Of a stretch of 64,000 nucleotides of DNA, positions 1-64,000 are shown piece by piece. Every line of letters begins with the position of its first letter. Within the stretch, counting starts at the first letter, position 1. The translations under genes were made by a program, and so were the position numbers. The notes below the pieces were generated by a model. The model saw nothing but the letters and a program-made list of their open reading frames with translations. It did no database searches and had not been told where the DNA came from. The DNA is from Gammaproteobacteria bacterium. Its GTDB lineage: Bacteria; Pseudomonadota; Gammaproteobacteria; Pseudomonadales; Azotimanducaceae. The stretch lies in the NCBI GenBank assembly GCA_002690865.1, contig NZGG01000024.1, positions 1 to 64,000 of the forward strand. Direction: 5' to 3'.

Positions 1-186
1 AATATTCTTTTAGATTGAGCATTATGTATTCTCTGTAACTACTCTAGCTGACGGATTGCAACGATTTTATAGGCCACCTGCTGACTGCAGAACATTTGTA
101 AAAGAAAGCTATTTACGAAAATAAGAAGAGGATCACACAAGCAAATGACATAAGCATTCTCAAATAGAAATATTCTTGATTTTCTG

Positions 187-1250
187 CAGCCCTTTCGGCA
201 CATGGTGCATGTGATGCAACTTGGTTTACTTGGTGCCAAGGTAATCAAAATCGAGCAATCCAATGTTGGTGACCACATGCGAAAGATTATCAACTACCCT
301 CAAGATCCTTAGATGTCACCTTCCTTCCTTGGAACGCACGTAAATAAAAGAAGCATGACGCTAAATGTTCGAACAATCGAAGCCATAAAGATCATTAAAA
401 AATTACTTTTAACTGCAGATGTCGTCTACTGTTCTGTGAGCGGATATGGACAAGAAGGACCTTGGCTGGTTCAGCCGCCTACGACGGCGCTATTCAAGCG
501 AAATCGCGAATGATGTGGCAGAATGGTCCTCCGAAGACTAGGCGTACGCGGACTGGTTTTATGGGGTTGATATGGGGACTGATCTAAATGCGGCTTTCGC
601 AATCGCGTCATCGCTGCACAGGCGGGCACTACCGGTTTAGGTCAATATATTGATGTCGCTATGATGGATCCAGTAGCATTAATGCTTGCAACTCAATGCA
701 ACAATTACTTCATCTAGGGAACATAAGAAAGATTAATAGGAAATGCCTCCCAAACGGGTTTCTCTGCGGCAGATTTGTTCACCACTAGAGATGGACTAAT
801 ACAAATAGCTGTTATCTCGCAAAACCAAGTAAAAAAATTATTCAAAGCCCTCAGCACAGACGACAGCTTAGAACAACCTAAATTTAAAACAGAAGCTGCG
901 AGAGTAGAATATTCCGACCATGTTCGTGAATTCATGGCCGATATATTTAAAACCAATACGACTCATCACTGGACAGCCAAACTACGTGAGGCTCGAGTAC
1001 CCATTGAGGAAATATGAAAAAGAGAGGAAGTAGCGTGAGGCCCTCAGTTTGATGCGCGAGAGATGTTCGAGGCAGGAGACTATCCTACGCCTGGCGGAAA
1101 GCTTATACCTTTAGTGAAGGCAGGGTAGAAGACTAATAAAGATCGGTCATCTATTCTATCCCCAGCACCATAACTGCGCCAGCATACTGAGGAGACACTA
1201 AAAGACTTTGCCTATAGTCACCCTACAATTCAAAAATTTCGAGGCGACAA
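187..1250 (+). pseudogene. Decayed class III (CaiB/BaiF) acyl-CoA transferase
   Basis: Translated fragments follow the CaiB/BaiF order from N- to C-terminus: PFGTW near 190, LGLLGAKVIKIEQ near 219-257, VNKRSMTLNV near 340-370, VSGYGQEGPW near 436-465, YDGAIQAKSRMM in a shifted frame near 480-515, GLGQYIDVAMMDP near 634-670, then a C-terminal stretch ending in HTEETLKDFAYSHPTI near 1190. Most fragments share one frame, but that frame is broken by stops at 310, 715, 724, 1015, 1033, 1126 and 1171, and the region about 485-630 is shifted. An intact member is about 400 codons, so this is a nearly full-length gene in advanced decay. Isolated open stretches such as 775-1017 are pieces of it. Intact relatives lie at 29224-31632 and 38583-39788. 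Confidence 0.88.
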
Positions 1251-1281
1251 CATTGTATGGCAATACGCAGTTCGGCTGCTT

Positions 1282-2139
1282 TCAAGCAACTATATGAGGT
1301 CTCATAGTCACTATCGCTCGGGTTTCGATCTGACGAATCCGCTCCATGGACACACCATACTTTTCTGCCAGTTCCTTCAAACCGACCTTAGAGTCTCTAA
1401 GCCAGCGCTGCGCCACGATATCTCTTGACCGCTCATCTAAAGAAGCCAGCGCCTCCTCTAAGCCCTTTTTCCGTATTGCCGTTAGTTCTCTAGCCGCCAC
1501 TACGAAAGCTGGGTCCTCACCCTCACCATTGGTGAGATAGCTCGACGGGCCCGCAACCAAATCTTCCTTTTCGACCTCGACGGGCTCAAAGCTCTCATCA
1601 TAACTTGACAGTCGCTGCTCCATTTCGAGGACTTCTTGAGGTTGAACACCTAAATCACTCGCTACTAGATCGATCTCCTCTTTGTTAAACCACCCCAACC
1701 TTTTCTTCGCCTTTCTAAGGTTGAAAAATAACTTGCGTTGGGCCTTAGTAGTGGCGACTTTGACAATTTTCCAATTCTTGAGAATAAACTCATGTATCTC
1801 AGCCTTTATCCAATGCACTGCAAACGAGACCAACCTTACATCGTGATCTAGGCTGAATCGTTTGACAGATTTCATTAGCCCTAGATTGCCCTGCTGAACT
1901 AGATCTTCTAATGGCAAACCATATCCTGCATAACCGCGAGCAATGTACACCACATAGTGTAGATGAGACATGACTATTTCTCGAACAGCCTCAAGATCAT
2001 CGTGCTCTCTATAACTTTTGAAAAGTTCCACTTCCCTTTCTTTAGATAACCTAGGAATATTTTTCAAGGAGTCAGTGTAGCTTTGTATGCTTCCAGCGGT
2101 AACTGCTGGAAGTTGAGACGAATAAGCCATCGATGTCAT
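1282..2139 (-). CDS. rpoH: RNA polymerase heat-shock sigma factor (sigma-32)
   Basis: This 285-residue protein has the length and layout of RpoH. Region 2 is present (DLVQQGNLGLMKSVKRF, then a region 2.3-2.4 stretch ending near WIKAEIHEF), followed by the RpoH box QRKLFFNLRK that separates RpoH from RpoD and RpoS. Region 4 has a helix-turn-helix near the C-terminus (LKELAEKYGVSMERIRQIE). RpoH directs core polymerase to chaperone and protease promoters and is normally controlled by DnaK/FtsH turnover and mRNA structure. The start is ATG at 2139; a second ATG lies three codons in. The gene stands alone, divergent from the Nudix gene, and is not beside ftsEX as in E. coli. Confidence 0.96.
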   Translation of the reverse strand: MTSMAYSSQLPAVTAGSIQSYTDSLKNIPRLSKEREVELFKSYREHDDLEAVREIVMSHLHYVVYIARGYAGYGLPLEDLVQQGNLGLMKSVKRFSLDHDVRLVSFAVHWIKAEIHEFILKNWKIVKVATTKAQRKLFFNLRKAKKRLGWFNKEEIDLVASDLGVQPQEVLEMEQRLSSYDESFEPVEVEKEDLVAGPSSYLTNGEGEDPAFVVAARELTAIRKKGLEEALASLDERSRDIVAQRWLRDSKVGLKELAEKYGVSMERIRQIETRAIVTMRPHIVA

Positions 2140-2327
2140 TTTTGTTTCTCTCTATACATTAAGGATGCTGCTGCCTAGATGAATACGCAATCATTGCGCT
2201 TACGGTTCATATTGTTGGGTTAGAAATCCTGATTTCAAGTGAACTTTTAGCGCTGTGTTAATTAAAGCGTCGATCAACACCCCAGATGAAATGCTAACAT
2301 TAATATAATAAAAGAAAAAAAACACTA

Positions 2328-2819
2328 ATGCTTATAGATAATATCGACTGGGAATATTGGCAACCCGAACAAATAGCCACATTGCTCTTTGTTATAAAAC
2401 AACAAGAAGTTCTGCTGATCCATAAAAAACGTGGTCTCGGCGCAGGGAAAATAAATGCCCCGGGCGGGAAACTCGAACTCGGAGAAACTCCAAAACAATG
2501 TGCGATTCGTGAAACAATAGAAGAATTATGTATCACACCAATCAATGTTAAGTCTGCCGGACAACTACTTTTCCATGCGGAGGATATGCCTCGAATACAT
2601 GGTCATATTTTCGTTGCGTCAGATTACATTGGCACGCCAACAGAAACTGTTGAAGCAATACCACTTTGGTTTAGCAAAAAAAAAGTTCCTTATGAAGAAA
2701 TGTGGGAAGCTGACCGCTACTGGCTTCCAGCGGTCCTATCTGGTCAAAGGGTAAGCGGAAGATTTATTTTTGCTCAGGGAAAGCTTATCGATTACAAGGT
2801 CGAAGTTTGTAACTTATAG
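2328..2819 (+). CDS. Nudix hydrolase, MTH1/MutT-like
   Basis: This 163-residue single-domain protein has the Nudix signature starting at GGKLELGE and running through RETIEEL. MTH1-type members remove pyrophosphate from oxidised purine nucleoside triphosphates, and the length and the INAPGGKLE context fit that group. Substrate choice is inferred. The Nudix box is imperfect: the glycine after REXXEEX is Cys (EELCI), and the hydrophobic residue after RE is Thr. The catalytic Glu residues are kept, so activity remains likely. The start ATG at 2328 has only an A-rich leader and no clear ribosome site. The gene is divergent from rpoH and convergent with the SulP gene. Confidence 0.85.
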   Translation: MLIDNIDWEYWQPEQIATLLFVIKQQEVLLIHKKRGLGAGKINAPGGKLELGETPKQCAIRETIEELCITPINVKSAGQLLFHAEDMPRIHGHIFVASDYIGTPTETVEAIPLWFSKKKVPYEEMWEADRYWLPAVLSGQRVSGRFIFAQGKLIDYKVEVCNL

Positions 2820-2870
2820 AATCGATTCGGATATTACTGATCTCTATCCAATGAGGGTATAAACGTTAAT

Positions 2871-4586
2871 TCAGATTCCTCCTAGCTTTTGAAATGCCTC
2901 GTCAGTGGTAAAGAAAACCTCTCCTTTCATACGCCGATAGAAATCTGTTTCCCTAAGCTTATCCATTACTGGACCCTTTACCTCTGCCAAATGGAGCGTA
3001 ACACCTATCTCCTCTAGGTTCTCCGACAGAGCCTCAATCATCTCCAAACCACTGGTGTCAATAAAGTTCGTCGCGGTAAAGATCATAAGTAAATTTTGTA
3101 CATCAGGTCTGTCTGCCAGTTCATTTAGAAAAAATGTTTCGATGTAACGAGCATTCACAAAGTAAAGACTCTCATCAATTCTTACAGCCAAAAGAGAGGA
3201 TGAAGTAGCAACCTGATGTCGCAATACATTTCGAAAATGCTCAGAGCCACCAACTCGGCCAACTACAGCAATATGCGGACGACTACTACTGCGAATGAGT
3301 AAAACAAATGAAATCACAACACCAATAATAATACCGGATTCTACCCCCACTATAAGAACAGCAAGAAATGTAAAACAAAATGTCACAGCATCAGAAGAGT
3401 TAAAAATAAAAATCTTTCGAAGAGCTGAGAAATCAATTAATTGTAGTGCTGAAATCACAATAATTGCTGACAAAATCGCTTTTGGTAAAAAATAAAACAT
3501 GGAGGAAAAAAAACATATTGCCAGAACAAGAAATACTGCGGTAACTATTGAGGCCATTGGCGTCCGCGCACCAGATGCAAAGTTAACAACCGTACGAGAA
3601 AAACTACCTGCGACTGGAAAGCCGCCAAATGAAGAAGCTCCGATATTCGCTAATCCTAGTCCAACGAGTTCCTGATTTGGTAAAATTTTCTCTCTCCTCT
3701 TACTTGCCATTGCAGTGCCAATGGAAATGCTCTCCATAAATATCACCATAGCGATCAAAAGGGCTGATGGAAGAAGATCTCGAAACTCGGCTAGGGACAA
3801 TGAAACCAGAGAAACGGAAGGAAGGCCTGAAGGCACAGGTCCCACTATCGGCAATCCGTATGTCCCATTAAGATTAAAAAGACTCGTGACAATAATACCT
3901 AAAATGACAATATACATTGGGGCTGTCTTTGTTAAAGCTGAAGCCCAAGATTTGGAAAAACGCAGGCGTAGCAGATAGCTTTCTAAACGTAAGCGACAAA
4001 AAATCAGAATTAAAAATGCTAAAAGGGAAATTACAAGTGCAGCAATATTGGCAGTGTGAGTTCCTAAATGAGAAAACACACCAATTAACCTAGTATCGGA
4101 AGAAGTTGATAGCCCTAGTAAAGGCGGCAGTTGGCTTGCAACTATTAAAATCGCTGCTGCAGTTATAAATCCAGTCACAACTGCATGACTGAGAAAACTA
4201 ATCACGTTGCCAAAATTAAGTAGCCGTAATAGCAAAAGCAATATACCAGTGATGAATCCAAGCTTTATAGTTACCGAGATATAATCTCCACTCCCCGGTG
4301 CCGCAAACGAGGAAGCAACCTCTAACGTCATCATTGCAATAATTGCTGTAGGCCCAACAGCAAGAGTTCTTGAACTACCAGCAAGTGAGTAAATAATTAA
4401 GGAACCAAGTGCAGCATAAAGTCCTGCCTCTGGTGGAAGTCCCGCAAGAAATGCATAGGCAATGACCTGGGGCACTGTGATAAAAAGCACGACAACGCCA
4501 GCCACAAAATCGGCGCGAAAAGTGTCAGAACTATACCCATCAGTCCAATCGAGAATGGGAAATAAAAAACTTAGCTTTTTCTTCAT
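2871..4586 (-). CDS. SulP-family anion transporter with STAS domain
   Basis: This 571-residue inner-membrane protein has the SLC26/SulP plan. An N-terminal cytoplasmic stretch is followed by about 12-14 hydrophobic segments, beginning with FVAGVVVLFITVPQVIAYAF and including the family-typical LPPEAGLYAA and GSFSRTVVNFASGA stretches. A cytoplasmic STAS domain closes the protein, with FIDTSGLEMIEAL near its usual ligand/phosphorylation loop. Members carry sulfate, bicarbonate or dicarboxylates by H+ or Na+ coupling; the substrate cannot be read here. I chose ATG 4586, preceded by AAGG, over an upstream in-frame TTG at 4628. It is a single gene between the convergent Nudix gene and the MaoC gene. 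Confidence 0.92.
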   Translation of the reverse strand: MKKKLSFLFPILDWTDGYSSDTFRADFVAGVVVLFITVPQVIAYAFLAGLPPEAGLYAALGSLIIYSLAGSSRTLAVGPTAIIAMMTLEVASSFAAPGSGDYISVTIKLGFITGILLLLLRLLNFGNVISFLSHAVVTGFITAAAILIVASQLPPLLGLSTSSDTRLIGVFSHLGTHTANIAALVISLLAFLILIFCRLRLESYLLRLRFSKSWASALTKTAPMYIVILGIIVTSLFNLNGTYGLPIVGPVPSGLPSVSLVSLSLAEFRDLLPSALLIAMVIFMESISIGTAMASKRREKILPNQELVGLGLANIGASSFGGFPVAGSFSRTVVNFASGARTPMASIVTAVFLVLAICFFSSMFYFLPKAILSAIIVISALQLIDFSALRKIFIFNSSDAVTFCFTFLAVLIVGVESGIIIGVVISFVLLIRSSSRPHIAVVGRVGGSEHFRNVLRHQVATSSSLLAVRIDESLYFVNARYIETFFLNELADRPDVQNLLMIFTATNFIDTSGLEMIEALSENLEEIGVTLHLAEVKGPVMDKLRETDFYRRMKGEVFFTTDEAFQKLGGI

Positions 4587-4866
4587 AAGACCTTTGGAGA
4601 AGATGCTTACCTCTAGCTTACAGAACAACTTTGATGATAGCTTTGCATTTCGCGAAATTAAAGAAAGCAGTAGTACCCAAAGCAGTTAACAAACCAACCA
4701 GTCCTAGATTGAGAAAAACTTGCATTATAAAATATCTATGGGTGACCTTCTTCGTTTAACTAACGATGAGTCCCGTGAGTAACGGCCGGTATTAACGTTA
4801 GTGTGCAATATGATGGAAGATATAGCTAAATTAAAGTGGAATGTTGCTAGGTAAAACTAGCTAAGA

Positions 4867-5328
4867 CTAGCCTTCACTAAATTGGTACTGGTCAGATAAT
4901 CTAGACACCATCAAAGTTACTTCTTGAGTCATAACCACTTCACCAGTATCTCTAGCTAGGGTATCCGAAAGCACAATAATCCCACGATCAGGTTTGGAGT
5001 TTGATGATTCAGCATCGATACAAACGGTATTATAAATGAGAAAATCAGAGGCTCTTGCAGGCTTAGGCAATCTAATTCGATCTTTCCCTAGCATTGCTAT
5101 AACTTGGATTTTATCGGCGTGATCATGGAAGAGCCTAGTACAAATTGCAAAAATGTGGAGCGAAGATGCGACTAACTCCCCAAATACCGATGCCTCAGCA
5201 GCTTTTTGATCGGTATGATAAGTATGAGGATCCCAAACTTTTGCAAATTTAATAACATCTGCATCGTTTAGCTGCCAAGTACCAACCTCACTACTGTAGC
5301 CAACTGGAATATTTTCGAAAAAAAGCAT
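4867..5328 (-). CDS. MaoC-like (hotdog) dehydratase
   Basis: This 153-residue single-hotdog protein has the hydratase-2 pattern: FAKVWDPHTYHTD followed by FGELVASSLH, containing the Asp and His positions used for catalysis in (R)-enoyl-CoA hydratases. The family hydrates or dehydrates acyl-CoA thioesters, and the setting of many CoA genes supports that substrate class. The start is ATG 5328. It reads toward the SulP gene with a spacer of about 280 bp. A short decayed coding remnant on the same strand lies just upstream at 5406-5650. The exact substrate is unknown. Confidence 0.82.
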   Translation of the reverse strand: MLFFENIPVGYSSEVGTWQLNDADVIKFAKVWDPHTYHTDQKAAEASVFGELVASSLHIFAICTRLFHDHADKIQVIAMLGKDRIRLPKPARASDFLIYNTVCIDAESSNSKPDRGIIVLSDTLARDTGEVVMTQEVTLMVSRLSDQYQFSEG

Positions 5329-5952
5329 TAAATTGCGTAACTCATTATAGAAGCAGTATTAAAAATTTCTTTTTGCTTATACGCTCTTGAATTTAAAGTC
5401 ATAATTTACGAGTTTCGCCTAGAAATAGAATTTTTCCAAGAAAGAGTAGTCAATTTCTGAGCCCCTTGTAACGCCTCAATCATAACAACCTGATCAAATA
5501 AACAGACATCCTGTTTCATTCGATCATAGCACCTTCAATAAATTCATTAATATCCAACGCAGTATTTAAGTTTACCCAATATTTAATACCCCATAATTCC
5601 TTCGCACATCCATTCATCCCAACTCGGAAATTAGCACTCCCAAATTGATACCCCTTTTATGTTTTGATCAACGCTCTTATAATTATATGAAGAAGCTTTA
5701 ATTATTGCCGCTTCAGCCAGCCTAGATAGTTATAAATTTTGCATCAGTCAAACTTGATCATATCTTCGGCAGGGAGTCCTAGAACCAAGACCAACCCATA
5801 AAGGTTGAGGGCAATTTAATGAGAACAGCGTATAATTTTCTCCCACATTTCAGTTGTGGCGCATTTTAAGAATGTAAAACAAGAATTTGGATGCTATTTC
5901 AATAAGACCATACTTAACGTTTAAGAGAATCATTTTTAGAGGAAGGAAAGCA
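5329..5952. other. Spacer of 624 bp with a short decayed coding remnant
   Basis: This AT-rich stretch separates the MaoC gene from the TonB receptor. On the minus strand about 5650-5406 encodes protein-like text in two frames (including NFRVGMNGCAKELWG, then a 34-codon ATG frame ending at 5406), suggesting a broken gene. I could not name the parent family. A weak Fur-like 15-mer at 5924-5938 (10 of 14 consensus positions) lies just before the receptor start. The rest shows no RNA gene or repeat. Confidence 0.4.
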
Positions 5953-7815
5953 GTGAAATCATTAGGAAGGTTACTTTTAGCAGTTGTCTTTTGTGCTAAC
6001 ACAGCATCAGCTTTAGGTAATAGCAAGGACATAAACAATGAAATAGAATGGATTGACGAAATTGAAGTGCAGGCAAAAAAGGTGGCTCTTGATGCTCCAG
6101 CTGGCACTTATGCCTCCGTAGTAACCCTTTTGCGATTTGACCCATCCATTGAGCTTCAGATAAGAGGTTTGGCGGAAGGGCAGGCTGACGTGACAACACG
6201 AGGGAGTCTATTTGAAAATGTCGGCTTCAAAATAGGGCCAATGACAATCTTAGATCCTCAGACAGGTCACTACGCTGCGGATATTCCAATCGATCCTCGT
6301 CTATTGTCCGCACCGGATGTGCAATTGGGAATGGAAAATACTTTCGCGGGATTTAACTCGAGTATTGCGACCATCGCCTATGGGATACCTCAAATCCAAA
6401 ATGGCGGCTCGATAAGGGCGGGTATTGGTAGCGATAATTTGCGCAACGAAACTCTTAGTGCTGCCTTCACGACCCCAGGCAAAGGAGAAGCAAACTTGGC
6501 ATTCCAGGGGTCTGCTGCGTTTTCTAAGGGGGACGGTAGCGTTGCTGATGGAGATCATTCTTTCCAACGTTTTAATCTTCAATTCCAACGGGTAACGAAC
6601 GACAGTCAGTCCGATATTATTTTAGCGTACCAGGACAAATTCTTTGGTTGGCCAGGAGCGTATACTGGTTTCGCGACACTTGCGGAAACAGACCATACAA
6701 AGACATCGCTGATCCTCGCGAATCATCGCCTTCAGATGACTAACGCATGGCTCGAGGTAGGCGGATATGTCCGAACGTTAGATGATGACTATGATTTCGA
6801 TAGAACGACTAAAGAATCTGGAACAACAGGAGCTTTTGACCATAAAACGCATGTTTATGGTATTGGTGTACATGGCGCAATTTATCGCGGGAATTGGGAT
6901 TGGACTTATGCTCTGCAACTAATGTCTGACAAATTGATTAGGTCAACCGACTTGAGCGAGGGAAGATTTACCTCTCGCGACTACCTTACCTTCAGTCTCT
7001 CTCCCTCACTAGTCATTTTAGATGCGAACGAGCGCAAAGTAATTCTTTCTGCAGGAGCTTCCGTTGACGTATCGAACCGTGATAGTAATTTAGTGTCACC
7101 AACACTCGGCATAGAATTTTTTCAAGCAACAAATAGGGGCTCCCGCTACCTAAAAGTTGAGTATGCTCGCAGTTCTCAGCTTCCTGGTTATACGGTACTG
7201 AACTCTCGACCAACCGGGATGTTTGGTGGCAATGCAATGCTCGGACGCGAACGGGCCGATCAAGCTTCTTTAGCACTTGGTTTCAAATCGAGCACTAGCA
7301 CTGCCGATTTGTCTTTTTTCTACCGACGTGACCGGGGCTTGGTGGACTGGACATACTCGAGCAGCGCACCGTTTTCAAGGCAGGCCAATGATGTAGATAT
7401 TGATGTTATCGGCACACAGCTTCTCCTGGGATATTCTTGGACTAAACTAAACATTACTGCTGGGTATACGTTTTTGGATAAGGACCCCAATTATGGCGAG
7501 GCCGCTGTGGATGCTAGTTTTTACGCTTTAAATTTTGCTCGTCATCGAGCAACCATAGCTATGCAATACCAAATCACAGAACAAATCGAATTTCGTCTAG
7601 ACAACGAATACCGGTTGCAAGAGAAAAATCCCCTACGAGACAGCTCAGCAGAATCTTATCTTGGGTCAGCATCAATAATTTGGGCTCCCGATGCCATAAA
7701 TGGTTTGACCATTTCTTCTTCTGTGGAAAACATGTTGGACGAAGATTTTCAGCAGTTTCCCGGAACACCTGCGTCAGGTCGCCAATTTAGCCTCAACTTC
7801 CAATATGAGCGGTAG
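5953..7815 (+). CDS. TonB-dependent outer-membrane receptor, BtuB-like plug
   Basis: I place the start at GTG 5953, because a strong GAGGAAGG ribosome site precedes it and it opens directly into a signal peptide (KSLGRLLLAVVF...ASALG). A TTG at 5887 is possible but less natural. The 620-residue product has a short N-terminal region with an IDEIEVQ TonB-box-like motif, a plug containing QADVTTRG and DPQTGHYAADIPI, and a long beta-barrel ending in aromatic FQYER. The plug motifs recall cobalamin-receptor-type plugs. The ligand is unknown. The gene is monocistronic and convergent with the calcium exchanger. Confidence 0.87.
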   Translation: MKSLGRLLLAVVFCANTASALGNSKDINNEIEWIDEIEVQAKKVALDAPAGTYASVVTLLRFDPSIELQIRGLAEGQADVTTRGSLFENVGFKIGPMTILDPQTGHYAADIPIDPRLLSAPDVQLGMENTFAGFNSSIATIAYGIPQIQNGGSIRAGIGSDNLRNETLSAAFTTPGKGEANLAFQGSAAFSKGDGSVADGDHSFQRFNLQFQRVTNDSQSDIILAYQDKFFGWPGAYTGFATLAETDHTKTSLILANHRLQMTNAWLEVGGYVRTLDDDYDFDRTTKESGTTGAFDHKTHVYGIGVHGAIYRGNWDWTYALQLMSDKLIRSTDLSEGRFTSRDYLTFSLSPSLVILDANERKVILSAGASVDVSNRDSNLVSPTLGIEFFQATNRGSRYLKVEYARSSQLPGYTVLNSRPTGMFGGNAMLGRERADQASLALGFKSSTSTADLSFFYRRDRGLVDWTYSSSAPFSRQANDVDIDVIGTQLLLGYSWTKLNITAGYTFLDKDPNYGEAAVDASFYALNFARHRATIAMQYQITEQIEFRLDNEYRLQEKNPLRDSSAESYLGSASIIWAPDAINGLTISSSVENMLDEDFQQFPGTPASGRQFSLNFQYER

Positions 7816-7823
7816 GCCTTCAT

Positions 7824-7884
7824 GACCACTTAGCTCGAAAGATTACGTGGTCTTAATCAGTGTTGTTATGGTCAATTTCAACAC
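7824..7884. terminator. Possible bidirectional hairpin region between convergent genes
   Basis: Two imperfect hairpins sit in the 76-bp convergent spacer: GACCAC (7824-7829) with GTGGTC (7847-7852), and GTGTTG (7860-7865) with CAACAC (7879-7884). Neither has a proper T-run, so intrinsic termination is only a guess from position. Confidence 0.22.
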
Positions 7885-7891
7885 AATGATT

Positions 7892-8842
7892 TCAATATAT
7901 AACAACCAAATAGGCCACATAACTAATCAGTAAAGCAATACCGAAATACCTACTCATTGTTGCTTTAGTCCACACAAATAACCATAGCAAGATAGCGCAT
8001 CCAAGCATCACCCAAATATCGAATACGATAAATTGTGGATTTACCGGTATGTCTGTGAGTAAAGCTGTAAATCCCAATATCGCCAGTATATTAAAAAGGT
8101 TACTACCAATCACATTGCCGATGATAACCTCTGAACTCCTATGAAAAGCAGCGACCACCGTCGTACTGAGTTCAGGTAAGGATGTACCTAATGCAATTAA
8201 ACTTAAGCCAATAACCGCTTCAGAGACCCCCCAGCCTCTTGCGAGACCGGCCGCACCATCAACAACAAGATTAGCTCCAAGCGGGAGCATGATAATACCT
8301 AATAAAACTAACAAGATGATTGCCCCAGCACTAGAAGGCAAACCAAATGCCTTCTTCAGTTCTTCTTCAGGATCATCCAGGCCGGGCATTACAGCTGCAC
8401 CCCTCGTGGTTAAAAAAAGAAAGATCACTAAAATTATAAGTAAACAAATTCCTTCAAACTTGGTGATTGGTTCAAATAACAGCATCACAATTAATATAAA
8501 GGACATCACAACCATCAGGCTAGCCTGCTTTACTAGGCCATCTTGAGCAAACGATATCGGATATATAAGAGCAGGCACTCCCATAACTAACAAGACATTA
8601 GCAATATTGCTTCCTACGACATTACCAACTGCAATCCCAGGATGACCTGACAAGGCAGAATAGCCCGAAACCATGAGCTCTGGCGCAGAGGTCCCCATTG
8701 CAACTATCGTCATTCCCACGATTACCGGCGAGAGATTTCTCTCACGCGCAAGTCCGAGCGAACCTCGGACCAAAAGTTCCCCACCGACGAGGAGATACAC
8801 AAAACCACCAAATAACTTCAAAGCATCAATAACATCAAACAT
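7892..8842 (-). CDS. Calcium/sodium antiporter, YrbG-like (CaCA family)
   Basis: This 316-residue membrane protein has two inverted alpha-repeats. The first has MGTSAPELMVSG and GNVVGSNIANVLL; the second has ALGTSLPELSTTVVAA and GNVIGSNLFNILA. About ten hydrophobic helices surround an acidic loop (PGLDDPEEELKKAFG). The GxSxPE and GNxxGSN motifs form the ion sites in K+-dependent and bacterial Na+/Ca2+ exchangers. It probably exports Ca2+ in exchange for Na+ or H+. Its start (8842) overlaps the end of the HAMP gene by 8 bp, so the two are probably co-translated. Confidence 0.93.
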   Translation of the reverse strand: MFDVIDALKLFGGFVYLLVGGELLVRGSLGLARERNLSPVIVGMTIVAMGTSAPELMVSGYSALSGHPGIAVGNVVGSNIANVLLVMGVPALIYPISFAQDGLVKQASLMVVMSFILIVMLLFEPITKFEGICLLIILVIFLFLTTRGAAVMPGLDDPEEELKKAFGLPSSAGAIILLVLLGIIMLPLGANLVVDGAAGLARGWGVSEAVIGLSLIALGTSLPELSTTVVAAFHRSSEVIIGNVIGSNLFNILAILGFTALLTDIPVNPQFIVFDIWVMLGCAILLWLFVWTKATMSRYFGIALLISYVAYLVVIY

Positions 8843-9251
8843 CTTTAGATCTTATATTTTCATTTTCCAGATGTCTCACGAGGTCATTGAGATTATCTGC
8901 AAGATAAGCAATCTCATCATCACCGCGAACGTCCGCTCTCGCTGTCAGTTCGCCTTCCTGAACCCTCTTGACCAAATCAACAAGCTTGTGGATACGCCGT
9001 GTTAGATGATAACTAATAAGTATTCCACTAATAATGGCAAAAGCGGATAAAGCTAACGCCACTTCTAAAAGAGCAGAACCGCTCTCCCAATCACCATAAA
9101 AGACCTCAATCCCGCTATTCTTAGCGATTTGCTGCGCTGAAACTTCTAGCCCCAATTCTGCAGAAGTTTTAAAAGCAAAGATTGCAAAAGCCATCGAGGT
9201 TAAGAGAACGACAAGTACCAAAGTCAATGATATTTTTAGTTTTATGTCCAA
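8835..9251 (-). CDS. HAMP-domain membrane protein without output domain
   Basis: This 138-residue protein has an N-terminal helix (about 8-29), a periplasmic loop of about 30 residues, a second helix (about 61-80), and a HAMP domain (about 81-132: RRIHKLVDLVKRVQEGELT then DDEIAYLADNLNDLVRHLE). Nothing follows the HAMP domain: no kinase, cyclase or chemoreceptor module. HAMP domains normally relay membrane signals to such outputs, so this may modulate a partner. The obvious candidate is the exchanger it overlaps by 8 bp. The predicted start is TTG 9251 with no clear ribosome site. Confidence 0.78.
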   Translation of the reverse strand: MDIKLKISLTLVLVVLLTSMAFAIFAFKTSAELGLEVSAQQIAKNSGIEVFYGDWESGSALLEVALALSAFAIISGILISYHLTRRIHKLVDLVKRVQEGELTARADVRGDDEIAYLADNLNDLVRHLENENIRSKDV

Positions 9252-9588
9252 TATGACAGTAAGAGGGGGTGAAGCTTCATCTTTACATTTTGTTAGACGT
9301 ATGTGAAGTCAGGCAATTCCTTTAGGACAGAAAATTTAGCTCTTTATTGAGATAACTAAATAGCACATACAGGGTTATCGGATTTAGACCACCCAATAGA
9401 CGTGAATTAAATTGCAATTTAGGATCGATCGACAACCGAAATGAGAATTGTTATCATTTACAATATTCTCTGCAGGCCTATATTAAGGTGAACATTGGTA
9501 GCGTCTGAGCCGATAGATTGGCTTAATCTACTAACACCTGTACATTTGCCTCAGAACTCGTTCCTATAAAATTAAATGGTAACAGCTT
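9252..9588. promoter_or_regulatory. Divergent regulatory spacer with palindrome and Fur-like site
   Basis: This 337-bp divergent spacer lies between the HAMP/exchanger pair and an exported protein gene. It holds a perfect 14-bp palindrome (TAAATTGCAATTTA, 9408-9421) and, 20 bp further on, a Fur-like operator (9442-9456). It could serve promoters in both directions. I see no RNA gene in it. Confidence 0.6.
9442..9456 (+). promoter_or_regulatory. Fur-type iron operator
   Basis: TGAGAATTGTTATCA matches the 7-1-7 Fur core (TGATAAT-N-ATTATCA) at 12 of 14 scored positions. It sits about 130 bp upstream of the exported protein at 9589 and also within reach of the divergent HAMP gene. Iron-dependent repression of the plus-strand gene is inferred. 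Confidence 0.7.
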
Positions 9589-10359
9589 ATGTTTCTTTGG
9601 CGATACTCGCTTCCCATAATTTTCTTATCCTACTTAATTTCAATAAATCACATTCATGCTGATGGCCCTGTTGGAGAGCATGTTAATGCCCTCCAAGACC
9701 ATCTAAAGGAATATAGAAGTGAAGTCATCTGGTTAATTGATCAGGTGACGGGGATTGTCGAGAAATACGAGAATTCTGGTGTCGAATCAGCAAAACCAGA
9801 GCTGGTAGTAGATCACTGGGAAGCAGTAAAATTCCACTCTGCTATCGAAAGTAACTACATGCCCCTCTATGCTTCAATATGGCAAGGTCTATTCGCCGTG
9901 AGGACTGCTATAGAAAATGAACAGCCCGTTGAAATGATTCGTGCTGAATTAACAAGTCTTGAGGAAGTATTATGGCAGTCTCTAGGTGCTATTAAACTGG
10001 CTGCTCAGTTACAGGAGCAAGGGTTACTTGAAAAAACCCAGACTCGAGAAGGGATAACCCCCTCTGCAATTCTTATCGAGATCAAGCAACGACTGGATAG
10101 GGCCCTCGCAAAATACGCGGAAAAACTTGCCGATGATGCGTTAGTAATCGTGCAAGAAACCTATCTGACTCGCTTTGAACAAATCGAAAGAATACTCATT
10201 GAGCAAGATGCTGCATTAGTTGAAGACCTGGAAATCGATTTTAATGTTAATCTGCCTAATGCAATTCAAAACGGCGTTGGAGTCGATGGAGTACGCGCCA
10301 TAATCCTGGACATGCAGATCAAGCTAAATCAAGCACGAGCCTATTTGAAGAAAGCTTAA
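9589..10359 (+). CDS. Exported alpha-helical protein of unknown function
   Basis: I do not recognise the family. The 256-residue product starts with a signal peptide (MFLWRYSLPIIFLSYLISIN, cleavage likely after HIHA). The mature part is almost all amphipathic helix, rich in Glu, Gln and Ala. A conserved-looking block near 88-118 has His, Glu and Tyr (VKFHSAIESNYMPLYASIWQ) that could bind metal. The Fur-like site upstream suggests an iron-starvation role in the periplasm, perhaps iron capture like EfeO/imelysin-type helical proteins. That comparison is by character only. No other gene is clearly in the operon. Confidence 0.7.
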   Translation: MFLWRYSLPIIFLSYLISINHIHADGPVGEHVNALQDHLKEYRSEVIWLIDQVTGIVEKYENSGVESAKPELVVDHWEAVKFHSAIESNYMPLYASIWQGLFAVRTAIENEQPVEMIRAELTSLEEVLWQSLGAIKLAAQLQEQGLLEKTQTREGITPSAILIEIKQRLDRALAKYAEKLADDALVIVQETYLTRFEQIERILIEQDAALVEDLEIDFNVNLPNAIQNGVGVDGVRAIILDMQIKLNQARAYLKKA

Positions 10360-10653
10360 AAATGAACGACCACAATCTTCTAAAATATGCACATGCGAAA
10401 TAATCATAAAATGAGACTATCAATTCACCAAAGAGTAAATCTTTCGCTTACGACTTCCCAAACCTATACAATATTCCGTAGTTAGCTAGTTATGAGGCGA
10501 ACTGCTCGAGCCAAAGTGGCAACAATACCGCAAGTCACTTCAAATCCTATTTCAGAAGAAATTGTCCTTAGCTGAATAAAAAGTATTCGAAATATTTATG
10601 TGTCACAAAGAATCAGCGCATAATACCGTGGATTTTAACTGGCATACTTAACT

Positions 10654-11652
10654 ATGGACCCAATCACTCAAGGTGCTCTTGGTGCAGCTCTTCCCCAATC
10701 CTTTGCATCGTCAAAGAAGGTTAGATCTGCGGCATTAGTTGGAACACTAAGCGGCATGGCACCAGATCTTGATATCTTTATTCAGTCTTCGATCGACCCA
10801 TTGCTATTCCTTGAATATCACCGCCAATTCACACATGCATTATTATTTGTTCCAGTAGGCGCACTTATCTGTTGCCTCGCTCTTACTCCTTTGGTGAGGG
10901 CTCTAACTTTCAAAGAAAGCTATCTATTTTGTTTGCTTGGTTACTCAACCCATGGACTTCTCGATGCTTGTACCTCCTACGGCACTCTGCTTCTTTGGCC
11001 AATATCAGATATGCGCATTGCCTGGCACAATATTTCAGTTATCGATCCCTTAGCGACCGTCCCATTAATATTTTTCGTTTTAATTGGCGTGGTGTGGAAA
11101 AGGCCTTTTTTTGCTCGAATTGGAATAGTTTGGGTACTCTGTTACCTGATGATCGGATTCATACAGAAGGAACGTGCCGAGATACTAGGAGAGCAATATG
11201 CCCAAGCACGCGGTCATAGCCCTATCAGCCTTCAAGCAAAACCTAGCTTTGGTAATCTTATATTGTGGAAGATTATCTATGAGTCGGGAGACCATTATTT
11301 CGTTGACGCTGCAAGAGTAGGACTTAAACCATATTTAATCCCGGGAAACTCAGTAGAAAAACTTGATATTGACAGACATTTCCCAAACCTTGATCCGACC
11401 AGCCAGCAAGCCAAAGATATCGAAAGGTTTCGTTGGTTCTCGCAGGGTTACCTAGCACCAGATCCGAAACATACAAATAGAATTATGGATGTCCGTTATT
11501 CTATGCTACCGAACGAAATTGAGCCCATTTGGTCAGTTGAATTAGCCGTTTCTCCCTTACCCCATGAGAAAAACCACGTATCCTTCATCACAAATCGATC
11601 AGAATCTAAAGAAAAACTGCAACGGTTGGTGAAAATGATTCAGGGAATTTAA
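10654..11652 (+). CDS. YdjM/YbcI-type membrane-bound metal-dependent hydrolase
   Basis: The product is 332 residues. The N-terminus MDPITQGALGAAL is the hallmark of this family (DUF457/COG1988), followed by conserved His and Asp motifs (MAPDLDIF, QFTHALLF, HGLLDACTSYGT) and about five hydrophobic helices up to about residue 180. A soluble C-terminal part of about 150 residues follows. Family members are called metal-dependent hydrolases from their conserved residues; the substrate is not established, and in E. coli ydjM belongs to the SOS regulon. The start is ATG 10654. The gene is monocistronic and convergent with the HupE gene. I see no LexA box upstream. Confidence 0.85.
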   Translation: MDPITQGALGAALPQSFASSKKVRSAALVGTLSGMAPDLDIFIQSSIDPLLFLEYHRQFTHALLFVPVGALICCLALTPLVRALTFKESYLFCLLGYSTHGLLDACTSYGTLLLWPISDMRIAWHNISVIDPLATVPLIFFVLIGVVWKRPFFARIGIVWVLCYLMIGFIQKERAEILGEQYAQARGHSPISLQAKPSFGNLILWKIIYESGDHYFVDAARVGLKPYLIPGNSVEKLDIDRHFPNLDPTSQQAKDIERFRWFSQGYLAPDPKHTNRIMDVRYSMLPNEIEPIWSVELAVSPLPHEKNHVSFITNRSESKEKLQRLVKMIQGI

Positions 11653-11720
11653 AAATTTTCACATAGACCCAAAATTAAACTCTGTCTAAACACCAGAACA
11701 AACGAACCTATACTAAAAAT

Positions 11721-12659
11721 TCAAAATAAAAAGCTCATACTTCTACCGATAAACCAGTAAGCAGCAACACAACCGATACAATAACTCAGAGTTTTTTGCC
11801 CATTAAATACGAACCATTTCCACCGCCGGAGATAGTTCAGCATGAGTATAACAACTAGAGCAAATATCACTTGGCCAATCTCCACCCCAATATTAAAGGA
11901 TACCAGGCCCGTAAGCAGCTCGGTCTGCGGAAGACCAATTTCATTAAGTACTGCAGCAAACCCAAGACCATGCAGCAATCCAAAAGAACTCGACACAGTA
12001 ATTGGATATCGCCAGGTGAAGTTATGTCTTGGTCCGCGCGCTATCTCTGCTGCAAGAAACAGAACACTTAATGCAATTACGGCCTCTATCGGGGGGACAG
12101 GCAACGTAACTATGTCAAGCGCGGCTAGCACAAGAGTTATAGAATGCGCTACTGTGAACCCAGTAATCGTTACTAATATTCTAAGTGTTTTTCGAGCAAT
12201 TAAAATTAAGCACAAGACGAAGAGCAAATGATCGAAACCAATCCAAATATGCTCTATTCCTAACCAAGCATATTGAGCAGAAACGCCCAGAACTTCTTCC
12301 CGTTTTGGAACTCTCCATTGATATTCTCCACGGGATAATGTGAAAGTATAATTTTCTCCGCTGAGAAATGACATTTTGACGACGGTAGAGTTAGCAACTT
12401 CATAACTCGGATAACTCACTGAGAGTAGTGAGTCAGCAAGATCATCGCTGCACCTGTAAATATTTCTTGCCCCTGGATCTGGCTGACAAAAAGACGGGAA
12501 TTTAATCAACGGGGTATTCGTATCCAAGATCTGTGGTGGTGTTTTTACCCGTGAGGTGTAGCGATGCGCTCCTATCTCGTTAACTTCGATATAGAGAGGT
12601 CGAAAATCATCTGCTAGGGAAAAATTAGCGGAAAACAACCACAAGAAAAAACCGATCAT
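11721..12659 (-). CDS. HupE/UreJ-family membrane protein
   Basis: The 312-residue protein begins with a signal sequence (MIGFFLWLFSANFSLA) and a periplasmic domain of about 110 residues. A polytopic domain follows with the HupE/UreJ_2 motifs GIEHIWIGFDHLLFVL and FGLLHGLGFAAVL and about seven helices. His and Asp in these motifs are thought to bind metal in nickel/cobalt-related HupE/UreJ proteins; no hydrogenase or urease lies nearby, so the cargo is unknown. Its ATG overlaps the stop of the PpiC-type gene by 4 bp (12656-12659), indicating translational coupling. Confidence 0.86.
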   Translation of the reverse strand: MIGFFLWLFSANFSLADDFRPLYIEVNEIGAHRYTSRVKTPPQILDTNTPLIKFPSFCQPDPGARNIYRCSDDLADSLLSVSYPSYEVANSTVVKMSFLSGENYTFTLSRGEYQWRVPKREEVLGVSAQYAWLGIEHIWIGFDHLLFVLCLILIARKTLRILVTITGFTVAHSITLVLAALDIVTLPVPPIEAVIALSVLFLAAEIARGPRHNFTWRYPITVSSSFGLLHGLGFAAVLNEIGLPQTELLTGLVSFNIGVEIGQVIFALVVILMLNYLRRWKWFVFNGQKTLSYCIGCVAAYWFIGRSMSFLF

Positions 12660-13537
12660 AATTCGAGATTAGATTTTAGAAGTTTTATTCTATATGCCTT
12701 TCTGAGATTTCCATAAAGACGATCAAGCTCCTCTCGCACTCTCATTTGAGTGACATCATCAATCACTCTCGTTTTAACCTCGTCAAGATTTGGCAAATAT
12801 CCTTGACTTTTACTTGCAACGAGAATGAGATGAGACCCGTAATCTGATTGAAGGGGCCCTTGCCAAACGGGTCCTGCTTGTTCAATTTCGAATATATTTG
12901 AGGCAAAAGAAGAGCCGAAATGAGACGCGATCTCCTCTTCGTTTTTATTGACATAGTTTCGATGATATAAAAAATGATCGCCACGTGAGGCGGCAAGATG
13001 AAAAGGTAAATTTATATTATTGAGCTTTTTCAATTCAGCTTTTGCTAGATCGTTAATGGCAACGTTGTGAAGGTCTCGGGAGAAGTAAACATGAGTGAAG
13101 GTGACTATAGAAGGCACCAAGTATCGATTCCTATTTTTTTTAAAATAACCTTCTAGCTCTTCTTCCTTAAGCTCAAGCGAATCATAAATAAAGCCTTGGT
13201 TGATATACTCTAGCTGAGCTATTAACCGCCTTCGCGCACCGTAGCTGTTTTGATCAAGCCCAAGCGAAACAGCCTCACGATACATAACTTCCTCACGTAT
13301 ATAGTCTTCGATTAACTGATCTCTGCGAATTTTATCTAACGATACCAATAACTGACTTGCAGAATTCTGATTAAGACGAGGGTCACGAGCTAATATAAAC
13401 CCGACTAGTTCATCATCGCCCACCATGATTTCAGCATCATCAAGATCCTTAGAAGGCAAAAAATCGAAGATAGCAAAAAGCAACCCCCCAACAATTAGAA
13501 AATGAAGTAGAGGCTCTTTAAAAATACGTTTAATCAA
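12656..13537 (-). CDS. Membrane-anchored PpiC-type peptidyl-prolyl isomerase
   Basis: The 293-residue product has a single N-terminal anchor (LHFLIVGGLLFAIFDFL), a SurA/PrsA-like helical region with chaperone character (about 60-135), and a parvulin-like domain (about 145-255). The latter ends in a QSDYGSHLILVASK stretch typical of parvulins (yGyHii). The active region is periplasmic, so it probably assists folding of an exported or membrane partner. The overlap with the HupE/UreJ gene suggests that partner. It starts 55 bp after the carboxylase alpha gene. Catalytic competence is uncertain, as several parvulin motif residues are hard to place by eye. Confidence 0.82.
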   Translation of the reverse strand: MIKRIFKEPLLHFLIVGGLLFAIFDFLPSKDLDDAEIMVGDDELVGFILARDPRLNQNSASQLLVSLDKIRRDQLIEDYIREEVMYREAVSLGLDQNSYGARRRLIAQLEYINQGFIYDSLELKEEELEGYFKKNRNRYLVPSIVTFTHVYFSRDLHNVAINDLAKAELKKLNNINLPFHLAASRGDHFLYHRNYVNKNEEEIASHFGSSFASNIFEIEQAGPVWQGPLQSDYGSHLILVASKSQGYLPNLDEVKTRVIDDVTQMRVREELDRLYGNLRKAYRIKLLKSNLEL

Positions 13538-13592
13538 GTGACCCTCTAGATCTCTGAGCTACCATTATTAAGGGTTGCCATGAGCTAATTTT

Positions 13593-15575
13593 TTAATTCC
13601 CAGACTCTGTAAGTTTAGAAATTACCACAAGCATTTCATCATTACTTACTTGATCGCCCTCGCAAACGTAAATTTCTTCTATAGAACCAGAGTAAGGTGC
13701 TTCAATACGATGCTCCATCTTCATTCCCTCGAGGATCATTAATATTTGGCCTTCAGTGACCGAATCTCCTTTACTAACGTAGGTTGCTACGACAGTACCC
13801 GGCATTGGTGCTGAAAGACCACCTCCCAAATCTGAAGAATCAGGATCGGGAAACCTTGGCGCCTCTGAAAACTCAAGATGACCCATCGGACCATGAATAA
13901 ACCAACGATCACTTTCTGTAACAACGGTGAATGGCACCAAACGGCCCTGAATTTCAAGAGAGATCTCTTTACCAACTCGATGCTTAATTACTACAGATAA
14001 TTCAAAGTCATCGACAACCACATCAAAACTTCCGTCACGCTGAGATTGATATTGCAAAAAAACTTTTTCTCCCTCAAAAAGATATTCCACTACTTCAGGA
14101 GGCATCTCGGAATTACGCCATCCACTAGGTAAATTAGTGAGCACCTTCGCCTTTGCTCGACGATCTCCTTGCGCAACCATCGCTGCCGCAATACATGCCT
14201 CAATAAGATCAATTCGTGAAGGCGACCAATTTCGAGGGGGATCGAATCGCTCTATAAAATCAGTAGTAGTATCGCCATCAAGAAAGGCTTGGGTTCTCAG
14301 TACTGAGACAAGGAAATCGCGGTTTGTGGTCAACCCCTTAATTCTGGTGGTCTCCAGTACTCTAGCGAGTCGCAATGCAGCCTCTTCACGAGTTGGAGCA
14401 TGAACAATTACTTTCGCTAGCATTGGATCAAAATCAATACCAATAGTACTTCCGGTCTCAACGCCAGTATCGTAGCGAGCGTTAGCCACATTTGATCGCT
14501 CAAACAACAGCAATCGCCCTGATGTCGGTAAAAAGTCGCGTCCAGGATCTTCTCCATAAACCCTTGCCTCAATTGCATGGCCATCAATAGATATATCGCT
14601 TTGGTCAAAACTTAACTTCTCACCCTGCGCGATACGCAGTTGTTCTCTCACCAGGTCAAGCCCGGTAATTTCCTCAGTAACAGGGTGTTCCACCTGTAAA
14701 CGGGTATTCATTTCAAGAAACCAGAAATCTTCCCCGTCAAGAAGAAATTCAACGGTCCCTGCAGAGGTATAATCGATAGCTTTAGCTGCCGCCACGGCCG
14801 CATTACCCATCCTTTGCCGCAGTTCAGCCGTAACAGCAGGTGATGGTGCCTCCTCAATAATCTTTTGATGACGTCTTTGAATGGAACATTCGCGCTCAAA
14901 ACAATGGACAACACGCCCATGATTATCTCCAAAAACCTGAATTTCTACATGACGAGAAGATGCTAGCCACCTTTCAAGAAAAATCGTATCGTCACCAAAA
15001 GAGGCATCAGCCTCTCTCCGCGCGCTCTCAACTGCGTCAAGAAGTTCGGTCTCATTTAAGACCACACGCATGCCCTTTCCTCCTCCGCCAGCCGATGCTT
15101 TCACCAACAGCGGATAACCTATTTCCATGGCCAGCTTAGCTGCATTACTTCCTCGAACAACCTCGATGGATGGCAGCGTAGGAACACCTGCCTCAGTCAT
15201 CAATTTTTTTGACGACAATTTGTCACCCATCTGCGAGATAGCGTTGGGGGAAGGACCAACCCAAATCATACCTGCTTCAATTACAGCTGCTGCAAAGGTC
15301 TTATTTTCTGACAGGAAACCATAGCCAGGATGGATTGCATCCGCCGCTGTCCTCTTGGCTGCTGCCAAGACTTTGTCATGGTTTAGATAGGTATCGAGGG
15401 AACTGCTTCCCTCAAGAGAGACCGCTTGATCAGCCTCCTTGACAAAAGGCTCAGCAATATCGCCATCAGCGTATACAGCAACGGTACTTATACCCATATT
15501 GTGTGCCGAACGCATTATTCTGCGTGCGATCTCTCCGCGATTTACAATCAATAATCGTTTTATATGGTTAACCAT
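13593..15575 (-). CDS. Acyl-CoA carboxylase biotin carboxylase/carrier subunit (alpha)
   Basis: The 660-residue product has a biotin carboxylase fold (about 1-450: IVNRGEIARRI, HPGYGFLSEN, the ATP-grasp loop GGGGKGM, EMNTRLQVEHPVTE), a connecting domain, and a C-terminal biotinyl domain with EGMKMEH (target Lys near 619). This is the layout of methylcrotonyl-, geranyl- or propionyl-CoA carboxylase alpha subunits. It carboxylates biotin with ATP and bicarbonate for the beta subunit just upstream. The start is ATG 15575, two bases after the beta stop, better than TTG 15590. I cannot tell which acyl-CoA is used. No isovaleryl-CoA dehydrogenase is present, so a leucine pathway is not shown. Confidence 0.92.
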   Translation of the reverse strand: MVNHIKRLLIVNRGEIARRIMRSAHNMGISTVAVYADGDIAEPFVKEADQAVSLEGSSSLDTYLNHDKVLAAAKRTAADAIHPGYGFLSENKTFAAAVIEAGMIWVGPSPNAISQMGDKLSSKKLMTEAGVPTLPSIEVVRGSNAAKLAMEIGYPLLVKASAGGGGKGMRVVLNETELLDAVESARREADASFGDDTIFLERWLASSRHVEIQVFGDNHGRVVHCFERECSIQRRHQKIIEEAPSPAVTAELRQRMGNAAVAAAKAIDYTSAGTVEFLLDGEDFWFLEMNTRLQVEHPVTEEITGLDLVREQLRIAQGEKLSFDQSDISIDGHAIEARVYGEDPGRDFLPTSGRLLLFERSNVANARYDTGVETGSTIGIDFDPMLAKVIVHAPTREEAALRLARVLETTRIKGLTTNRDFLVSVLRTQAFLDGDTTTDFIERFDPPRNWSPSRIDLIEACIAAAMVAQGDRRAKAKVLTNLPSGWRNSEMPPEVVEYLFEGEKVFLQYQSQRDGSFDVVVDDFELSVVIKHRVGKEISLEIQGRLVPFTVVTESDRWFIHGPMGHLEFSEAPRFPDPDSSDLGGGLSAPMPGTVVATYVSKGDSVTEGQILMILEGMKMEHRIEAPYSGSIEEIYVCEGDQVSNDEMLVVISKLTESGN

Positions 15576-15577
15576 GA

Positions 15578-17254
15578 TTACATTCGCCAAACGCCAAAGC
15601 CCTTGGCGCCCTCTACCTTATTGTTGTGTACAGCAGATAATGAAATTGAAAGATGGGAACGAGTATCCCGAGGATCGATCAACCCATCGTCAGAAATCGC
15701 TGATGTCGCCAATAGCGCCAGAGAGGCTTCTTCTAAAGTTGACTCTACTGCTGCGACGCGCTTTTTATCTGCCTCCTCGTCAAAGACCTCACCGCGTCTT
15801 TCTGCAGACTGACGTCCTACGATTGTCATCACACCTGCTTGTTGTTTAGGACCCATGACAGCAATTTTTGCCGTCGGCCAAATAAAAGTAAATCTAGTGC
15901 CGTACGCCCGCCCACTCATTCCATAGTTACCTGCACCGTATGAAGCGGCTGGTATAACGGAAAAGTGCGGAACCGTAGAATTTGCGACCGCATTTATCAT
16001 CTTCGAACCGTTCTTAGTAATACCTCCTCGCTCAAAGTCAGTTCCAACTATGTAACCCGTTATGTTGTGCAAGAATAACAAAGGTGTATCAATCTGATTA
16101 CAAAGCTGAATGAATTGGGTCGCCTTCTCTGCAGCCTCGGACATAAGCGGCCCATTGTTACCTATGATACCAATGGGATAACCGTCTATAGAAGCCCAAC
16201 CGGTTACCAAGGTAGACCCGTAACGCGGCTTAAATTCCTCAAATCTAGAGCCATCCACAATTCTCGCGATAACCTCTCGCATATCGAAGGGTTTCGTAAG
16301 ATCACGATTCACAATACCGAGAAGTTCCTCCGCATCGTAAACTGGCGGATCTGATGGAAGACTTGGCCCAGGACCCCATTTACGCCAATTTAAATGTGCA
16401 ATCACTTCACGGCACATACGAATACCATCATGTTCATCCTCGGCAAGGTAGTCACCAAGGCCCGAAACCTGAGTATGCATTTCTGCTCCACCCAAATCCT
16501 CTGCATTCGCATCCTCACCAGTAGCCATCTTGACCAAAGGCGGACTACCAAGGAACACCTTCGATTGTTTCTTGATAAAAATATTGTAGTCACTCATTCC
16601 AGGTTGATACGCTCCACCTGCTGCCGATGCACCGAAAACCACAGAAACACTAGGAATCCGCATCTGCGATAATTCAGTAATTTCATAGAACAGCCGCCCC
16701 GATTCCGCAAAATGGCTAGTTGCTGCTGGCGTTTTGATCCTCTTTTCTGGTGACTCACTCTCACCAGAGGCAGCTCTTCTACTACCGCCATCACTTCCGC
16801 TGCGGCCCCGCAAATCAGCTCCGGCAGACTCTACAAATTGCACGTAGGGCAACCGATTAGTTCTCGCAATCTCAATGCCGCGCATCAGCTTCTTACTATT
16901 CCACGCATTAAAGGCACCGGCTCGTACGGAAGGATCGTGTCCTAGAATTACGCATTCAGTATCTGCTATGACACCAATACCAACGATAAATCCTGAACCA
17001 GTTTTTACGTGTGAATTGTATGCAGCAAGAGGACTTACCTCGAAGAACGGTGAATCTCTGTCTAGCACAAGTGCGATTCTTTGGCGTAGGGGCAATTTAT
17101 TCCGGGATCGCAGTCGTTCCATCGCCTCTTTCCCGCCACCCTGAGCTGCCTCACTATGAAGCGTTGCTATAAAATCTAACTCATTTAGCATTTCCTCACG
17201 ATTGGAACGATATTCGTCAGATCGGACATTTAACTTTGACTTAATTACCTGCAT
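15578..17254 (-). CDS. Acyl-CoA carboxylase carboxyltransferase subunit (beta)
   Basis: The 558-residue protein has N and C carboxyltransferase (crotonase-like) halves. The first has FIVGIGVIADTECVILGHD and VESAGADL, then FGASAAGGAYQPGMSDYNI. The second has FLHNITGYIVGTDFERGG and AASYGAGNYGMSGRAYG, the oxyanion-hole region of methylcrotonyl/geranyl-type beta subunits. It transfers the carboxyl from biotin to an acyl-CoA. A charged, low-complexity insert (GRSGSDGGSRRAASGESESP, about residue 152-171) is slightly unusual. I chose ATG 17254 with GAAGAG ahead of it; an upstream TTG frame to 17356 has no support. Co-transcribed with the alpha subunit. Confidence 0.92.
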   Translation of the reverse strand: MQVIKSKLNVRSDEYRSNREEMLNELDFIATLHSEAAQGGGKEAMERLRSRNKLPLRQRIALVLDRDSPFFEVSPLAAYNSHVKTGSGFIVGIGVIADTECVILGHDPSVRAGAFNAWNSKKLMRGIEIARTNRLPYVQFVESAGADLRGRSGSDGGSRRAASGESESPEKRIKTPAATSHFAESGRLFYEITELSQMRIPSVSVVFGASAAGGAYQPGMSDYNIFIKKQSKVFLGSPPLVKMATGEDANAEDLGGAEMHTQVSGLGDYLAEDEHDGIRMCREVIAHLNWRKWGPGPSLPSDPPVYDAEELLGIVNRDLTKPFDMREVIARIVDGSRFEEFKPRYGSTLVTGWASIDGYPIGIIGNNGPLMSEAAEKATQFIQLCNQIDTPLLFLHNITGYIVGTDFERGGITKNGSKMINAVANSTVPHFSVIPAASYGAGNYGMSGRAYGTRFTFIWPTAKIAVMGPKQQAGVMTIVGRQSAERRGEVFDEEADKKRVAAVESTLEEASLALLATSAISDDGLIDPRDTRSHLSISLSAVHNNKVEGAKGFGVWRM

Positions 17255-17363
17255 TCGATTCTCTTCACTATCTTTTCTCACCAATTGTATTTTCAGACAA
17301 TGCTCTACCCCTAGTCCACCAGAAATAATTTTCAAGCACAAAACACAAAAGAGCACTATTTCC

Positions 17364-18017
17364 CTATAAAAATGTCGCCCAGTTTTCGAGTGGCTCTCTC
17401 TCTGTAACTAGTTGGTTCACCCTCGCTTCCTCATTGCCATATCCTATCGCACACCCACAAAATAACATCAGCTCAGGCGGTGGATTAATATAACTAGCCA
17501 CGGTAAATGGTCTACTCGCCCAAGACTCCTGCGCGCAGGTATCAAGTCCTTCCTGCTTCGCTAAAAGCATAAAATTTTGCAGAAACATCCCTAGATCAGA
17601 CCACTGCGGTGGACCCATAATACGATCTACATAAATAAAAATCGCGGCCGGAGCATCAAAAAATATAAAGTTACGATCTAGATGCGCATATCTGGCTACT
17701 TTGTCCTCCCGAGCAATATCCAAAAGGGCGTACATATCCTCCCCACACTTGTACCGAGATGAACGATATGGGTCTTTCAAACTTGGCGGATAGATCGCGT
17801 ATTCAGGGCTTTCAGGCTCCGAGTGCTCTTCGATATGCCTGAGAAAATTCGTCATCGAACTTCCATTAAGAATAAAGACCCGCCAAGGCTGAATATTCCC
17901 TCCACTAGGTGCACGGCAAGCCTGACTCAATAACTTCCCAATAATCTCATTTGAGACAGGAGCATCAAGGAAATTCCGAACCGACCGCCTTGAGGCAATT
18001 GCTTTAGAAACATCCAT
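17364..18017 (-). CDS. Nitroreductase-family flavoprotein
   Basis: The 217-residue product has the FMN-binding start AIASRRSVRNFLDAPV and CRAPSGGNIQPWRVFIL, the classic NfsB-like pattern, and a later GxxLQNFMLLAKQEGLDTCAQ segment. Family members reduce nitro, quinone or enone groups using NAD(P)H. Here it lies in a catabolic-looking run between an SDR and the carboxylase beta gene, so reduction of a pathway intermediate is plausible but unproven. ATG 18017 begins the conserved domain; an in-frame TTG at 18056 adds 13 residues without homology character. Confidence 0.88.
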   Translation of the reverse strand: MDVSKAIASRRSVRNFLDAPVSNEIIGKLLSQACRAPSGGNIQPWRVFILNGSSMTNFLRHIEEHSEPESPEYAIYPPSLKDPYRSSRYKCGEDMYALLDIAREDKVARYAHLDRNFIFFDAPAAIFIYVDRIMGPPQWSDLGMFLQNFMLLAKQEGLDTCAQESWASRPFTVASYINPPPELMLFCGCAIGYGNEEARVNQLVTEREPLENWATFL

Positions 18018-18119
18018 AGCCGATCTCGTATGGTTTACCAGAGAAAGACATAACAAATAACATGTTAACTTCTGATGAAATCAAGGCCATCTCTTCAAAG
18101 CACCTGAAAATACTTAAAG

Positions 18120-18944
18120 CTACTTAATAAGATGAGCCCGATCCCGCGTGACATCGTTACTCCACTCCATATGCATCATCCCGCGAATCGCCATCAACTC
18201 TCCTGTCACATGAGAAGCTGCTTCCGAAGCAAGGAAAACGCACGCGTCTGCCACATGACGCGGCTCATTAGGCATCAGTAGCGGTGGTACTCGGGTGCCA
18301 TCTTTACGAACATCTGAAGGGACATATCCTGCTTTTCTGATTGCGGGTGTGGCGGTAAAACCAGGAGCTACACAATTCACATTAATAGAATGATTCCCCC
18401 GCGCGTATGTTAAAGCAAGTGACTTAGTAAAATTAATCATACCCGCCTTAGCCGCCGCATAAGCAGGTAGTGCCGGATTAAGGTTAATACCTGCTGTCGA
18501 AGAAATATTAATTATTCTCCCTCCAGTGCCTTGTTCAATCATGATCTTTCCCGCACCTACATCACACAAAAAAGCACTATCCAGATTAAGCGTTATCTGT
18601 TTTTGCCAATCCTCTAAAGTCGCTTTATCTAAAGATGGGAAACCTCCACCTCCAGAATTTGCAACCATAATATCTAGTCGACCAAACCTTTCTACCGTTT
18701 TCTTCAACAGTTGATCTATTTGATCTGGTTCTGTTACATCAGTTGCGATAGCAAGAGACTGACGACCCAACGCCCGGATATCTTCTGCGACACGTTCCAA
18801 CCTTTCTTGTTGCCTGGCAGCCAGAACCACATGCGCACCAGCTCTCGCATATGCCTTACTTATTTCCTCGCCAATTCCACTGCCTCCTCCAGTAACAATC
18901 GCAATCTTATCTTTTAAACCAAAAGCCTCTAATTCAAACGACAT
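18120..18944 (-). CDS. Short-chain dehydrogenase/reductase (SDR)
   Basis: The 274-residue classical SDR has the Rossmann motif TGGGSGIGEE near residue 19, NSGGGG in place of the usual NNAG, catalytic Ser (NISSTAG), and YAAAKAGM with the Tyr/Lys pair. It uses NAD(H) or NADP(H) to interconvert hydroxyl and keto groups; the substrate is unknown. ATG 18944 has a GGGAG site; it is 11 bp after the stop of a second SDR, and the two are paralogous. This one has an extra loop (GYVPSDVRKDGTRVPP) that may shape the substrate site. Confidence 0.9.
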   Translation of the reverse strand: MSFELEAFGLKDKIAIVTGGGSGIGEEISKAYARAGAHVVLAARQQERLERVAEDIRALGRQSLAIATDVTEPDQIDQLLKKTVERFGRLDIMVANSGGGGFPSLDKATLEDWQKQITLNLDSAFLCDVGAGKIMIEQGTGGRIINISSTAGINLNPALPAYAAAKAGMINFTKSLALTYARGNHSINVNCVAPGFTATPAIRKAGYVPSDVRKDGTRVPPLLMPNEPRHVADACVFLASEAASHVTGELMAIRGMMHMEWSNDVTRDRAHLIK

Positions 18945-18955
18945 TTTAATACTCC

Positions 18956-19747
18956 CTATGCATACGCAGAGGCCCATTCAGAGCCTCGAACCACTAGATT
19001 TTCGCCGGTCATAATGTCAGAACCAGAAGAAGCAAAAAACACAACGGCATTAGCGATATCCTCTGGCTTGCCTGGCAAAGCCAAAGGAATAGCATCGGCT
19101 GATTGTAATTTTTGGCGCTTGACATACTCCTCTTCAGGCATACCAGGAATTCCTTGTTCTGGAACTTCAATACTTCCGGGCGATATACAGTTCACATTGA
19201 TATTGTGAGTAGCCCAACTGATCGCGAGCGATCTGGTCAAATTAATTACTCCTGCTTTTGCCGCAGCGTAATGTGCTGCATGTTCTTCACCTTTGATCCC
19301 TGATGAAGAGCCTATATTTATGATCTTGCCGCCATCCTGCTTTTTCATCTCTCTACCAACGGCAACACTGCAAAGAAACGTGCTATTTAAATTAAGCGAA
19401 ATACAATCACTCCATGCTTGATAAGAGAGTTCTTCAGGTTTACCAAAGGTGCTACCTCCAGCGTTGTTTACCAGGATATCAATCCTCCCGAAAGCAACTA
19501 AAGCAGCCACTACTGCCTCATCGACTTGCGCAGGATCAGTAACATCCGCAACAATAGGAATCGCTTGCCCGCCCATTTCTTCAATCGAGCCAACCACTTT
19601 ATTCAAGCTATTTTTATTTCGGCCGACTACCGCGACGCTCGCGCCAGCCTTCGCTAAAGTCAAAGAAATCGAGTTCCCTATCCCGTGTGACGTTCCACCT
19701 CCCCCTGTGACAATCGCGAATTTATCTGATAAATCAAACTGAGACAT
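18956..19747 (-). CDS. Short-chain dehydrogenase/reductase (SDR)
   Basis: The 263-residue SDR has a nucleotide motif TGGGGTSHGIGNSI with two extra residues (SH) in the glycine loop, NNAGGSTFG, a catalytic Ser in IGSSSGIKG, and YAAAKAGV. It is a paralogue of the SDR 11 bp downstream. It begins 29 bp after the amidohydrolase and probably belongs to the same transcript. It may act on the same or a successive hydroxyacyl intermediate; that is inference from position. Confidence 0.9.
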   Translation of the reverse strand: MSQFDLSDKFAIVTGGGGTSHGIGNSISLTLAKAGASVAVVGRNKNSLNKVVGSIEEMGGQAIPIVADVTDPAQVDEAVVAALVAFGRIDILVNNAGGSTFGKPEELSYQAWSDCISLNLNSTFLCSVAVGREMKKQDGGKIINIGSSSGIKGEEHAAHYAAAKAGVINLTRSLAISWATHNINVNCISPGSIEVPEQGIPGMPEEEYVKRQKLQSADAIPLALPGKPEDIANAVVFFASSGSDIMTGENLVVRGSEWASAYA

Positions 19748-19776
19748 TTAACCTCCATAAGTATTGAAAACATCGC

Positions 19777-21471
19777 TCAACTGCGAAGCAGCCTACCTGG
19801 TGTGGCGCCTGAGTGCTCATTATATGTTAACAGCACTTCGCCATTCACGATGGTATTCTTTATCCCACTTGCAGTCTGCTTTATTCTCGTAGCGTCTGCT
19901 GGCAAATCGCGAACAACTTCTGGCATATTGGGGCCTATAGTATTGGGATCAAAAACAAGTAAATCGGCGACCATACCCTCTCGAACCAACCCTCTGTCAT
20001 GTAATCCCCACATCGTAGAAGTGTTATAGGTAACCTCTCTAACAGCCTGCTCTAATGTTATTGCTTGCTTCTCTCTAACCCAATAGCTCATAAGATGAGT
20101 TTGCAAAGAGCTGTCCATAATTTGAGACACATGAGCTCCAGAATCAGAAAAAGTGACTACGGACCTGGGATGCTTGATCAGTTGAATGACCTGATCCATA
20201 TCTTCGTTCGCTATTGGAGAGCGAAAGAAAAGTTTCAAATCTCGATCAAGCGCCATATCAATCATTAATTCGACCGGATGAACGCCTCTCTCCTTTGCAA
20301 TCTGGGCCATCGAAGGTTTGTCGTATTGCATATCATCCATTGGGTAAATAAGCTCCCAACGGGGAGGACGAGGCTCAGCACCAAAAACTTTTGGCCCTGA
20401 ATAGGGCTGGCTAGCCACTTCTACAAGCTTGGCCCTAACTTCCGGATCTCGCAACTTAACCTTTTGTATCTCCAGATCAAGGGCTCGAAATTCACGCCAG
20501 TAATCCCAGTTATCGAACGGCGTGTTACTCTCGAAAGAAAGCATTGTGTCCAGCCCCCTAGAATGTACCTGCGCGAACATGTGACCCCCTGCTCTGGCCG
20601 TTTCATCCAGTAAATCTATGTACGAACGCCATAAATCAGGGGCTGCCTTATTACTGAACATACCCCAAGTCTGCGTTACACCTGTCTCAACGGCAAGGTC
20701 ACGCAACCTTCGCTGATAATCCCTAAGTCTCTCTGGATCTCGAGGGCTTGGCCCCTCTCCAGCAATTTCGAAAACTCCTTTGCCTGTCTCCCCTACTGCT
20801 CCAACTAGAGCGCGAACCTCATCCCAACTCGCTAAACGACTGGCTACTGGTCTGTCATCAGCCGTAGTATGGTGAATAGTTCTCGAACTCGAAAAACCTC
20901 TTGCTCCGGCTCCGATACCCTCTTTTACAAGGGCTCTCATCTTACGAATATCGTCATCGCTAGCCTCGCCCTCAAAAGCTCTCTCTCCCATAACGTAAGT
21001 ACGAACTGCCGAATGACCGATATAGCCGCCATAATTAATACCCTTAGGGAGGTCTTCCAATGTATCCAAGAACTCTGGGAAGGTCTCCCAGGTCCAGTCA
21101 ATACCGGCCAACATAGCTTCCCGAGATAAATCCTCAGCCCTCTCTAAATTTCGAAATACCAGATCAGCGTCCTCTTTGGCACAAGGTGCAAGAGTGAATC
21201 CGCAATTGCCCATAATCACGCTTGTTACTCCGTGATAGCAGGAACAGGACCCAATTGGATCCCAAAATATTTGAGCGTCCATGTGAGTATGACCATCCAC
21301 AAACCCTGGAGTGACAACATGTCCATCCGCATCAATTGTCTGACCAGCGCGTTCAGACAGACGACCTATTGCGACTATTCGTCCTTCTGTAACACCCACA
21401 TCGGCGCGATACGAAGCTCCGCCAGAGCCATCGACGACCGTCCCATTCTTGATCAGAAGGTCAAAACCCAT
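19777..21471 (-). CDS. N-acyl-D-amino-acid deacylase-type amidohydrolase
   Basis: The 564-residue product belongs to the D-aminoacylase/amidohydrolase group (COG3653). It has the N-terminal beta-sandwich (LLIKNGTVVDGSG), then PGFVDGHTHMDAQIFWD with metal-binding His61 and His63, then GNCGFTLAPC, a FSSSRTIHH segment, and SDSGAHVSQ near the C-terminal metal Asp. Members hydrolyse amide bonds, often of N-acyl amino acids. It lies 65 bp after the M16 peptidase gene and 29 bp before an SDR, suggesting use of a peptide- or amide-derived substrate. No signal peptide, so cytoplasmic. Confidence 0.88.
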   Translation of the reverse strand: MGFDLLIKNGTVVDGSGGASYRADVGVTEGRIVAIGRLSERAGQTIDADGHVVTPGFVDGHTHMDAQIFWDPIGSCSCYHGVTSVIMGNCGFTLAPCAKEDADLVFRNLERAEDLSREAMLAGIDWTWETFPEFLDTLEDLPKGINYGGYIGHSAVRTYVMGERAFEGEASDDDIRKMRALVKEGIGAGARGFSSSRTIHHTTADDRPVASRLASWDEVRALVGAVGETGKGVFEIAGEGPSPRDPERLRDYQRRLRDLAVETGVTQTWGMFSNKAAPDLWRSYIDLLDETARAGGHMFAQVHSRGLDTMLSFESNTPFDNWDYWREFRALDLEIQKVKLRDPEVRAKLVEVASQPYSGPKVFGAEPRPPRWELIYPMDDMQYDKPSMAQIAKERGVHPVELMIDMALDRDLKLFFRSPIANEDMDQVIQLIKHPRSVVTFSDSGAHVSQIMDSSLQTHLMSYWVREKQAITLEQAVREVTYNTSTMWGLHDRGLVREGMVADLLVFDPNTIGPNMPEVVRDLPADATRIKQTASGIKNTIVNGEVLLTYNEHSGATPGRLLRS

Positions 21472-21536
21472 AATCTGTATCCCCCTTGGTTATCATTTTT
21501 TGCTAACACCCCCAACCAAAGTCTCAGATAAATTCG

Positions 21537-24266
21537 TTAATCTTCAAAATCACCAGCGATGACAACTGAAAGATCATTAAGATCGAGATGTCGAATCATA
21601 GCTTTCCGTATATCCTCAGGCTGAAGTCGATCAAGAGTCATCAAAAGATCTGTAGTCCAAGACATATTTCTATTGAGATAAAGACGATTACTTAAATAAC
21701 CAGCTAATGTTCTATCATTCGCCAAAAGGTTTTTTTGATACTCTACAAAACCGGTCTTTGCCTCTGCCACCTCGCTAACGGAGAAACCCTTTTCGAGCAC
21801 CTTCTCGATCTCCTCAAAGAATGCAGCCTCGAGCGCATCAGCATTTTCGGGAGCATAAATAGCATACCCACCGAATCGTGCAGAAGTATAGGTAGGATCA
21901 GCAGAAAACTGAGAACCCACACTATAACTAAGGCCATCTTCTTGACGAATACGCTCAGCTAGTCTTGAGCTAAGAAAACCGCCACCAAGCATAAAATTCC
22001 CAAGCAAAAGGGCTGCAAAATCCTCATCGTCATCACGCAGTGGAATATTTAATCCAGCCAAAAAATATGCATTCGCTTTATCGGGTGTATCAATCACCAT
22101 CCTCTTCTGAGCTACATCGAAATACTTTCTTTCTATAGGTTCATACCATGGCAAGGAGTCCCAGCCGCCAAAGAGCTCTTCAATTAAAGGCAGGACCTCG
22201 TCTGGGTCGAAATCACCAACAATAGCCATATGGCCATGTGAAGCTCCGAAAAATTTTCGATGGAAGTCATCAAGATCCTTCCTCTCCACTTTGCTAGTCA
22301 TCGCCATTGATTCGTCAATTGTTGGGGTGTATCGAGGATGGCTATTAGGGTATGGAGACAAATGACGCTCCAATGCATTAGTCGCCAACACCCCAGGATC
22401 CGATTTTTGTGCCTCCTGGGAGGTAATGATCTGTTCTTTAAGCTCATCAAACTGATCTTTATCAAAATCAGGTTCCCGCAAAACTTCTGCAGCTAAACGC
22501 AAAACCTCTGGTAAATTCTCCCTAACAGTAAGCATACTTCCAGAGGCCGACGAGACATTTCCACTTAACCCTCCCCTCACCTTGAGACGAGTGAACTCAT
22601 CGGTCAATTCCTGTCGGGAGAGACGTTTGGTTCCTCGCATTAACATACCACCGACCAACTCACCAACACTCGATTTTTCTGCCAGGTCCATCTCATTACC
22701 AAAACGCAATCGCATAGAAATATTTACATTCTCCCCGCGTGTTTTCTTAGGCAGCATCGCTAACTTGAATCCGTTTTTCAGAACAACTCTGATAATTCTT
22801 GCTTCAATATTCGCTGGCGTAGGATCAAAGGCCTCACCTTCCTCAACCACCCCTCCTCCCTTATAGTCTTCGACTAACTTCGCCACATCAGGGGCAGCGG
22901 GAATAATGGCCTGATCGGGCTGCTCCGTGGGAATGAAAAACCCAACAGTACTATTCTGAGGCTTTAGATACTCGGAGGCGACACGGTTCACATCATCCTT
23001 ATTTACTTTCTCTAAACCATCGCGGTACAAGAACAATAATCGCCAATCACCCATAGCAACCCACCAGCTAAGCTGCAAGGCGGTAGTTCTTGAATCATTA
23101 AACATAAGCTCAAGTGAATTGAGATAGTATGCCTTAGCCCTCTCAACTTCTTCTTCTGTAATCAATAATTTACCACTGGCCACATCATAGATCGTAGTTT
23201 GCATTGCATCCCAAACCTGCTCCAAGTCACGATCTTTTCTTACCTCAGCAAAAACAAAGCTCAGTCCTGCTTCGCGCAATTGTGGAGCGGATGCAGCGAC
23301 ATTCGCTGCGAGACCGGTCTCAACAAGCGCTCGATGTAATCTACCAGAAGGGGGGGCAGATAAAGCATGGTTCATGACATCTACCGCAGGGAAATCTTCG
23401 TGAGAACCTGGAGGAATATGATAGCTAGCCATAACAAATTGCGTATCCCCTTTACGCCTCAGGGTAACTGTCCTTTCACCATCTTGAGGTGGATCCTGGG
23501 TATAGGTCGAATAAATTATATTACTGCCGGTACGGTCTGGCACTGGGATCGAACCGAACTTCTCAATAATCAGTTCTTTTGCACGTTCTTCATCAAACTT
23601 CCCGGCGATCACAAGAACGGCATTATCTGGCTGATAATATTTTTGATAGAAACTTTGAAGGCGCTCAATCGGCACGTTTTCAACATCCGATCGGGCCCCA
23701 ATGATAGATTGACCATAGTTATGCCAAAGGTAGGAGGCTGACTGCACACGCTCCCTCAAAATACGCATTGGATTATTTTCACCAGACTCCATTTCATTTC
23801 GTACCACGGTCATCTCGGACTCGAGATCATTTTCAGAAATAAAGCTGTTGATCATCCGATCAGCTTCAAGACTTATCGCCCACTCTAAATTTTCCTCTGA
23901 GGACGGAAAGGTTTCGTGATAATTTGTTCTGTCATAAGACGTCCCACCATTGGCTCTCGCGCCCCTCTCTGTTAGTTCCTTAGGAATGTCTGGGTGCGTC
24001 GGCGTCCCCTTGAAAACAAGATGCTCTAACAAGTGTGCCATACCCGTCTCACCATAACCCTCATGGCGAGACCCAACCAAATAGGTAATATTCACCGTAA
24101 TTGTTGGACTACTATCATCTGGAAATAGCAGCACTTTAAGACCGTTATTAAGCGCATACTCTGTAATCCCCTCGACACTCGAGATTTCGTTTAGTTTAGA
24201 ACCCGCGATTGCCGTTGCTGAAGCAAACAGCGTTACGAGCCAACAACTTAGGACAAACATTCTCAT
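21537..24266 (-). CDS. Exported M16 (pitrilysin-like) zinc metallopeptidase
   Basis: The 909-residue two-domain peptidase begins with a signal peptide (MRMFVLSCWLVTLFASATAI). The inverted zinc motif HLLEH lies at residues 78-82 in the N-terminal M16 half; a C-terminal half of similar fold (about 480-900) lacks HxxEH, as is usual for the non-catalytic half. Such enzymes degrade peptides in a closed chamber, here in the periplasm. It is the first of nine minus-strand genes ending at 11721. Whether it serves that pathway or is just the promoter-proximal gene cannot be told. Confidence 0.93.
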   Translation of the reverse strand: MRMFVLSCWLVTLFASATAIAGSKLNEISSVEGITEYALNNGLKVLLFPDDSSPTITVNITYLVGSRHEGYGETGMAHLLEHLVFKGTPTHPDIPKELTERGARANGGTSYDRTNYHETFPSSEENLEWAISLEADRMINSFISENDLESEMTVVRNEMESGENNPMRILRERVQSASYLWHNYGQSIIGARSDVENVPIERLQSFYQKYYQPDNAVLVIAGKFDEERAKELIIEKFGSIPVPDRTGSNIIYSTYTQDPPQDGERTVTLRRKGDTQFVMASYHIPPGSHEDFPAVDVMNHALSAPPSGRLHRALVETGLAANVAASAPQLREAGLSFVFAEVRKDRDLEQVWDAMQTTIYDVASGKLLITEEEVERAKAYYLNSLELMFNDSRTTALQLSWWVAMGDWRLLFLYRDGLEKVNKDDVNRVASEYLKPQNSTVGFFIPTEQPDQAIIPAAPDVAKLVEDYKGGGVVEEGEAFDPTPANIEARIIRVVLKNGFKLAMLPKKTRGENVNISMRLRFGNEMDLAEKSSVGELVGGMLMRGTKRLSRQELTDEFTRLKVRGGLSGNVSSASGSMLTVRENLPEVLRLAAEVLREPDFDKDQFDELKEQIITSQEAQKSDPGVLATNALERHLSPYPNSHPRYTPTIDESMAMTSKVERKDLDDFHRKFFGASHGHMAIVGDFDPDEVLPLIEELFGGWDSLPWYEPIERKYFDVAQKRMVIDTPDKANAYFLAGLNIPLRDDDEDFAALLLGNFMLGGGFLSSRLAERIRQEDGLSYSVGSQFSADPTYTSARFGGYAIYAPENADALEAAFFEEIEKVLEKGFSVSEVAEAKTGFVEYQKNLLANDRTLAGYLSNRLYLNRNMSWTTDLLMTLDRLQPEDIRKAMIRHLDLNDLSVVIAGDFED

Positions 24267-24439
24267 ATTTTTTCTCTTCAGGACACCATCAACATGAAGC
24301 TAAGCTACTTCACGATCTTAAACTTACACGACCTGCAAACCAATCTCTTTCGAATTAGTTCTTCTATCATTGTTGAATAAGGTAATATGCGCATCTTGCG
24401 GATTCCAAAGAAAATAAAACAATAAAGGAAAAGAAGAAA

Positions 24440-25369
24440 ATGAAGTTTGGAAAGAAAGAGGATTGTCTATATTTTGGTATTCCTTCCGGTAGTCTTCAGG
24501 AACAGGTATTGCGGATTCTAGAGAAGGCCGGCTATCCACTACCAAGTAGTCGACAATATGAGCTGACGACACCCTATGATAGTGGGGTAATATTTAGAGT
24601 ATTAGATCGGAAGGAAATGCCAGAGAAGGTATCGAAGGGTATCGTTGACTGCGGCATCACGGGAAAAGACTATATCTACGAGGCAGGTAAAGAAAACGCC
24701 GTCACGGTCGTCCGAGACTTTATTTTTTCCAAAAAGACTAATCAGCCCTCTCGTATCGTCTTAGCCTCCCGACCAGAAAAAGGGATCAAAAAACCCGAAG
24801 ATTGCGCCGGAAAAGTAATCGCAACTGAATTGCCTAACTTAACGCGAAGGCGAATGAAAGAATTGTTTGGCATCGAAGAGATAGAGATCCTTCGATCCGA
24901 AGGGAAAACTGAGGCCAAGGTGGTCATGGGGGAATCTGACGCTTTTACGGATATAACTGAAACAGGTGAAACACTGAAAGCCAATGGCAATCATATCGTG
25001 GCTGAAATTTTTACCTCTAATCCACAACTTATCGCCAATATAGACACTTTAGGAAATGAAATATTCCGAAATAAAATTGAGGATATAGGAATCTGTATCG
25101 ATGCAGTATTGAAAGCAGAAAAGGAACCAGTTTACATGGTCTTCATGGATGTCCCGACACGGGCCTGGAAAGAAGTAGAAACTCTTTTGCCCGCTGTAGT
25201 ATCACCCACCGTAAGTCCGGTTGTTGATGAAGAATGGTGCAGTGTATCCGTGGTTATCCAAGAAACGCAGCTAAATGTACTCGCTCCAAAATTACTCCGA
25301 ATGGGCGTAGATGGTATTGTACCTGTTCCCGTACCCAAAGTTTTCACCCAGGATATGGTTGATCCTTGA
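24440..25369 (+). CDS. hisG: ATP phosphoribosyltransferase, long form
   Basis: The 309-residue protein begins LYFGIPSGSLQEQVLRIL and has the HisG substrate segments VDCGITGKDYI and a phosphate-loop region around ESDAFTDITETGETLKAN. A C-terminal regulatory domain follows (about 235-300: LPAVVSPTVSPV, GVDGIVPVPVPKVF). It catalyses the first step of histidine synthesis and is normally feedback-inhibited by histidine through that C-terminal domain. The start ATG 24440 follows a purine-rich leader. It is paired only with hisI, 3 bp downstream of its stop, and not in a full his operon. The sequence looks unlike the E. coli long form, so transfer or a divergent copy is possible. Confidence 0.9.
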   Translation: MKFGKKEDCLYFGIPSGSLQEQVLRILEKAGYPLPSSRQYELTTPYDSGVIFRVLDRKEMPEKVSKGIVDCGITGKDYIYEAGKENAVTVVRDFIFSKKTNQPSRIVLASRPEKGIKKPEDCAGKVIATELPNLTRRRMKELFGIEEIEILRSEGKTEAKVVMGESDAFTDITETGETLKANGNHIVAEIFTSNPQLIANIDTLGNEIFRNKIEDIGICIDAVLKAEKEPVYMVFMDVPTRAWKEVETLLPAVVSPTVSPVVDEEWCSVSVVIQETQLNVLAPKLLRMGVDGIVPVPVPKVFTQDMVDP

Positions 25370-25393
25370 AGATTGAAATTAGGAGAAAGTCTG

Positions 25394-25786
25394 TTGGATA
25401 AGCACGCTATTGAGGAAGGTGAAGAGCTGGCGCTTGATTTTCTAAAACGTGGAGGACTTCTCCCCTGCGTCGTCCAAAACGTAGCCGATGGGGACATCCT
25501 AATGCTTGCGTACGTCAATCAGCAGGCAGTCGATACAACCCTAGAAAAGGGGATGGCGACCTTTTGGTCAACTTCTCGCAATGAACTTTGGACCAAAGGT
25601 GAGACTTCAGGGGATTTTTTAAAGATAGTAGAAATACTCACGGACTGCGACCAAGATGCACTAGTGTATAAAGTGATTATGGAGGGCGAAGGAGCCTGTC
25701 ACACGAAACATCCTGAGACGGGTAAAGCCAGAAAAAGTTGTTTCTATCGCCGCTTAGACTTGTCCACCAAAGCATTAATCCACTAA
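25394..25786 (+). CDS. hisI: Phosphoribosyl-AMP cyclohydrolase
   Basis: The 130-residue product has LPCVVQNVADGDILMLAYVN, ATFWSTSRNELWTKGETSG and a metal-binding DCDQDALVY region, then GACHTKHPE...SCFYRR with the zinc-site cysteines. It opens the purine ring in the third step of histidine synthesis. The longer HTKHPETGKARKSC linker distinguishes it from the short HTG...SCF form. No HisE (PRA-PH) domain follows, unlike enterobacterial HisIE. I chose TTG 25394, eight bases after GGAG; an upstream TTG at 25373 is also in frame. Its stop is 3 bp from the stop of the convergent carboxylase. Confidence 0.9.
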   Translation: MDKHAIEEGEELALDFLKRGGLLPCVVQNVADGDILMLAYVNQQAVDTTLEKGMATFWSTSRNELWTKGETSGDFLKIVEILTDCDQDALVYKVIMEGEGACHTKHPETGKARKSCFYRRLDLSTKALIH

Positions 25787-25789
25787 GCA

Positions 25790-28700
25790 CTACCACGTAT
25801 CTATGAAGGGATACTTTTTCTCTGTTCGGGGAGCTGTCGGCGGCACACGCTTCATACTTGCTGCTATCCAACCACGTGTTTCTGCCGGATCAATAACATC
25901 GTCTAAGCCACCGCCTGGGGCTGCGTTAACTGCCTTGGCGCTGTCATAAGAGCGTGCAACGCGATCCTCAAACTCTTTTTTACGCTCTTGTGGATCTTCT
26001 ATTGCAGCCAACTCGTTACGGTAACCAAGTTTCACAGCTCCTTCTATATTCATTCCCGAGAATTCCGCCGTCGGCCAGGCAACTGTAAAAAATCCAACCA
26101 GAGCACTCGCACCACACATCGCCTGCACACCCAGACCATAGGCTTTACGAACGACGACACCAAATAATGGCACAGTTAGATTAGCGCCCGCATTAAACAT
26201 TCGTGTGCAATGGCGAACCAACGCTGTCTTTTCAACGTCAGGTCCCACCATCATGCCAGGACAGTCCATTAGACTCAGTATTGGAATATCAAATGCATCA
26301 CATAATTGAATAAATCTCGCCCCCTTATCTGCGCCATCAGAATCGATAGCTCCCGCTAAATGGTGAGGATTATTTGCGATCACGCCCATAGGTCGTCCTT
26401 CAACCCTGATAAATGAAGTAATCACTCCAATCCCAAATTTTTCGCGGATTTCTAAAACAGAATCTATATCCGCGATCGTTTTGATAACCTCTCGCATGTC
26501 ATAAAGACGCAAACGATTCTCTGGTATCACGTGTCGAAGTGGGCGCTGGTCATTAGCCTCCCATTCCGATGTAGCTCCTTGGAAATAAGAAAGATATTTC
26601 TTGGCGACTTGCACAGCCTCTTTCTCATCTTTCACCAGGATGTCTACAACCCCGTTGGGGACCTGAAAGGACATTGGACCGACTTCTTCAGGCGTATAAA
26701 TCCCGAGACCACCACCCTCAATCATAGCCGGCCCGCCCATTGCTACCGTCGTATTCTCAGTGGCGATAATGACATCACAACATGCCACTAACGCAGTATT
26801 ACCCGCAAAAGTTCTACCATTAATTACACAAACCAGTGGCACAAGCCCACTCAACTTAGAAAAAGTAGTGAACGTATTTGTGTCGAACGCTACTGCCGGA
26901 CCTCTTGAATCGTCTCCTGGACGACCCCCTCCACCTTCACCGAATAGCACTAGGGGCATCCTAAAACGTTGCGCCAGTTCAAACATACGATCCTGTTTAT
27001 AGTGGTTACGCTTACCCTGAGTACCCGCAAGCACTGTATAGTCGTAATGTACGATCATCGCTCTCGCGGTTTCTTCACTAAAAAGGTCTGCATTGATGGT
27101 CCCCGTCCCCGCAATTAAACCGTCACCTGGCGTCTGCTTTCGGAGAGTTTCGATATCATGTCGACTGTGTCTGGCAGCAACAATCAATGGCCAGTATTCT
27201 TTGAACGATCCCTCATCCATCAGCTCACTAATGTTCTCGCGCGGCATACGATAGCCTCGCGCACGACGTTTCTCGACTGCTTCTTTACGATTTTCATCTA
27301 AGATATAGGCATGACGGGCAATACTTTCCTGAAGATCGGGTCGAATATAATCCAAGTCGATTTCCTCAGCTACGATCGTATCGGTCTTCTTAACCTCAGC
27401 CTCTTCGATAAAAATAAAAGCAAAGCCATCACGCACAATGTCCCCAGCTTTCATACTCACCTCACGAACCAGCCCATCAATATTAGCCGCAATAACGTGT
27501 TCCATTTTCATTGCTTCAACCAAAGCTAACACTTGACCCTCACGAACCTCTTCCCCAACCTCGACCGCGATAGAGACAATCGTTCCTTGTATAGGAGAGC
27601 TCATACCGACCGTACCGTCTGGCCCAGCAGCTTGACCATCACTATCCTCTTCCGAATCTGCTGTTTCATTCGCTTTGACTTTTGCATCATGGTCGAACAG
27701 GGCCAATGGATCACTCATATCAACTCGCGCACCTGCATAGCCCTTTGAGGTATTAGACGATTGCGAATCTACTTCGCTTTTACCTTCTACATAACGCCTA
27801 GGATAGTTAGAAGATGAGCCAACAAGCTCTGAAATATGCTTTTCTACCCAACGTGTATGAACCTCGCTTTTAACGAAATCAGAATGAGCAAGAATGTTCT
27901 GCACGAAAGATATATTGTTCCCTACTCCCTCTATTCGAAACTCAGACAAAGCTCTGATAGTACGATTAACGGCGACTTCAAAGTCATCACCTTTGGAGTG
28001 AGTAATTACCTTCGCCAACAAAGAATCAAAAGCAGTGCTAGTTTTATAGCCCACATAACCGAATCCATCAGTACGCACACCCGGACCATTAGGAGCATCA
28101 TAGGCGGTTAATACACCGCTCGAAGGTCGCACTGCGCCATCTTCTCGAAATGTTTCCATATTTATACGCGTTTGAATGGCATAGCCGCGAGGAGCAATTG
28201 GTTTGTCGAGACCCAAAGAAGAAAGTTTCTCTCCAGCTGCCAGACGGATTTGACTTTGCACAATATCGACATCTGTGACCTCCTCAGTCACCGTGTGCTC
28301 AACCTGTAATCGCGCATTCGCCTCAATGAAGACGAACGACTCATCAGACTTCTGAGCACAATCAACCAAGAATTCAAATGTACCCAGACTGGAATATCCG
28401 ACTTTCTCGGCGAAACGCACCGCGGCATCTATAATTTTGTCTCGAAGGGACTCATCTAATCCGGGGGCCGGAGCAATCTCTATAACCTTCTGATTGCGCC
28501 GCTGAATACTGCATTCACGTTCCCACAAATGCGCTATGCCACCATGCAGATCACCCACGATCTGCACCTCCACGTGCCTCGCGTGCTGCACAAATTCTTC
28601 TACATAAACATCCGCTATACCAAATGCTGCTTTTGCTTCTCTCTGACAACGCTCAAAAATTGATTCAAGTTCAGATTCCTCAATGACAGCACTCGTACCT

Positions 28701-29194
28701 CTCCCACCGCCACCCGCAATAGCTTTGATAATCATTGAACCACCGCAGTCAGCAAAAAACCCTCTTGCTTCTTCAAGCGATACCGCTCTATCAATTCCTC
28801 TTAACACTGGCACATCAGCACTGACTGCCGCCGATCTAGCACGAGCTTTATCACCAAATAATTCTAGATGTTCAACGCGCGGGCCTATGAAGGTAATTCC
28901 TTCTTGCTGGCATCGGCGAGCAAACTCACCCTGCTCCGACAGAAAACCGTATCCAGGGTGCACGGCATCGCAGCCATTGGCTTTTGCGGCCATAACGATG
29001 GCCTCAATATCAAGGTAGGCTCGCGCCCCTTTCCCTTCTAGTTCGAATGCTGAATCAGCCACTCGCGTGTGCAGGTTCGCCTCATCATCTTGAGAATAAA
29101 CTGCCACACTGGGTATACCCAGATCTGATGCGGCTCTAGCAATACGGATTGCTATTTCACCGCGATTTGCAATAAGTAATGACTTAAAGCTCAT
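25790..29194 (-). CDS. Single-chain acyl-CoA carboxylase (BC-BCCP-CT fusion)
   Basis: The 1134-residue protein has an N-terminal biotin carboxylase (about 1-450: IANRGEIAIRIA, GGGGRGTSAV, EANARLQVEHTVTE), an acidic linker (about 505-525), a biotinyl domain with VEAMKMEH and target Lys563, and a carboxyltransferase domain (about 620-1110: FGEGGGGRPGDD, LMDCPGMMVGPD, AYGLGVQAMCG). This is the order of single-polypeptide long-chain acyl-CoA carboxylases, which form about 120-kDa homo-oligomers and accept short to long acyl-CoAs. Substrate is inferred. Starts 29 bp after the tandem CoA-transferase gene, so the pair should be one operon. Confidence 0.93.
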   Translation of the reverse strand: MSFKSLLIANRGEIAIRIARAASDLGIPSVAVYSQDDEANLHTRVADSAFELEGKGARAYLDIEAIVMAAKANGCDAVHPGYGFLSEQGEFARRCQQEGITFIGPRVEHLELFGDKARARSAAVSADVPVLRGIDRAVSLEEARGFFADCGGSMIIKAIAGGGGRGTSAVIEESELESIFERCQREAKAAFGIADVYVEEFVQHARHVEVQIVGDLHGGIAHLWERECSIQRRNQKVIEIAPAPGLDESLRDKIIDAAVRFAEKVGYSSLGTFEFLVDCAQKSDESFVFIEANARLQVEHTVTEEVTDVDIVQSQIRLAAGEKLSSLGLDKPIAPRGYAIQTRINMETFREDGAVRPSSGVLTAYDAPNGPGVRTDGFGYVGYKTSTAFDSLLAKVITHSKGDDFEVAVNRTIRALSEFRIEGVGNNISFVQNILAHSDFVKSEVHTRWVEKHISELVGSSSNYPRRYVEGKSEVDSQSSNTSKGYAGARVDMSDPLALFDHDAKVKANETADSEEDSDGQAAGPDGTVGMSSPIQGTIVSIAVEVGEEVREGQVLALVEAMKMEHVIAANIDGLVREVSMKAGDIVRDGFAFIFIEEAEVKKTDTIVAEEIDLDYIRPDLQESIARHAYILDENRKEAVEKRRARGYRMPRENISELMDEGSFKEYWPLIVAARHSRHDIETLRKQTPGDGLIAGTGTINADLFSEETARAMIVHYDYTVLAGTQGKRNHYKQDRMFELAQRFRMPLVLFGEGGGGRPGDDSRGPAVAFDTNTFTTFSKLSGLVPLVCVINGRTFAGNTALVACCDVIIATENTTVAMGGPAMIEGGGLGIYTPEEVGPMSFQVPNGVVDILVKDEKEAVQVAKKYLSYFQGATSEWEANDQRPLRHVIPENRLRLYDMREVIKTIADIDSVLEIREKFGIGVITSFIRVEGRPMGVIANNPHHLAGAIDSDGADKGARFIQLCDAFDIPILSLMDCPGMMVGPDVEKTALVRHCTRMFNAGANLTVPLFGVVVRKAYGLGVQAMCGASALVGFFTVAWPTAEFSGMNIEGAVKLGYRNELAAIEDPQERKKEFEDRVARSYDSAKAVNAAPGGGLDDVIDPAETRGWIAASMKRVPPTAPRTEKKYPFIDTW

Positions 29195-29223
29195 GAAAAC
29201 TCCGAGAATTAGTTTGATTAATA

Positions 29224-31632
29224 TTAACTTTTATACACAGTACCTGTAACACCAGTTTCCACCAATGATTGATATTCTGATTCGGTAAGATCCAATTCAC
29301 CCATAAGAATTTCTTTACTATGCTCTCCCACACAAGGTGCATGTCTTATCTTCGATGCCTTCGCTGCAGAATAGCGCCAAGGTCTGCCTGGCAACCAAGT
29401 AGGCCCAGTTTCTGGATGATCGATAAGCGATAAGAACCCACTTTCAACGAGATCTGACTCTGGCTTATCAAAAAGCTCGTAGAGGGTCCTCACCCGAGCT
29501 GCAGTAACCCCCAACATCCCTAATTTTCGCTCTGCTGAGTCCGCATTTTGACTGATGCACCATTCGCCGATAATCGTATCTAACGATACTTCATTGATCT
29601 TACGTAATTCCATAGTTGAGAACTTTTCAGAAGATAAGCGAGAATCATCAATATGCTGAACGAGATTGTCCCACGCAACTTCAGTTTCTGTCGCGACGGC
29701 CAACCACTGCCCGTCAGCGGCATGATAACAATTATGTGGTGAAATGCGTGGATGGTGATTCCCTCTAGGCCGCGGAACCTTACCCGTTGCGTCAAATTCC
29801 ATGAACGCGTCGCCACAGATATGAGTCAGCGCCTCCATCATCGACAAGTCGACTCTCTGCGCCTCCCCAGTCCGATCCCTGTGCGCCAACGCAGCCATAA
29901 TTGCGGCAACCAAGAAGTAGCCGGAAACCGGATCAGGATACAACCCGGCCGTGTTCATACCAAAATCCCCTTCATAACCATGTAGAGATGATAACCCAGA
30001 CATTGGTTCCGTCGTGGCGCCATTTGCTGGATAATCCCAGTAAGGACCAGACTCGCCGTAACCAGAGACAGAAGCCCAAATGACACCTGGATGGATTTCT
30101 TGCAACTTTTCTAAACTGAAACCCCAAGACGGCATCACTGTGGGTCTGAAATTATCCACCAAAATATCAAACTTTGGGATCAGTTTCCAAAGTAGCTCAC
30201 GACCCACTTCCTGGTTTAAATCAAGGGTCAATTCTCTCTTATTCAAGTTCACAGAATTGTACTCGCCCTGGGTATTGAGGGGATGCTGCAGACGACTGGC
30301 ATCCAAAACACCATCAGGTACCGAGCCCGTTAAACGCCTGAAGACATCAGGGCGCTTAATAGAGCCTAACTGAATCACATCTGCACCAAGTAACGCCAGC
30401 AATTCAGTGGAGAAAGTTCCTGACCATGCTTGACCAAAACTCAAGACCCTTATCCCTGATAAAGGACCCTCAGCCAGTTGTTCCGGGCTCAAACACAGAT
30501 TTTTTTTGCTTTCTCCTGATTTAGGATTTTGCCTTATTAAGTGATCATGGTGTTCATCGATTTTTGGTGCTGGTCGATAGATCTGCCATGGTGATGGCTG
30601 GAGTTTCGCTGGAGCCCCGGGGGCGCGCACAGATTGACTATCTATTTCGACATCAACAATGAAATCTCTTGCTAACAACTGTTCGTTACTAACAAGGTCT
30701 TCAATATCTTGCATCACCCCTGTCAGGCACCGAAGCCTTGCTAGTTGATGAAATGTTGGCCATCGCTTTATCTTGGGCAAACTTTCGGCAACTGCACGGG
30801 TTACAAAACGCAAATCTTGCGAGTGGCGCCCAATATCTGGGATTAACTCAGATATTCTGCCAATATCAGGAAGTTGTAAGACATCCATAGCTTCAGTCCA
30901 ATTGCGGAAATCAGCTATCCCGAAATTCATGCGCCCATCTGCTGCGTCCCATAGGGGGCCGGCGCGACCCCTGGGCCGAATCCCACTGGACCCATTAGAC
31001 TCGCCCGAATTCGCATAGACTGATCTCACTCCCCAGGGATGCACCGTGAGCGCAAATGCTTCTAACTCACTTACTTCGACACACTCCGCAACAACATCAG
31101 CATTACGGCGTATCAACGCGGCAGCTCCGCAGATGTATCCTAAAATACCGCCTACATAACCAGTTTGATTGTGTGGCATTTGTAACGGCGCCTCACCGCG
31201 ATATCGATTGATGAAGGACCAGCCCGTTCTCGCGCTAATTGTCAAATTGTTGCCTGCCATTTCGGATAAAGGACTTTCAAGACCATGCGCAGTGATACAG
31301 ACATGCACGGCGTCACCAGATAGTGAGGATAATTGTCCCGTTGGTGCGGAGGTTGTGATGACAATATCTGCACTCGCAATCAGCGTAGAGAACTCATGGT
31401 CGTTTTTAACCACGATAGATTTCTTGTTCCAATTTACGAAGGAGTGCATGACACTGCGGTCCGACCCAGGCTTACCCTCCAAGAATGGTGGTTCGCCCCT
31501 CAGGGGATGGCCCTCACAAGATTCTACCAGAATAACCTCGGCGCCAAAGTCGCCAAACAGGCGCGCAGCAAAGGCGCCTGAGTGTCGGTCCGAAAGATCT
31601 AGGACCCTTAATCCTTGATAAGGTGATTTCAT
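29224..31632 (-). CDS. Tandem (two-domain) class III acyl-CoA transferase
   Basis: The 802-residue protein consists of two CaiB/BaiF units (about 1-350 and 390-802). The C-terminal unit keeps the catalytic Asp of the family (YPDPVSG, Asp567). At the matching place of the N-terminal unit the residue is His (MPHNQTG, His154), so the first half is probably catalytically dead and may be structural or bind one substrate. Class III transferases move CoA between carboxylic acids. I chose ATG 31632; a GTG at 31650 is also in frame. It precedes the single-chain carboxylase by 29 bp and likely feeds it a CoA-ester. Confidence 0.9.
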   Translation of the reverse strand: MKSPYQGLRVLDLSDRHSGAFAARLFGDFGAEVILVESCEGHPLRGEPPFLEGKPGSDRSVMHSFVNWNKKSIVVKNDHEFSTLIASADIVITTSAPTGQLSSLSGDAVHVCITAHGLESPLSEMAGNNLTISARTGWSFINRYRGEAPLQMPHNQTGYVGGILGYICGAAALIRRNADVVAECVEVSELEAFALTVHPWGVRSVYANSGESNGSSGIRPRGRAGPLWDAADGRMNFGIADFRNWTEAMDVLQLPDIGRISELIPDIGRHSQDLRFVTRAVAESLPKIKRWPTFHQLARLRCLTGVMQDIEDLVSNEQLLARDFIVDVEIDSQSVRAPGAPAKLQPSPWQIYRPAPKIDEHHDHLIRQNPKSGESKKNLCLSPEQLAEGPLSGIRVLSFGQAWSGTFSTELLALLGADVIQLGSIKRPDVFRRLTGSVPDGVLDASRLQHPLNTQGEYNSVNLNKRELTLDLNQEVGRELLWKLIPKFDILVDNFRPTVMPSWGFSLEKLQEIHPGVIWASVSGYGESGPYWDYPANGATTEPMSGLSSLHGYEGDFGMNTAGLYPDPVSGYFLVAAIMAALAHRDRTGEAQRVDLSMMEALTHICGDAFMEFDATGKVPRPRGNHHPRISPHNCYHAADGQWLAVATETEVAWDNLVQHIDDSRLSSEKFSTMELRKINEVSLDTIIGEWCISQNADSAERKLGMLGVTAARVRTLYELFDKPESDLVESGFLSLIDHPETGPTWLPGRPWRYSAAKASKIRHAPCVGEHSKEILMGELDLTESEYQSLVETGVTGTVYKS

Positions 31633-31970
31633 AAAGGAAACTGGTATCACTTTTTATTGCTTTGTTCTGCGCATACTAGACGAACACCAGATGATATTCC
31701 TCATAAACACACACAAGGTGTATCAGAAATCAAACGAAAGCTAGCGAGTAATTAGAGTAATTAGAGGCTGGGATCCAAAGCAGACAAATTACAATTTTAA
31801 AGGGCTGTATTTACTCGTCAATGCCAATAATCACCCAGTAGTTGAGAATGATTCTCACTTGTAGCTAAAAATACCAACAGAACAGCAGGAAAGGTTGATC
31901 TTATTGTATAAGGTGGCATTATAGGCACAAGACAGGGAGATAACTTTTGGTTTATTTTGGGGAAAAAAAT
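31633..31970. promoter_or_regulatory. Divergent control region with a perfect Fur-like palindrome
   Basis: This 338-bp divergent spacer separates the CoA-transferase/carboxylase operon from a large TonB receptor. It contains the perfect Fur-like palindrome at 31843-31857 and is otherwise AT-rich with no further gene. Confidence 0.6.
31843..31857 (+). promoter_or_regulatory. Fur-type operator, perfect inverted repeat
   Basis: TGAGAATGATTCTCA is a perfect 7-1-7 inverted repeat of the Fur type, 114 bp before the receptor start codon. It would place the receptor under iron repression, typical of siderophore or heme receptors. Confidence 0.75.
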
Positions 31971-34889
31971 ATGAATAGATTTATTCAAGTCGTGCCATTG
32001 GGATTGGCGCTAACCCTCACGGGATTCTCAGCATATTCGGACGATCATGACGAAAGTGCAGCGATTGAAGAAATCATTGTAATGGGTGAGCGGGGAGAAA
32101 CATCTTCTCTTGACCGTGCAATGACGGTAACAGGTTTTAACGGTGGCATGATTGAAGCACTCGGCATTCAAAACGTGAATGACCTCGAAGTGCTTGTGCC
32201 AGGTCTCCAAGCCGGTGTTCAGAGCACCTCAGGTAAGGTAGAGGATGGTCACCTTGTTATGCGCGGTGTCGCCAATGATCGGCGAGTTAACTTCTTTCAG
32301 GACACTTCGGTAGCGGTCTATGTTGATGGCGTATATAGCCCCACAACCTATGGCCTTAACGGTGCCACCTTTGATATGGAACGGATTGAGGTATCTCGTG
32401 GCCCTCAAGGGACGACAGGAGGCAAGACCTCTATTGCAGGCGCCCTTAACTATGTCACGAAGAAACCAACAGAAGTATGGGACTTTAAAGCAAGCGCGGA
32501 ATTTACCGATCAGCAGTCTCAAGAGGTGAGCTTAGCCTTCGGTGGACCAATCGGTGATACAGGTTTTTCCTACCGTCTAGGCGTAAACCGACTGACGGGC
32601 GATGGCATTATCGAGAATATTGGCCTCGGTCCCGATGCGGGCGCACCTGACCGTTTGCAGTATATTCCGCAGCTGCGATACACCAATGATCGCCTAGATA
32701 TCACTGCCAGATACAACCGGTTAGAAGATACAGGCGTCCAGCGAGTGGGTCTAACGATTGGCGCGAGAGATACCGAAACGCAGTTCCAAAGACTTAATGA
32801 TGGATCATTGCGCTGTGAGATCGATAGAGAGCCTACTTCCGCCACGTACAATGAGTGCTTGTTAGATTCGAGTGGTAACCCCACTTACCTAATCAATCCA
32901 GGCTATGGCTTGGGTCAGAACCCAGCCGTTCTTGACTGTGCAGGCTTTAATAACGATGGTACTCGTGATGCTGGGCTTCCTGTTGTCTGTGAAGGGGAAT
33001 ACTTGAGAAGTGTTATCGAACTAAATGCTCCGATTGGAGAAGATAACTTCCAAGAATCAGTCAGTGTTGAAGCGCGTTTCACGCTAAACGATACGCATGA
33101 AATTGTTTATCGTTATGGTGATCGAGCGACTGCAACAGACGTCGACAATGATGGCGATCAAACAAACCGCTCTGGTGGTGGTGTTTGTAGTAGTGAACAT
33201 CCTCGCGTTATCAGTGGTGAACTTACCGCTGGCCAAACGAGTTCTCGTTGTGCTCTTGATGGCCAAGGCAATGGTGCGTATAACGATTCGATCAGCAACT
33301 ATATTCGGTCATCCGACCAACAGAGTCATGAGATCACTTTGGTCTCCAATAACGATGGCCCTCTAAACTATACGCTTGGATATACCGTTATCTCAGGCGA
33401 TGAGCCATATGTCTATCGCGATACGTTCAATGGTGTAGGAACTGGCAGTTCGAGCAATAACAATGCCACTTTCTATCAGGACACGGTTGCGACCTGTGAA
33501 GCAGCATTAGCGGGTGCTAATGGCCAAACAGCTATGCAAGCTGGTCTAATCTCCGGAACGGGTATATCAGCCTGGACGACAGGCTGTTACGGCGCTGATT
33601 ATGTTGCCAATTACAGCAACGTTTCAAACGGTGGATCCCACGTAAATGGTAGTGGTGTTTCTGGTGCCTTTTATGGTGACACAGAGTACGAGCAGAAATC
33701 GTTTTATGCCAACGTCGAATACGTACTTAATGATCAGTGGAAAGTGTTCGGTGGACTTCGTACCAACGACGACCATAAAGAACATAACCAAAATGATTTC
33801 ACTTCTGCAGGTCAAAGGACCAATGCCGATGGCGTAACTTACAACATCGTCAATGGTATCTTCAGGGGTAAAAGCGTTAACGAAACATGCTGTGGATATG
33901 TTGGTATCAATTTAGATGCTCAAGGCTACCCGATCCCTGATGACCGAACTTTTGTCGACTCCAAAGTTGCCGATTGGTCCAAAATGACCTGGACTTTGGG
34001 CGCAGAATACTCGGCATCAGATGCCGTGATGTACTACGCGAGACTTTCGTCTGGTTATCGAGTTGGCGGATTCTCTGGCTTTGGTAATGGCCTCGGTGAG
34101 GCACATGAGCCTGAAGAGATGTTGAACTATGAGGCAGGTGTCAAAGGTCTGTTCTTGGATAACGCTGTACAACTTGAAATTAGTGCCTACTATCAGGACT
34201 TCAGCGCATTCTGGGCTCAGACTCAACGTCTGAAAACACCAGCCGAACTGGCGAGCTCGCTCCCAGGATCAAGTGCATTTACTGGAGAGTCTAATGCTGT
34301 CGACGGTACTAATATCGCAGGAATCGAGGCGCAGGGCGCCTGGCAGATTAATGATAGATTAGTACTCCGAGGATTTTACGAGCATATGTACTCCAGTTTT
34401 GGTGATTTTAACACCAGGTACTGTTGTACACCTGAAGGAACTACACCTCCAGGGTCGACTGCCATTTTAACAGACGCTGAAGGTGTCGCGAAGGAACTCG
34501 ACACAAGTGGTTTGGTGAACTTTGGTGGTCATCAACTGCGTATGCAGCCAGAGAATAAGCTATCAGCAACGCTGACGTATGAAGTGCCCTTAGCGTCAGA
34601 CATGGGTTCTTTGGACCTCGTTACTCTCTATAGCTGGCGTGGCGAGATGTATCCAGATGAAGGTAATCTGGACATTATGGCAATCCCTGCTTACACAAGA
34701 TGGGATTTGCGCGCTAACTGGGTTTCTCCATCTGGAACATACTCGGTTACTGGCTTTGTAACCAATGCGCTTGACCTTGTTCAGGTACAAAGTTACTCAC
34801 CACGTGATGGTAATGGCGTAACAGCGCCCGTAAACGGCACAGTTACCGACTCACGTCGAATTGGTTTGACCTTTAATTACCAATTGTAA
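31971..34889 (+). CDS. TonB-dependent outer-membrane receptor, iron-regulated
   Basis: ATG 31971 follows a GGGG-A-rich ribosome site; the frame opens earlier at a weaker position. The 972-residue protein has a signal peptide (MNRFIQVVPLGLALTL...), a TonB-box-like IEEIIVMGE, a plug (about 50-170: QAGVQSTSGKVEDGHLVMRGV, VSRGPQGTTGGKTSIAG) and a 22-strand type barrel ending with aromatic FNYQL. Twelve cysteines appear in close pairs in what should be surface loops (CEI...NEC, CAG...VVC, VCSS...SRC, CEAA...TGC, CC, CC), unusual for this family. The Fur-like palindrome upstream points to iron uptake; the ligand is unknown. A strong terminator follows. Confidence 0.92.
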   Translation: MNRFIQVVPLGLALTLTGFSAYSDDHDESAAIEEIIVMGERGETSSLDRAMTVTGFNGGMIEALGIQNVNDLEVLVPGLQAGVQSTSGKVEDGHLVMRGVANDRRVNFFQDTSVAVYVDGVYSPTTYGLNGATFDMERIEVSRGPQGTTGGKTSIAGALNYVTKKPTEVWDFKASAEFTDQQSQEVSLAFGGPIGDTGFSYRLGVNRLTGDGIIENIGLGPDAGAPDRLQYIPQLRYTNDRLDITARYNRLEDTGVQRVGLTIGARDTETQFQRLNDGSLRCEIDREPTSATYNECLLDSSGNPTYLINPGYGLGQNPAVLDCAGFNNDGTRDAGLPVVCEGEYLRSVIELNAPIGEDNFQESVSVEARFTLNDTHEIVYRYGDRATATDVDNDGDQTNRSGGGVCSSEHPRVISGELTAGQTSSRCALDGQGNGAYNDSISNYIRSSDQQSHEITLVSNNDGPLNYTLGYTVISGDEPYVYRDTFNGVGTGSSSNNNATFYQDTVATCEAALAGANGQTAMQAGLISGTGISAWTTGCYGADYVANYSNVSNGGSHVNGSGVSGAFYGDTEYEQKSFYANVEYVLNDQWKVFGGLRTNDDHKEHNQNDFTSAGQRTNADGVTYNIVNGIFRGKSVNETCCGYVGINLDAQGYPIPDDRTFVDSKVADWSKMTWTLGAEYSASDAVMYYARLSSGYRVGGFSGFGNGLGEAHEPEEMLNYEAGVKGLFLDNAVQLEISAYYQDFSAFWAQTQRLKTPAELASSLPGSSAFTGESNAVDGTNIAGIEAQGAWQINDRLVLRGFYEHMYSSFGDFNTRYCCTPEGTTPPGSTAILTDAEGVAKELDTSGLVNFGGHQLRMQPENKLSATLTYEVPLASDMGSLDLVTLYSWRGEMYPDEGNLDIMAIPAYTRWDLRANWVSPSGTYSVTGFVTNALDLVQVQSYSPRDGNGVTAPVNGTVTDSRRIGLTFNYQL

Positions 34890-34898
34890 GTAACTGAC

Positions 34899-34918
34899 AG
34901 ATCTCCGAACCGAGATCT
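34899..34918 (+). repeat. Inverted repeat just before the terminator
   Basis: AGATCTC (34899-34905) and GAGATCT (34912-34918) are exact inverted repeats with a 6-base loop, immediately before the terminator. There is no T-run, so it is not a terminator itself; it may protect the 3' end of the mRNA. Confidence 0.5.
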
Positions 34919-34930
34919 AAAGAAAAGAAA

Positions 34931-34958
34931 AGCCCCCCCAATGAATATCGGGGGGGCT
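34931..34958 (+). terminator. Strong rho-independent terminator
   Basis: AGCCCCCCC (34931-34939) pairs with GGGGGGGCT (34950-34958) around a 10-base loop, followed by a run of eight T. This is a textbook intrinsic terminator for the receptor gene that ends at 34889; it isolates the downstream lipoprotein genes. Confidence 0.95.
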
Positions 34959-35034
34959 TTTTTTTGCGGCTAATCTACATGAACTAGGCCAGCAAATTGA
35001 ATTGTTACAGCATTTTCCGTAACGTTAGCCATTA

Positions 35035-36465
35035 ATGAAATCTCCACATACTCATGCCTATCTTTATTTTCTCATCTCAACGCTTTTCTTCCTAGGCGGA
35101 TGCGATGGAATTAAGGAACCCGTCCCGCCGCTAAATACGTCTCCGGATAAAGATCTATCCATCTATATTAACGGTTTACTGGAAACAGCCCGTGCAATGC
35201 CAACATCAGCGCTAGCGCGCGGCAGACTTGGAATGGCTTATGACGTCAATGGACTTCAAGATGAGGCCCTCCTCACCTATCAACAAGCAGCTGCAATTGA
35301 TCCAGAAGATTTTCGCTGGCCATACTTCAGCGCGCATCTAATCATTCAGACGGGTGAATATGATCAAGCGCTAAAACTTCTTCAGCAAGCTATTAGCATT
35401 GACAATAATTACTCCCCTGCTTGGTTATGGCGAGGATCATGGTTGCTCAAGGCTGGATTAAACGAAGATGCCATGGTTGCTTTTGAACATGCTAATAATC
35501 TAAAGCCTGGAATAGAGGGAGAATTTGGTCTAGCGCAAGTACTTATCTCTTTCGGTCAGTATAGCGAAGCGCTTGAGAAACTTGATTCGATTTTAGAAAC
35601 CACAAGCCACCCCTATATTTACCGGACGCAGGGAGAAGCCTTAAGAGCCCTTGGTAGGACTGATGAAGCGCGCATAGCAATGATTCGAGGTAAGGAAGCC
35701 AAAGCACTTGATTACTCAGATAAGATTTTGGGAGAACGAAGTATTCATTTACGTGGCCATTCCAGTTTCCAATACGCGCAGCAGCTGTCAGCTTCGGGAC
35801 ATCCTAAACAAGCTCTTGTTATTTTGAAAAGACTACAAAACCATCATCCAGAAAAAACCTGCGGCAGTAACGAAGGGGTTGTCCTCTCTTGCAATTTAAT
35901 GAACTCTTCGGCAATTGCGTATGATCGATCAGGCCTACCTAGCCGTGCACTGGAAGTTTTACACCGTGGTATTGAGCTAAACGAAGAATATATTCCTTTC
36001 CATATAACGTTAGGTAATCTTTATCGACGTCAAGGTAAGCTTAACGAAGCAATAGATTATATCGACCGCGCGATCGAATTAAACCCTGCACGAGGCTACA
36101 CGCATGAACAACGAGGCAGATTATTATTTGGGCTTTCTCTATTTAAAGAGGCTCAAAATGCTCTTATGACCGCATTAGAATTGGAACCACAAAAACGCAC
36201 CACTCTTTTCTATCTTGGTCTAACTGCAATAGAAACAAATAATTGGGATGATGCGTTAGGCTACTTCAAAGATGTTACTAATGTCGAACCCAGCTTTGCT
36301 CTTGGTTATGTTTTTGTTGCACGAAGTCTCGCAGAACTAGGTCGCTATGAAGAATCAAGAAAGGCACAATCAGAGGCGCTACAATATGGAGCAGATCAAT
36401 CAGAACTTAAAAAGATAACTCACCGTCGAAGAACACTTGAACTTCAATCAGAGGCTCTGCAATGA
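35035..36465 (+). CDS. TPR-repeat lipoprotein
   Basis: The 476-residue product has a lipoprotein signal ending LGGC (Cys23 lipidated), then about ten TPR-like 34-residue repeats, for example YSPAWLWRGSWLLKAGLNED, YIPFHITLGNLYRRQGKLNE and RTTLFYLGLTAIETNNWDDA. TPRs form a helical scaffold for protein binding; Asp is not at +2 after Cys, so outer-membrane sorting is likely. It overlaps the downstream ASPIC lipoprotein by 4 bp, so the two are probably a complex. No catalytic domain is visible. Confidence 0.87.
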   Translation: MKSPHTHAYLYFLISTLFFLGGCDGIKEPVPPLNTSPDKDLSIYINGLLETARAMPTSALARGRLGMAYDVNGLQDEALLTYQQAAAIDPEDFRWPYFSAHLIIQTGEYDQALKLLQQAISIDNNYSPAWLWRGSWLLKAGLNEDAMVAFEHANNLKPGIEGEFGLAQVLISFGQYSEALEKLDSILETTSHPYIYRTQGEALRALGRTDEARIAMIRGKEAKALDYSDKILGERSIHLRGHSSFQYAQQLSASGHPKQALVILKRLQNHHPEKTCGSNEGVVLSCNLMNSSAIAYDRSGLPSRALEVLHRGIELNEEYIPFHITLGNLYRRQGKLNEAIDYIDRAIELNPARGYTHEQRGRLLFGLSLFKEAQNALMTALELEPQKRTTLFYLGLTAIETNNWDDALGYFKDVTNVEPSFALGYVFVARSLAELGRYEESRKAQSEALQYGADQSELKKITHRRRTLELQSEALQ

Positions 36466-38114
36466 AATGGCAAATTATTATTCCTTTTAGCCTTTTAATA
36501 TCCGGTTGTACGCCGGGCGAAACCCCATGGTTCAAAGAAGAATCTCAGCTTCGTGGAATTAATTTTGTACATCATTCTGGTTTTGACAGCCGTCCTTTAA
36601 TGCCAGAAATGATGGGTGGTGGAGTTGCGCTTGCAGACTTTGATGGCGATGATGATCTTGACCTATATCTGGTTCAAAGCGGCCGTGTAGACGAGATCCG
36701 CCCATCCGAGTTATCTGCAAACCAGCTTTACCTAAACCGTGGTGATGGTTATTTCGATCGAAAAGAAAATGCTGGAGGAGCTGACGAAGAAGGCTATGGT
36801 ATGGGTGTGGCTGCAGGAGATTATGACAACGACGGTGATATCGATTTGTATGTCACGAATCTCGGCGCTAACAAATTATTCCAAAATAACGGAGAAGGTA
36901 TATTCAGCGATGTTACCCAGCTTGCCGGGGTTGGAGATAAAAGCTGGGGTACAGCTGCCACATTTCTAGATTTAGATGCGGATGGTGATCTTGATCTCTT
37001 TGTTGTTAACTATCTGCACTGGTCAAAAAATATCGAACAAGATTGCTACGGAAAGGCATTCTTTGTCACCTACTGTGGCCCAACCGTATACGATGCACCA
37101 GCAATGGATACACTCTATCGAAATAATGGAGACGGAAGCTTTACCGACATCACTAAAGAAGCTGGCATCAATGTCGCCTTTGGTAACGGTTTGGGTACCG
37201 TCGGGGCTGACTTCAATAAAGATGGACTAATGGATATCTTCGTCGCTAATGATACTCTCGTAAATCAGTTATGGATAAATCAAGGGGATCTAGAGTTTGT
37301 AGAAGAATGTCTGCTCTGGAGCTGTGCGATGGACTCAAACGGAATCGCGAAGGCTGGGATGGGGGTTGCTTCTGCTGACGTTGATGACGACGCCGACCCT
37401 GATTTACTCGTAGTCAACCTTGTACGACAAAGTGATTCTTTTTTTCGCAACGAAGGGAGCTACTTTTTTGACGCCACTAGCCTCGTAGGTATCGTGCCGG
37501 TTAGCATGCGACATACGCGTTTTGGGGTCACGCTTACTGACTTGGATAATGACAGCCGTCTTGATTTATATGAAGTTAATGGCAAGGTCGAGATGCAAGA
37601 ACCCGCAGAAGGCGATGGCTTCGCCGAGCCTAATGTTTTACTTAAAGGTGCATTAAACAATGGTCGGGTAAGCTTTTCTGAAGTTAAACCTCAAGGTGGG
37701 GTCTCCCCTTCTCTTAAGCACACTAGCCGAGGGCTTGCTGTTGGAGATGTAGATAATAATGGCAGCATGGACCTTGTTATTACCAACCGCGATGCTGCTC
37801 CATACCTTTTAATAAACACCATAGCTGATAAAAATAATTGGGTGCGGTTCAAGGTAATAACCAATAATCGCGATGCATACGGTGCAACGGTATCGGTAAA
37901 GCTTGACGCTGTCCAAATGAATCGTGATGTTCAGCCGTCTGCAAGTTATCTCGCCTCGAGTGACCCTAGGGTTCATTTTGGCCTTGGGAAATCAACCTCA
38001 GTCAAAGATGTTCGTGTCATTTGGCCAGGAGGGAAAGAGGAAATATTTGGAGATTATGCGGCTGGAGAGACTTATAAATTAATTGAAGGTTTAGGCGATT
38101 CAGTCTCCGAATAA
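36462..38114 (+). CDS. FG-GAP/VCBS-repeat lipoprotein with ASPIC/UnbV domain (CRTAC1-like)
   Basis: The 550-residue protein has a lipobox (LLISGC, Cys16). Seven calcium-loop FG-GAP-like repeats follow (ADFDGDDDLDLYL, GDYDNDGDIDLYVTN, LDLDADGDLDLFVVNY and others). The C-terminal about 90 residues match ASPIC/UnbV (GATVSVKL, PSASYLASSDPRVHFGLG, VRVIWPGGKEE). Such proteins form beta-propellers that bind Ca2+ and partners at the cell surface; their role in bacteria is largely unestablished. It is translationally coupled by a 4-bp overlap to the TPR lipoprotein. The set could bind surface polymers or proteins. Function not assigned. Confidence 0.9.
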   Translation: MKWQIIIPFSLLISGCTPGETPWFKEESQLRGINFVHHSGFDSRPLMPEMMGGGVALADFDGDDDLDLYLVQSGRVDEIRPSELSANQLYLNRGDGYFDRKENAGGADEEGYGMGVAAGDYDNDGDIDLYVTNLGANKLFQNNGEGIFSDVTQLAGVGDKSWGTAATFLDLDADGDLDLFVVNYLHWSKNIEQDCYGKAFFVTYCGPTVYDAPAMDTLYRNNGDGSFTDITKEAGINVAFGNGLGTVGADFNKDGLMDIFVANDTLVNQLWINQGDLEFVEECLLWSCAMDSNGIAKAGMGVASADVDDDADPDLLVVNLVRQSDSFFRNEGSYFFDATSLVGIVPVSMRHTRFGVTLTDLDNDSRLDLYEVNGKVEMQEPAEGDGFAEPNVLLKGALNNGRVSFSEVKPQGGVSPSLKHTSRGLAVGDVDNNGSMDLVITNRDAAPYLLINTIADKNNWVRFKVITNNRDAYGATVSVKLDAVQMNRDVQPSASYLASSDPRVHFGLGKSTSVKDVRVIWPGGKEEIFGDYAAGETYKLIEGLGDSVSE

Positions 38115-38115
38115 T

Positions 38116-38499
38116 CTAATAATTCCGTTTACGATCACCTTTAATTGAAAAATTAATCCAAACATCTCGGTCAGAGTAAACAATACCGTTACACTCGGGT
38201 TCAAAAATTCGAACCTGTAGCAACCAATTACCGTCATCAAACGGGGTCCCGGAAAAATCTTCACCATCAAAAATAATACCTGGAGGAATTTCCCCCTGCA
38301 TGATTCTAGCCTTACCGAAACTCCAATCCCCATTGCATCTCGAGGTTAATCTTGAACGCAGATACTGACCTTCCCAACCATGGCCAGAGGTAAATCGGAT
38401 TGAGCTCAAAAAAGAAAAGCCTGGACCAGCATCTTCGAGGGGGACGGAACTTCCGCACCCAGAGCACAAAAGGACGAATAGTAGTATCGATATTCTCAT
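38116..38499 (-). CDS. Small lipoprotein with putative Ig-like (He_PIG-type) fold
   Basis: The 127-residue product has a lipoprotein signal (MRISILLFVLLCSGC, Cys15). The middle segment GEIPPGIIFDGEDFSGTPFD matches the LPPGL...I.GTP pattern of putative Ig domains. Two further Cys (RCNGDW and PECNGI) may form a disulfide. ATG 38499 has an AAGGAG site. It lies convergent, one base from the ASPIC lipoprotein stop, and might be functionally linked by location; this is only suggestive. I cannot assign a function. Confidence 0.72.
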   Translation of the reverse strand: MRISILLFVLLCSGCGSSVPLEDAGPGFSFLSSIRFTSGHGWEGQYLRSRLTSRCNGDWSFGKARIMQGEIPPGIIFDGEDFSGTPFDDGNWLLQVRIFEPECNGIVYSDRDVWINFSIKGDRKRNY

Positions 38500-38582
38500 G
38501 GTTTGGCTCCTTCAATTAAAGGATAAAACTAATCTTGGACAAACCGGTCTATCAGGACTGAGGAATAAGTTGTCCACCTAGA

Positions 38583-39788
38583 TTAGATAACACCTTTAGA
38601 TCGCAATTTTTCTATCTCCAGAACATCGTAACCTAATTCCTGTAATATTTCTTCTGCATGTTCACTGAGTCGAGGAGACCTTTTCGGCTCAACCTGAGGA
38701 ACCGAGGAAATCTGAATAGGGTGTTTGACAAGAAGAGGCATCGTAATCTCTGGATCATTTGGTTTAATCAGCATGTCATTCTCAATCGCTTGTTCGTCAG
38801 TCAAAATTTCTTCAACTTTTCCAACTCTATTTATGGGGATGTCATGAAGAGCAAAAGTATCCAGCCATTCTTCAGAACTGCGGGCTGCAAAGATCTCTTC
38901 AAGAGCCTCACCAAACTCAACGCGAACGTCAAGAAGATCCTCGAACTCACTTAACTCAAAACGATAGATTAGATCAGGAGCATCTAATGCAATTACCAGA
39001 GCATCAAATTCATCGAGGCTGCGCAGCATATTTAACTGTAGCCAACGATCATCACTGCAACGATAAACGCGTCCCTGAACACGTGGTGAGTTCCTTTCTT
39101 CCCTAAACCACTCACCATTACCTCCACCAATCATAGCTTGGATAGTCGACGCATTTGACCAAATACCGTTAGCCATTAATGATGTATGAACCAGACCACC
39201 CTCTCCCGTTTTCTCTCGCTGCAATAACGCGGTTACAATACCAGAGTAGATTGCTAGGCTAGTAGGATGGTCACCCATACCAGCGAGCCCTTGTACTGGT
39301 CGAGAATCCTTATCCCTCATCAGATCCATTTGTCCACCGCGGGCCCAATAGGCTAGCTGATCAAATGCCTTACGCTCACGCTCAGGACCATTCTCTCCAT
39401 ATGCGCTCAAAGAGGCATATATCATTTTAGGATTTATAGATTTTAAATCCTCGTAATTAAGACCTAACTTATCTCGCAAAGGGAATGGTTGATTTGTAAT
39501 ATACACGTCACAGTCAGAGATCAATTGGTGCATTACAGACATCCCCTCCTCCGTCATTAAATCAAGCGAAATACTACGCTTATTTCGGCCATCCAACTGC
39601 CACATATAGTCCTGCTTATCCTCGGGAAGACCGGATATCGCTTCTATTCTTCTCAACAAATCCCCCTCGGGTGACTCAATCTTGATAACATCAGCACCAT
39701 ATTCCGCTAGTATCATTGCCGCAGCCGGTGCCGCAATAACTGTTGCAATATCGAGCACCTTAAGGCCCGAGAACAAAAAACTATCCAT
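38583..39788 (-). CDS. Class III (CaiB/BaiF) acyl-CoA transferase
   Basis: The 401-residue single-unit enzyme starts KVLDIATVIAAPAAAMILAE and has ADVIKIESPEGDLLR, DGRNKRSISLDLM, SLSAYGENGPER and a catalytic Asp in GMGDHPTS. It transfers CoA between carboxylates through an aspartyl-CoA thioester; donor and acceptor are unknown. ATG 39788 has a GGAG site six bases ahead. It is a stand-alone gene. It shows that a functional relative of the decayed gene at 187-1250 exists nearby, but the two are not copies of each other. Confidence 0.92.
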   Translation of the reverse strand: MDSFLFSGLKVLDIATVIAAPAAAMILAEYGADVIKIESPEGDLLRRIEAISGLPEDKQDYMWQLDGRNKRSISLDLMTEEGMSVMHQLISDCDVYITNQPFPLRDKLGLNYEDLKSINPKMIYASLSAYGENGPERERKAFDQLAYWARGGQMDLMRDKDSRPVQGLAGMGDHPTSLAIYSGIVTALLQREKTGEGGLVHTSLMANGIWSNASTIQAMIGGGNGEWFREERNSPRVQGRVYRCSDDRWLQLNMLRSLDEFDALVIALDAPDLIYRFELSEFEDLLDVRVEFGEALEEIFAARSSEEWLDTFALHDIPINRVGKVEEILTDEQAIENDMLIKPNDPEITMPLLVKHPIQISSVPQVEPKRSPRLSEHAEEILQELGYDVLEIEKLRSKGVI

Positions 39789-39902
39789 AAATTCTCCGAG
39801 AAAAAACTACAAATCCAAGGGCATTCGCAGAAGGATAATGTCCGTAGCAGCTGGACTCGCTATACTTCACAACGCCAATACTTAGTTAAACTTATCCGGC
39901 TA

Positions 39903-40550
39903 CTAGTCTAACATTTCCCTCCGGATAGTCGCTTTGACTATTTTTAGAGAACTCGTCGGTTTACCACTACGACTCCCAGCACTTTCCAAGGCATCGAGTG
40001 TTTCCTTTCCTGAAACCATTCCACCAAAAATAGTATGTTTGCCATCCAGATACTGGGTTGGTATGAAGGTGATGAAAAATTGACTTCCGTCTGTTCCAGG
40101 TCCCGCATTTGCCATACTCAGTAATCCTGCACGATCATGAGAAACACCTCGACTAAATTCCCCTTCATAGTTATACCCAGGACCACCTCGTCCGGTTCCA
40201 GTAGGGTCGCCACCTTGAGCCATAAATCCAGGGATCACACGGTGAAAGACGATATCATCGTAAAATCCCAATTCCGTGAGATAAATGGTGCTAGTGACAT
40301 GCATAGGTGCAGTCTTCGCGAACAATTCAAAACTTATATCCCCTACGTTGGTTTCAAGGTCCCAGTAGTACTTTTCGTCAAGATTGAACTCCATCAACTT
40401 TGGTTTTGTTAAGCTCTGCTTCCATCTCGGATTAGACTTATCAACTGTAGATGCAAATTGATCGTCAGCTCCCCGGGTATTGGAATACTCGGCATAACCC
40501 GCACTACCAAGGAATAGAATCGATACAGCTATCACATACGCTAATTTCAT
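39903..40550 (-). CDS. Periplasmic cyclophilin-type peptidyl-prolyl isomerase
   Basis: The 215-residue protein has a signal peptide (MKLAYVIAVSILFLGSAGYA) and a cyclophilin domain with FHRVIPGFMAQGGDPTGTGR, containing the catalytic Arg, and QFFITF. It isomerises proline peptide bonds in exported proteins. A 50-residue region precedes the domain. ATG 40550 with AGGAAG upstream is preferred over a longer frame starting at 40604. It is a single gene divergent from the quinone reductase. Confidence 0.92.
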   Translation of the reverse strand: MKLAYVIAVSILFLGSAGYAEYSNTRGADDQFASTVDKSNPRWKQSLTKPKLMEFNLDEKYYWDLETNVGDISFELFAKTAPMHVTSTIYLTELGFYDDIVFHRVIPGFMAQGGDPTGTGRGGPGYNYEGEFSRGVSHDRAGLLSMANAGPGTDGSQFFITFIPTQYLDGKHTIFGGMVSGKETLDALESAGSRSGKPTSSLKIVKATIRREMLD

Positions 40551-40708
40551 TGATCTTCCTGTAATTGAACAAATTATTTGACGCAGTATAAGCAAACAGA
40601 TCACGAGAGTCAGTGTTCTTGACTTACTCGTAATGATTTGCCTCGCCGCATCGCATGATACAAACTCATTACCTATTAAATGATTATGGTTGCGAATAAA
40701 ATTTCGCC

Positions 40709-41734
40709 ATGCAAATTAAAACAGTACGCTGCCACAAAATTGATGAAGATATTACCACGGTGACCTTAGATACGGTTGATTTGCCGGCGCCTTCAGAAAA
40801 TGAAGTTCAGGTTCAACTGAAGGCCTGTGCAGTGAACTTCCCAGACATACTCAAGATACAAGGCAAGTATCAACGTAAACCACCATTACCTTTTGCTCCA
40901 GGAGGCGAGGCTGCAGGAGATATTATTGCGGTAGGAAGCAATGTCAGTAATATTAGCTTAGGAGACCAAGTAATACTTGGTGGTGATTATGGCGGGTTTG
41001 CCGAAGCAATAAATGTACTAGCCAGCGCCGTTAAACCAATGCCACAAGCTATGGACTATGCAGCTGCAGCATCCTTCCAAACTGCATATATGACAGCATG
41101 GGTTGCGCTCACCTGTAGAGGTCATCTACAACCTGGTGAAAACCTACTCGTTCATGGTGCAACAGGAGGGGTGGGCATGGCTGCTGTAGACCTAGGAAAA
41201 TACCTCGGAGCAAATGTCATTGCTACTGGTGGTCGTGACGATAAACTAGAAATCGTAAAGTCACGTGGCGCAGATCACGTTATCAATTACACGATGCCTA
41301 GTCAAAAGATCGGTGGATTCCGCGATGAAGTCAAATCTCTAACTAATGGAAGGGGTGCAGATGTCATTTTTGATCCGGTAGGTGGTGGTGCATTCGATGA
41401 ATCCATGCGATGCATCAATACCGATGGACGTTTACTAACCATTGGTTTTACGAGCGGCCAATGGCCAAGCGCCGCTGTAAATCTCATTCTAATCAAGCAA
41501 CTCTCTATAATTGGTGTGCGTGCCGGAGAATACGGACGGACGTACCCTGATAAGGGTAGAGAAAATACTCGTGCGGTTTATGAGCTTGCTAATAATGGCC
41601 ATATTAAACCCTACGTATGTAAGGCATTTCCGCTCACTGAAGCTATATCTGCAATGCAGATGCTAGCGTCTCGGGAGGTGGTTGGAAAATGCGTAGTAAC
41701 CATGAATGGATACACCATGCCCACGGCAAGATAA
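40709..41734 (+). CDS. NADPH:quinone oxidoreductase-type (MDR) enzyme
   Basis: The 341-residue medium-chain dehydrogenase of the quinone-reductase branch has the GroES-like part (VNFPDILKIQGKYQ, PFAPGGEAAGDI) and a Rossmann part with HGATGGVGMAAVDL and an NADP-type GGRDDK. It lacks the zinc-binding Cys of alcohol dehydrogenases, as this branch does. It reduces quinones or enoyl/2-alkenal bonds with NADPH; which one is unknown. The gene precedes the FAH-type hydrolase by 143 bp, so it may have its own transcript. Confidence 0.9.
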   Translation: MQIKTVRCHKIDEDITTVTLDTVDLPAPSENEVQVQLKACAVNFPDILKIQGKYQRKPPLPFAPGGEAAGDIIAVGSNVSNISLGDQVILGGDYGGFAEAINVLASAVKPMPQAMDYAAAASFQTAYMTAWVALTCRGHLQPGENLLVHGATGGVGMAAVDLGKYLGANVIATGGRDDKLEIVKSRGADHVINYTMPSQKIGGFRDEVKSLTNGRGADVIFDPVGGGAFDESMRCINTDGRLLTIGFTSGQWPSAAVNLILIKQLSIIGVRAGEYGRTYPDKGRENTRAVYELANNGHIKPYVCKAFPLTEAISAMQMLASREVVGKCVVTMNGYTMPTAR

Positions 41735-41877
41735 CTCTGAAGAATATTAATAGCTCAGCACACTCTCAAACCCTCACTCTCGATAAGACAGAATGAAAAG
41801 AAGATCAGAATTTGCTTTAGGAACTAAGACGAAAATATAATTCATACTAAACCTCACATCACACTTGGATAAGTATC

Positions 41878-42741
41878 ATGCGATTAGTTACATTTCAGCA
41901 AAATGGTAGGCCAAGGATAGGCATTCAGACAGAAGAGGGCATCATAGATTTAAGTATCGCAGCACCAGACCTTCCTAAAGATATGCTAAGTTTCCTGCAG
42001 GCAGGCGACACTGCTATGAAAGAAGCACGCGCCTTGGAGAACGCGAGTGTGCATCACTCAATAAATGATGTTCATCTGCAGTGTCCCATCACCGTCCCTC
42101 CTATGATGCTAGCCATTGGTCTGAATTACCGTCTTCATGCGGAAGAAACAGGTTCTGCTCTACCCAAGGTCCCTCTCGTGTTTACTAAACAACAAACTTG
42201 TGCAAACGGACCATTCGATGATATTCATGCACCCCCAGAATCGGCATTACTAGACTACGAGGGTGAACTTGGAATTGTCATAGGAAAAAAGTGTAGACGT
42301 GTCAAGAAGTCAGAGGCCGAAGATTATATCGCGGGATATTGTATTGTTAATGATGTAAGTCTCAGAGATTGGCAGTCTCGTGGAGCACCCGCTTCATTCA
42401 CTATGGGAAAGTCATGGGATACTCATGGTCCAATGGGACCTGGCATAGTCACAAAAGAAGAAGTTGGTGACCCTCACCAATTACAACTCAAAACATGGGT
42501 GAATGGCGAGTTAAGACAAAATTCTAATACAAACGATCTGATTTTTAACTGCTTTGATATTATAGAATTTATCTCCACGGCATTGACCCTTCAGCCAGGC
42601 ACTGTAATCCCTACAGGAACACCAAGTGGCGTTGCGGCTGCAATGAAGCCCCCAGCTTGGCTAGTGCCTGGTGATATAGTCAAAATTGAAATTGAGAAAC
42701 TAGGCCATATTGAGAACAAGGTTATCGCTGAACCAGTTTAA
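41878..42741 (+). CDS. Fumarylacetoacetate hydrolase-family protein
   Basis: The 287-residue product has the FAH catalytic-domain pattern: AIGLNYRLHAEE, DYEGELGIVIGKKCRRV with the metal-binding Glu pair, YCIVNDVSLRDWQ, GKSWDTHGPMGP and VIPTGTPSGVA. The N-terminal about 70 residues form the small FAH_N-like domain. Family members hydrolyse or decarboxylate beta-diketo acids such as acylpyruvates or homoprotocatechuate products; the substrate is unknown. Its stop codon shares bases with the stop of the convergent aminotransferase (42738-42741). Confidence 0.92.
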   Translation: MRLVTFQQNGRPRIGIQTEEGIIDLSIAAPDLPKDMLSFLQAGDTAMKEARALENASVHHSINDVHLQCPITVPPMMLAIGLNYRLHAEETGSALPKVPLVFTKQQTCANGPFDDIHAPPESALLDYEGELGIVIGKKCRRVKKSEAEDYIAGYCIVNDVSLRDWQSRGAPASFTMGKSWDTHGPMGPGIVTKEEVGDPHQLQLKTWVNGELRQNSNTNDLIFNCFDIIEFISTALTLQPGTVIPTGTPSGVAAAMKPPAWLVPGDIVKIEIEKLGHIENKVIAEPV

Positions 42742-43937
42742 CTGACGCTCAGCAGCGCACCCCTCAATATGTTTAACATCTCATCAAGCTCAGAGTTACT
42801 TACTGTCAACGCTGGCATAAAACGAAGAGCATTTGGTTTAGGCGCATTAATTAGCAAGCCATTTTCGAATGCGTGTGCTACCACAGCAGATCCCTGGTCA
42901 TGGGGCAGATCTGCTGCGACCAGCAAGCCCGTACCACGAATGTGACTTAAACCCGTTTCTTTGCCTAATTTCCTTAATTTTCGCTTGAGTGAATTTCCTC
43001 GTCTTCTCGCTCGATCTGGGATGTTCTTCTCTAACATGTGGTTTATTACCGTATAGGCAGCTGTCATCGCCAGAGGTTGGCCCCCAAAAGTACCTCCTTG
43101 GTCACCCGCCTCAAACACACAAACATGATCTTTCGCTAGAAATGCTGCAACTGGAAAGCCGCTGCCCAGACCCTTACCCAAGGTCATTATATCAGGCTCA
43201 ACATTATAATTTTGATAACCAAATAGCTGACCCGTTCTACCCGCACCAGTTTGCACCTCATCCAGTATTAAAAGTATACCTTTTTCATCACAGAGCTTGC
43301 GAAGTCCAGACATAAACTCTTGGGTTGCAACATAGACGCCACCTTCACCCTGAATCGGCTCCATCATTATCGCGCACGTGCGATCTGTTACAGCCTCTCT
43401 TACTGCATCAAGAGAATTAAAGTCAACATGAACAAAACCAGGAACTTTTGGTTCAAACAGCTGGTGCCATGCCGCTTTACCAGATGCAGACATAAGGCCC
43501 AGAGTTCTTCCATGGAAGCTATTATTTGCAGTAATGATTTCATAAGCACCGTTTAAGTGCTGAGCCCCATACTTCCGCGCAAGTTTAATCGCTCCCTCAT
43601 TAACTTCAGCACCACTGTTCCCGAACCAAACCTTGTCCAGACAAGAATTTTTAACGAGCAAATCTGCGGCAGCAATCATCTGATTGTTAAGTAAAGCAGG
43701 GCTCCCATTGAGGAGCTCTTTCATCTGCTTATTTATCGCCCGAACTAAAACAGGAGGGCAATGACCTAAAGAATTAACTGCCCAGCCCTGTATGAAGTCC
43801 AAATAACGATTTCCATTTGCATCCCACAAATAACTACCCTTACCACGAACCATCACTTGTTCAGGGCGAGTAACGACATGCATAATACTTTCAGCAGCGT
43901 TATTTAACATTTCCGGCGTGGAAGCTAATTCAGTCAT
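42738..43937 (-). CDS. Class III PLP aminotransferase (acetylornithine-type)
   Basis: The 399-residue protein has the ArgD-like pattern: YLDFIQGWAVNSLGH, FGNSGAEVNEGAIKLARK, NSFHGRTLG, MMEPIQGEGG, LILDEVQTGAGRTG with the PLP-Asp, and TLGKGLGSGFPVAAF with the PLP Lys. It transfers omega-amino groups, probably from acetylornithine or a similar omega-amino substrate; assignment to ArgD is by pattern and could be a succinylornithine or GABA relative. A divergent second aminotransferase lies 143 bp away. No other arginine genes are nearby. Confidence 0.88.
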   Translation of the reverse strand: MTELASTPEMLNNAAESIMHVVTRPEQVMVRGKGSYLWDANGNRYLDFIQGWAVNSLGHCPPVLVRAINKQMKELLNGSPALLNNQMIAAADLLVKNSCLDKVWFGNSGAEVNEGAIKLARKYGAQHLNGAYEIITANNSFHGRTLGLMSASGKAAWHQLFEPKVPGFVHVDFNSLDAVREAVTDRTCAIMMEPIQGEGGVYVATQEFMSGLRKLCDEKGILLILDEVQTGAGRTGQLFGYQNYNVEPDIMTLGKGLGSGFPVAAFLAKDHVCVFEAGDQGGTFGGQPLAMTAAYTVINHMLEKNIPDRARRRGNSLKRKLRKLGKETGLSHIRGTGLLVAADLPHDQGSAVVAHAFENGLLINAPKPNALRFMPALTVSNSELDEMLNILRGALLSVS

Positions 43938-44080
43938 CTTATCCTCACAATATTTACGAGCAGCTGCTCAGAATACATAAAACGATCATAAAAACACACA
44001 TGATATATGTTATTGCATGGCAACTATTTCTGCCCTAGTCTATTCTTGCTTACGCTGCGAAAGAAGTCACGGACGAAAAA

Positions 44081-45472
44081 ATGGATGGGAAAAAAGCACT
44101 TATTGCTTCAAGTCTAAGAAAAGAACCTGTATCTGTAACTCGCAAGATGGCAGCTGCACTGCCAGAGTTAAGACGTTTAGCTGCTGGAAAAGGTTTAAAA
44201 ATTCATCATCTAGGTGCAGGGTATCCACATCCCGAAGTAACGGACCCTCGCGGATTCCTGGAGCATAAGACTCTTTACTTCGAACACCTCACCAAAACTG
44301 CAAGTGACACAAAACTAGGGATTATTCCTGAGTATCTAAGGGAGTCCTACGCCTATACAGATACCCTTGGACCAGTATCTGTTCGGAAAAATTTTGCTCG
44401 TGTGTATGGCGCTGATTGGGAATTCCCAATGAAACCAGAAAACCTCATTCCAACAATAGGCGCTAGCGGTGGAATCAATCTCATGTGTTCGCTGTTCGAA
44501 CGCCCAGGAGTCGAGATCGCGTATATAACCGATGCGCCGACTTATGCTGGATTCATTACACGCGCACAGTTAGCGAACCAAACTAACATCTACAGCGTCG
44601 ATATGGACTCCGAAGGTCCAATTATTGAACAATTAATTTGCCAAATAGAATCTGCTAGATCAAATGGTAGACTAGTTCCTTTCTACTACACCATTCCGGA
44701 TGGCCACAATCCAGGCGGCTTTTCTTTCTCAGCGAAGAGAAGGAATGAAATTATCGAGGTGATGCGTAACTATGACATTCTTATTTTAGAAGATGCCCCA
44801 TACGTTTATATTAGTTACGCAGAAGAGAACGAACGACCAAGACCTTTCGTAGCATTAGACCCAAGCAGAACAGTGCATCTATTTACGGGTTCAAAAATCG
44901 GTTTCCCAGGGCCAAGAGTGGGCTTTTTGTATACCGAAGCAAACATCGAAATTAGCGACGAGGAGATTGTCCCTCTTCGAGATCTCCTTTTAACAGAATC
45001 CAGTTCTGATATTTTGTTCCACAATCCAGAAGCACTCTACGCATTTGAATCAATGTTACATGACGAAAATATGGAACCTCTCCCATCACTTTGGCCGGTA
45101 GCAAGGGAAAAACAGATAATCTACAGCGAAAATCGAAATATTATAATGCAAGGCCTTTCTGATGGACTAGGCAAATTCCCCGAGCGATATAGCTGGACAA
45201 TACCTCAGGCCGGTTTCTTTACCGTATTTCGTTTTCACGATTCAAAAATTGTGACGGACGATGTTTTCGTAAACTGGCTTGTGTCCGAATACGGCATCGT
45301 TGTTATTCCAATGTTCGATTTCTACCCTGAAGATGCTCGATTAAGGAATCCTCAAGCTGGCCTTAGCGAACTCAGGTTGTCGTTCTGCTTCAGCGAAAGC
45401 TTTGGAGATGATAGGAGAAGGGATCTTGCTGACAGTATTAAAGCTTTTTGTGATGCCATACTGAGAATTTGA
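44081..45472 (+). CDS. Fold-type I PLP aminotransferase, MocR/LysN-like without HTH
   Basis: The 463-residue protein matches the class I/II aminotransferase domain of MocR/2-aminoadipate-transaminase proteins: GAGYPHPEVTDPRG, IGASGGINLMCSLFE, PDGHNPGGFSFS (in place of the usual NPTG), EDAPYVYISY, and the PLP Lys in LFTGSKIGFPGPRVG, then SELRLSFCFSE near the carboxylate-binding Arg. No N-terminal winged-helix DNA-binding domain is present, so it is an enzyme rather than a regulator. The amino donor is unknown. Start ATG 44081 follows a GACGAAAAA leader. Confidence 0.87.
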   Translation: MDGKKALIASSLRKEPVSVTRKMAAALPELRRLAAGKGLKIHHLGAGYPHPEVTDPRGFLEHKTLYFEHLTKTASDTKLGIIPEYLRESYAYTDTLGPVSVRKNFARVYGADWEFPMKPENLIPTIGASGGINLMCSLFERPGVEIAYITDAPTYAGFITRAQLANQTNIYSVDMDSEGPIIEQLICQIESARSNGRLVPFYYTIPDGHNPGGFSFSAKRRNEIIEVMRNYDILILEDAPYVYISYAEENERPRPFVALDPSRTVHLFTGSKIGFPGPRVGFLYTEANIEISDEEIVPLRDLLLTESSSDILFHNPEALYAFESMLHDENMEPLPSLWPVAREKQIIYSENRNIIMQGLSDGLGKFPERYSWTIPQAGFFTVFRFHDSKIVTDDVFVNWLVSEYGIVVIPMFDFYPEDARLRNPQAGLSELRLSFCFSESFGDDRRRDLADSIKAFCDAILRI

Positions 45473-45774
45473 GTGATCATCGTTTAAGAAAAGAGTTTTC
45501 CGTGATTTTAGTATTCCGAACACTCCTCTTGAAACTCCCCGCGACTTATCTCTGAGCGCCCCCCTTTCACACATACGCACAGGCAACTCGGGCAATCATT
45601 ATGCAACGTTACCCTTTTTCTTACATCTCTTAACCTTAGGCGAGATGCTAAATTGTATGCTTGCTACCTAAGGGGGATTGATAAGGCTGTATGGACGGCT
45701 TTCACCAGTCACGAGCCATACCAATATCCTCCCGATTCCTCTAAGGCTGCACTAACTCTTTGGAGAGGCTGCGC
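45473..45774. other. 302-bp convergent spacer, no gene seen
   Basis: The spacer lies between the aminotransferase and cold-shock genes. It contains short repeated pieces (two GCAGCCT segments near 45748-45775 on the minus strand) but no hairpin with a T-run and no convincing small gene. I see no clear function. Confidence 0.4.
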
Positions 45775-45984
45775 CTACTCAGCTAGTACCACGTTTTCTG
45801 CTTGCGGGCCCTTCTGGCCTTGTGTAACAGTAAACTCTACAGCCTGCCCCTCTGCGAGGGTTTTAAAACCATCACCAACAATCGCACTGAAGTGCACAAA
45901 CACATCAGGGCCAGATTCCTGAGAGATAAAGCCGTAGCCTTTAGATTCATTGAACCATTTAACGGTTCCTGTCGTTGTAGCCAT
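45775..45984 (-). CDS. Cold-shock-domain protein (CspA family)
   Basis: The 69-residue single cold-shock domain carries both RNA-binding motifs: KGYGFI (RNP1) and VFVHF (RNP2), with GTVKWFNE at the start. It binds single-stranded RNA and DNA and may act as an RNA chaperone. AGGAAG precedes the ATG. A long AT-rich leader upstream (45985-46358) fits the usual temperature-responsive 5'-UTR of csp genes, but its structure was not modelled. Confidence 0.97.
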
Positions 45985-46358
45985 ATTTACTTCCTGGTTC
46001 TTTCAAGTTTTTTTTATCCATCCTATTTGGATGAAACGTTTAGCTGAAATGTGCTAGTACTTATGTGAAACAGGATTAACCGGCGTGCATAAATATAGAT
46101 TAGTTTCGAGCAAACTGCAGTATAGGTGGGTTTCAGAGGAATGCAAACTTTTAGTTTGGATACTTTTATCTGTAAAGTCATGTTAAATACAGTAATTCTC
46201 TTCATTTCCCCCCCGTTTACAGTAAACATAGCCTCTTCGGTAGCAGTAAGACAAACTAAAAACTTTTCTTTAACAATAATTTAAATGTCAAATTCTATGA
46301 GTCCATTTGCCACTGAAACACGAGGATTTGAGCTATGACATTTGATATTCCTGTCATG
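45985..46358 (-). promoter_or_regulatory. Promoter and leader region of the cold-shock gene
   Basis: 374 bp lie between the csp start and the stop of the glyoxalase gene on the same strand. The csp-proximal part is AT-rich and could form the long structured leader seen in cspA-type mRNAs. I found no sure promoter box, and no gene of its own. Confidence 0.4.
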
Positions 46359-47150
46359 TTACCAGTCGTTACGGAGTTCACGAAGCTTAAGAAATACCGT
46401 TTCAGGATCCGGATGAGCCTCGAGATCAGGAAACTCTTTACTCAACTGCATAAGTAAAGAGGGACTTCGCAACCTAAAAAAAGTATTGATTTCTTTCTCA
46501 ATAGCAAGACTAGAGACGAAAGCATCATTAGGATCCGTATTTTTTGTTTCAGCTAGCAGCGCTCTAGCTTTTAAGTTATCGGTCTCTCTCGCCAGAGTAA
46601 ACTCAAGATTATTAGTCATATAATCGTGGCCCGGATAGATAAGAGTGTCATCAGAGAGCTTAGCCAACTGGTTAATAAATGTTTCATACAACTGAACCGG
46701 ATGCCCTCCCCCATGACAATTGCCCGCGCCCGCATTAAATAACGTATCACCTGAAAATAAAGCAGGGGTATCTGTCTGAGACAAGAGACAAACATGAGCC
46801 ATCGTATGACCCGGCGTATCAAGCACTAGAAGCTCTAGTGAGTTTCCAACTTTAACTACGTCTCCCGCTTTCAAACCAACATCCATGCCATCGATATGGT
46901 CTTTAGCATTTTCATGGGCTAAGAGTTTAGCGCCAGTCGCCTTTATTAGACCCTGATTCCCACCAATATGATCGCCGTGTTCATGGGTATTTAATACCTT
47001 AGTGATGCTCCAGCCCATTTTTTCTGCAACGTGGAGACACTTTTTATAATCTAAAGGATCAATAGCAAGCGCTTCTCCAGTATCAGGACACGCAACAAGA
47101 TAGTTGAAGTTGCGAAAGGAGTTTCCAGTCCAGATTTGCTCAACAATCAT
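46359..47150 (-). CDS. gloB: Hydroxyacylglutathione hydrolase (glyoxalase II)
   Basis: The 263-residue metallo-beta-lactamase-fold enzyme has THEHGDHIGGN (the HxHxDH binuclear metal site at His56-His61), DTPGHTMAHV, SGDTLFNAGAGN, and a C-terminal HAGH domain with RLRSPSLLMQL and LRELRNDW. It hydrolyses S-lactoylglutathione, the second step of methylglyoxal detoxification. GloA is not in the window. The start is ATG 47150 and the gene is divergent from the sulfatase. Confidence 0.94.
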   Translation of the reverse strand: MIVEQIWTGNSFRNFNYLVACPDTGEALAIDPLDYKKCLHVAEKMGWSITKVLNTHEHGDHIGGNQGLIKATGAKLLAHENAKDHIDGMDVGLKAGDVVKVGNSLELLVLDTPGHTMAHVCLLSQTDTPALFSGDTLFNAGAGNCHGGGHPVQLYETFINQLAKLSDDTLIYPGHDYMTNNLEFTLARETDNLKARALLAETKNTDPNDAFVSSLAIEKEINTFFRLRSPSLLMQLSKEFPDLEAHPDPETVFLKLRELRNDW

Positions 47151-47257
47151 GATATATTTCCAAAAAACCTTAATGATGCACGTTTGCGGCCACTTGGCAA
47201 GGATCTAAGTACAGGCTTTTTAATGAATGAACCACTTTGCAACAAGTAGAGTTAGGT

Positions 47258-48631
47258 ATGCCTAAACCGAATATTCTTTTTTTAATGACCGACCAGCAAC
47301 GCTGGGACACGATAGACGCACATGGTGATTGGGTCAGGACCCCCAATATCGATGGTATAGCTAAGAAAGGAACACTTTTTAGTCAATGCATTACGACGAG
47401 CCCTGTTTGTGTTCCAGCAAGACTTACACTCGCAACCGGTCAATATCCGCACAGTACCGGAATCTGGACTCATCAGGAATATACAATGCCTGCAACCGCC
47501 CAAAATTGGATGAGGGAGATTCAGAAGCAAGGATATCGGACCAGTTTATTTGGTAAAACCCATCTACACCCGCACATTGGCGATCTCAGGGAGCAAGAAA
47601 CGCTACTGCACTCCTGGGGCCTAGATGACGTCGATGAAATCGGTGGCCCAAGAGCGAGCGCACATGTAATGAGTCATATGACAGCAAGCTGGAAACGTAA
47701 AGGATTACTGGAAAATTATAAAACTGATATCAAAACTCGATTTGCGAATAAGCCCTACATTGTGAGGCCCTCGCCTCTCCCTCTTCAGGATTACTATGAT
47801 GTCTATGTGGGCCAGAGGGCCAAAGAGTACCTGAAAGCATATAATTGCAACAAACCATGGTTTTGTTGGGTTAGCTTTGGTGGACCTCATGAACCCTGGG
47901 ATACCCCAGAGCCCTACGCAAGTATGTACGATCCAAGCTCAATGCCTCTAGCGATATCAAAAAGGTCCATAAAGAAAAATGTGCGGCCCAAGGGATTTCT
48001 AGATGAAATTACTAATGGAAAATGGAGTCCCGATTTTAAAGCAGGTGAAGTCAATGCGATGCGGGCAAATTATGCAGGGAACGTGACCTTAATTGACGAT
48101 CAGATTGGTGAGATCCTTGAGGCTATTGAGGACCGTGGCGAGATCGATAACACTATCATTGCATTTACATCAGATCACGGCGAGATGAACGGAGACCACG
48201 GCCTAATATACAAGATGAACTTCCTAGATGGATCGGTCAGAGTACCTCTCATTATCAAAGCTCCAGGTTTTGAGGAGGGCCTTACCAACAATAGTCTTGT
48301 GGAAAATAGTGATCTTGGACCCACTCTCTTACAGCTTGTTGGACGAGATATAGGATATAACCAGTTCGCTAAGTCCCTCGTTGACGCAATGGACGGTAGT
48401 AATCACCGAGAAGATGGCCTATCCGAGATAGTCGGCGAATTCATGTTGATGAATGACGAATGGAAAATCGCACTAAATCGTGATGGGCTTACCTATCTCT
48501 TATTTGATCGCAAAAATGATCCTCAAGAACTTGTCAATCTCACTGGAGATTTGGGCTATCGATCAAAAGAAGTTGCATTGAGGCATCGAATCCTTGAGAG
48601 ACTTATCCAAAGCCAAAATTTACTTAACTAA
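47258..48631 (+). CDS. Type I sulfatase (formylglycine-dependent)
   Basis: The 457-residue product has the sulfatase active-site motif CVPARLTLATGQYPHSTG (CXPXR with Cys51 and Arg55), preceded by NILFLMTDQQRWDT with metal-binding Asp12, and later FTSDHGEMNGDHG with the other metal ligands. Cys51 would be converted to formylglycine by a separate enzyme not seen here. It cleaves sulfate esters, and marine bacteria use many on algal polysaccharides. No signal peptide is visible, so it is probably cytoplasmic. I chose ATG 47258; TTG 47237 is also in frame. Confidence 0.9.
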   Translation: MPKPNILFLMTDQQRWDTIDAHGDWVRTPNIDGIAKKGTLFSQCITTSPVCVPARLTLATGQYPHSTGIWTHQEYTMPATAQNWMREIQKQGYRTSLFGKTHLHPHIGDLREQETLLHSWGLDDVDEIGGPRASAHVMSHMTASWKRKGLLENYKTDIKTRFANKPYIVRPSPLPLQDYYDVYVGQRAKEYLKAYNCNKPWFCWVSFGGPHEPWDTPEPYASMYDPSSMPLAISKRSIKKNVRPKGFLDEITNGKWSPDFKAGEVNAMRANYAGNVTLIDDQIGEILEAIEDRGEIDNTIIAFTSDHGEMNGDHGLIYKMNFLDGSVRVPLIIKAPGFEEGLTNNSLVENSDLGPTLLQLVGRDIGYNQFAKSLVDAMDGSNHREDGLSEIVGEFMLMNDEWKIALNRDGLTYLLFDRKNDPQELVNLTGDLGYRSKEVALRHRILERLIQSQNLLN

Positions 48632-48752
48632 GAAGGAAACCTTTAGAATATTAAGTGGGTTTAAAACAAGCTTATATAAGGCAAGTAAACATAGCCTGAC
48701 GCTATCGCCTCGAGGTAGAATCTGGTCCGCATTTCTATTCAGGAGTTTTTAA

Positions 48753-49763
48753 ATGGAAGGGATTGATCACGATGGTGTAACCCAATGGTTTAGGGATAAT
48801 GTCCCAAACATTTCACCCCCCCTGAACTTTGAACTTATTTCCGGCGGTAAATCTAATCTCACATACCAAGTCCTCGATGATGAAGAGAATACGTTCGTTC
48901 TCAGACGACCTCCGTTAGGCCACGTGCTTGAAAGTGCGCATGACATGTATCGTGAGCATAGAATTATTGCAGCTCTTTATGGCACTGATGTCCCAGTCGC
49001 TAAGACCTATGGAATCTGTCAGGACAAAGGAATAAATAGTGCCGATTTCTTCGTGATGGATTGTATTGATGGAACGGTAGTACACAATGTGGATGCCTCA
49101 GAGACAATTTCAAAGGAAAATAGATACTCTTTTGGTAAACATACGATTGAAGTACTCGTAGCGCTCCATCTAATTGAACCAGAGGACGTGGGACTTGGCG
49201 ATCTTGGTCGTCGCGAAGCATATCTTGATCGCCAACTTAAGCGCTGGACTGGACAATGGGAGGCAACCAAAACTCATCCAGAACCTGGTATGGATGAGCT
49301 TTTAAAATTGCTACATGAACGAAAACCTCTCCAAATTGGTTCAGCTATCGTGCATGGTGATTATCGTGCAGGAAATTTAATGCACGAAGAAGGCAAGGTA
49401 GTAGCCGTTTTCGACTGGGAACTCTGTACCTTAGGTGATCCACTAGCCGATCTTGGCTATCTGCTAAATTCGTGGCAAACCCGAGATGAAATAGAAGAAA
49501 TGAGTGGTTTAGCGCCGCCAACAGCTGTAGAAGGATTCCCATCTAGGGCAGAACTGATGGACTGGTACGCCACGGGCACAGGGCGAGATCTTTCAGAAAT
49601 CAATTATTATCGTGCTTTTTCTCACTGGAGAACTGGTTGTATTATGCAAGGGGTATACAAGCGATTCCTTGAAGGCGCTATGGGTGACCAAGAAATAGAC
49701 CTTGAAGCCTATCGAGCTGGTGTTGGTCGTGTTGCTAACAGTGCCCTTGAGCTGATGACATAA
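48753..49763 (+). CDS. ACAD10/LvaA-type phosphotransferase (APH family)
   Basis: The 336-residue protein has the aminoglycoside-phosphotransferase fold: LISGGKSNLTYQV, FVLRRPPLGHVLESAHDM, the catalytic loop VHGDYRAGNLMHE, and FDWELCTLGDPLADLGYLLN with the metal Asp. This is the kinase subfamily related to ACAD10/11 and LvaA, which phosphorylate 4-hydroxyacyl-CoAs on the way to beta-oxidation. ATG 48753 follows AGGAG. It is convergent with an acyl-CoA ligase, a plausible partner. Substrate is inferred from the family. Confidence 0.87.
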   Translation: MEGIDHDGVTQWFRDNVPNISPPLNFELISGGKSNLTYQVLDDEENTFVLRRPPLGHVLESAHDMYREHRIIAALYGTDVPVAKTYGICQDKGINSADFFVMDCIDGTVVHNVDASETISKENRYSFGKHTIEVLVALHLIEPEDVGLGDLGRREAYLDRQLKRWTGQWEATKTHPEPGMDELLKLLHERKPLQIGSAIVHGDYRAGNLMHEEGKVVAVFDWELCTLGDPLADLGYLLNSWQTRDEIEEMSGLAPPTAVEGFPSRAELMDWYATGTGRDLSEINYYRAFSHWRTGCIMQGVYKRFLEGAMGDQEIDLEAYRAGVGRVANSALELMT

Positions 49764-49832
49764 ATACTAAAACTTTTTGTGAGACAAGGTCTCTGGCAAC
49801 TCTGCAAAACCAGGATTAGACTGTAAACAACA

Positions 49833-51479
49833 CTAGCCAACGTCATGTTGGCTCGCCTGCGCAGCTGCCCATCGGTAATCTGCTTTACCACTTGGATTCC
49901 TTATAATCTCATCTCTAAATACGAATGCCTTTGGATATTTGTAACGCGATATATGGTTACTGCACTCTTGCAACAAACTTGCCTCGGAGACCTTAGTTCC
50001 AAGACGAAGCTGCAACACCGCCACCACCTCTTGTCCCCAGCGATCAGAAGGACGACCAGTCACGACAACATCATACACAGCCGGATGGTGCTTCAAAGCT
50101 TGCTCAACCTCCTCTACAAATATCTTTTCACCACCCGAGTTAATTGTTACAGAATCTCGGCCATGCAGTTCAATTGTCCCATCCTCAAGTAAGCAGACCC
50201 TATCCCCCGGCACCGAGTACCTTACTCCATCAATAGTTACAAAAGTCTTTGCCGTCTTCTCCTCGTCACCTAAATATCCCAAAGGAATGTGACCTGTTTG
50301 CGCCCACCAGCCAAGGCCTTCATGTCCTGGATCTAGTATTGAAGTCATATCGCTACTTAAAACAGCATTGCCTTCCTGTAGAGTGAACTCTCCAGTTTTT
50401 GCCCCTAAGACCTTATTACTTACATGTTGAGCCTGAGTACCTGTCTCTGAGGAACCTGCTGCATCGATAATATTTATATGTGGAAGAAGTTCGAGCAATT
50501 GCGTCTTTATGTTTGAGGTTGTGATGGCACCACCAGTAATGATATTTTTGAGGGAAGGCATTGACCTAGGCTTTCGTGACAAGGCATCGGCAATTGGCCG
50601 ACCAAACGCATCCCCCACAATCATGAGCGCATCAACATCCTCTCTTATACAGGTATCAACGATATCATCACCATTTAATCGACTCACATCACTTTGTATA
50701 ACCACGGTACTGCCGCTATGAAGAGCCTTCATGGCTACCCAGGATCCTGCACCATGCATAAATGGTGGTGATGCCAGATATCGATGATAACTTCTTTGCG
50801 CTCGTTCCTGGAACTCCTCCAGAGAATCTATCACTTTCCCTCTTGAGGTTCTCCCGCCCAGAGCCGCTACAAGCATGTCGGACTGGCGCCAAATGACTCC
50901 CTTTGGCATACCTGTAGTCCCGCCTGTATAAATCATATAAAGATCATCCGGTTTATAAGTGAGTACTGGCGTTTCATTCTTGGAATTAGACAGAACTTCT
51001 TCATAATCTAAAGCCCCTTCTAGCAAAGAAACTTTTGGCTCATCATTAACCTGGATTAACAGGGAGAGAGTAGGGATTTTATCGCGAATATTAGTTACAC
51101 GTTCCGCTAACGATGAATGATAAATAAGCACCTTTACCTGCGCGTTATTTAAGAGATATATGAGCTCTTCGTCTACGTAGCGGAAGTTAATATTAAAGGG
51201 TACAGCACGAGACTTGTAACAGGCAACGGTAGCTTCTAGATATTCATTCCCATTGTAGAGATATAGACCGACGTGGTCTTGCCCACTCTGCCAATCTTTT
51301 AGAGACTCACGTTCCTGGTAACAACCAAATCCTGATGATATTAGAATGTTGGCAAGCTGGCTTGTGCGAATATCAAACTCTCTATACGTTACCCGTCGAT
51401 CACGGAACACTATAGCTTCACGATCTGGAACAGTCTCCGCAATCGCACTGTTAAGCTCAGAAAGATTTATTTCTGACAT
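49833..51479 (-). CDS. AMP-forming acyl-CoA synthetase/ligase
   Basis: The 548-residue ANL-superfamily enzyme has YTGGTTGMPKGVIW (AMP-binding, near 190), an A5-like GSSETGTQAQ, DRVCLLEDGTIELHGRDSVTINSGGEKIF (A7-A8), and the C-terminal catalytic Lys in NPSGKADYRW. It makes acyl-CoA from a carboxylic acid and ATP. The substrate is unknown; a long insertion near 200-225 distinguishes it. It starts 67 bp after the SMP-30 gene on the same strand, so it may be the third gene of that transcript. ATG 51479 has GGAG upstream. Confidence 0.9.
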   Translation of the reverse strand: MSEINLSELNSAIAETVPDREAIVFRDRRVTYREFDIRTSQLANILISSGFGCYQERESLKDWQSGQDHVGLYLYNGNEYLEATVACYKSRAVPFNINFRYVDEELIYLLNNAQVKVLIYHSSLAERVTNIRDKIPTLSLLIQVNDEPKVSLLEGALDYEEVLSNSKNETPVLTYKPDDLYMIYTGGTTGMPKGVIWRQSDMLVAALGGRTSRGKVIDSLEEFQERAQRSYHRYLASPPFMHGAGSWVAMKALHSGSTVVIQSDVSRLNGDDIVDTCIREDVDALMIVGDAFGRPIADALSRKPRSMPSLKNIITGGAITTSNIKTQLLELLPHINIIDAAGSSETGTQAQHVSNKVLGAKTGEFTLQEGNAVLSSDMTSILDPGHEGLGWWAQTGHIPLGYLGDEEKTAKTFVTIDGVRYSVPGDRVCLLEDGTIELHGRDSVTINSGGEKIFVEEVEQALKHHPAVYDVVVTGRPSDRWGQEVVAVLQLRLGTKVSEASLLQECSNHISRYKYPKAFVFRDEIIRNPSGKADYRWAAAQASQHDVG

Positions 51480-51546
51480 AGCGATTTCTCCACAAACATT
51501 CTCCCTAAAGACTTAAAAAATTATATTGATACACGGGATTTATAAA

Positions 51547-52419
51547 CTAAAGCTTTACAGTGGGTTCTTTCATCCCCTTCACTGGAGTATCGATTCTAAT
51601 GACACTTCCATCCTCTTTTTTTGGATCTCTTAAACCAATTCTTGCTGAGGTCGTCACAATCTGATTTAACTCTTCACCAATGAATGCGGGGCACGTAGGC
51701 TGTGTTACTGGCAGAGGATAAGAACTCACAAGCCCCCCCATTGGACTATAGACATTTAACGAAGAGCCCCCCCATCGACAATTCCAAAGGTTCCCTTCAG
51801 CATCCACTATCGAGCCGTCTGGCAGACCTTTGGAATCGTCCTGCATTCCGACATGGACCTCTCTCTCTCCTATAATCTCACCAGTCGAAGGATCTGTTGG
51901 CAACTTCCAGATCACACGCCGCGGCGTGTCAGTATAGTAAGCAGTAGTTCCATCCTGTGTAAAACAAATTGAGTTAGGAGTGACGACACCCTCAATCAGA
52001 ACAGATAAAACCCCCTTAAAGTATCGATAGATAGAACCAACACCACCTTTATCATCTTTAGCCATTGTTCCAATCCAGAATGCGCCACTAGGGTGCACTC
52101 GACCATCATTGGAACGCATATGACGGTCTTCTGGGAATTTCATCGTAATTTCAGTATCACCGGTATCAAGGTCAAGTACTCGGAAATCAGCCTCTGTAGC
52201 AACCAAGATACGCTTTTTATCTAAAATACCCGCTGCTGATGGCAAAACTGGAAACTCAAATTTTCGCGTTTCATGTCCACCAAAAGCTCTTTCATAAATA
52301 GCAGAATCGAATATATCGAACCAAATTAAGCTCGAACGTAAGTGGTGACTCAACGGTCCTTCGCCCAATGATAGTTGCTCATTGGACCAAACCGATGTCT
52401 CACATTTATTCAGGGTCAC
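51547..52419 (-). CDS. SMP-30/gluconolactonase/LRE-family protein
   Basis: The 290-residue beta-propeller has LGEGPLSHHL near the start with the metal-binding Glu, RSNDGRVHPSGAFWIGTM, TPNSICFTQDGTTAYYTDT, and GLPDGSIVDAEGNLWNCRW. The family hydrolyses sugar or aldonic lactones, using a divalent metal. The start is GTG 52419, six bases after the GlcG stop, with an AAGGGAAA site ahead. A role in a carbohydrate or lactone step is likely; the substrate is unknown. Confidence 0.9.
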   Translation of the reverse strand: MTLNKCETSVWSNEQLSLGEGPLSHHLRSSLIWFDIFDSAIYERAFGGHETRKFEFPVLPSAAGILDKKRILVATEADFRVLDLDTGDTEITMKFPEDRHMRSNDGRVHPSGAFWIGTMAKDDKGGVGSIYRYFKGVLSVLIEGVVTPNSICFTQDGTTAYYTDTPRRVIWKLPTDPSTGEIIGEREVHVGMQDDSKGLPDGSIVDAEGNLWNCRWGGSSLNVYSPMGGLVSSYPLPVTQPTCPAFIGEELNQIVTTSARIGLRDPKKEDGSVIRIDTPVKGMKEPTVKL

Positions 52420-52425
52420 TTTCCC

Positions 52426-52854
52426 TTAATTACTGATCATTGCTAAAAAGTGATCTATACCCGCCTGAGAAACGTCCATATCTTGCTGGGGTGTTCCCGA
52501 GCTTGCCCCAATACCACCCAAGCATTCGCCGTCAACCATTACAGGTAATCCACCCCCTACACTGCTGAGACGCCCACCATGCTCCGTATGAATTCCAAAC
52601 GCCAAACTTCCTGGCGTATTTACCGCATTGTACTCGTGCGTCGCCTTCCTCGCAGCTCCAGCCGTAAATGCTTTATCCTGAGCCACTGTGATACTATGGG
52701 CTTTGCCTCCATCCATTCTCTCAAAGGCAATCAGGTTACCTGAATCATCAGTTACTGCGATACACATTGGCAAATCAATCTCCACAGATTTCGCTCTTGC
52801 ACCTTCAATCAAAATACGGGCATCTTCAATACTCAGTCGTTTAACAGAAATCAT
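52426..52854 (-). CDS. GlcG/HbpS-family (heme-binding-like) protein
   Basis: The 142-residue single-domain product has LAFGIHTEHGGRLSSVGGGL and the terminal GIGASSGTPQQDMDVSQAG characteristic of GlcG/HbpS. Members are soluble helical proteins found near glycolate, propanediol and lactone catabolic genes; one binds heme. Function here is unknown. It is the first gene before the SMP-30 gene (6-bp gap). ATG 52854 has GGAG. Confidence 0.87.
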   Translation of the reverse strand: MISVKRLSIEDARILIEGARAKSVEIDLPMCIAVTDDSGNLIAFERMDGGKAHSITVAQDKAFTAGAARKATHEYNAVNTPGSLAFGIHTEHGGRLSSVGGGLPVMVDGECLGGIGASSGTPQQDMDVSQAGIDHFLAMISN

Positions 52855-52970
52855 TTAGTCTCCTTCTCCGCTCTCGCGCTACCTAGTTTGCTTTCGGAGA
52901 ATACCACAAAGCCTTGCTTGTATTTTATTTGAGATTTTTAACTCTATGGGTAGATAAAACTAAAATTATA

Positions 52971-53014
52971 TGTACAATTTACTGTTCATATATAATTGTT
53001 CAATAAGTTGTACA
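52971..53014 (+). promoter_or_regulatory. Toxin-antitoxin promoter/operator with two TGTACA sites
   Basis: Two TGTACA hexamers lie at 52971-52976 and 53009-53014, flanking a perfect TATAAT -10 element (52991-52996). TGTACA is the known core of the E. coli yefM-yoeB operator, where YefM binds two such sites. The spacing here (38 bp) and the -10 placed between them support autorepression. Confidence 0.8.
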
Positions 53015-53028
53015 ATAAGGAGATGGTC

Positions 53029-53283
53029 ATGCGGATAGTGACTTATTCAGAAGCTAGGAATAACCTTAAGAGCGTTCTTGATCAGGTAGTGGTAGATAAA
53101 GACTTTACAATCATATCGAGACGGGATGCTGATGATATGGCTGTTCTATCTTTAGAACAATTTAATAGCCTCATGGAAACAGTTAACCTACTTAAGGTTC
53201 CATTCAATGCAAACCACTTAAGTGAAGCCGTCAGCCAATACCAGACCCAGAACGTAGTAGAACGTAAGCTAATTGATGACTAA
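53029..53283 (+). CDS. yefM: Antitoxin of the Phd/YefM family
   Basis: The 84-residue protein has RIVTYSEARNNLKSVLDQVV and the Phd/YefM fold including ISRRDADDMAVLSLEQFNSL. Its N-terminal part binds DNA and the C-terminal disordered tail covers the YoeB active site. ATG 53029 follows AAGGAG with a 6-bp spacing, which decides it over upstream in-frame codons. It overlaps the toxin by 8 bp. It should autorepress the operon through TGTACA sites. Confidence 0.94.
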   Translation: MRIVTYSEARNNLKSVLDQVVVDKDFTIISRRDADDMAVLSLEQFNSLMETVNLLKVPFNANHLSEAVSQYQTQNVVERKLIDD

Positions 53284-53578
53284 TAGTCACAAATGGACGA
53301 GAATCGCCTGGTCTGACTATCAATATTGGTGCTATCGCAGCAGAAAAACTCAGATTTTTATCAATCAATTAATAAAGAATGCAGAAAAAACACCCACCAA
53401 CGGTCTAGGAAAACCAGAAAAACTGGTAGGCAGCCTGACTGGTTTATGGTCCCGCAAAATCGACACCACCAATCGTCTAATTTATGCCGTTAAGGAAGGG
53501 CATCTCATTATTATTTCCTGCAGGTACCACCTAAAACCGCGTGTTTCATTCATGTCACCACCACGCTTTAGAAACTAA
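53276..53578 (+). CDS. yoeB: Toxin of the YoeB family
   Basis: The 100-residue product has GLGKPEKLVGSLTGLWSRKI, NRLIYAV and ISCRYH, the YoeB pattern. Catalytic Glu48, Arg67 and His85 are present. The following Tyr (Tyr84 of E. coli YoeB, next to the His) is Leu86 here, and a C-terminal extension of about 14 residues follows, where E. coli YoeB stops. YoeB cleaves mRNA on ribosomes. With a changed residue and longer tail the activity may be altered. ATG 53276 overlaps the antitoxin by 8 bp. Confidence 0.92.
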   Translation: MTNSHKWTRIAWSDYQYWCYRSRKTQIFINQLIKNAEKTPTNGLGKPEKLVGSLTGLWSRKIDTTNRLIYAVKEGHLIIISCRYHLKPRVSFMSPPRFRN

Positions 53579-53582
53579 TACT

Positions 53583-54575
53583 TTAGAATGTTAGAGTAAC
53601 TTTAAGAGCATCCTCATCACGCTCATGTGCGAGAACAAGGGCTTGATCAATAGATTCTAGTGGCAATCTATGGCTCACCATTTTTGTAACATCTATTTCA
53701 CGACGCGCAATCCAATCCAATGCAGTATAGAAAGATTTCAGATCTTCTTCACCCTGTGCATCAACGACGCCATACATCTGAATCTGTTTCATAAAAAACT
53801 GCGCATAATTAAAGGGAATATCCCTGTTCGTATCAGGCAACCCAAAAAAAACAACATTGCTGCGATAACCTGCTATATCGATTGCTTGTTTGATTGTTTC
53901 CTTGCGACCAACAGCCTCTATAACGATATCAGCACCTCGACCACTGGAAGAATCTAATACTGCTTCGCGAATTCCTTTACCATCGGGATCGCCAAGAACA
54001 GAAATGTCTGCGCCAAAACTAGCCGATTGTTCTAGTCTCGCCAAAGATAAATCAGAAACAATGACTTTTTCGGCACCAAACCTTTTGGCTAACCAGGCAA
54101 AAAACATCCCTGCTGACCCCTGACCAAGAATCGCAACAGTTTTACCAATAAAATCCATATTGCCTCGCCTTAAAGCAAATATAGTTGTTCCAAATTGCTG
54201 AGCCATTAGAAGATCTTCCTCTGGACCATCATAGTCAGGGAGTTGGAGACACCATGATGAAGGTAAAGTCTGATAGTCAGCGAACCCTCTCTGAAAACCA
54301 CCCCCCGGGATAGTCAGCACTCGCTCACCGACTTTCACATTTTCGTCATGGGACTCAATGACCTCACCTACCCCTTCATGTCCGGGCCAACCTGGCAGTC
54401 CTGGAAAATCTTTGGGCCCCCTTCTAGTAAAGAAGACCTGATGCAAATCAGAACCACAAATAGCCGCCATATGATTCTTAACGACGACTTGACCTTTTAC
54501 CGGCTCATAAAAGTTTGCATCCTCGCAAACCATTTTTTGAGGTTCGACTAGTCGAGCAGCACGCATCTTCTTCAT
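53583..54575 (-). CDS. Zinc-dependent alcohol dehydrogenase (MDR)
   Basis: The 330-residue MDR has CGSDLHQ, GHEGVGEVI with the catalytic-zinc Cys/His/Glu pattern and a Rossmann part AILGQGSAGMFFAWLAKRFGA. The four-Cys structural-zinc loop is absent. The family includes sorbitol, threonine and other alcohol dehydrogenases; the substrate is unknown. ATG 54575 has AGAGGAA upstream. It lies convergent with the toxin gene, four bases from its stop. Confidence 0.9.
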   Translation of the reverse strand: MKKMRAARLVEPQKMVCEDANFYEPVKGQVVVKNHMAAICGSDLHQVFFTRRGPKDFPGLPGWPGHEGVGEVIESHDENVKVGERVLTIPGGGFQRGFADYQTLPSSWCLQLPDYDGPEEDLLMAQQFGTTIFALRRGNMDFIGKTVAILGQGSAGMFFAWLAKRFGAEKVIVSDLSLARLEQSASFGADISVLGDPDGKGIREAVLDSSSGRGADIVIEAVGRKETIKQAIDIAGYRSNVVFFGLPDTNRDIPFNYAQFFMKQIQMYGVVDAQGEEDLKSFYTALDWIARREIDVTKMVSHRLPLESIDQALVLAHERDEDALKVTLTF

Positions 54576-54641
54576 TACTTATTCCTCTGATCAAACCAAA
54601 AGGCGGGAAGAATAGCCGAAAAAGAAAACAAAATCATGCAG

Positions 54642-55763
54642 TTAGAAATAGTAACTTAAACCAAGGTAAGCCATATCTGGATTCAACCCATATTCGGAGT
54701 TATTTTTATCACCGTGGAAACGGTAGTAGGTTATGTTAGCGTCGACATTTGCTTTGACACTATAACTCGCCGCTAATGATAGAAAAGATGAATCATCACT
54801 TATATTGAATATACCTTGAAGAGCCAAGTTCCATAAAGGTCCTAATTGATAGTTAAAACTTGGTATTAAATAGTGCTCACCAAATAAAAATATGCCCGCC
54901 GGCAATCGGGGATTCTTATAATTTTCCTCCCGGTCCCTATGCTTATCTATATTCGCGCCATTGTAGTGATATTCTATCTGACCAAAAGCACGCTCAGAAA
55001 ATGCATAGTCAAAACCCGAAGATATCCTCGTGTATTCTCTCTGACCGTAAACCTTTGCAATTTCGAACCAAAACCCGAACTGCCCAATCGCTGTTTGCAA
55101 TCCAGCACCTAAAAGATTCTGCTCATCGAATCTTGAAATAGTGAATTGCAAATCCTTACCCCAGTAGTTATTACTCAACTGAAGGAATGCTGCTGATTCA
55201 TTCCGTGAGCTACCGAAAACAATACCTAAGTCAAATTCACCTAGCTCACCTAGGGGTGATTGATACCTAATCGCATCCACTCCCACACGATATTCTTGAT
55301 CAAAAACTATCGCGTCAAACGGAATAAAAATATCTGTAGGATTAATAACGCGCGCGCTCCCAAAACTAATTGCCTGCCTACCTAACGTCAAATCTCCTTT
55401 AGCCAAGCGGAGCTGCACATTTAATCGATCCAAGTTCTGTATAAAAAAGTGTTTTGGATTTACCTCACCAATAATCTGTGTAATATCTCCGAATCTATAA
55501 CGGCGCTCTGTTTGGATTAAATCTGATTGCTCGGCAGATAACTGTCTCGACATAAATATTGGATTAATCTGATAATGAAGTTCCCAGGCCAAGTTAGCCT
55601 CTTGATCATCCAACATAAAGCGTACATTGTTTTGCGACTGATATGTTCGAGGCTCTTCGTACAGGGCTTCCTGCGTCACCATGAACGTTTTTACATGACC
55701 AGAAAACTCGATTTCGCCAAAGCTATATGCACTGACCAAAAATAATAAAAATGCCTTCAACAT
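54642..55763 (-). CDS. Outer-membrane beta-barrel protein of an ABC exporter operon
   Basis: The 373-residue product has a signal peptide (MLKAFLLFLVSAYSFG) and alternating strands typical of a barrel, ending SYYF. The segment LGRQAISFGSARVINPTDIF resembles DUF1302/alginate-export-type barrels. It starts one base after the ATPase stop, which points to co-translation, and is the last gene of the five-gene operon that runs from 59652. It would provide the outer-membrane end of the system, whose cargo is unknown. Longer in-frame starts reach into the ATPase gene and are less likely. Confidence 0.82.
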   Translation of the reverse strand: MLKAFLLFLVSAYSFGEIEFSGHVKTFMVTQEALYEEPRTYQSQNNVRFMLDDQEANLAWELHYQINPIFMSRQLSAEQSDLIQTERRYRFGDITQIIGEVNPKHFFIQNLDRLNVQLRLAKGDLTLGRQAISFGSARVINPTDIFIPFDAIVFDQEYRVGVDAIRYQSPLGELGEFDLGIVFGSSRNESAAFLQLSNNYWGKDLQFTISRFDEQNLLGAGLQTAIGQFGFWFEIAKVYGQREYTRISSGFDYAFSERAFGQIEYHYNGANIDKHRDREENYKNPRLPAGIFLFGEHYLIPSFNYQLGPLWNLALQGIFNISDDSSFLSLAASYSVKANVDANITYYRFHGDKNNSEYGLNPDMAYLGLSYYF

Positions 55764-55764
55764 A

Positions 55765-56451
55765 TTATTTGATTTCGTCGCTTTCAATCTTCCCATCATG
55801 CAAGTGAATCAATCTTCTGGCACGGTCCATTATGTTTCTATCATGGGTAGAAAAGACAAAAGTCATATTCTGCTCTTCATTTAACCTCCGCATTATGTCT
55901 AATAGTGAGGCGCCCGTTGCTGAATCGAGATTCGCCGTTGGCTCATCTGCTAGAATTATGTCCGGGCCAGAAGCCATCGCCCGAGCAACCGCGACCCTTT
56001 GTTGTTGGCCTCCTGACAACTGCGCAGGCCGACGATCGCCAAGGCCCTCAAGCCCAACCAAGAACAACATCTCTCGAACTCTTTCATGACGCTTACTAGC
56101 GGGAATGTCTTGCAGCAACATAATATATTCAATGTTTTCCTCTGCTGACAAAACGGGTATCAAATTATAGGACTGAAATATAAACCCTATGTGATCTCGC
56201 CTAAAATCGGACAGCTCGCGGTTAGTCATCTCGGCAATATTCATACCCGAGAGCAATATTTTCCCTGAAGTCGGGTTATCCAGACCTCCAACTAACTGCA
56301 GGAATGTAGTCTTTCCTGAACCAGAAGGTCCGATCACAGCAGAAAATTCGCCTGGCTTTATTTGAATGGAAACATCATCAAGAGCTGCCGCTCTAAGATC
56401 ATCTTCCCCAAAAAAACGGCAGATGTTCTCTGTCTCTATTACGTATTCCAT
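55765..56451 (-). CDS. ABC transporter ATPase, LolD/MacB type
   Basis: The 228-residue ATPase has Walker [10 protein letters not shown] (41-49), the signature [14 protein letters not shown] (near 145), Walker [12 protein letters not shown] (near 166) and a H-loop STHD. It matches the LolD/MacB/FtsE branch that drives FtsX-type permeases without itself moving a substrate across the membrane. ATG 56451 has AGGAG overlapping the permease stop. It powers the two permeases upstream. Confidence 0.95.
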
Positions 56452-56459
56452 AGTAGCTC

Positions 56460-57677
56460 CTACAAGGACCTATTAAGTGCATTTACGGGCATGATACGAG
56501 CGGCAAAAATCGAAGGATAAATGGCAGAAACGAGTACGAGTAAAATCACGCAGAGAGGAAGTACAGTAAATTGTTCTAATGCAACCTTGGTATGAATGCC
56601 CTGCAGGACTACACCACTTACCTCATAGGTACCAAAATGAATGCCATTGATAGCAAACCAAGAATTCACAAAGTAACCCAAAACAGCACCTAAGACACAG
56701 CTAACAATGGCAAGCAGAAGCGACTCCAGCATCACCAAACTCATAAGCTCAGAGCCGCTAGTACCTATAGCTTTAGCAACGCCGAACTCATAGAGACGTT
56801 CGTAAATCGACATAAATAAGGAGTTAACCACTCCAAAAATTGCCAGTAGAAACAGTATCGATCCTATAATAATAGTCGCGTAGTTACTCATCCCAATGAG
56901 AGAGGCAATAGAAGGATTAAAGTCTAACCAACTCAATACCTCTAAGTCCTGTTGATTAATTTCCTGGTAAAAGGAATGTTCCGGATCCAATGCATACTCA
57001 GGATTCTTGAAACGTACTGCGATTTGATGGATCCCATTATTCAACCCAATTAGATGTTGAGCAATATTAATATTAATAAAACTCAAACTATTATCTAACT
57101 CCGGTAGCCCAAACTCAAAAATACCGGAAACTCGAAATAATTCCTGACTTATCTCGTCAGTATCCACCTCTACTGCTGTAATTACGATCCGATCACCGAG
57201 AGAAACCTCCAATGTATCTGACATTGGCTTACCAATGAGAATCTCTCTTTTTAGGCCAGATAAGTAAGCACCATCAATTATTGCGTTTTTAATTTTACTT
57301 ATATCTGTCTCCTGAGTCGCATCTACCCCATAGATTAAACCACTCGTAATATTGTAGGGAGAAGCCACCATGCCACCTAAAAGTACTCGTGGAGCATATG
57401 CCTCGACGTCATTATTTAGAAGGATTTGGGTAATAATAGACTCTGGCTTAGCAATAAATATCTTCTCATCCAACTCATCGAAGAAGCCCTTCTTATGTAT
57501 TTGAGCTTCACCAGATAGGGTCTGCGTGACGCTACTTACTAAATCCTCCTGCATCCCCTTGATCATACCGTCAGCGAGTATTAAAGAAACGAGAGTAAAA
57601 CTCAAAAGCATCACAGTCAGCAAGGTGCGGCGTTTGTTTCGAAACAAGTTTCGCCAAGCCAGTTTAAGAACTAACAT
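56460..57677 (-). CDS. FtsX/LolC-type ABC permease
   Basis: The 405-residue permease starts LKLAWRNLFRNKRRTLLTVM, an FtsX/MacB signature, followed by an N-terminal helix, a periplasmic core domain (about 45-270) and three C-terminal helices (near 270, 320 and 370). It is related to the permease upstream and probably forms a heterodimer with it. It starts 2 bp after that gene's stop. Proteins of this type extract lipoproteins or drive mechanotransmission from the inner membrane. Confidence 0.92.
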   Translation of the reverse strand: MLVLKLAWRNLFRNKRRTLLTVMLLSFTLVSLILADGMIKGMQEDLVSSVTQTLSGEAQIHKKGFFDELDEKIFIAKPESIITQILLNNDVEAYAPRVLLGGMVASPYNITSGLIYGVDATQETDISKIKNAIIDGAYLSGLKREILIGKPMSDTLEVSLGDRIVITAVEVDTDEISQELFRVSGIFEFGLPELDNSLSFININIAQHLIGLNNGIHQIAVRFKNPEYALDPEHSFYQEINQQDLEVLSWLDFNPSIASLIGMSNYATIIIGSILFLLAIFGVVNSLFMSIYERLYEFGVAKAIGTSGSELMSLVMLESLLLAIVSCVLGAVLGYFVNSWFAINGIHFGTYEVSGVVLQGIHTKVALEQFTVLPLCVILLVLVSAIYPSIFAARIMPVNALNRSL

Positions 57678-57679
57678 AT

Positions 57680-58909
57680 TTAATGGCTACTCATCGCCGA
57701 TCTAGGTGTGATAGTGCAGGCCCTCAGACCAGGTATAATTGTCACAAGAGATGAAAATATATAAATAATTAGTGCTGGGATGATCAGTACAATTGAGCTT
57801 ACTGTGCCTTTCAATTCATATAACTGCACACCACCCATATCAATCGGCTGCGGCAAAAGAAAACCTACTTGCGTTAAAAAAATCAGCAGTGGAATTGTGA
57901 GTATAAGGCCAAATAAAATACTAAGGGTTGTCAGCAGCATCGTTTCAATAAAAATCAGCTTAAAGATATCAACAGGACGACTACCGATAGCTCTTAAGAC
58001 ACCAAATTCTCGAGTTCTTTCTAGAACCGACATCAGTACCGTATTAAGAACACCAATACATACCAGAAAAATAATGATTCCCAGTATAAAGTAGTTCCCC
58101 TGTTGGTCAGCCCGCATTGATTTATAAAAACTAGATTCAACCACTTGCCACGGCGATACCGTCAGCCCATCTACAACATGATCAATATCTTCTTGGAAGG
58201 AATTAGCAATTGTCCTACTTTTGCTAACGTCATCAGTCAATAATGCATATTCGTGCACCTCATCATAAATGCTAAGAAATTCTTGGGCAGCACCTAAAGG
58301 AAGGTAAACAACCATATTGTCAAAAGATGACTTATTTCCAACTGTAGCCACCACCTCAAAAAGGTCATTAGCAGTCGAACCATCAGCACCTTGAGAGATC
58401 AATACAATCTCATCACCAACCCCAATATCCAAAGTGCGGGAAACCCCTGCACCAATCATGACCTTAAAAAAACCACTTTCGGTCATTTTTTGGTCAAAAT
58501 ATTTACCTGATTGTACTTTTTCCTTGAGTCTCGATGTTTTCGATTCGAGCAGAGGATTAACACCGATCACCGAAACAATAGATGTCTCGCTTCCTGAATA
58601 AGCAAGCGCAGGCGCAAAAACTCGAGGCGAAAAGCTTTTAATCCTATTTTCTGTACCAAGTAAGGCCTCAATCGAATCAAGACCCTCTATCGTTTTATAG
58701 ACCTTAGGCCGCTTATGATAATCTCCTGCATGAATTTGAATATGACCCGTATGATTACGAGTAAAAAAATCAATAGCATTGCCATAAGTACCCTCCGTCA
58801 ACGAAAATGAAAAAACACTGATGACAAAACCACCTGTCATACTCAGACCAGTGAGTAATGATCTGCGCTTTTGGCGCAGGATATTTCGAAATGCAAGTTT
58901 CAGTATCAT
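57680..58909 (-). CDS. FtsX/LolC-type ABC permease
   Basis: The 409-residue permease begins LKLAFRNILRQKRRSLLTGL, with the same architecture as the neighbouring permease: helix, periplasmic core domain, three C-terminal helices (near 280, 325 and 375). I placed the start at ATG 58909, which shares a base with the stop of the LolA-like gene (TGATG), better than TTG 58912. Its pairing with a paralogue recalls LolC/LolE. Confidence 0.92.
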   Translation of the reverse strand: MILKLAFRNILRQKRRSLLTGLSMTGGFVISVFSFSLTEGTYGNAIDFFTRNHTGHIQIHAGDYHKRPKVYKTIEGLDSIEALLGTENRIKSFSPRVFAPALAYSGSETSIVSVIGVNPLLESKTSRLKEKVQSGKYFDQKMTESGFFKVMIGAGVSRTLDIGVGDEIVLISQGADGSTANDLFEVVATVGNKSSFDNMVVYLPLGAAQEFLSIYDEVHEYALLTDDVSKSRTIANSFQEDIDHVVDGLTVSPWQVVESSFYKSMRADQQGNYFILGIIIFLVCIGVLNTVLMSVLERTREFGVLRAIGSRPVDIFKLIFIETMLLTTLSILFGLILTIPLLIFLTQVGFLLPQPIDMGGVQLYELKGTVSSIVLIIPALIIYIFSSLVTIIPGLRACTITPRSAMSSH

Positions 58910-59652
58910 CAAAAACGGCTCGTGAGATTTCTGCGAGTAAAGAGATTTCTTTTGACATCGGGGGGATCGAAGTGAAGGTTTGTATACTCTATAATTGTTT
59001 TATACCCGGGCCTATTAAATGGGATTACAGAAATCCTTGAAGGCAAAAGTATGCCTTCAAATTCCTCCCTCTTACCGAATTCCATTAGGCGTATCTTTCT
59101 ATCTTTTTCGTCATAAAAAATCTGCTCGCTAGGAAGCATTGCCTGACGATCAACAATGTAATCAATTTTTGCCCAGACCGTAACGGTTTCTGGTTTCGGA
59201 GACAAAGTAATACGATATTCAGACTCACTAGTCTCCAAAGATAAATCATAAGCATCAATCAGTTCTGTTTCCCGAAGAAGATCATCGTTAGTAACGTCAC
59301 TGCCCATCCAAGAGCCCATCATCATCGAGGGCGGAACTTTGATGACTTTGTTAATTTTCGGAAAGTAGTTCCACATCTCCCGCTCTCTTTTTAAAGTAGA
59401 GATCCCCGATTCTTTTTTTGGTTCAAGTATTCGGTATAAAGAATAATCTTGACCCAGTGATGCACTGCTCATCTTGAGGACGCGTTCATGTCGTGGCGTA
59501 ATTATTATCATCGTTAAGTTAGCACGAGAGGCGCTCCCTCTATAGAGGTACTCCATTTCTTCAATTATTCTTTGTGCCCGTGAAGATGAATCATCAGCGT
59601 ACAACATTGGGGAAAATAGTATAAGGAAGGATAACCAGTAGACCATCTGCAT
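58909..59652 (-). CDS. LolA-like outer-membrane lipoprotein-sorting protein
   Basis: The 247-residue product has a signal peptide (VYWLSFLILFSPMLYA) and the beta-sheet architecture of the LolA/LolB-like 'outer membrane lipoprotein-sorting' family (COG2834). It has TLKREREMWNYFPKINKVIK and MMMGSWMGSDVTNDDLL, motifs common in that family. It would act as a periplasmic carrier between the permeases and the outer membrane. A second ATG at 59646 has AGGA at a better spacing than the first at 59652, so the real start may be there. First gene of the five-gene operon. Confidence 0.85.
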   Translation of the reverse strand: MQMVYWLSFLILFSPMLYADDSSSRAQRIIEEMEYLYRGSASRANLTMIIITPRHERVLKMSSASLGQDYSLYRILEPKKESGISTLKREREMWNYFPKINKVIKVPPSMMMGSWMGSDVTNDDLLRETELIDAYDLSLETSESEYRITLSPKPETVTVWAKIDYIVDRQAMLPSEQIFYDEKDRKIRLMEFGKREEFEGILLPSRISVIPFNRPGYKTIIEYTNLHFDPPDVKRNLFTRRNLTSRF

Positions 59653-59738
59653 TCCTAATCATTAGGCTTTAGTAGATTATAACAGGACAAAATAATAGGA
59701 TCTTATTGTCACACCCCCGTTTAATCAGAGAGAGTAAG

Positions 59739-60671
59739 ATGGATTTTGGAGTACAAGTCAACGTTTACCGGGTCACATGGCAGGATATAGTCAAGTCAGT
59801 TCAGACCATGGAAGCGGGTCATTGGGATAGCATATGGTTTGCAGATCATCATATACCGCCAGGAGGAGGTGGAGATGATATTGAAGAATCGAAAAATGCT
59901 TTCGAAGGCTTGACCACCATTGCTGCTATCGCGGGGATGACAAAAAAATTACGCTTAGGAAATCTGGTGTTGGGTAATACTTACCGAAACCCCGGACACA
60001 CAGCACTGATCGCAGGAACCCTCGATACGATTAGTCAAGGACGTTTTACCCTGGGTATTGGGGCGGGGTGGTATGAACGAGAACATACAGCATATGGTTG
60101 GCAATTCCCATCTATGAAAGAACGACAAGATCGACTCGAGGAAGCATGTGAATTAATCAGGCTTTTATTTCATCACCATGAACCGGTCGACTTTCAAGGT
60201 AAATATTATCAGTTGAGTCACGCACAACTCTCGCCCGCAAATCATGATAGCAGCAAACCAATCCCCATTATGGTGGGCGGTACTGGCCCCAAGCGGACAT
60301 TACGCACTTTGGCTCGCTACGGAGATGTGATGAATCTAGACGGCTGGGAAGGGGGAGGTCTTAAACTAGAATATTATAAGTTTAAGTCCAATATTCTCGA
60401 AAAACATTGCGAAGAATTTGGAAGAGATCCAAATGAGATTCGTAGAACACTTACTATGCCTTGCTTGATCACGAATGATAAAGCACGAGCAGATGCCATG
60501 ATTGCAGAATATGGCGAGGGGACAGTGGCAGGCTCAAAGCAATATGTTATTGACCGTATTGGTGAATTCGAGGAGGCAGGTATAGAAGAAATAATGTTTG
60601 GATATTTTCCGACAGGCAATTCTGACGTACTAGAACGTTTCGAAGAGCAAATCATCAAGGCCTTTAGGTAG
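59739..60671 (+). CDS. Luciferase-like (LLM) flavin oxidoreductase
   Basis: The 310-residue TIM-barrel protein has MDFGVQVNVYRVTWQDIVKS, WFADHHIPPGGG, LRLGNLVLGNTYRNPGHTA, TLGIGAGWYEREHTAYGW and IPIMVGGTGPKRTLRTLARY. These fit the F420/FMN-dependent luciferase-like monooxygenase/reductase family. Whether it uses F420 or FMN cannot be read. ATG 59739 is preceded by AGAGAGAG. It is divergent from the LolA-like gene and convergent with the porin. Confidence 0.9.
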   Translation: MDFGVQVNVYRVTWQDIVKSVQTMEAGHWDSIWFADHHIPPGGGGDDIEESKNAFEGLTTIAAIAGMTKKLRLGNLVLGNTYRNPGHTALIAGTLDTISQGRFTLGIGAGWYEREHTAYGWQFPSMKERQDRLEEACELIRLLFHHHEPVDFQGKYYQLSHAQLSPANHDSSKPIPIMVGGTGPKRTLRTLARYGDVMNLDGWEGGGLKLEYYKFKSNILEKHCEEFGRDPNEIRRTLTMPCLITNDKARADAMIAEYGEGTVAGSKQYVIDRIGEFEEAGIEEIMFGYFPTGNSDVLERFEEQIIKAFR

Positions 60672-60758
60672 GAAGGAACGGATTAACCTCAAAGTGTGCA
60701 TAAGGACCGCGGGCCAACCATCCAGCGATCCTATATGCAATTGACAAGCTAATGTGAA

Positions 60759-61421
60759 TTAGATTGAAATCCCGTAAGCTGCAACAAACGTTGTTTTAGG
60801 CTCGGTTCCAGTGAAATCAATCCATGTGCTCATAGTAAAGGAGATATTATCATTATAGGAGTAGCTGATATCGAGATGCGTAGCGTCCGTGTCATCTCCA
60901 AAATCGTGATCCCCAATGGCAAAAGTGAAGTCTCCTGCTGCTAGTGATGCGTTAATGTAACTGTAGTCTTCAGAAGCTGCATATCCGCCCGTATCACCGG
61001 CGATGTTATCATAGTAGCTGACGCTTACAGGACCGTACCCCAGAGTCAATATAACTTCTACAAAGTCTCCGATGTCTCCATCTGTCTCAGAGAAATCGCC
61101 AGTAGGGTAAAGATAGTTGGTGACATTAATATCAAAGCTTAGATCGCCAACCTCACCACCAAACCCTGCAAACAGATCAAATTCTGTACCTGCTGTTGTA
61201 TCACCTGAGGAAATCCAAAGGCCGGCATAAGCTCCGCCCTCGCTGAAAGAAATATCCGCTGATGCTGCGGGCGTGCCTGACCCCAAGTCGTAACCTCGCC
61301 AGAGGTATGAGGTAGCGACTGATGCAGACGCCGAAATTTCGGCATTAGCTGCTGGAATTATCGTGCCAGCACTTAGAAACAATGCAAATACTCCGGCAAG
61401 AATTTTTTTTGAGAAAGTCAT
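60759..61421 (-). CDS. TorF-like/Gcw_chp putative outer-membrane porin
   Basis: The 220-residue product has a signal peptide (SKKILAGVFALFLSAGTIIPAANA) and the family start ISASASVATSYLWRGYDLGSG, a hallmark of Gcw_chp/TorF putative porins. Alternating polar/hydrophobic strands and an acidic surface follow. Ligand unknown. ATG 61421 has GGAG six bases ahead and is better supported than the ATG at 61433. Confidence 0.9.
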   Translation of the reverse strand: MTFSKKILAGVFALFLSAGTIIPAANAEISASASVATSYLWRGYDLGSGTPAASADISFSEGGAYAGLWISSGDTTAGTEFDLFAGFGGEVGDLSFDINVTNYLYPTGDFSETDGDIGDFVEVILTLGYGPVSVSYYDNIAGDTGGYAASEDYSYINASLAAGDFTFAIGDHDFGDDTDATHLDISYSYNDNISFTMSTWIDFTGTEPKTTFVAAYGISI

Positions 61422-61625
61422 ATTTTGCTCCATGATGAACTTCGTGTATTTAACGCTGGCCCCCACACAAAGTGTAACCAGTCTACAGGTTGGAAAGCAT
61501 TATCCGGGCCACTTTTAGAATTTCTTTAAAAATCAGATGTTTATTTATTCAATTGTCTGCTATCAAACGTGGTTAAAGCAAAGAATGCACTTATGTAGTG
61601 CGTTTTGCACTAATTCGGGCCAAAA

Positions 61626-63245
61626 TTATTGTGTAGCTATAAATGGTCCGTCAACGCAAATTCTCCTGCCATCAGGGGAATAACACGCACCGCAAATACC
61701 AACACCGCATTTAGTCATATAATCAATAGCGCTAAATATTCTATCTCTACTGACAAATTCTGACTCTACTTCCTCAGCCGCGTGAACCATTGCAGCAGGA
61801 CCACAGTTAAAGAAAAGGGCTGACTCAATATCTTCCCTCGCTTCAAGTTCCTGCCTCAACAACTCTGTAACTAAACCGTGATAGCCAGCAGAGCCGTCAT
61901 CCGTAGCGATTACAACTTCAGCGATTGCTCTACACTCATCCAAAAAATAGAGTCGTTCTTTACTCCTCGCCCCAAGAAAGACGGTTGCATTACCAAAATC
62001 GCGAGCGAGCTGATAAATGGCCGCTAGACCAGTACCACCAGCAACGGCTATGACCTTGTCGTCTTTTGCCGGTTCAATCGGCTTTCCATAAACCCCTCTA
62101 ACAAAAACACCATCTCCAGGCAGCAATTTCAACAATGCATCAGTAAAAGTACCTACGTTGATCACAGCTAAAGAAAAAGGATCATCCGTTAGTGCAGAAA
62201 ATGGTTTTTCTCCCACACCAGGAATCCAAACGAATACGAACTGTCCCGCCTTTACTTTTAACTTACCATCAAAGGTAAGGACAGAAATATCCTCTGTTAC
62301 TCGCATATTCTTAACCAGAGTATAAGCTTCAAATCCCATAGGGATATCGTACTTAATTAACTCCGCACTCTTATTTCTGTTCTCGGCCAAGTCAGCTTCA
62401 ATCGCCTTAAAGTATCCAGTGATTGAAGTGGAATCCATTCCAGTCAATGCCGAACCGACCCCGAAGATGTCCGCCCCCTCGCTCGCAAACGCCCTAATAT
62501 CATTGGCGGAACTAATTCCCCCGCAACCAATTATCGGTATATTTACAGCTTCGCGAATTTCCCTGACGCACTTAAGGGCGATAGGTAGAATGCCTTTCCC
62601 CGACATGCCTCCCAACGTATTGGTAAGCACAGGATTACCATATTCAGTGTAATAAGCGGGGCCCACCGTATTGATAGCACAAATCGCATCAGCACCACCT
62701 TCAGCTGCAGCTATCGCAATTTCAGCAATACTTGGTACGTTGGGAGTTAACTTAGGTATGACAGGAACGTCAACAGACTCCTTAATAGCTCGTGTTATAT
62801 CTTTCACAAATGCAGCATCTTGGCCCATATCCATGCCATAGCCTTGAGCATGTGGGCACGATAAATTGATTTCTAGTCCGTCAGCGTGCGGAGCTAGCTT
62901 TTGAGCGACTGCTACTAACTCTTCAAGTGATCCTCCAAAAATGGAGCACAACAAAAACCTGTCTTCGGGCACCTCGAGATAAGAAAACTGTCTCGCAGCT
63001 TCTTCAACTCCAGGATTGGTTAACCCCACTGCATTCATAAAACATCCAGGACCGTACTGCGTCAAAATCGGTTCCCGATTTCCTAATCTCGAAACAAGTC
63101 CGATACTTTTCGTAGTCATCACGCCTATTTGCGGAACATGATCGAACAAATAGCGAATAATAGGAGTTGCAGTACCAACAACCCCAGAAGGTATGGTGTA
63201 AGGGCCTGAAATTATCTTGCCCAGAAACTCGTAGCTTTGGCTCAA
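61626..63245 (-). CDS. Dihydroorotate dehydrogenase type 1B fused to PyrK-like electron-transfer module
   Basis: The 539-residue protein has an N-terminal FMN TIM barrel (about 1-290) with LEINLSCPHAQG (Cys130 at the catalytic-base position of class 1 enzymes), IPKLTPNV, NTLGGMSGKG and GCGGISSANDI. It is followed by an FAD/NAD ferredoxin-reductase part (about 310-505: VIAVAGGTGLAAIYQL) and a 2Fe-2S motif with Cys513, 518, 521 and 530. In class 1B enzymes PyrD and PyrK are normally separate chains; here they are one. It oxidises dihydroorotate with NAD+. Start is TTG 63245; there is no in-frame ATG before it. Confidence 0.9.
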   Translation of the reverse strand: MSQSYEFLGKIISGPYTIPSGVVGTATPIIRYLFDHVPQIGVMTTKSIGLVSRLGNREPILTQYGPGCFMNAVGLTNPGVEEAARQFSYLEVPEDRFLLCSIFGGSLEELVAVAQKLAPHADGLEINLSCPHAQGYGMDMGQDAAFVKDITRAIKESVDVPVIPKLTPNVPSIAEIAIAAAEGGADAICAINTVGPAYYTEYGNPVLTNTLGGMSGKGILPIALKCVREIREAVNIPIIGCGGISSANDIRAFASEGADIFGVGSALTGMDSTSITGYFKAIEADLAENRNKSAELIKYDIPMGFEAYTLVKNMRVTEDISVLTFDGKLKVKAGQFVFVWIPGVGEKPFSALTDDPFSLAVINVGTFTDALLKLLPGDGVFVRGVYGKPIEPAKDDKVIAVAGGTGLAAIYQLARDFGNATVFLGARSKERLYFLDECRAIAEVVIATDDGSAGYHGLVTELLRQELEAREDIESALFFNCGPAAMVHAAEEVESEFVSRDRIFSAIDYMTKCGVGICGACYSPDGRRICVDGPFIATQ

Positions 63246-63317
63246 TGGAAACTCATCGGGAAAACGTGAATGCTATGATAGCAGGGGCTATCAAGCTAGA
63301 CACTCTTAAACCGAAAA

Positions 63318-64000
63318 TTACCAGTATCCCTCTTGAGAAAAGCGTGCCCAAGGCTCATGGTCACCAATACCAAATCCCGTTATCATCCCATCTTTTTGGC
63401 GCTGCAGAAAATCAGGGAATTCTTGGAGGGGGGGGATACGATCGATTGCATCTAACCAGCCTTGATTATCGTAAGAAATCTGGCAATGTCTAAAGATCCC
63501 ATCCTCAATCAGCCCGTAACACGCAGCGTTTCTTCCACATCGATTTTGACCAACGCTCCCTGGGTTTATGAACTCTTGCCCGTTAACCATTCTCCGAAAC
63601 TGGATGTGTGAGTGTCCGAAAAGCACGTATTTGCAACTACTCCCGTTCGCTAACTCTATAAACTTCTCATCAGGTGTATCAGGCACAAGATGTCTTACAC
63701 CCCCTGGCAAAAAGCCGTGACGAAGCAACATGCGAATACCATCTTCTTCAAACTCTCCCTCGGGATGAAAAGTTTTCACATAGTCATAGCCCGCAGGGTC
63801 AAGATGTTCCCGAATCCATTTACTATACGCCAGCCAATGCGGTGGCCACCCATCTAGCAGAAGCATGGAGGAGTCAAGCAATTCATAGTCATGATTACCT
63901 AATATATTGATACCTTGTGGCATGCCTTTCATCAACTCAATAGTCTCATTAGCTTGTGGGCCAGGAAGCACCGCATCTCCCAAGAATATAGTCCTATCAG
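63318..64000 (-). CDS. Metallophosphoesterase, YfcE-like (5' end beyond window)
   Basis: Partial gene: the reading frame is open to base 64000 (DRTIFLGDAVLPGP), so the N-terminal metal motif lies beyond the window. Visible parts are GDAVLPGP, GNHDYE, LFGHSHIQFRR and NPGSVGQ, the calcineurin-like phosphoesterase metal set, typical of YfcE-type phosphodiesterases. The C-terminal about 60 residues are not recognisable. Its substrate is unknown. Strand is minus; it reads toward the PyrDK gene. Confidence 0.88.
   Translation of the reverse strand, partial: DRTIFLGDAVLPGPQANETIELMKGMPQGINILGNHDYELLDSSMLLLDGWPPHWLAYSKWIREHLDPAGYDYVKTFHPEGEFEEDGIRMLLRHGFLPGGVRHLVPDTPDEKFIELANGSSCKYVLFGHSHIQFRRMVNGQEFINPGSVGQNRCGRNAACYGLIEDGIFRHCQISYDNQGWLDAIDRIPPLQEFPDFLQRQKDGMITGFGIGDHEPWARFSQEGYW

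Follow-up and report, generated by a model that had tools for sequence, protein, structure and literature searches.

A conserved five-gene locus as a probable Lol-type export pathway with its own outer-membrane barrel

Apart from lipopolysaccharide and lipoproteins, the transit of hydrophobic molecules to the bacterial surface is poorly known. The window analysed in this study, a 64,000-nt stretch of gammaproteobacterial contig NZGG01000024.1, contains five adjacent genes that raise the question of whether they encode a route of their own to the outer membrane or the genome's Lol machinery. All five open reading frames (ORFs) were found on the minus strand in the order given by the first-pass annotation, running from 59652 to 54642 as carrier, two FtsX-type permeases, ATPase and barrel (Table 1). 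The carrier and permease 1 genes overlap by 4 bp from the listed TTG, or by 1 bp if the adjacent ATG is the start, and the next two gaps are 2 bp and 8 bp. The barrel gene overlaps the ATPase gene by 35 bp from its first ATG; the likelier start is the ATG at 55763 (373 aa), which lies directly at the signal peptide and leaves a 1-bp gap. This tight spacing, together with a gene order that is kept in relatives, upholds the earlier view that the five genes are one unit. Promoter-like sites (14 versus 13.5 in shuffles) and terminator-like sites (7 versus 4.0, sd 2.3) were uninformative, and the case for co-transcription is thus drawn from spacing and conservation only.

Table 1. Genes and conserved segments of the five-gene locus (positions in the window)
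Feature	Position	Strand	Remarks
LolA-like periplasmic carrier, PF17131	58909..59652	-	247 aa
Carrier residues 106-126, conserved segment around VPPSMMMGSWMGSD	59275..59337	-	alignment A2
FtsX-type permease 1	57680..58912	-	410 aa, listed start TTG
FtsX-type permease 2	56460..57677	-	405 aa
ATPase, LolD/MacB/DevA type	55765..56451	-	228 aa
Outer-membrane 18-strand barrel	54642..55799	-	385 aa from first ATG
Barrel residues 143-173, long loop joining two strands	55281..55373	-	high conservation

Whether a standard lolCDE exists elsewhere, a check proposed with the first-pass annotation, has a clear answer: lolCDE, lolA and lolB are all present elsewhere in the genome, so the five-gene set is extra, and the possibility that it is the genome's only lolCDE is ruled out. 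The genome's single match to PF03548 (LolA) sits on another contig. Against the NCBIfam lolCE model, whose cut-off is 362 bits, the genome's LolC and LolE score 372 and 366 and so pass; its LolD is just short of the LolD cut-off (306.5 versus 307.75). The permeases of the set reached only 122 and 130 bits against the same lolCE cut-off of 362 (E 2.1e-35 for permease 1 and 8.5e-38 for permease 2), and the ATPase stayed under the cut-offs of the NCBIfam models DevA (216 bits), LolD (214 bits against 307.75) and MacB (205 bits).

In Pfam, both permeases carry FtsX (PF02687; E 1.1e-13 and 6.4e-13), accompanied in permease 1 by MacB_PCD, and the ATPase matches ABC_tran (E 6.6e-34). FtsX-like permease domains combined with an ABC ATPase are the features of a type VII ABC transporter, a group known for exporters and mechanotransmission machines. 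The nearest solved relative of permease 1 is LolE (7arh, E 1.5e-13), and those of permease 2 are LolF (9w37, E 1.7e-19) and LolC (7arh, E 3.7e-14). Compared with the genome's LolC, both permeases have lost 4-5 residues from the hairpin that corresponds to the LolC hook, the element that recruits LolA, an alignment count that is not decisive alone; the genome's LolE is near LolC in hairpin length on the permease alignment.

The carrier matches PF17131 (LolA_like) with an E value of 2.3e-38 and 132.1 bits, against a family cut-off of 30, and is the sole match to this family in the genome; no other Pfam family, PF03548 included, was matched up to E 1. Its AlphaFold2 (AF2) model (pLDDT 90.8) has the LolA fold, with 4z48 (Z 26.0) and LolA3 of Porphyromonas gingivalis (9TP6, Z 25.9, 20% identity) as the nearest solved folds; PF17131-like structures gave Z scores of 22.6-26.0, and classical LolA reached 11-13 at best. 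Within the conserved segment, M110, M111, W115, G117, S118 and D124 are invariant in the 31 sequences of alignment A2. PF17131 proteins are usually named 'outer membrane lipoprotein-sorting protein'.

The barrel is less readily placed. Neither Pfam (searched up to E 1) nor NCBIfam (up to E 0.1) offered a family for it, a PDB sequence search found nothing, and a plasmid search using the barrel gave no match; PF13505 (OMP_b-brl) matches 5 of 32 aligned relatives, with a best E value of 0.0024. The AF2 model (pLDDT 85.9) has 18 strands, hand-counted from the model's strand list. Its best Foldseek match is AlgE (E 5e-12), and in VIA it matched OccAB4 (Z 24.0) and AlgE (Z 22.9); an Omp85 fold was not among the matches listed by either program, which does not imply its exclusion. 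The OprD (PF03573) and Alginate_exp (PF13372) families were unmatched by the window barrel up to E 1, and neither has a match in the genome. As judged from the model and the 32 sequences, the lumen is polar, charged and conserved, and its polarity and charge speak against the passage of a cargo that is wholly apolar. Over the same sequences, mean conservation of the 143-173 loop (0.737) exceeds that of inward strand positions (0.649), outward strand positions (0.495) and all loops (0.553); to go by the fold class, the loop is probably folded into the lumen. A polar lumen is also compatible with an ordinary porin.

The survey of gene order that the first-pass annotation had suggested showed that the barrel is a regular member of the set. 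Among 80 loci selected by the barrel from titled genome records, 65 have the identical five-gene order, with median gaps of 2, -1, 8 and 0 bp, and the record titles span several phyla; an arrangement kept so often in barrel-selected loci is beyond chance. Hosts of the set include the cultured marine species Colwellia demingiae (L148) and Litorilituus lipolyticus (L145). Of the 15 loci lacking the full order, 12 start less than 200 bp from a contig end. The other three are two with a split permease ORF (L099 and L152) and one with no permease 1 found in the 629 bp ahead of permease 2 (L156). Some relatives speak against the joint pathway proposed below: in L072 a close barrel (41% identity) stands with the other four genes all absent within 16 kb, in L076 no carrier was found, and in L273 barrel and ATPase are about 5.2 kb apart. 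A class-wide barrel search gave 26 places in 24 genomes, and 18 of the 20 loci examined hold a carrier, two permease domains, an ATPase and a barrel. Five of these 20 show a second form, in which the permeases are fused into an 835-aa ORF (checked domain by domain in L191 only) and the ATPase has moved, with carrier and barrel kept. The surrounding genes do not reveal the cargo, since no sixth gene is conserved with the set. Even the most widespread neighbour family, counted over all positions, is present in 11 of 80 loci, and no family keeps a fixed place in more than 8 of them. Neighbours named by reading their translations include SDR-like (11/80 loci) and thiolase-like (7/80) proteins.

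The set is one form of a wider class that combines a PF17131 carrier and one barrel superfamily with ABC or RND/MMPL engines. PF17131 was matched in at least 152 of 299 genomes, in at least 131 of them above the cut-off, and this listing was the source of 60 loci, which an automatic neighbour rule classed as RND-A (23), other (16), ABC-B (10), ABC-A (7) and RND-B (4). In 46 of the 60, the carrier is followed downstream by a same-strand barrel of this superfamily, which is not an unbiased rate since the loci were picked for strong matches and different families. By class, this barrel was found in 22/23 RND-A, 7/7 ABC-A, 7/10 ABC-B, 10/16 other and 0/4 RND-B loci; the four RND-B loci and the six of 16 'other' loci with no barrel within 7 kb downstream suggest that a PF17131 carrier is not always in need of one. 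Counted were barrels with a profile E value of at most 1e-3 on the carrier's strand and no more than 7 kb downstream, some of them weak (L192, 30 bits); left out were L205 and L217, in which the ORFs of barrel and carrier overlap, and L224, whose same-strand barrel lies about 4.6 kb upstream. The sequences behind the two barrel profiles came from 19 and 7 of these 60 loci; leave-one-out, applied to the 19 RND-linked barrels, gave E values of at most 3.1e-18.

With sets restricted to downstream ORFs of 380-485 aa, hhalign gave profile matches of the window barrel group to the barrels of RND-driven loci (98.5% over 252 columns) and to those of the second ABC type (98.0% over 267 columns). The controls gave 0.5% for OprD and 45.7% (E 2e-4) for Alginate_exp, the latter over 33 columns, a short match that may leave room for remote kinship with porins of other families. 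DUF1302 was considered as a bridge between the barrel groups and rejected: a single RND-linked barrel matched it at E 0.036, under the cut-off. Ten of the 11 RND-type proteins tested match MMPL and L218 matches nothing; the remaining RND calls come from length and hydrophobic segments only. In a midpoint-rooted tree to which 27 ABC-A carriers from the barrel-based searches were added, carriers that share the window's ABC type group in a single clade (100/99), and the eight ABC-A carriers of the PF17131 sample fall in the same clade as the barrel-search ones; the tree omits two of the 60 by length (L197 and L210), and L191 is relabelled ABC-A. We tentatively propose, at somewhat less than even confidence, that most PF17131 proteins, instead of sorting lipoproteins, are the soluble shuttles of an export class that is widespread but has gone unrecognised, each delivering to a dedicated barrel of one superfamily, with three engines (two ABC layouts and RND/MMPL) that serve different amphiphiles.

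Taking these data together, the five genes probably encode a Lol-type pathway that is dedicated to export across the envelope and ends in an outer-membrane component of its own. Judging from family membership, both permeases would assemble with two ATPase copies into a type VII ABC transporter, which would extract an amphiphile from the outer leaflet of the inner membrane. The transporter would load the PF17131 carrier, which, given its LolA fold and signal peptide, could cross the periplasm. The regular linkage of the two genes suggests that the carrier would hand its substrate to the AlgE/OprD-like barrel, which may take the place of LolB and insert or expose the substrate at the cell surface; bulk lipoproteins would be handled by the separate lolABCDE. 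We infer the direction, the order of handover, the carrier-barrel contact and the cargo, which is most likely a polar-headed lipid, for instance a glycolipid or a lipopeptide, because its acyl part would suit the carrier groove and its polar part the polar lumen. The dedicated outer-membrane route of the first-pass annotation is retained as the simplest reading of the set, although the polar lumen disfavours a purely apolar cargo.

Other readings deserve consideration. It is possible, although unlikely, that the set is an additional Lol pathway reserved for certain lipoproteins, for example surface-exposed ones, which the barrel would flip or insert. The Lol-like nearest structures of the permeases and the LolA fold of the carrier accord with this, and a predicted Borrelia cluster has been proposed for lipoproteins or another non-polar ligand (PMC13078400). 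However, the engine proteins score far under the LolC/E and LolD cut-offs, whereas LolC and LolE of the separate Lol set clear theirs and the LolD of that set misses narrowly, and the carrier belongs to PF17131 and not PF03548. Moreover, LolA3 of P. gingivalis, a member of the same structural family, binds the LolB of its own organism only weakly (PMC13103446), as expected if the PF17131 carrier family does not use LolB. We give little credence to a MacB-type efflux pump for harmful hydrophobic compounds with the barrel as exit duct: MacB_PCD in permease 1 and the sub-cut-off MacB score of the ATPase would fit, but none of the five products matched a MacA-type adaptor or TolC-type duct family in Pfam, the nearest folds of the barrel are AlgE and OprD, and a soluble carrier would seem superfluous for a continuous duct.

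Uptake of a hydrophobic nutrient, entering via the barrel and ferried inwards by the carrier, is similarly improbable, as the transporter type speaks against import and the neighbour genes are not conserved; the SDR-like and thiolase-like proteins among them would favour it. So would Thalassolituus oleivorans, in which an MMPL protein with a LolA-like domain was up 42-fold on C28 alkane and the porin encoded beside it was detected only on that alkane (PMC6304351); such induction would fit product export equally well. That the barrel is an ordinary porin, in the operon by chance, is very hard to credit: its porin-like fold, its polar lumen and the solitary barrel of L072 agree with this idea, but the barrel is kept through the rearrangement of the second form and in records titled as several phyla, and also occurs beside RND-driven carriers.

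The literature searched, which excluded bioRxiv preprints and most subscription papers, holds no description of the five-gene set, with a known cargo or otherwise, and the suggestion of an undescribed system stands to that extent. Because the set is conserved and self-contained and ends in an outer-membrane barrel, it is a testable candidate for surface transport. The linkage of PF17131 and one barrel superfamily with both ABC and RND engines would place PF17131, a Pfam family annotated by name, in a functional setting, and likewise a barrel group that matched no Pfam entry.

Among known systems, the Lol pathway (LolA, LolB and LolCDE) likewise pairs a LolA-fold carrier with a type VII ABC transporter made of two FtsX-like permeases and an ATPase; unlike it, the set has a carrier of another family, no LolB and a regular barrel, and is encoded in addition to a separate standard Lol pathway. 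AlgE and the OprD/Occ barrels have the 18-strand fold and polar lumen in common with the window barrel, which differs from them in lacking a match to their Pfam families and in the profile comparisons given above. Borrelia BBJ23-29 is predicted to combine a type VII ABC transporter, a LolA-like protein and an outer-membrane barrel for a non-polar ligand (PMC13078400), and is like our set both in this composition and in being known from prediction only; it differs in its Omp85-type barrel, homodimeric permease, two TPR proteins and location on spirochaete plasmids. Two expression studies describe T. oleivorans TOL_3187/3188 (MMPL, LolA-like protein and porin; PMC6304351) and P. gingivalis PG1175-81 (MMPL and a LolA-like/'outer membrane lipoprotein-sorting' protein; PMC10434189), reporting expression and not mechanism. 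These loci, likened to the set by description and not by homology, have an RND engine instead of an ABC transporter, and 22 of the 23 RND-A loci surveyed here carry, like the set, a barrel of the window's superfamily.

All five ORFs that the first-pass annotation had proposed as one envelope system were found, packed as tightly as it had claimed, with neighbours overlapping or separated by no more than 8 bp (see the table). Pfam searches identified the carrier as a LolA-like protein (PF17131, E 2.3e-38), two further products as FtsX permeases and the fourth as an ABC ATPase; the barrel product matched no Pfam family up to E 1 and no NCBIfam family up to E 0.1. Two start codons are possible for the barrel gene: the first ATG, which gives a 35 bp overlap with the ATPase gene, and an alternative ATG lying 1 bp past the ATPase stop, at which the signal peptide starts directly.

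Features of the window and of other stretches, with coordinates where these apply
Feature	Stretch	Coordinates	Description
Five-gene set	window	59652-54642 (- strand)	carrier, permease 1, permease 2, ATPase, barrel
Alternative barrel start	window	55763	ATG
Small ORF pair	window	52996-53578	two overlapping ORFs resembling a YefM/YoeB-type toxin-antitoxin pair; ORFs of 95 and 94 aa, similar in size, hold the same relative place in related genome L047
Gcw_chp protein	window	60759-61466	235 aa (PF09694, E 2e-15), just past the set's upstream neighbour
ATPase/permease genes	L013 (own genome, contig 37)	1502-5328	SGNH-hydrolase-like gene divergent from ATPase and 841-aa FtsX permease genes; presumably a tesA-ybbA-ybbP-like arrangement, another Lol-related ABC set
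His-rich permease	L012 (own genome, contig 28)	436-3032	FtsX permease carrying a repeat region rich in His, adjoined by an ATPase and a small protein whose start resembles a signal peptide; possibly a transporter with a link to metals
Long-permease variant	L280, L281, L282, L283, L285; also L191		permease ORF of about 835 aa, ATPase gene ahead

The first-pass annotation had set this group apart from LolCDE, and a standard lolCDE is indeed present on contig 5 of the same genome (2.42 Mb, 99% complete), so that the set is not the sole one. There, an ATPase gene is flanked by two permease genes whose products score 372 and 366 bits, above the curated lolCE cut-off of 362, and the best model of the ATPase is LolD (306.5 bits, just below the cut-off of 307.75). 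Against the same curated models, the set's permeases reach 130 and 122 bits (lolCE) and its ATPase 214 bits (LolD); the nearest solved relatives of these permeases are LolE and LolF/LolC. The genome also holds one PF03548 LolA, flanked by ftsK-like and serS-like genes, and one PF03550 LolB adjoining an ispE-like gene (neighbours named from translations), and its single PF17131 match is the carrier. The set is distinct from the organism's standard Lol pathway.

Relatives of the barrel were found in 75 of 100 genomes of the same family (E 0.001, own genome counted). ORF calls recovered the carrier, at least two permeases, the ATPase and the barrel in 29 of 40 loci fetched around such relatives, and a six-frame check added five where one component had been masked by overlapping frames, giving 34 complete loci; four others are cut at contig ends, no carrier was seen in L076, and L072 shows the barrel alone. 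The set is retained in these loci even at barrel identities of just 22-30%. Scanning titled genome records with the barrel yielded 349 relatives, and among the best 80 the gene order of the set is identical in 65. Twelve of the 15 deviating loci start no more than 200 bp from where the contig ends, two have a split permease ORF, and in L156 permease 1 was not found in the 629 bp ahead of permease 2. Among the records with complete sets are ones with the titles Colwellia, Litorilituus, Thalassotalea, Desulfocicer vacuolatum, Poribacteria and Acidobacteria, the last two being MAGs. A class-wide search by barrel alignment matched 24 of 276 gammaproteobacterial genomes, and 18 of 20 loci fetched contain the full set (in L279 two ORFs make up a split ATPase); L277 breaks off ahead of the carrier, and in L273 the barrel and ATPase lie 5.2 kb apart and the stretch ends within permease 2. 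Three consecutive FtsX-type permease ORFs, not two, were seen in the distant relatives L083, L084 and L086.

Five of the 20 class-wide loci have an 835-aa permease ORF and the order carrier, ATPase, permease, barrel. Each half of the 834-aa ORF of L191 matches permease profiles, demonstrating domain by domain in this locus that both permeases are fused. That the set survives such rearrangement argues that the barrel and the carrier are members of it.

The barrel model (pLDDT 85.9) has 18 strands; its top Foldseek match is AlgE (E 5e-12), and VIA-align placed OprD/Occ channels, chitoporin and AlgE at Z 22-24. With inside and outside positions assigned from hydrophobicity, not coordinates, strand conservation is 0.649 at lumen-facing versus 0.495 at lipid-facing positions, and the inside is richer in polar and charged residues; conservation in loop 143-173 is 0.737. 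The folds closest to the carrier model (pLDDT 90.8) are 4z48 (Z 26.0), LolA3 of Porphyromonas gingivalis (25.9) and 3bk5 (25.1); the best rows for classical LolA and LolB are at Z 11-13, and P. gingivalis LolB reaches 15.0.

Of 299 Pseudomonadota genomes, 131 have a PF17131 match above the family cut-off. Among 60 hand-chosen, non-random PF17131 loci, classed by an automatic rule, 23 have an RND-type protein directly ahead of the carrier (RND-A), 10 an ABC permease ahead of it (second ABC type) and four an RND-type protein after it (RND-B); seven are of the window's type and 16 other. MMPL was matched by 10 of 11 RND-type proteins tested, and L218 had no family. In profile comparison with the window's barrel group, the post-carrier proteins gave 98.5% over 252 columns (RND-A) and 98.0% over 267 columns (second ABC type), against controls of 0.5% (OprD), 45.7% over 33 columns (Alginate_exp) and 0.1% (carrier and permease); by this comparison they are homologous to that group. 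On the carrier's strand, a barrel of this superfamily follows no more than 7 kb downstream in 46 of the 60 loci and in none of the four RND-B loci, by profiles built in part from the same loci. In L225, L226, L227 and L220, the carrier is directly ahead of a 905-916 aa RND-type protein and the barrel is absent; that of L225, the sole one tested of these, has MMPL and a terminal cyclic-nucleotide-binding domain.

In the midpoint-rooted carrier tree (n=85), the 35 carriers of the window's type make up a single clade (support 100/99). The 27 carriers labelled RND all group with eight 'other' (35 rows, 99/98), and the second ABC type, with all its 10 carriers, groups with five 'other' (15 rows, 100/96), labels being intermixed with 'other' in the latter two groups. 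Carriers thus seem bound to their own engine over long times, with the barrel superfamily common to engines. Genomes G476 and G590 have both layouts of the window's type, and G295 has an RND-linked and a window's-type set (L189 and L203), which suggests that co-resident sets serve different cargoes rather than being redundant.

Most likely, the mechanism is extraction, shuttle and a barrel in LolB's place: going by family and fold, the ABC transporter would pull an amphiphile out of the inner membrane and the carrier would ferry it, and, going by linkage, the barrel would insert or expose it. Lipoproteins are a possible cargo; the polar lumen, taken with the LolA-type groove, fits a molecule that joins acyl chains to a polar head.

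Several published observations bear on this. P. gingivalis LolA3 binds the LolB of that species only weakly (PMC13103446), and in Flavobacterium johnsoniae LolA2/LolB2 lie within the flexirubin pigment locus, read by the authors as a possible specialised route (PMC11885536). In Thalassolituus on C28 alkane, an MMPL protein with a LolA-like domain increases and an adjoining porin is detected solely on this substrate (PMC6304351). In P. gingivalis and Prevotella intermedia, operons that pair an MMPL transporter with an 'outer membrane lipoprotein-sorting protein' increase when iron is low (PMC10434189), and non-polar ligands are proposed for a Borrelia cluster of an Omp85 barrel, a type VII ABC transporter and a LolA-like protein (PMC13078400). 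None of these is presented there as the present set, and the likeness drawn here is one of description. In the papers searched, we found no description of a regular, dedicated AlgE/OprD-like barrel in such sets, nor of a carrier family and barrel superfamily common to ABC and RND engines. In pairing a Lol-like ABC transporter with a carrier of LolA fold, the set belongs to a known kind; the new elements would be its dedicated barrel and the use of one carrier family and one barrel superfamily by ABC and RND engines alike.
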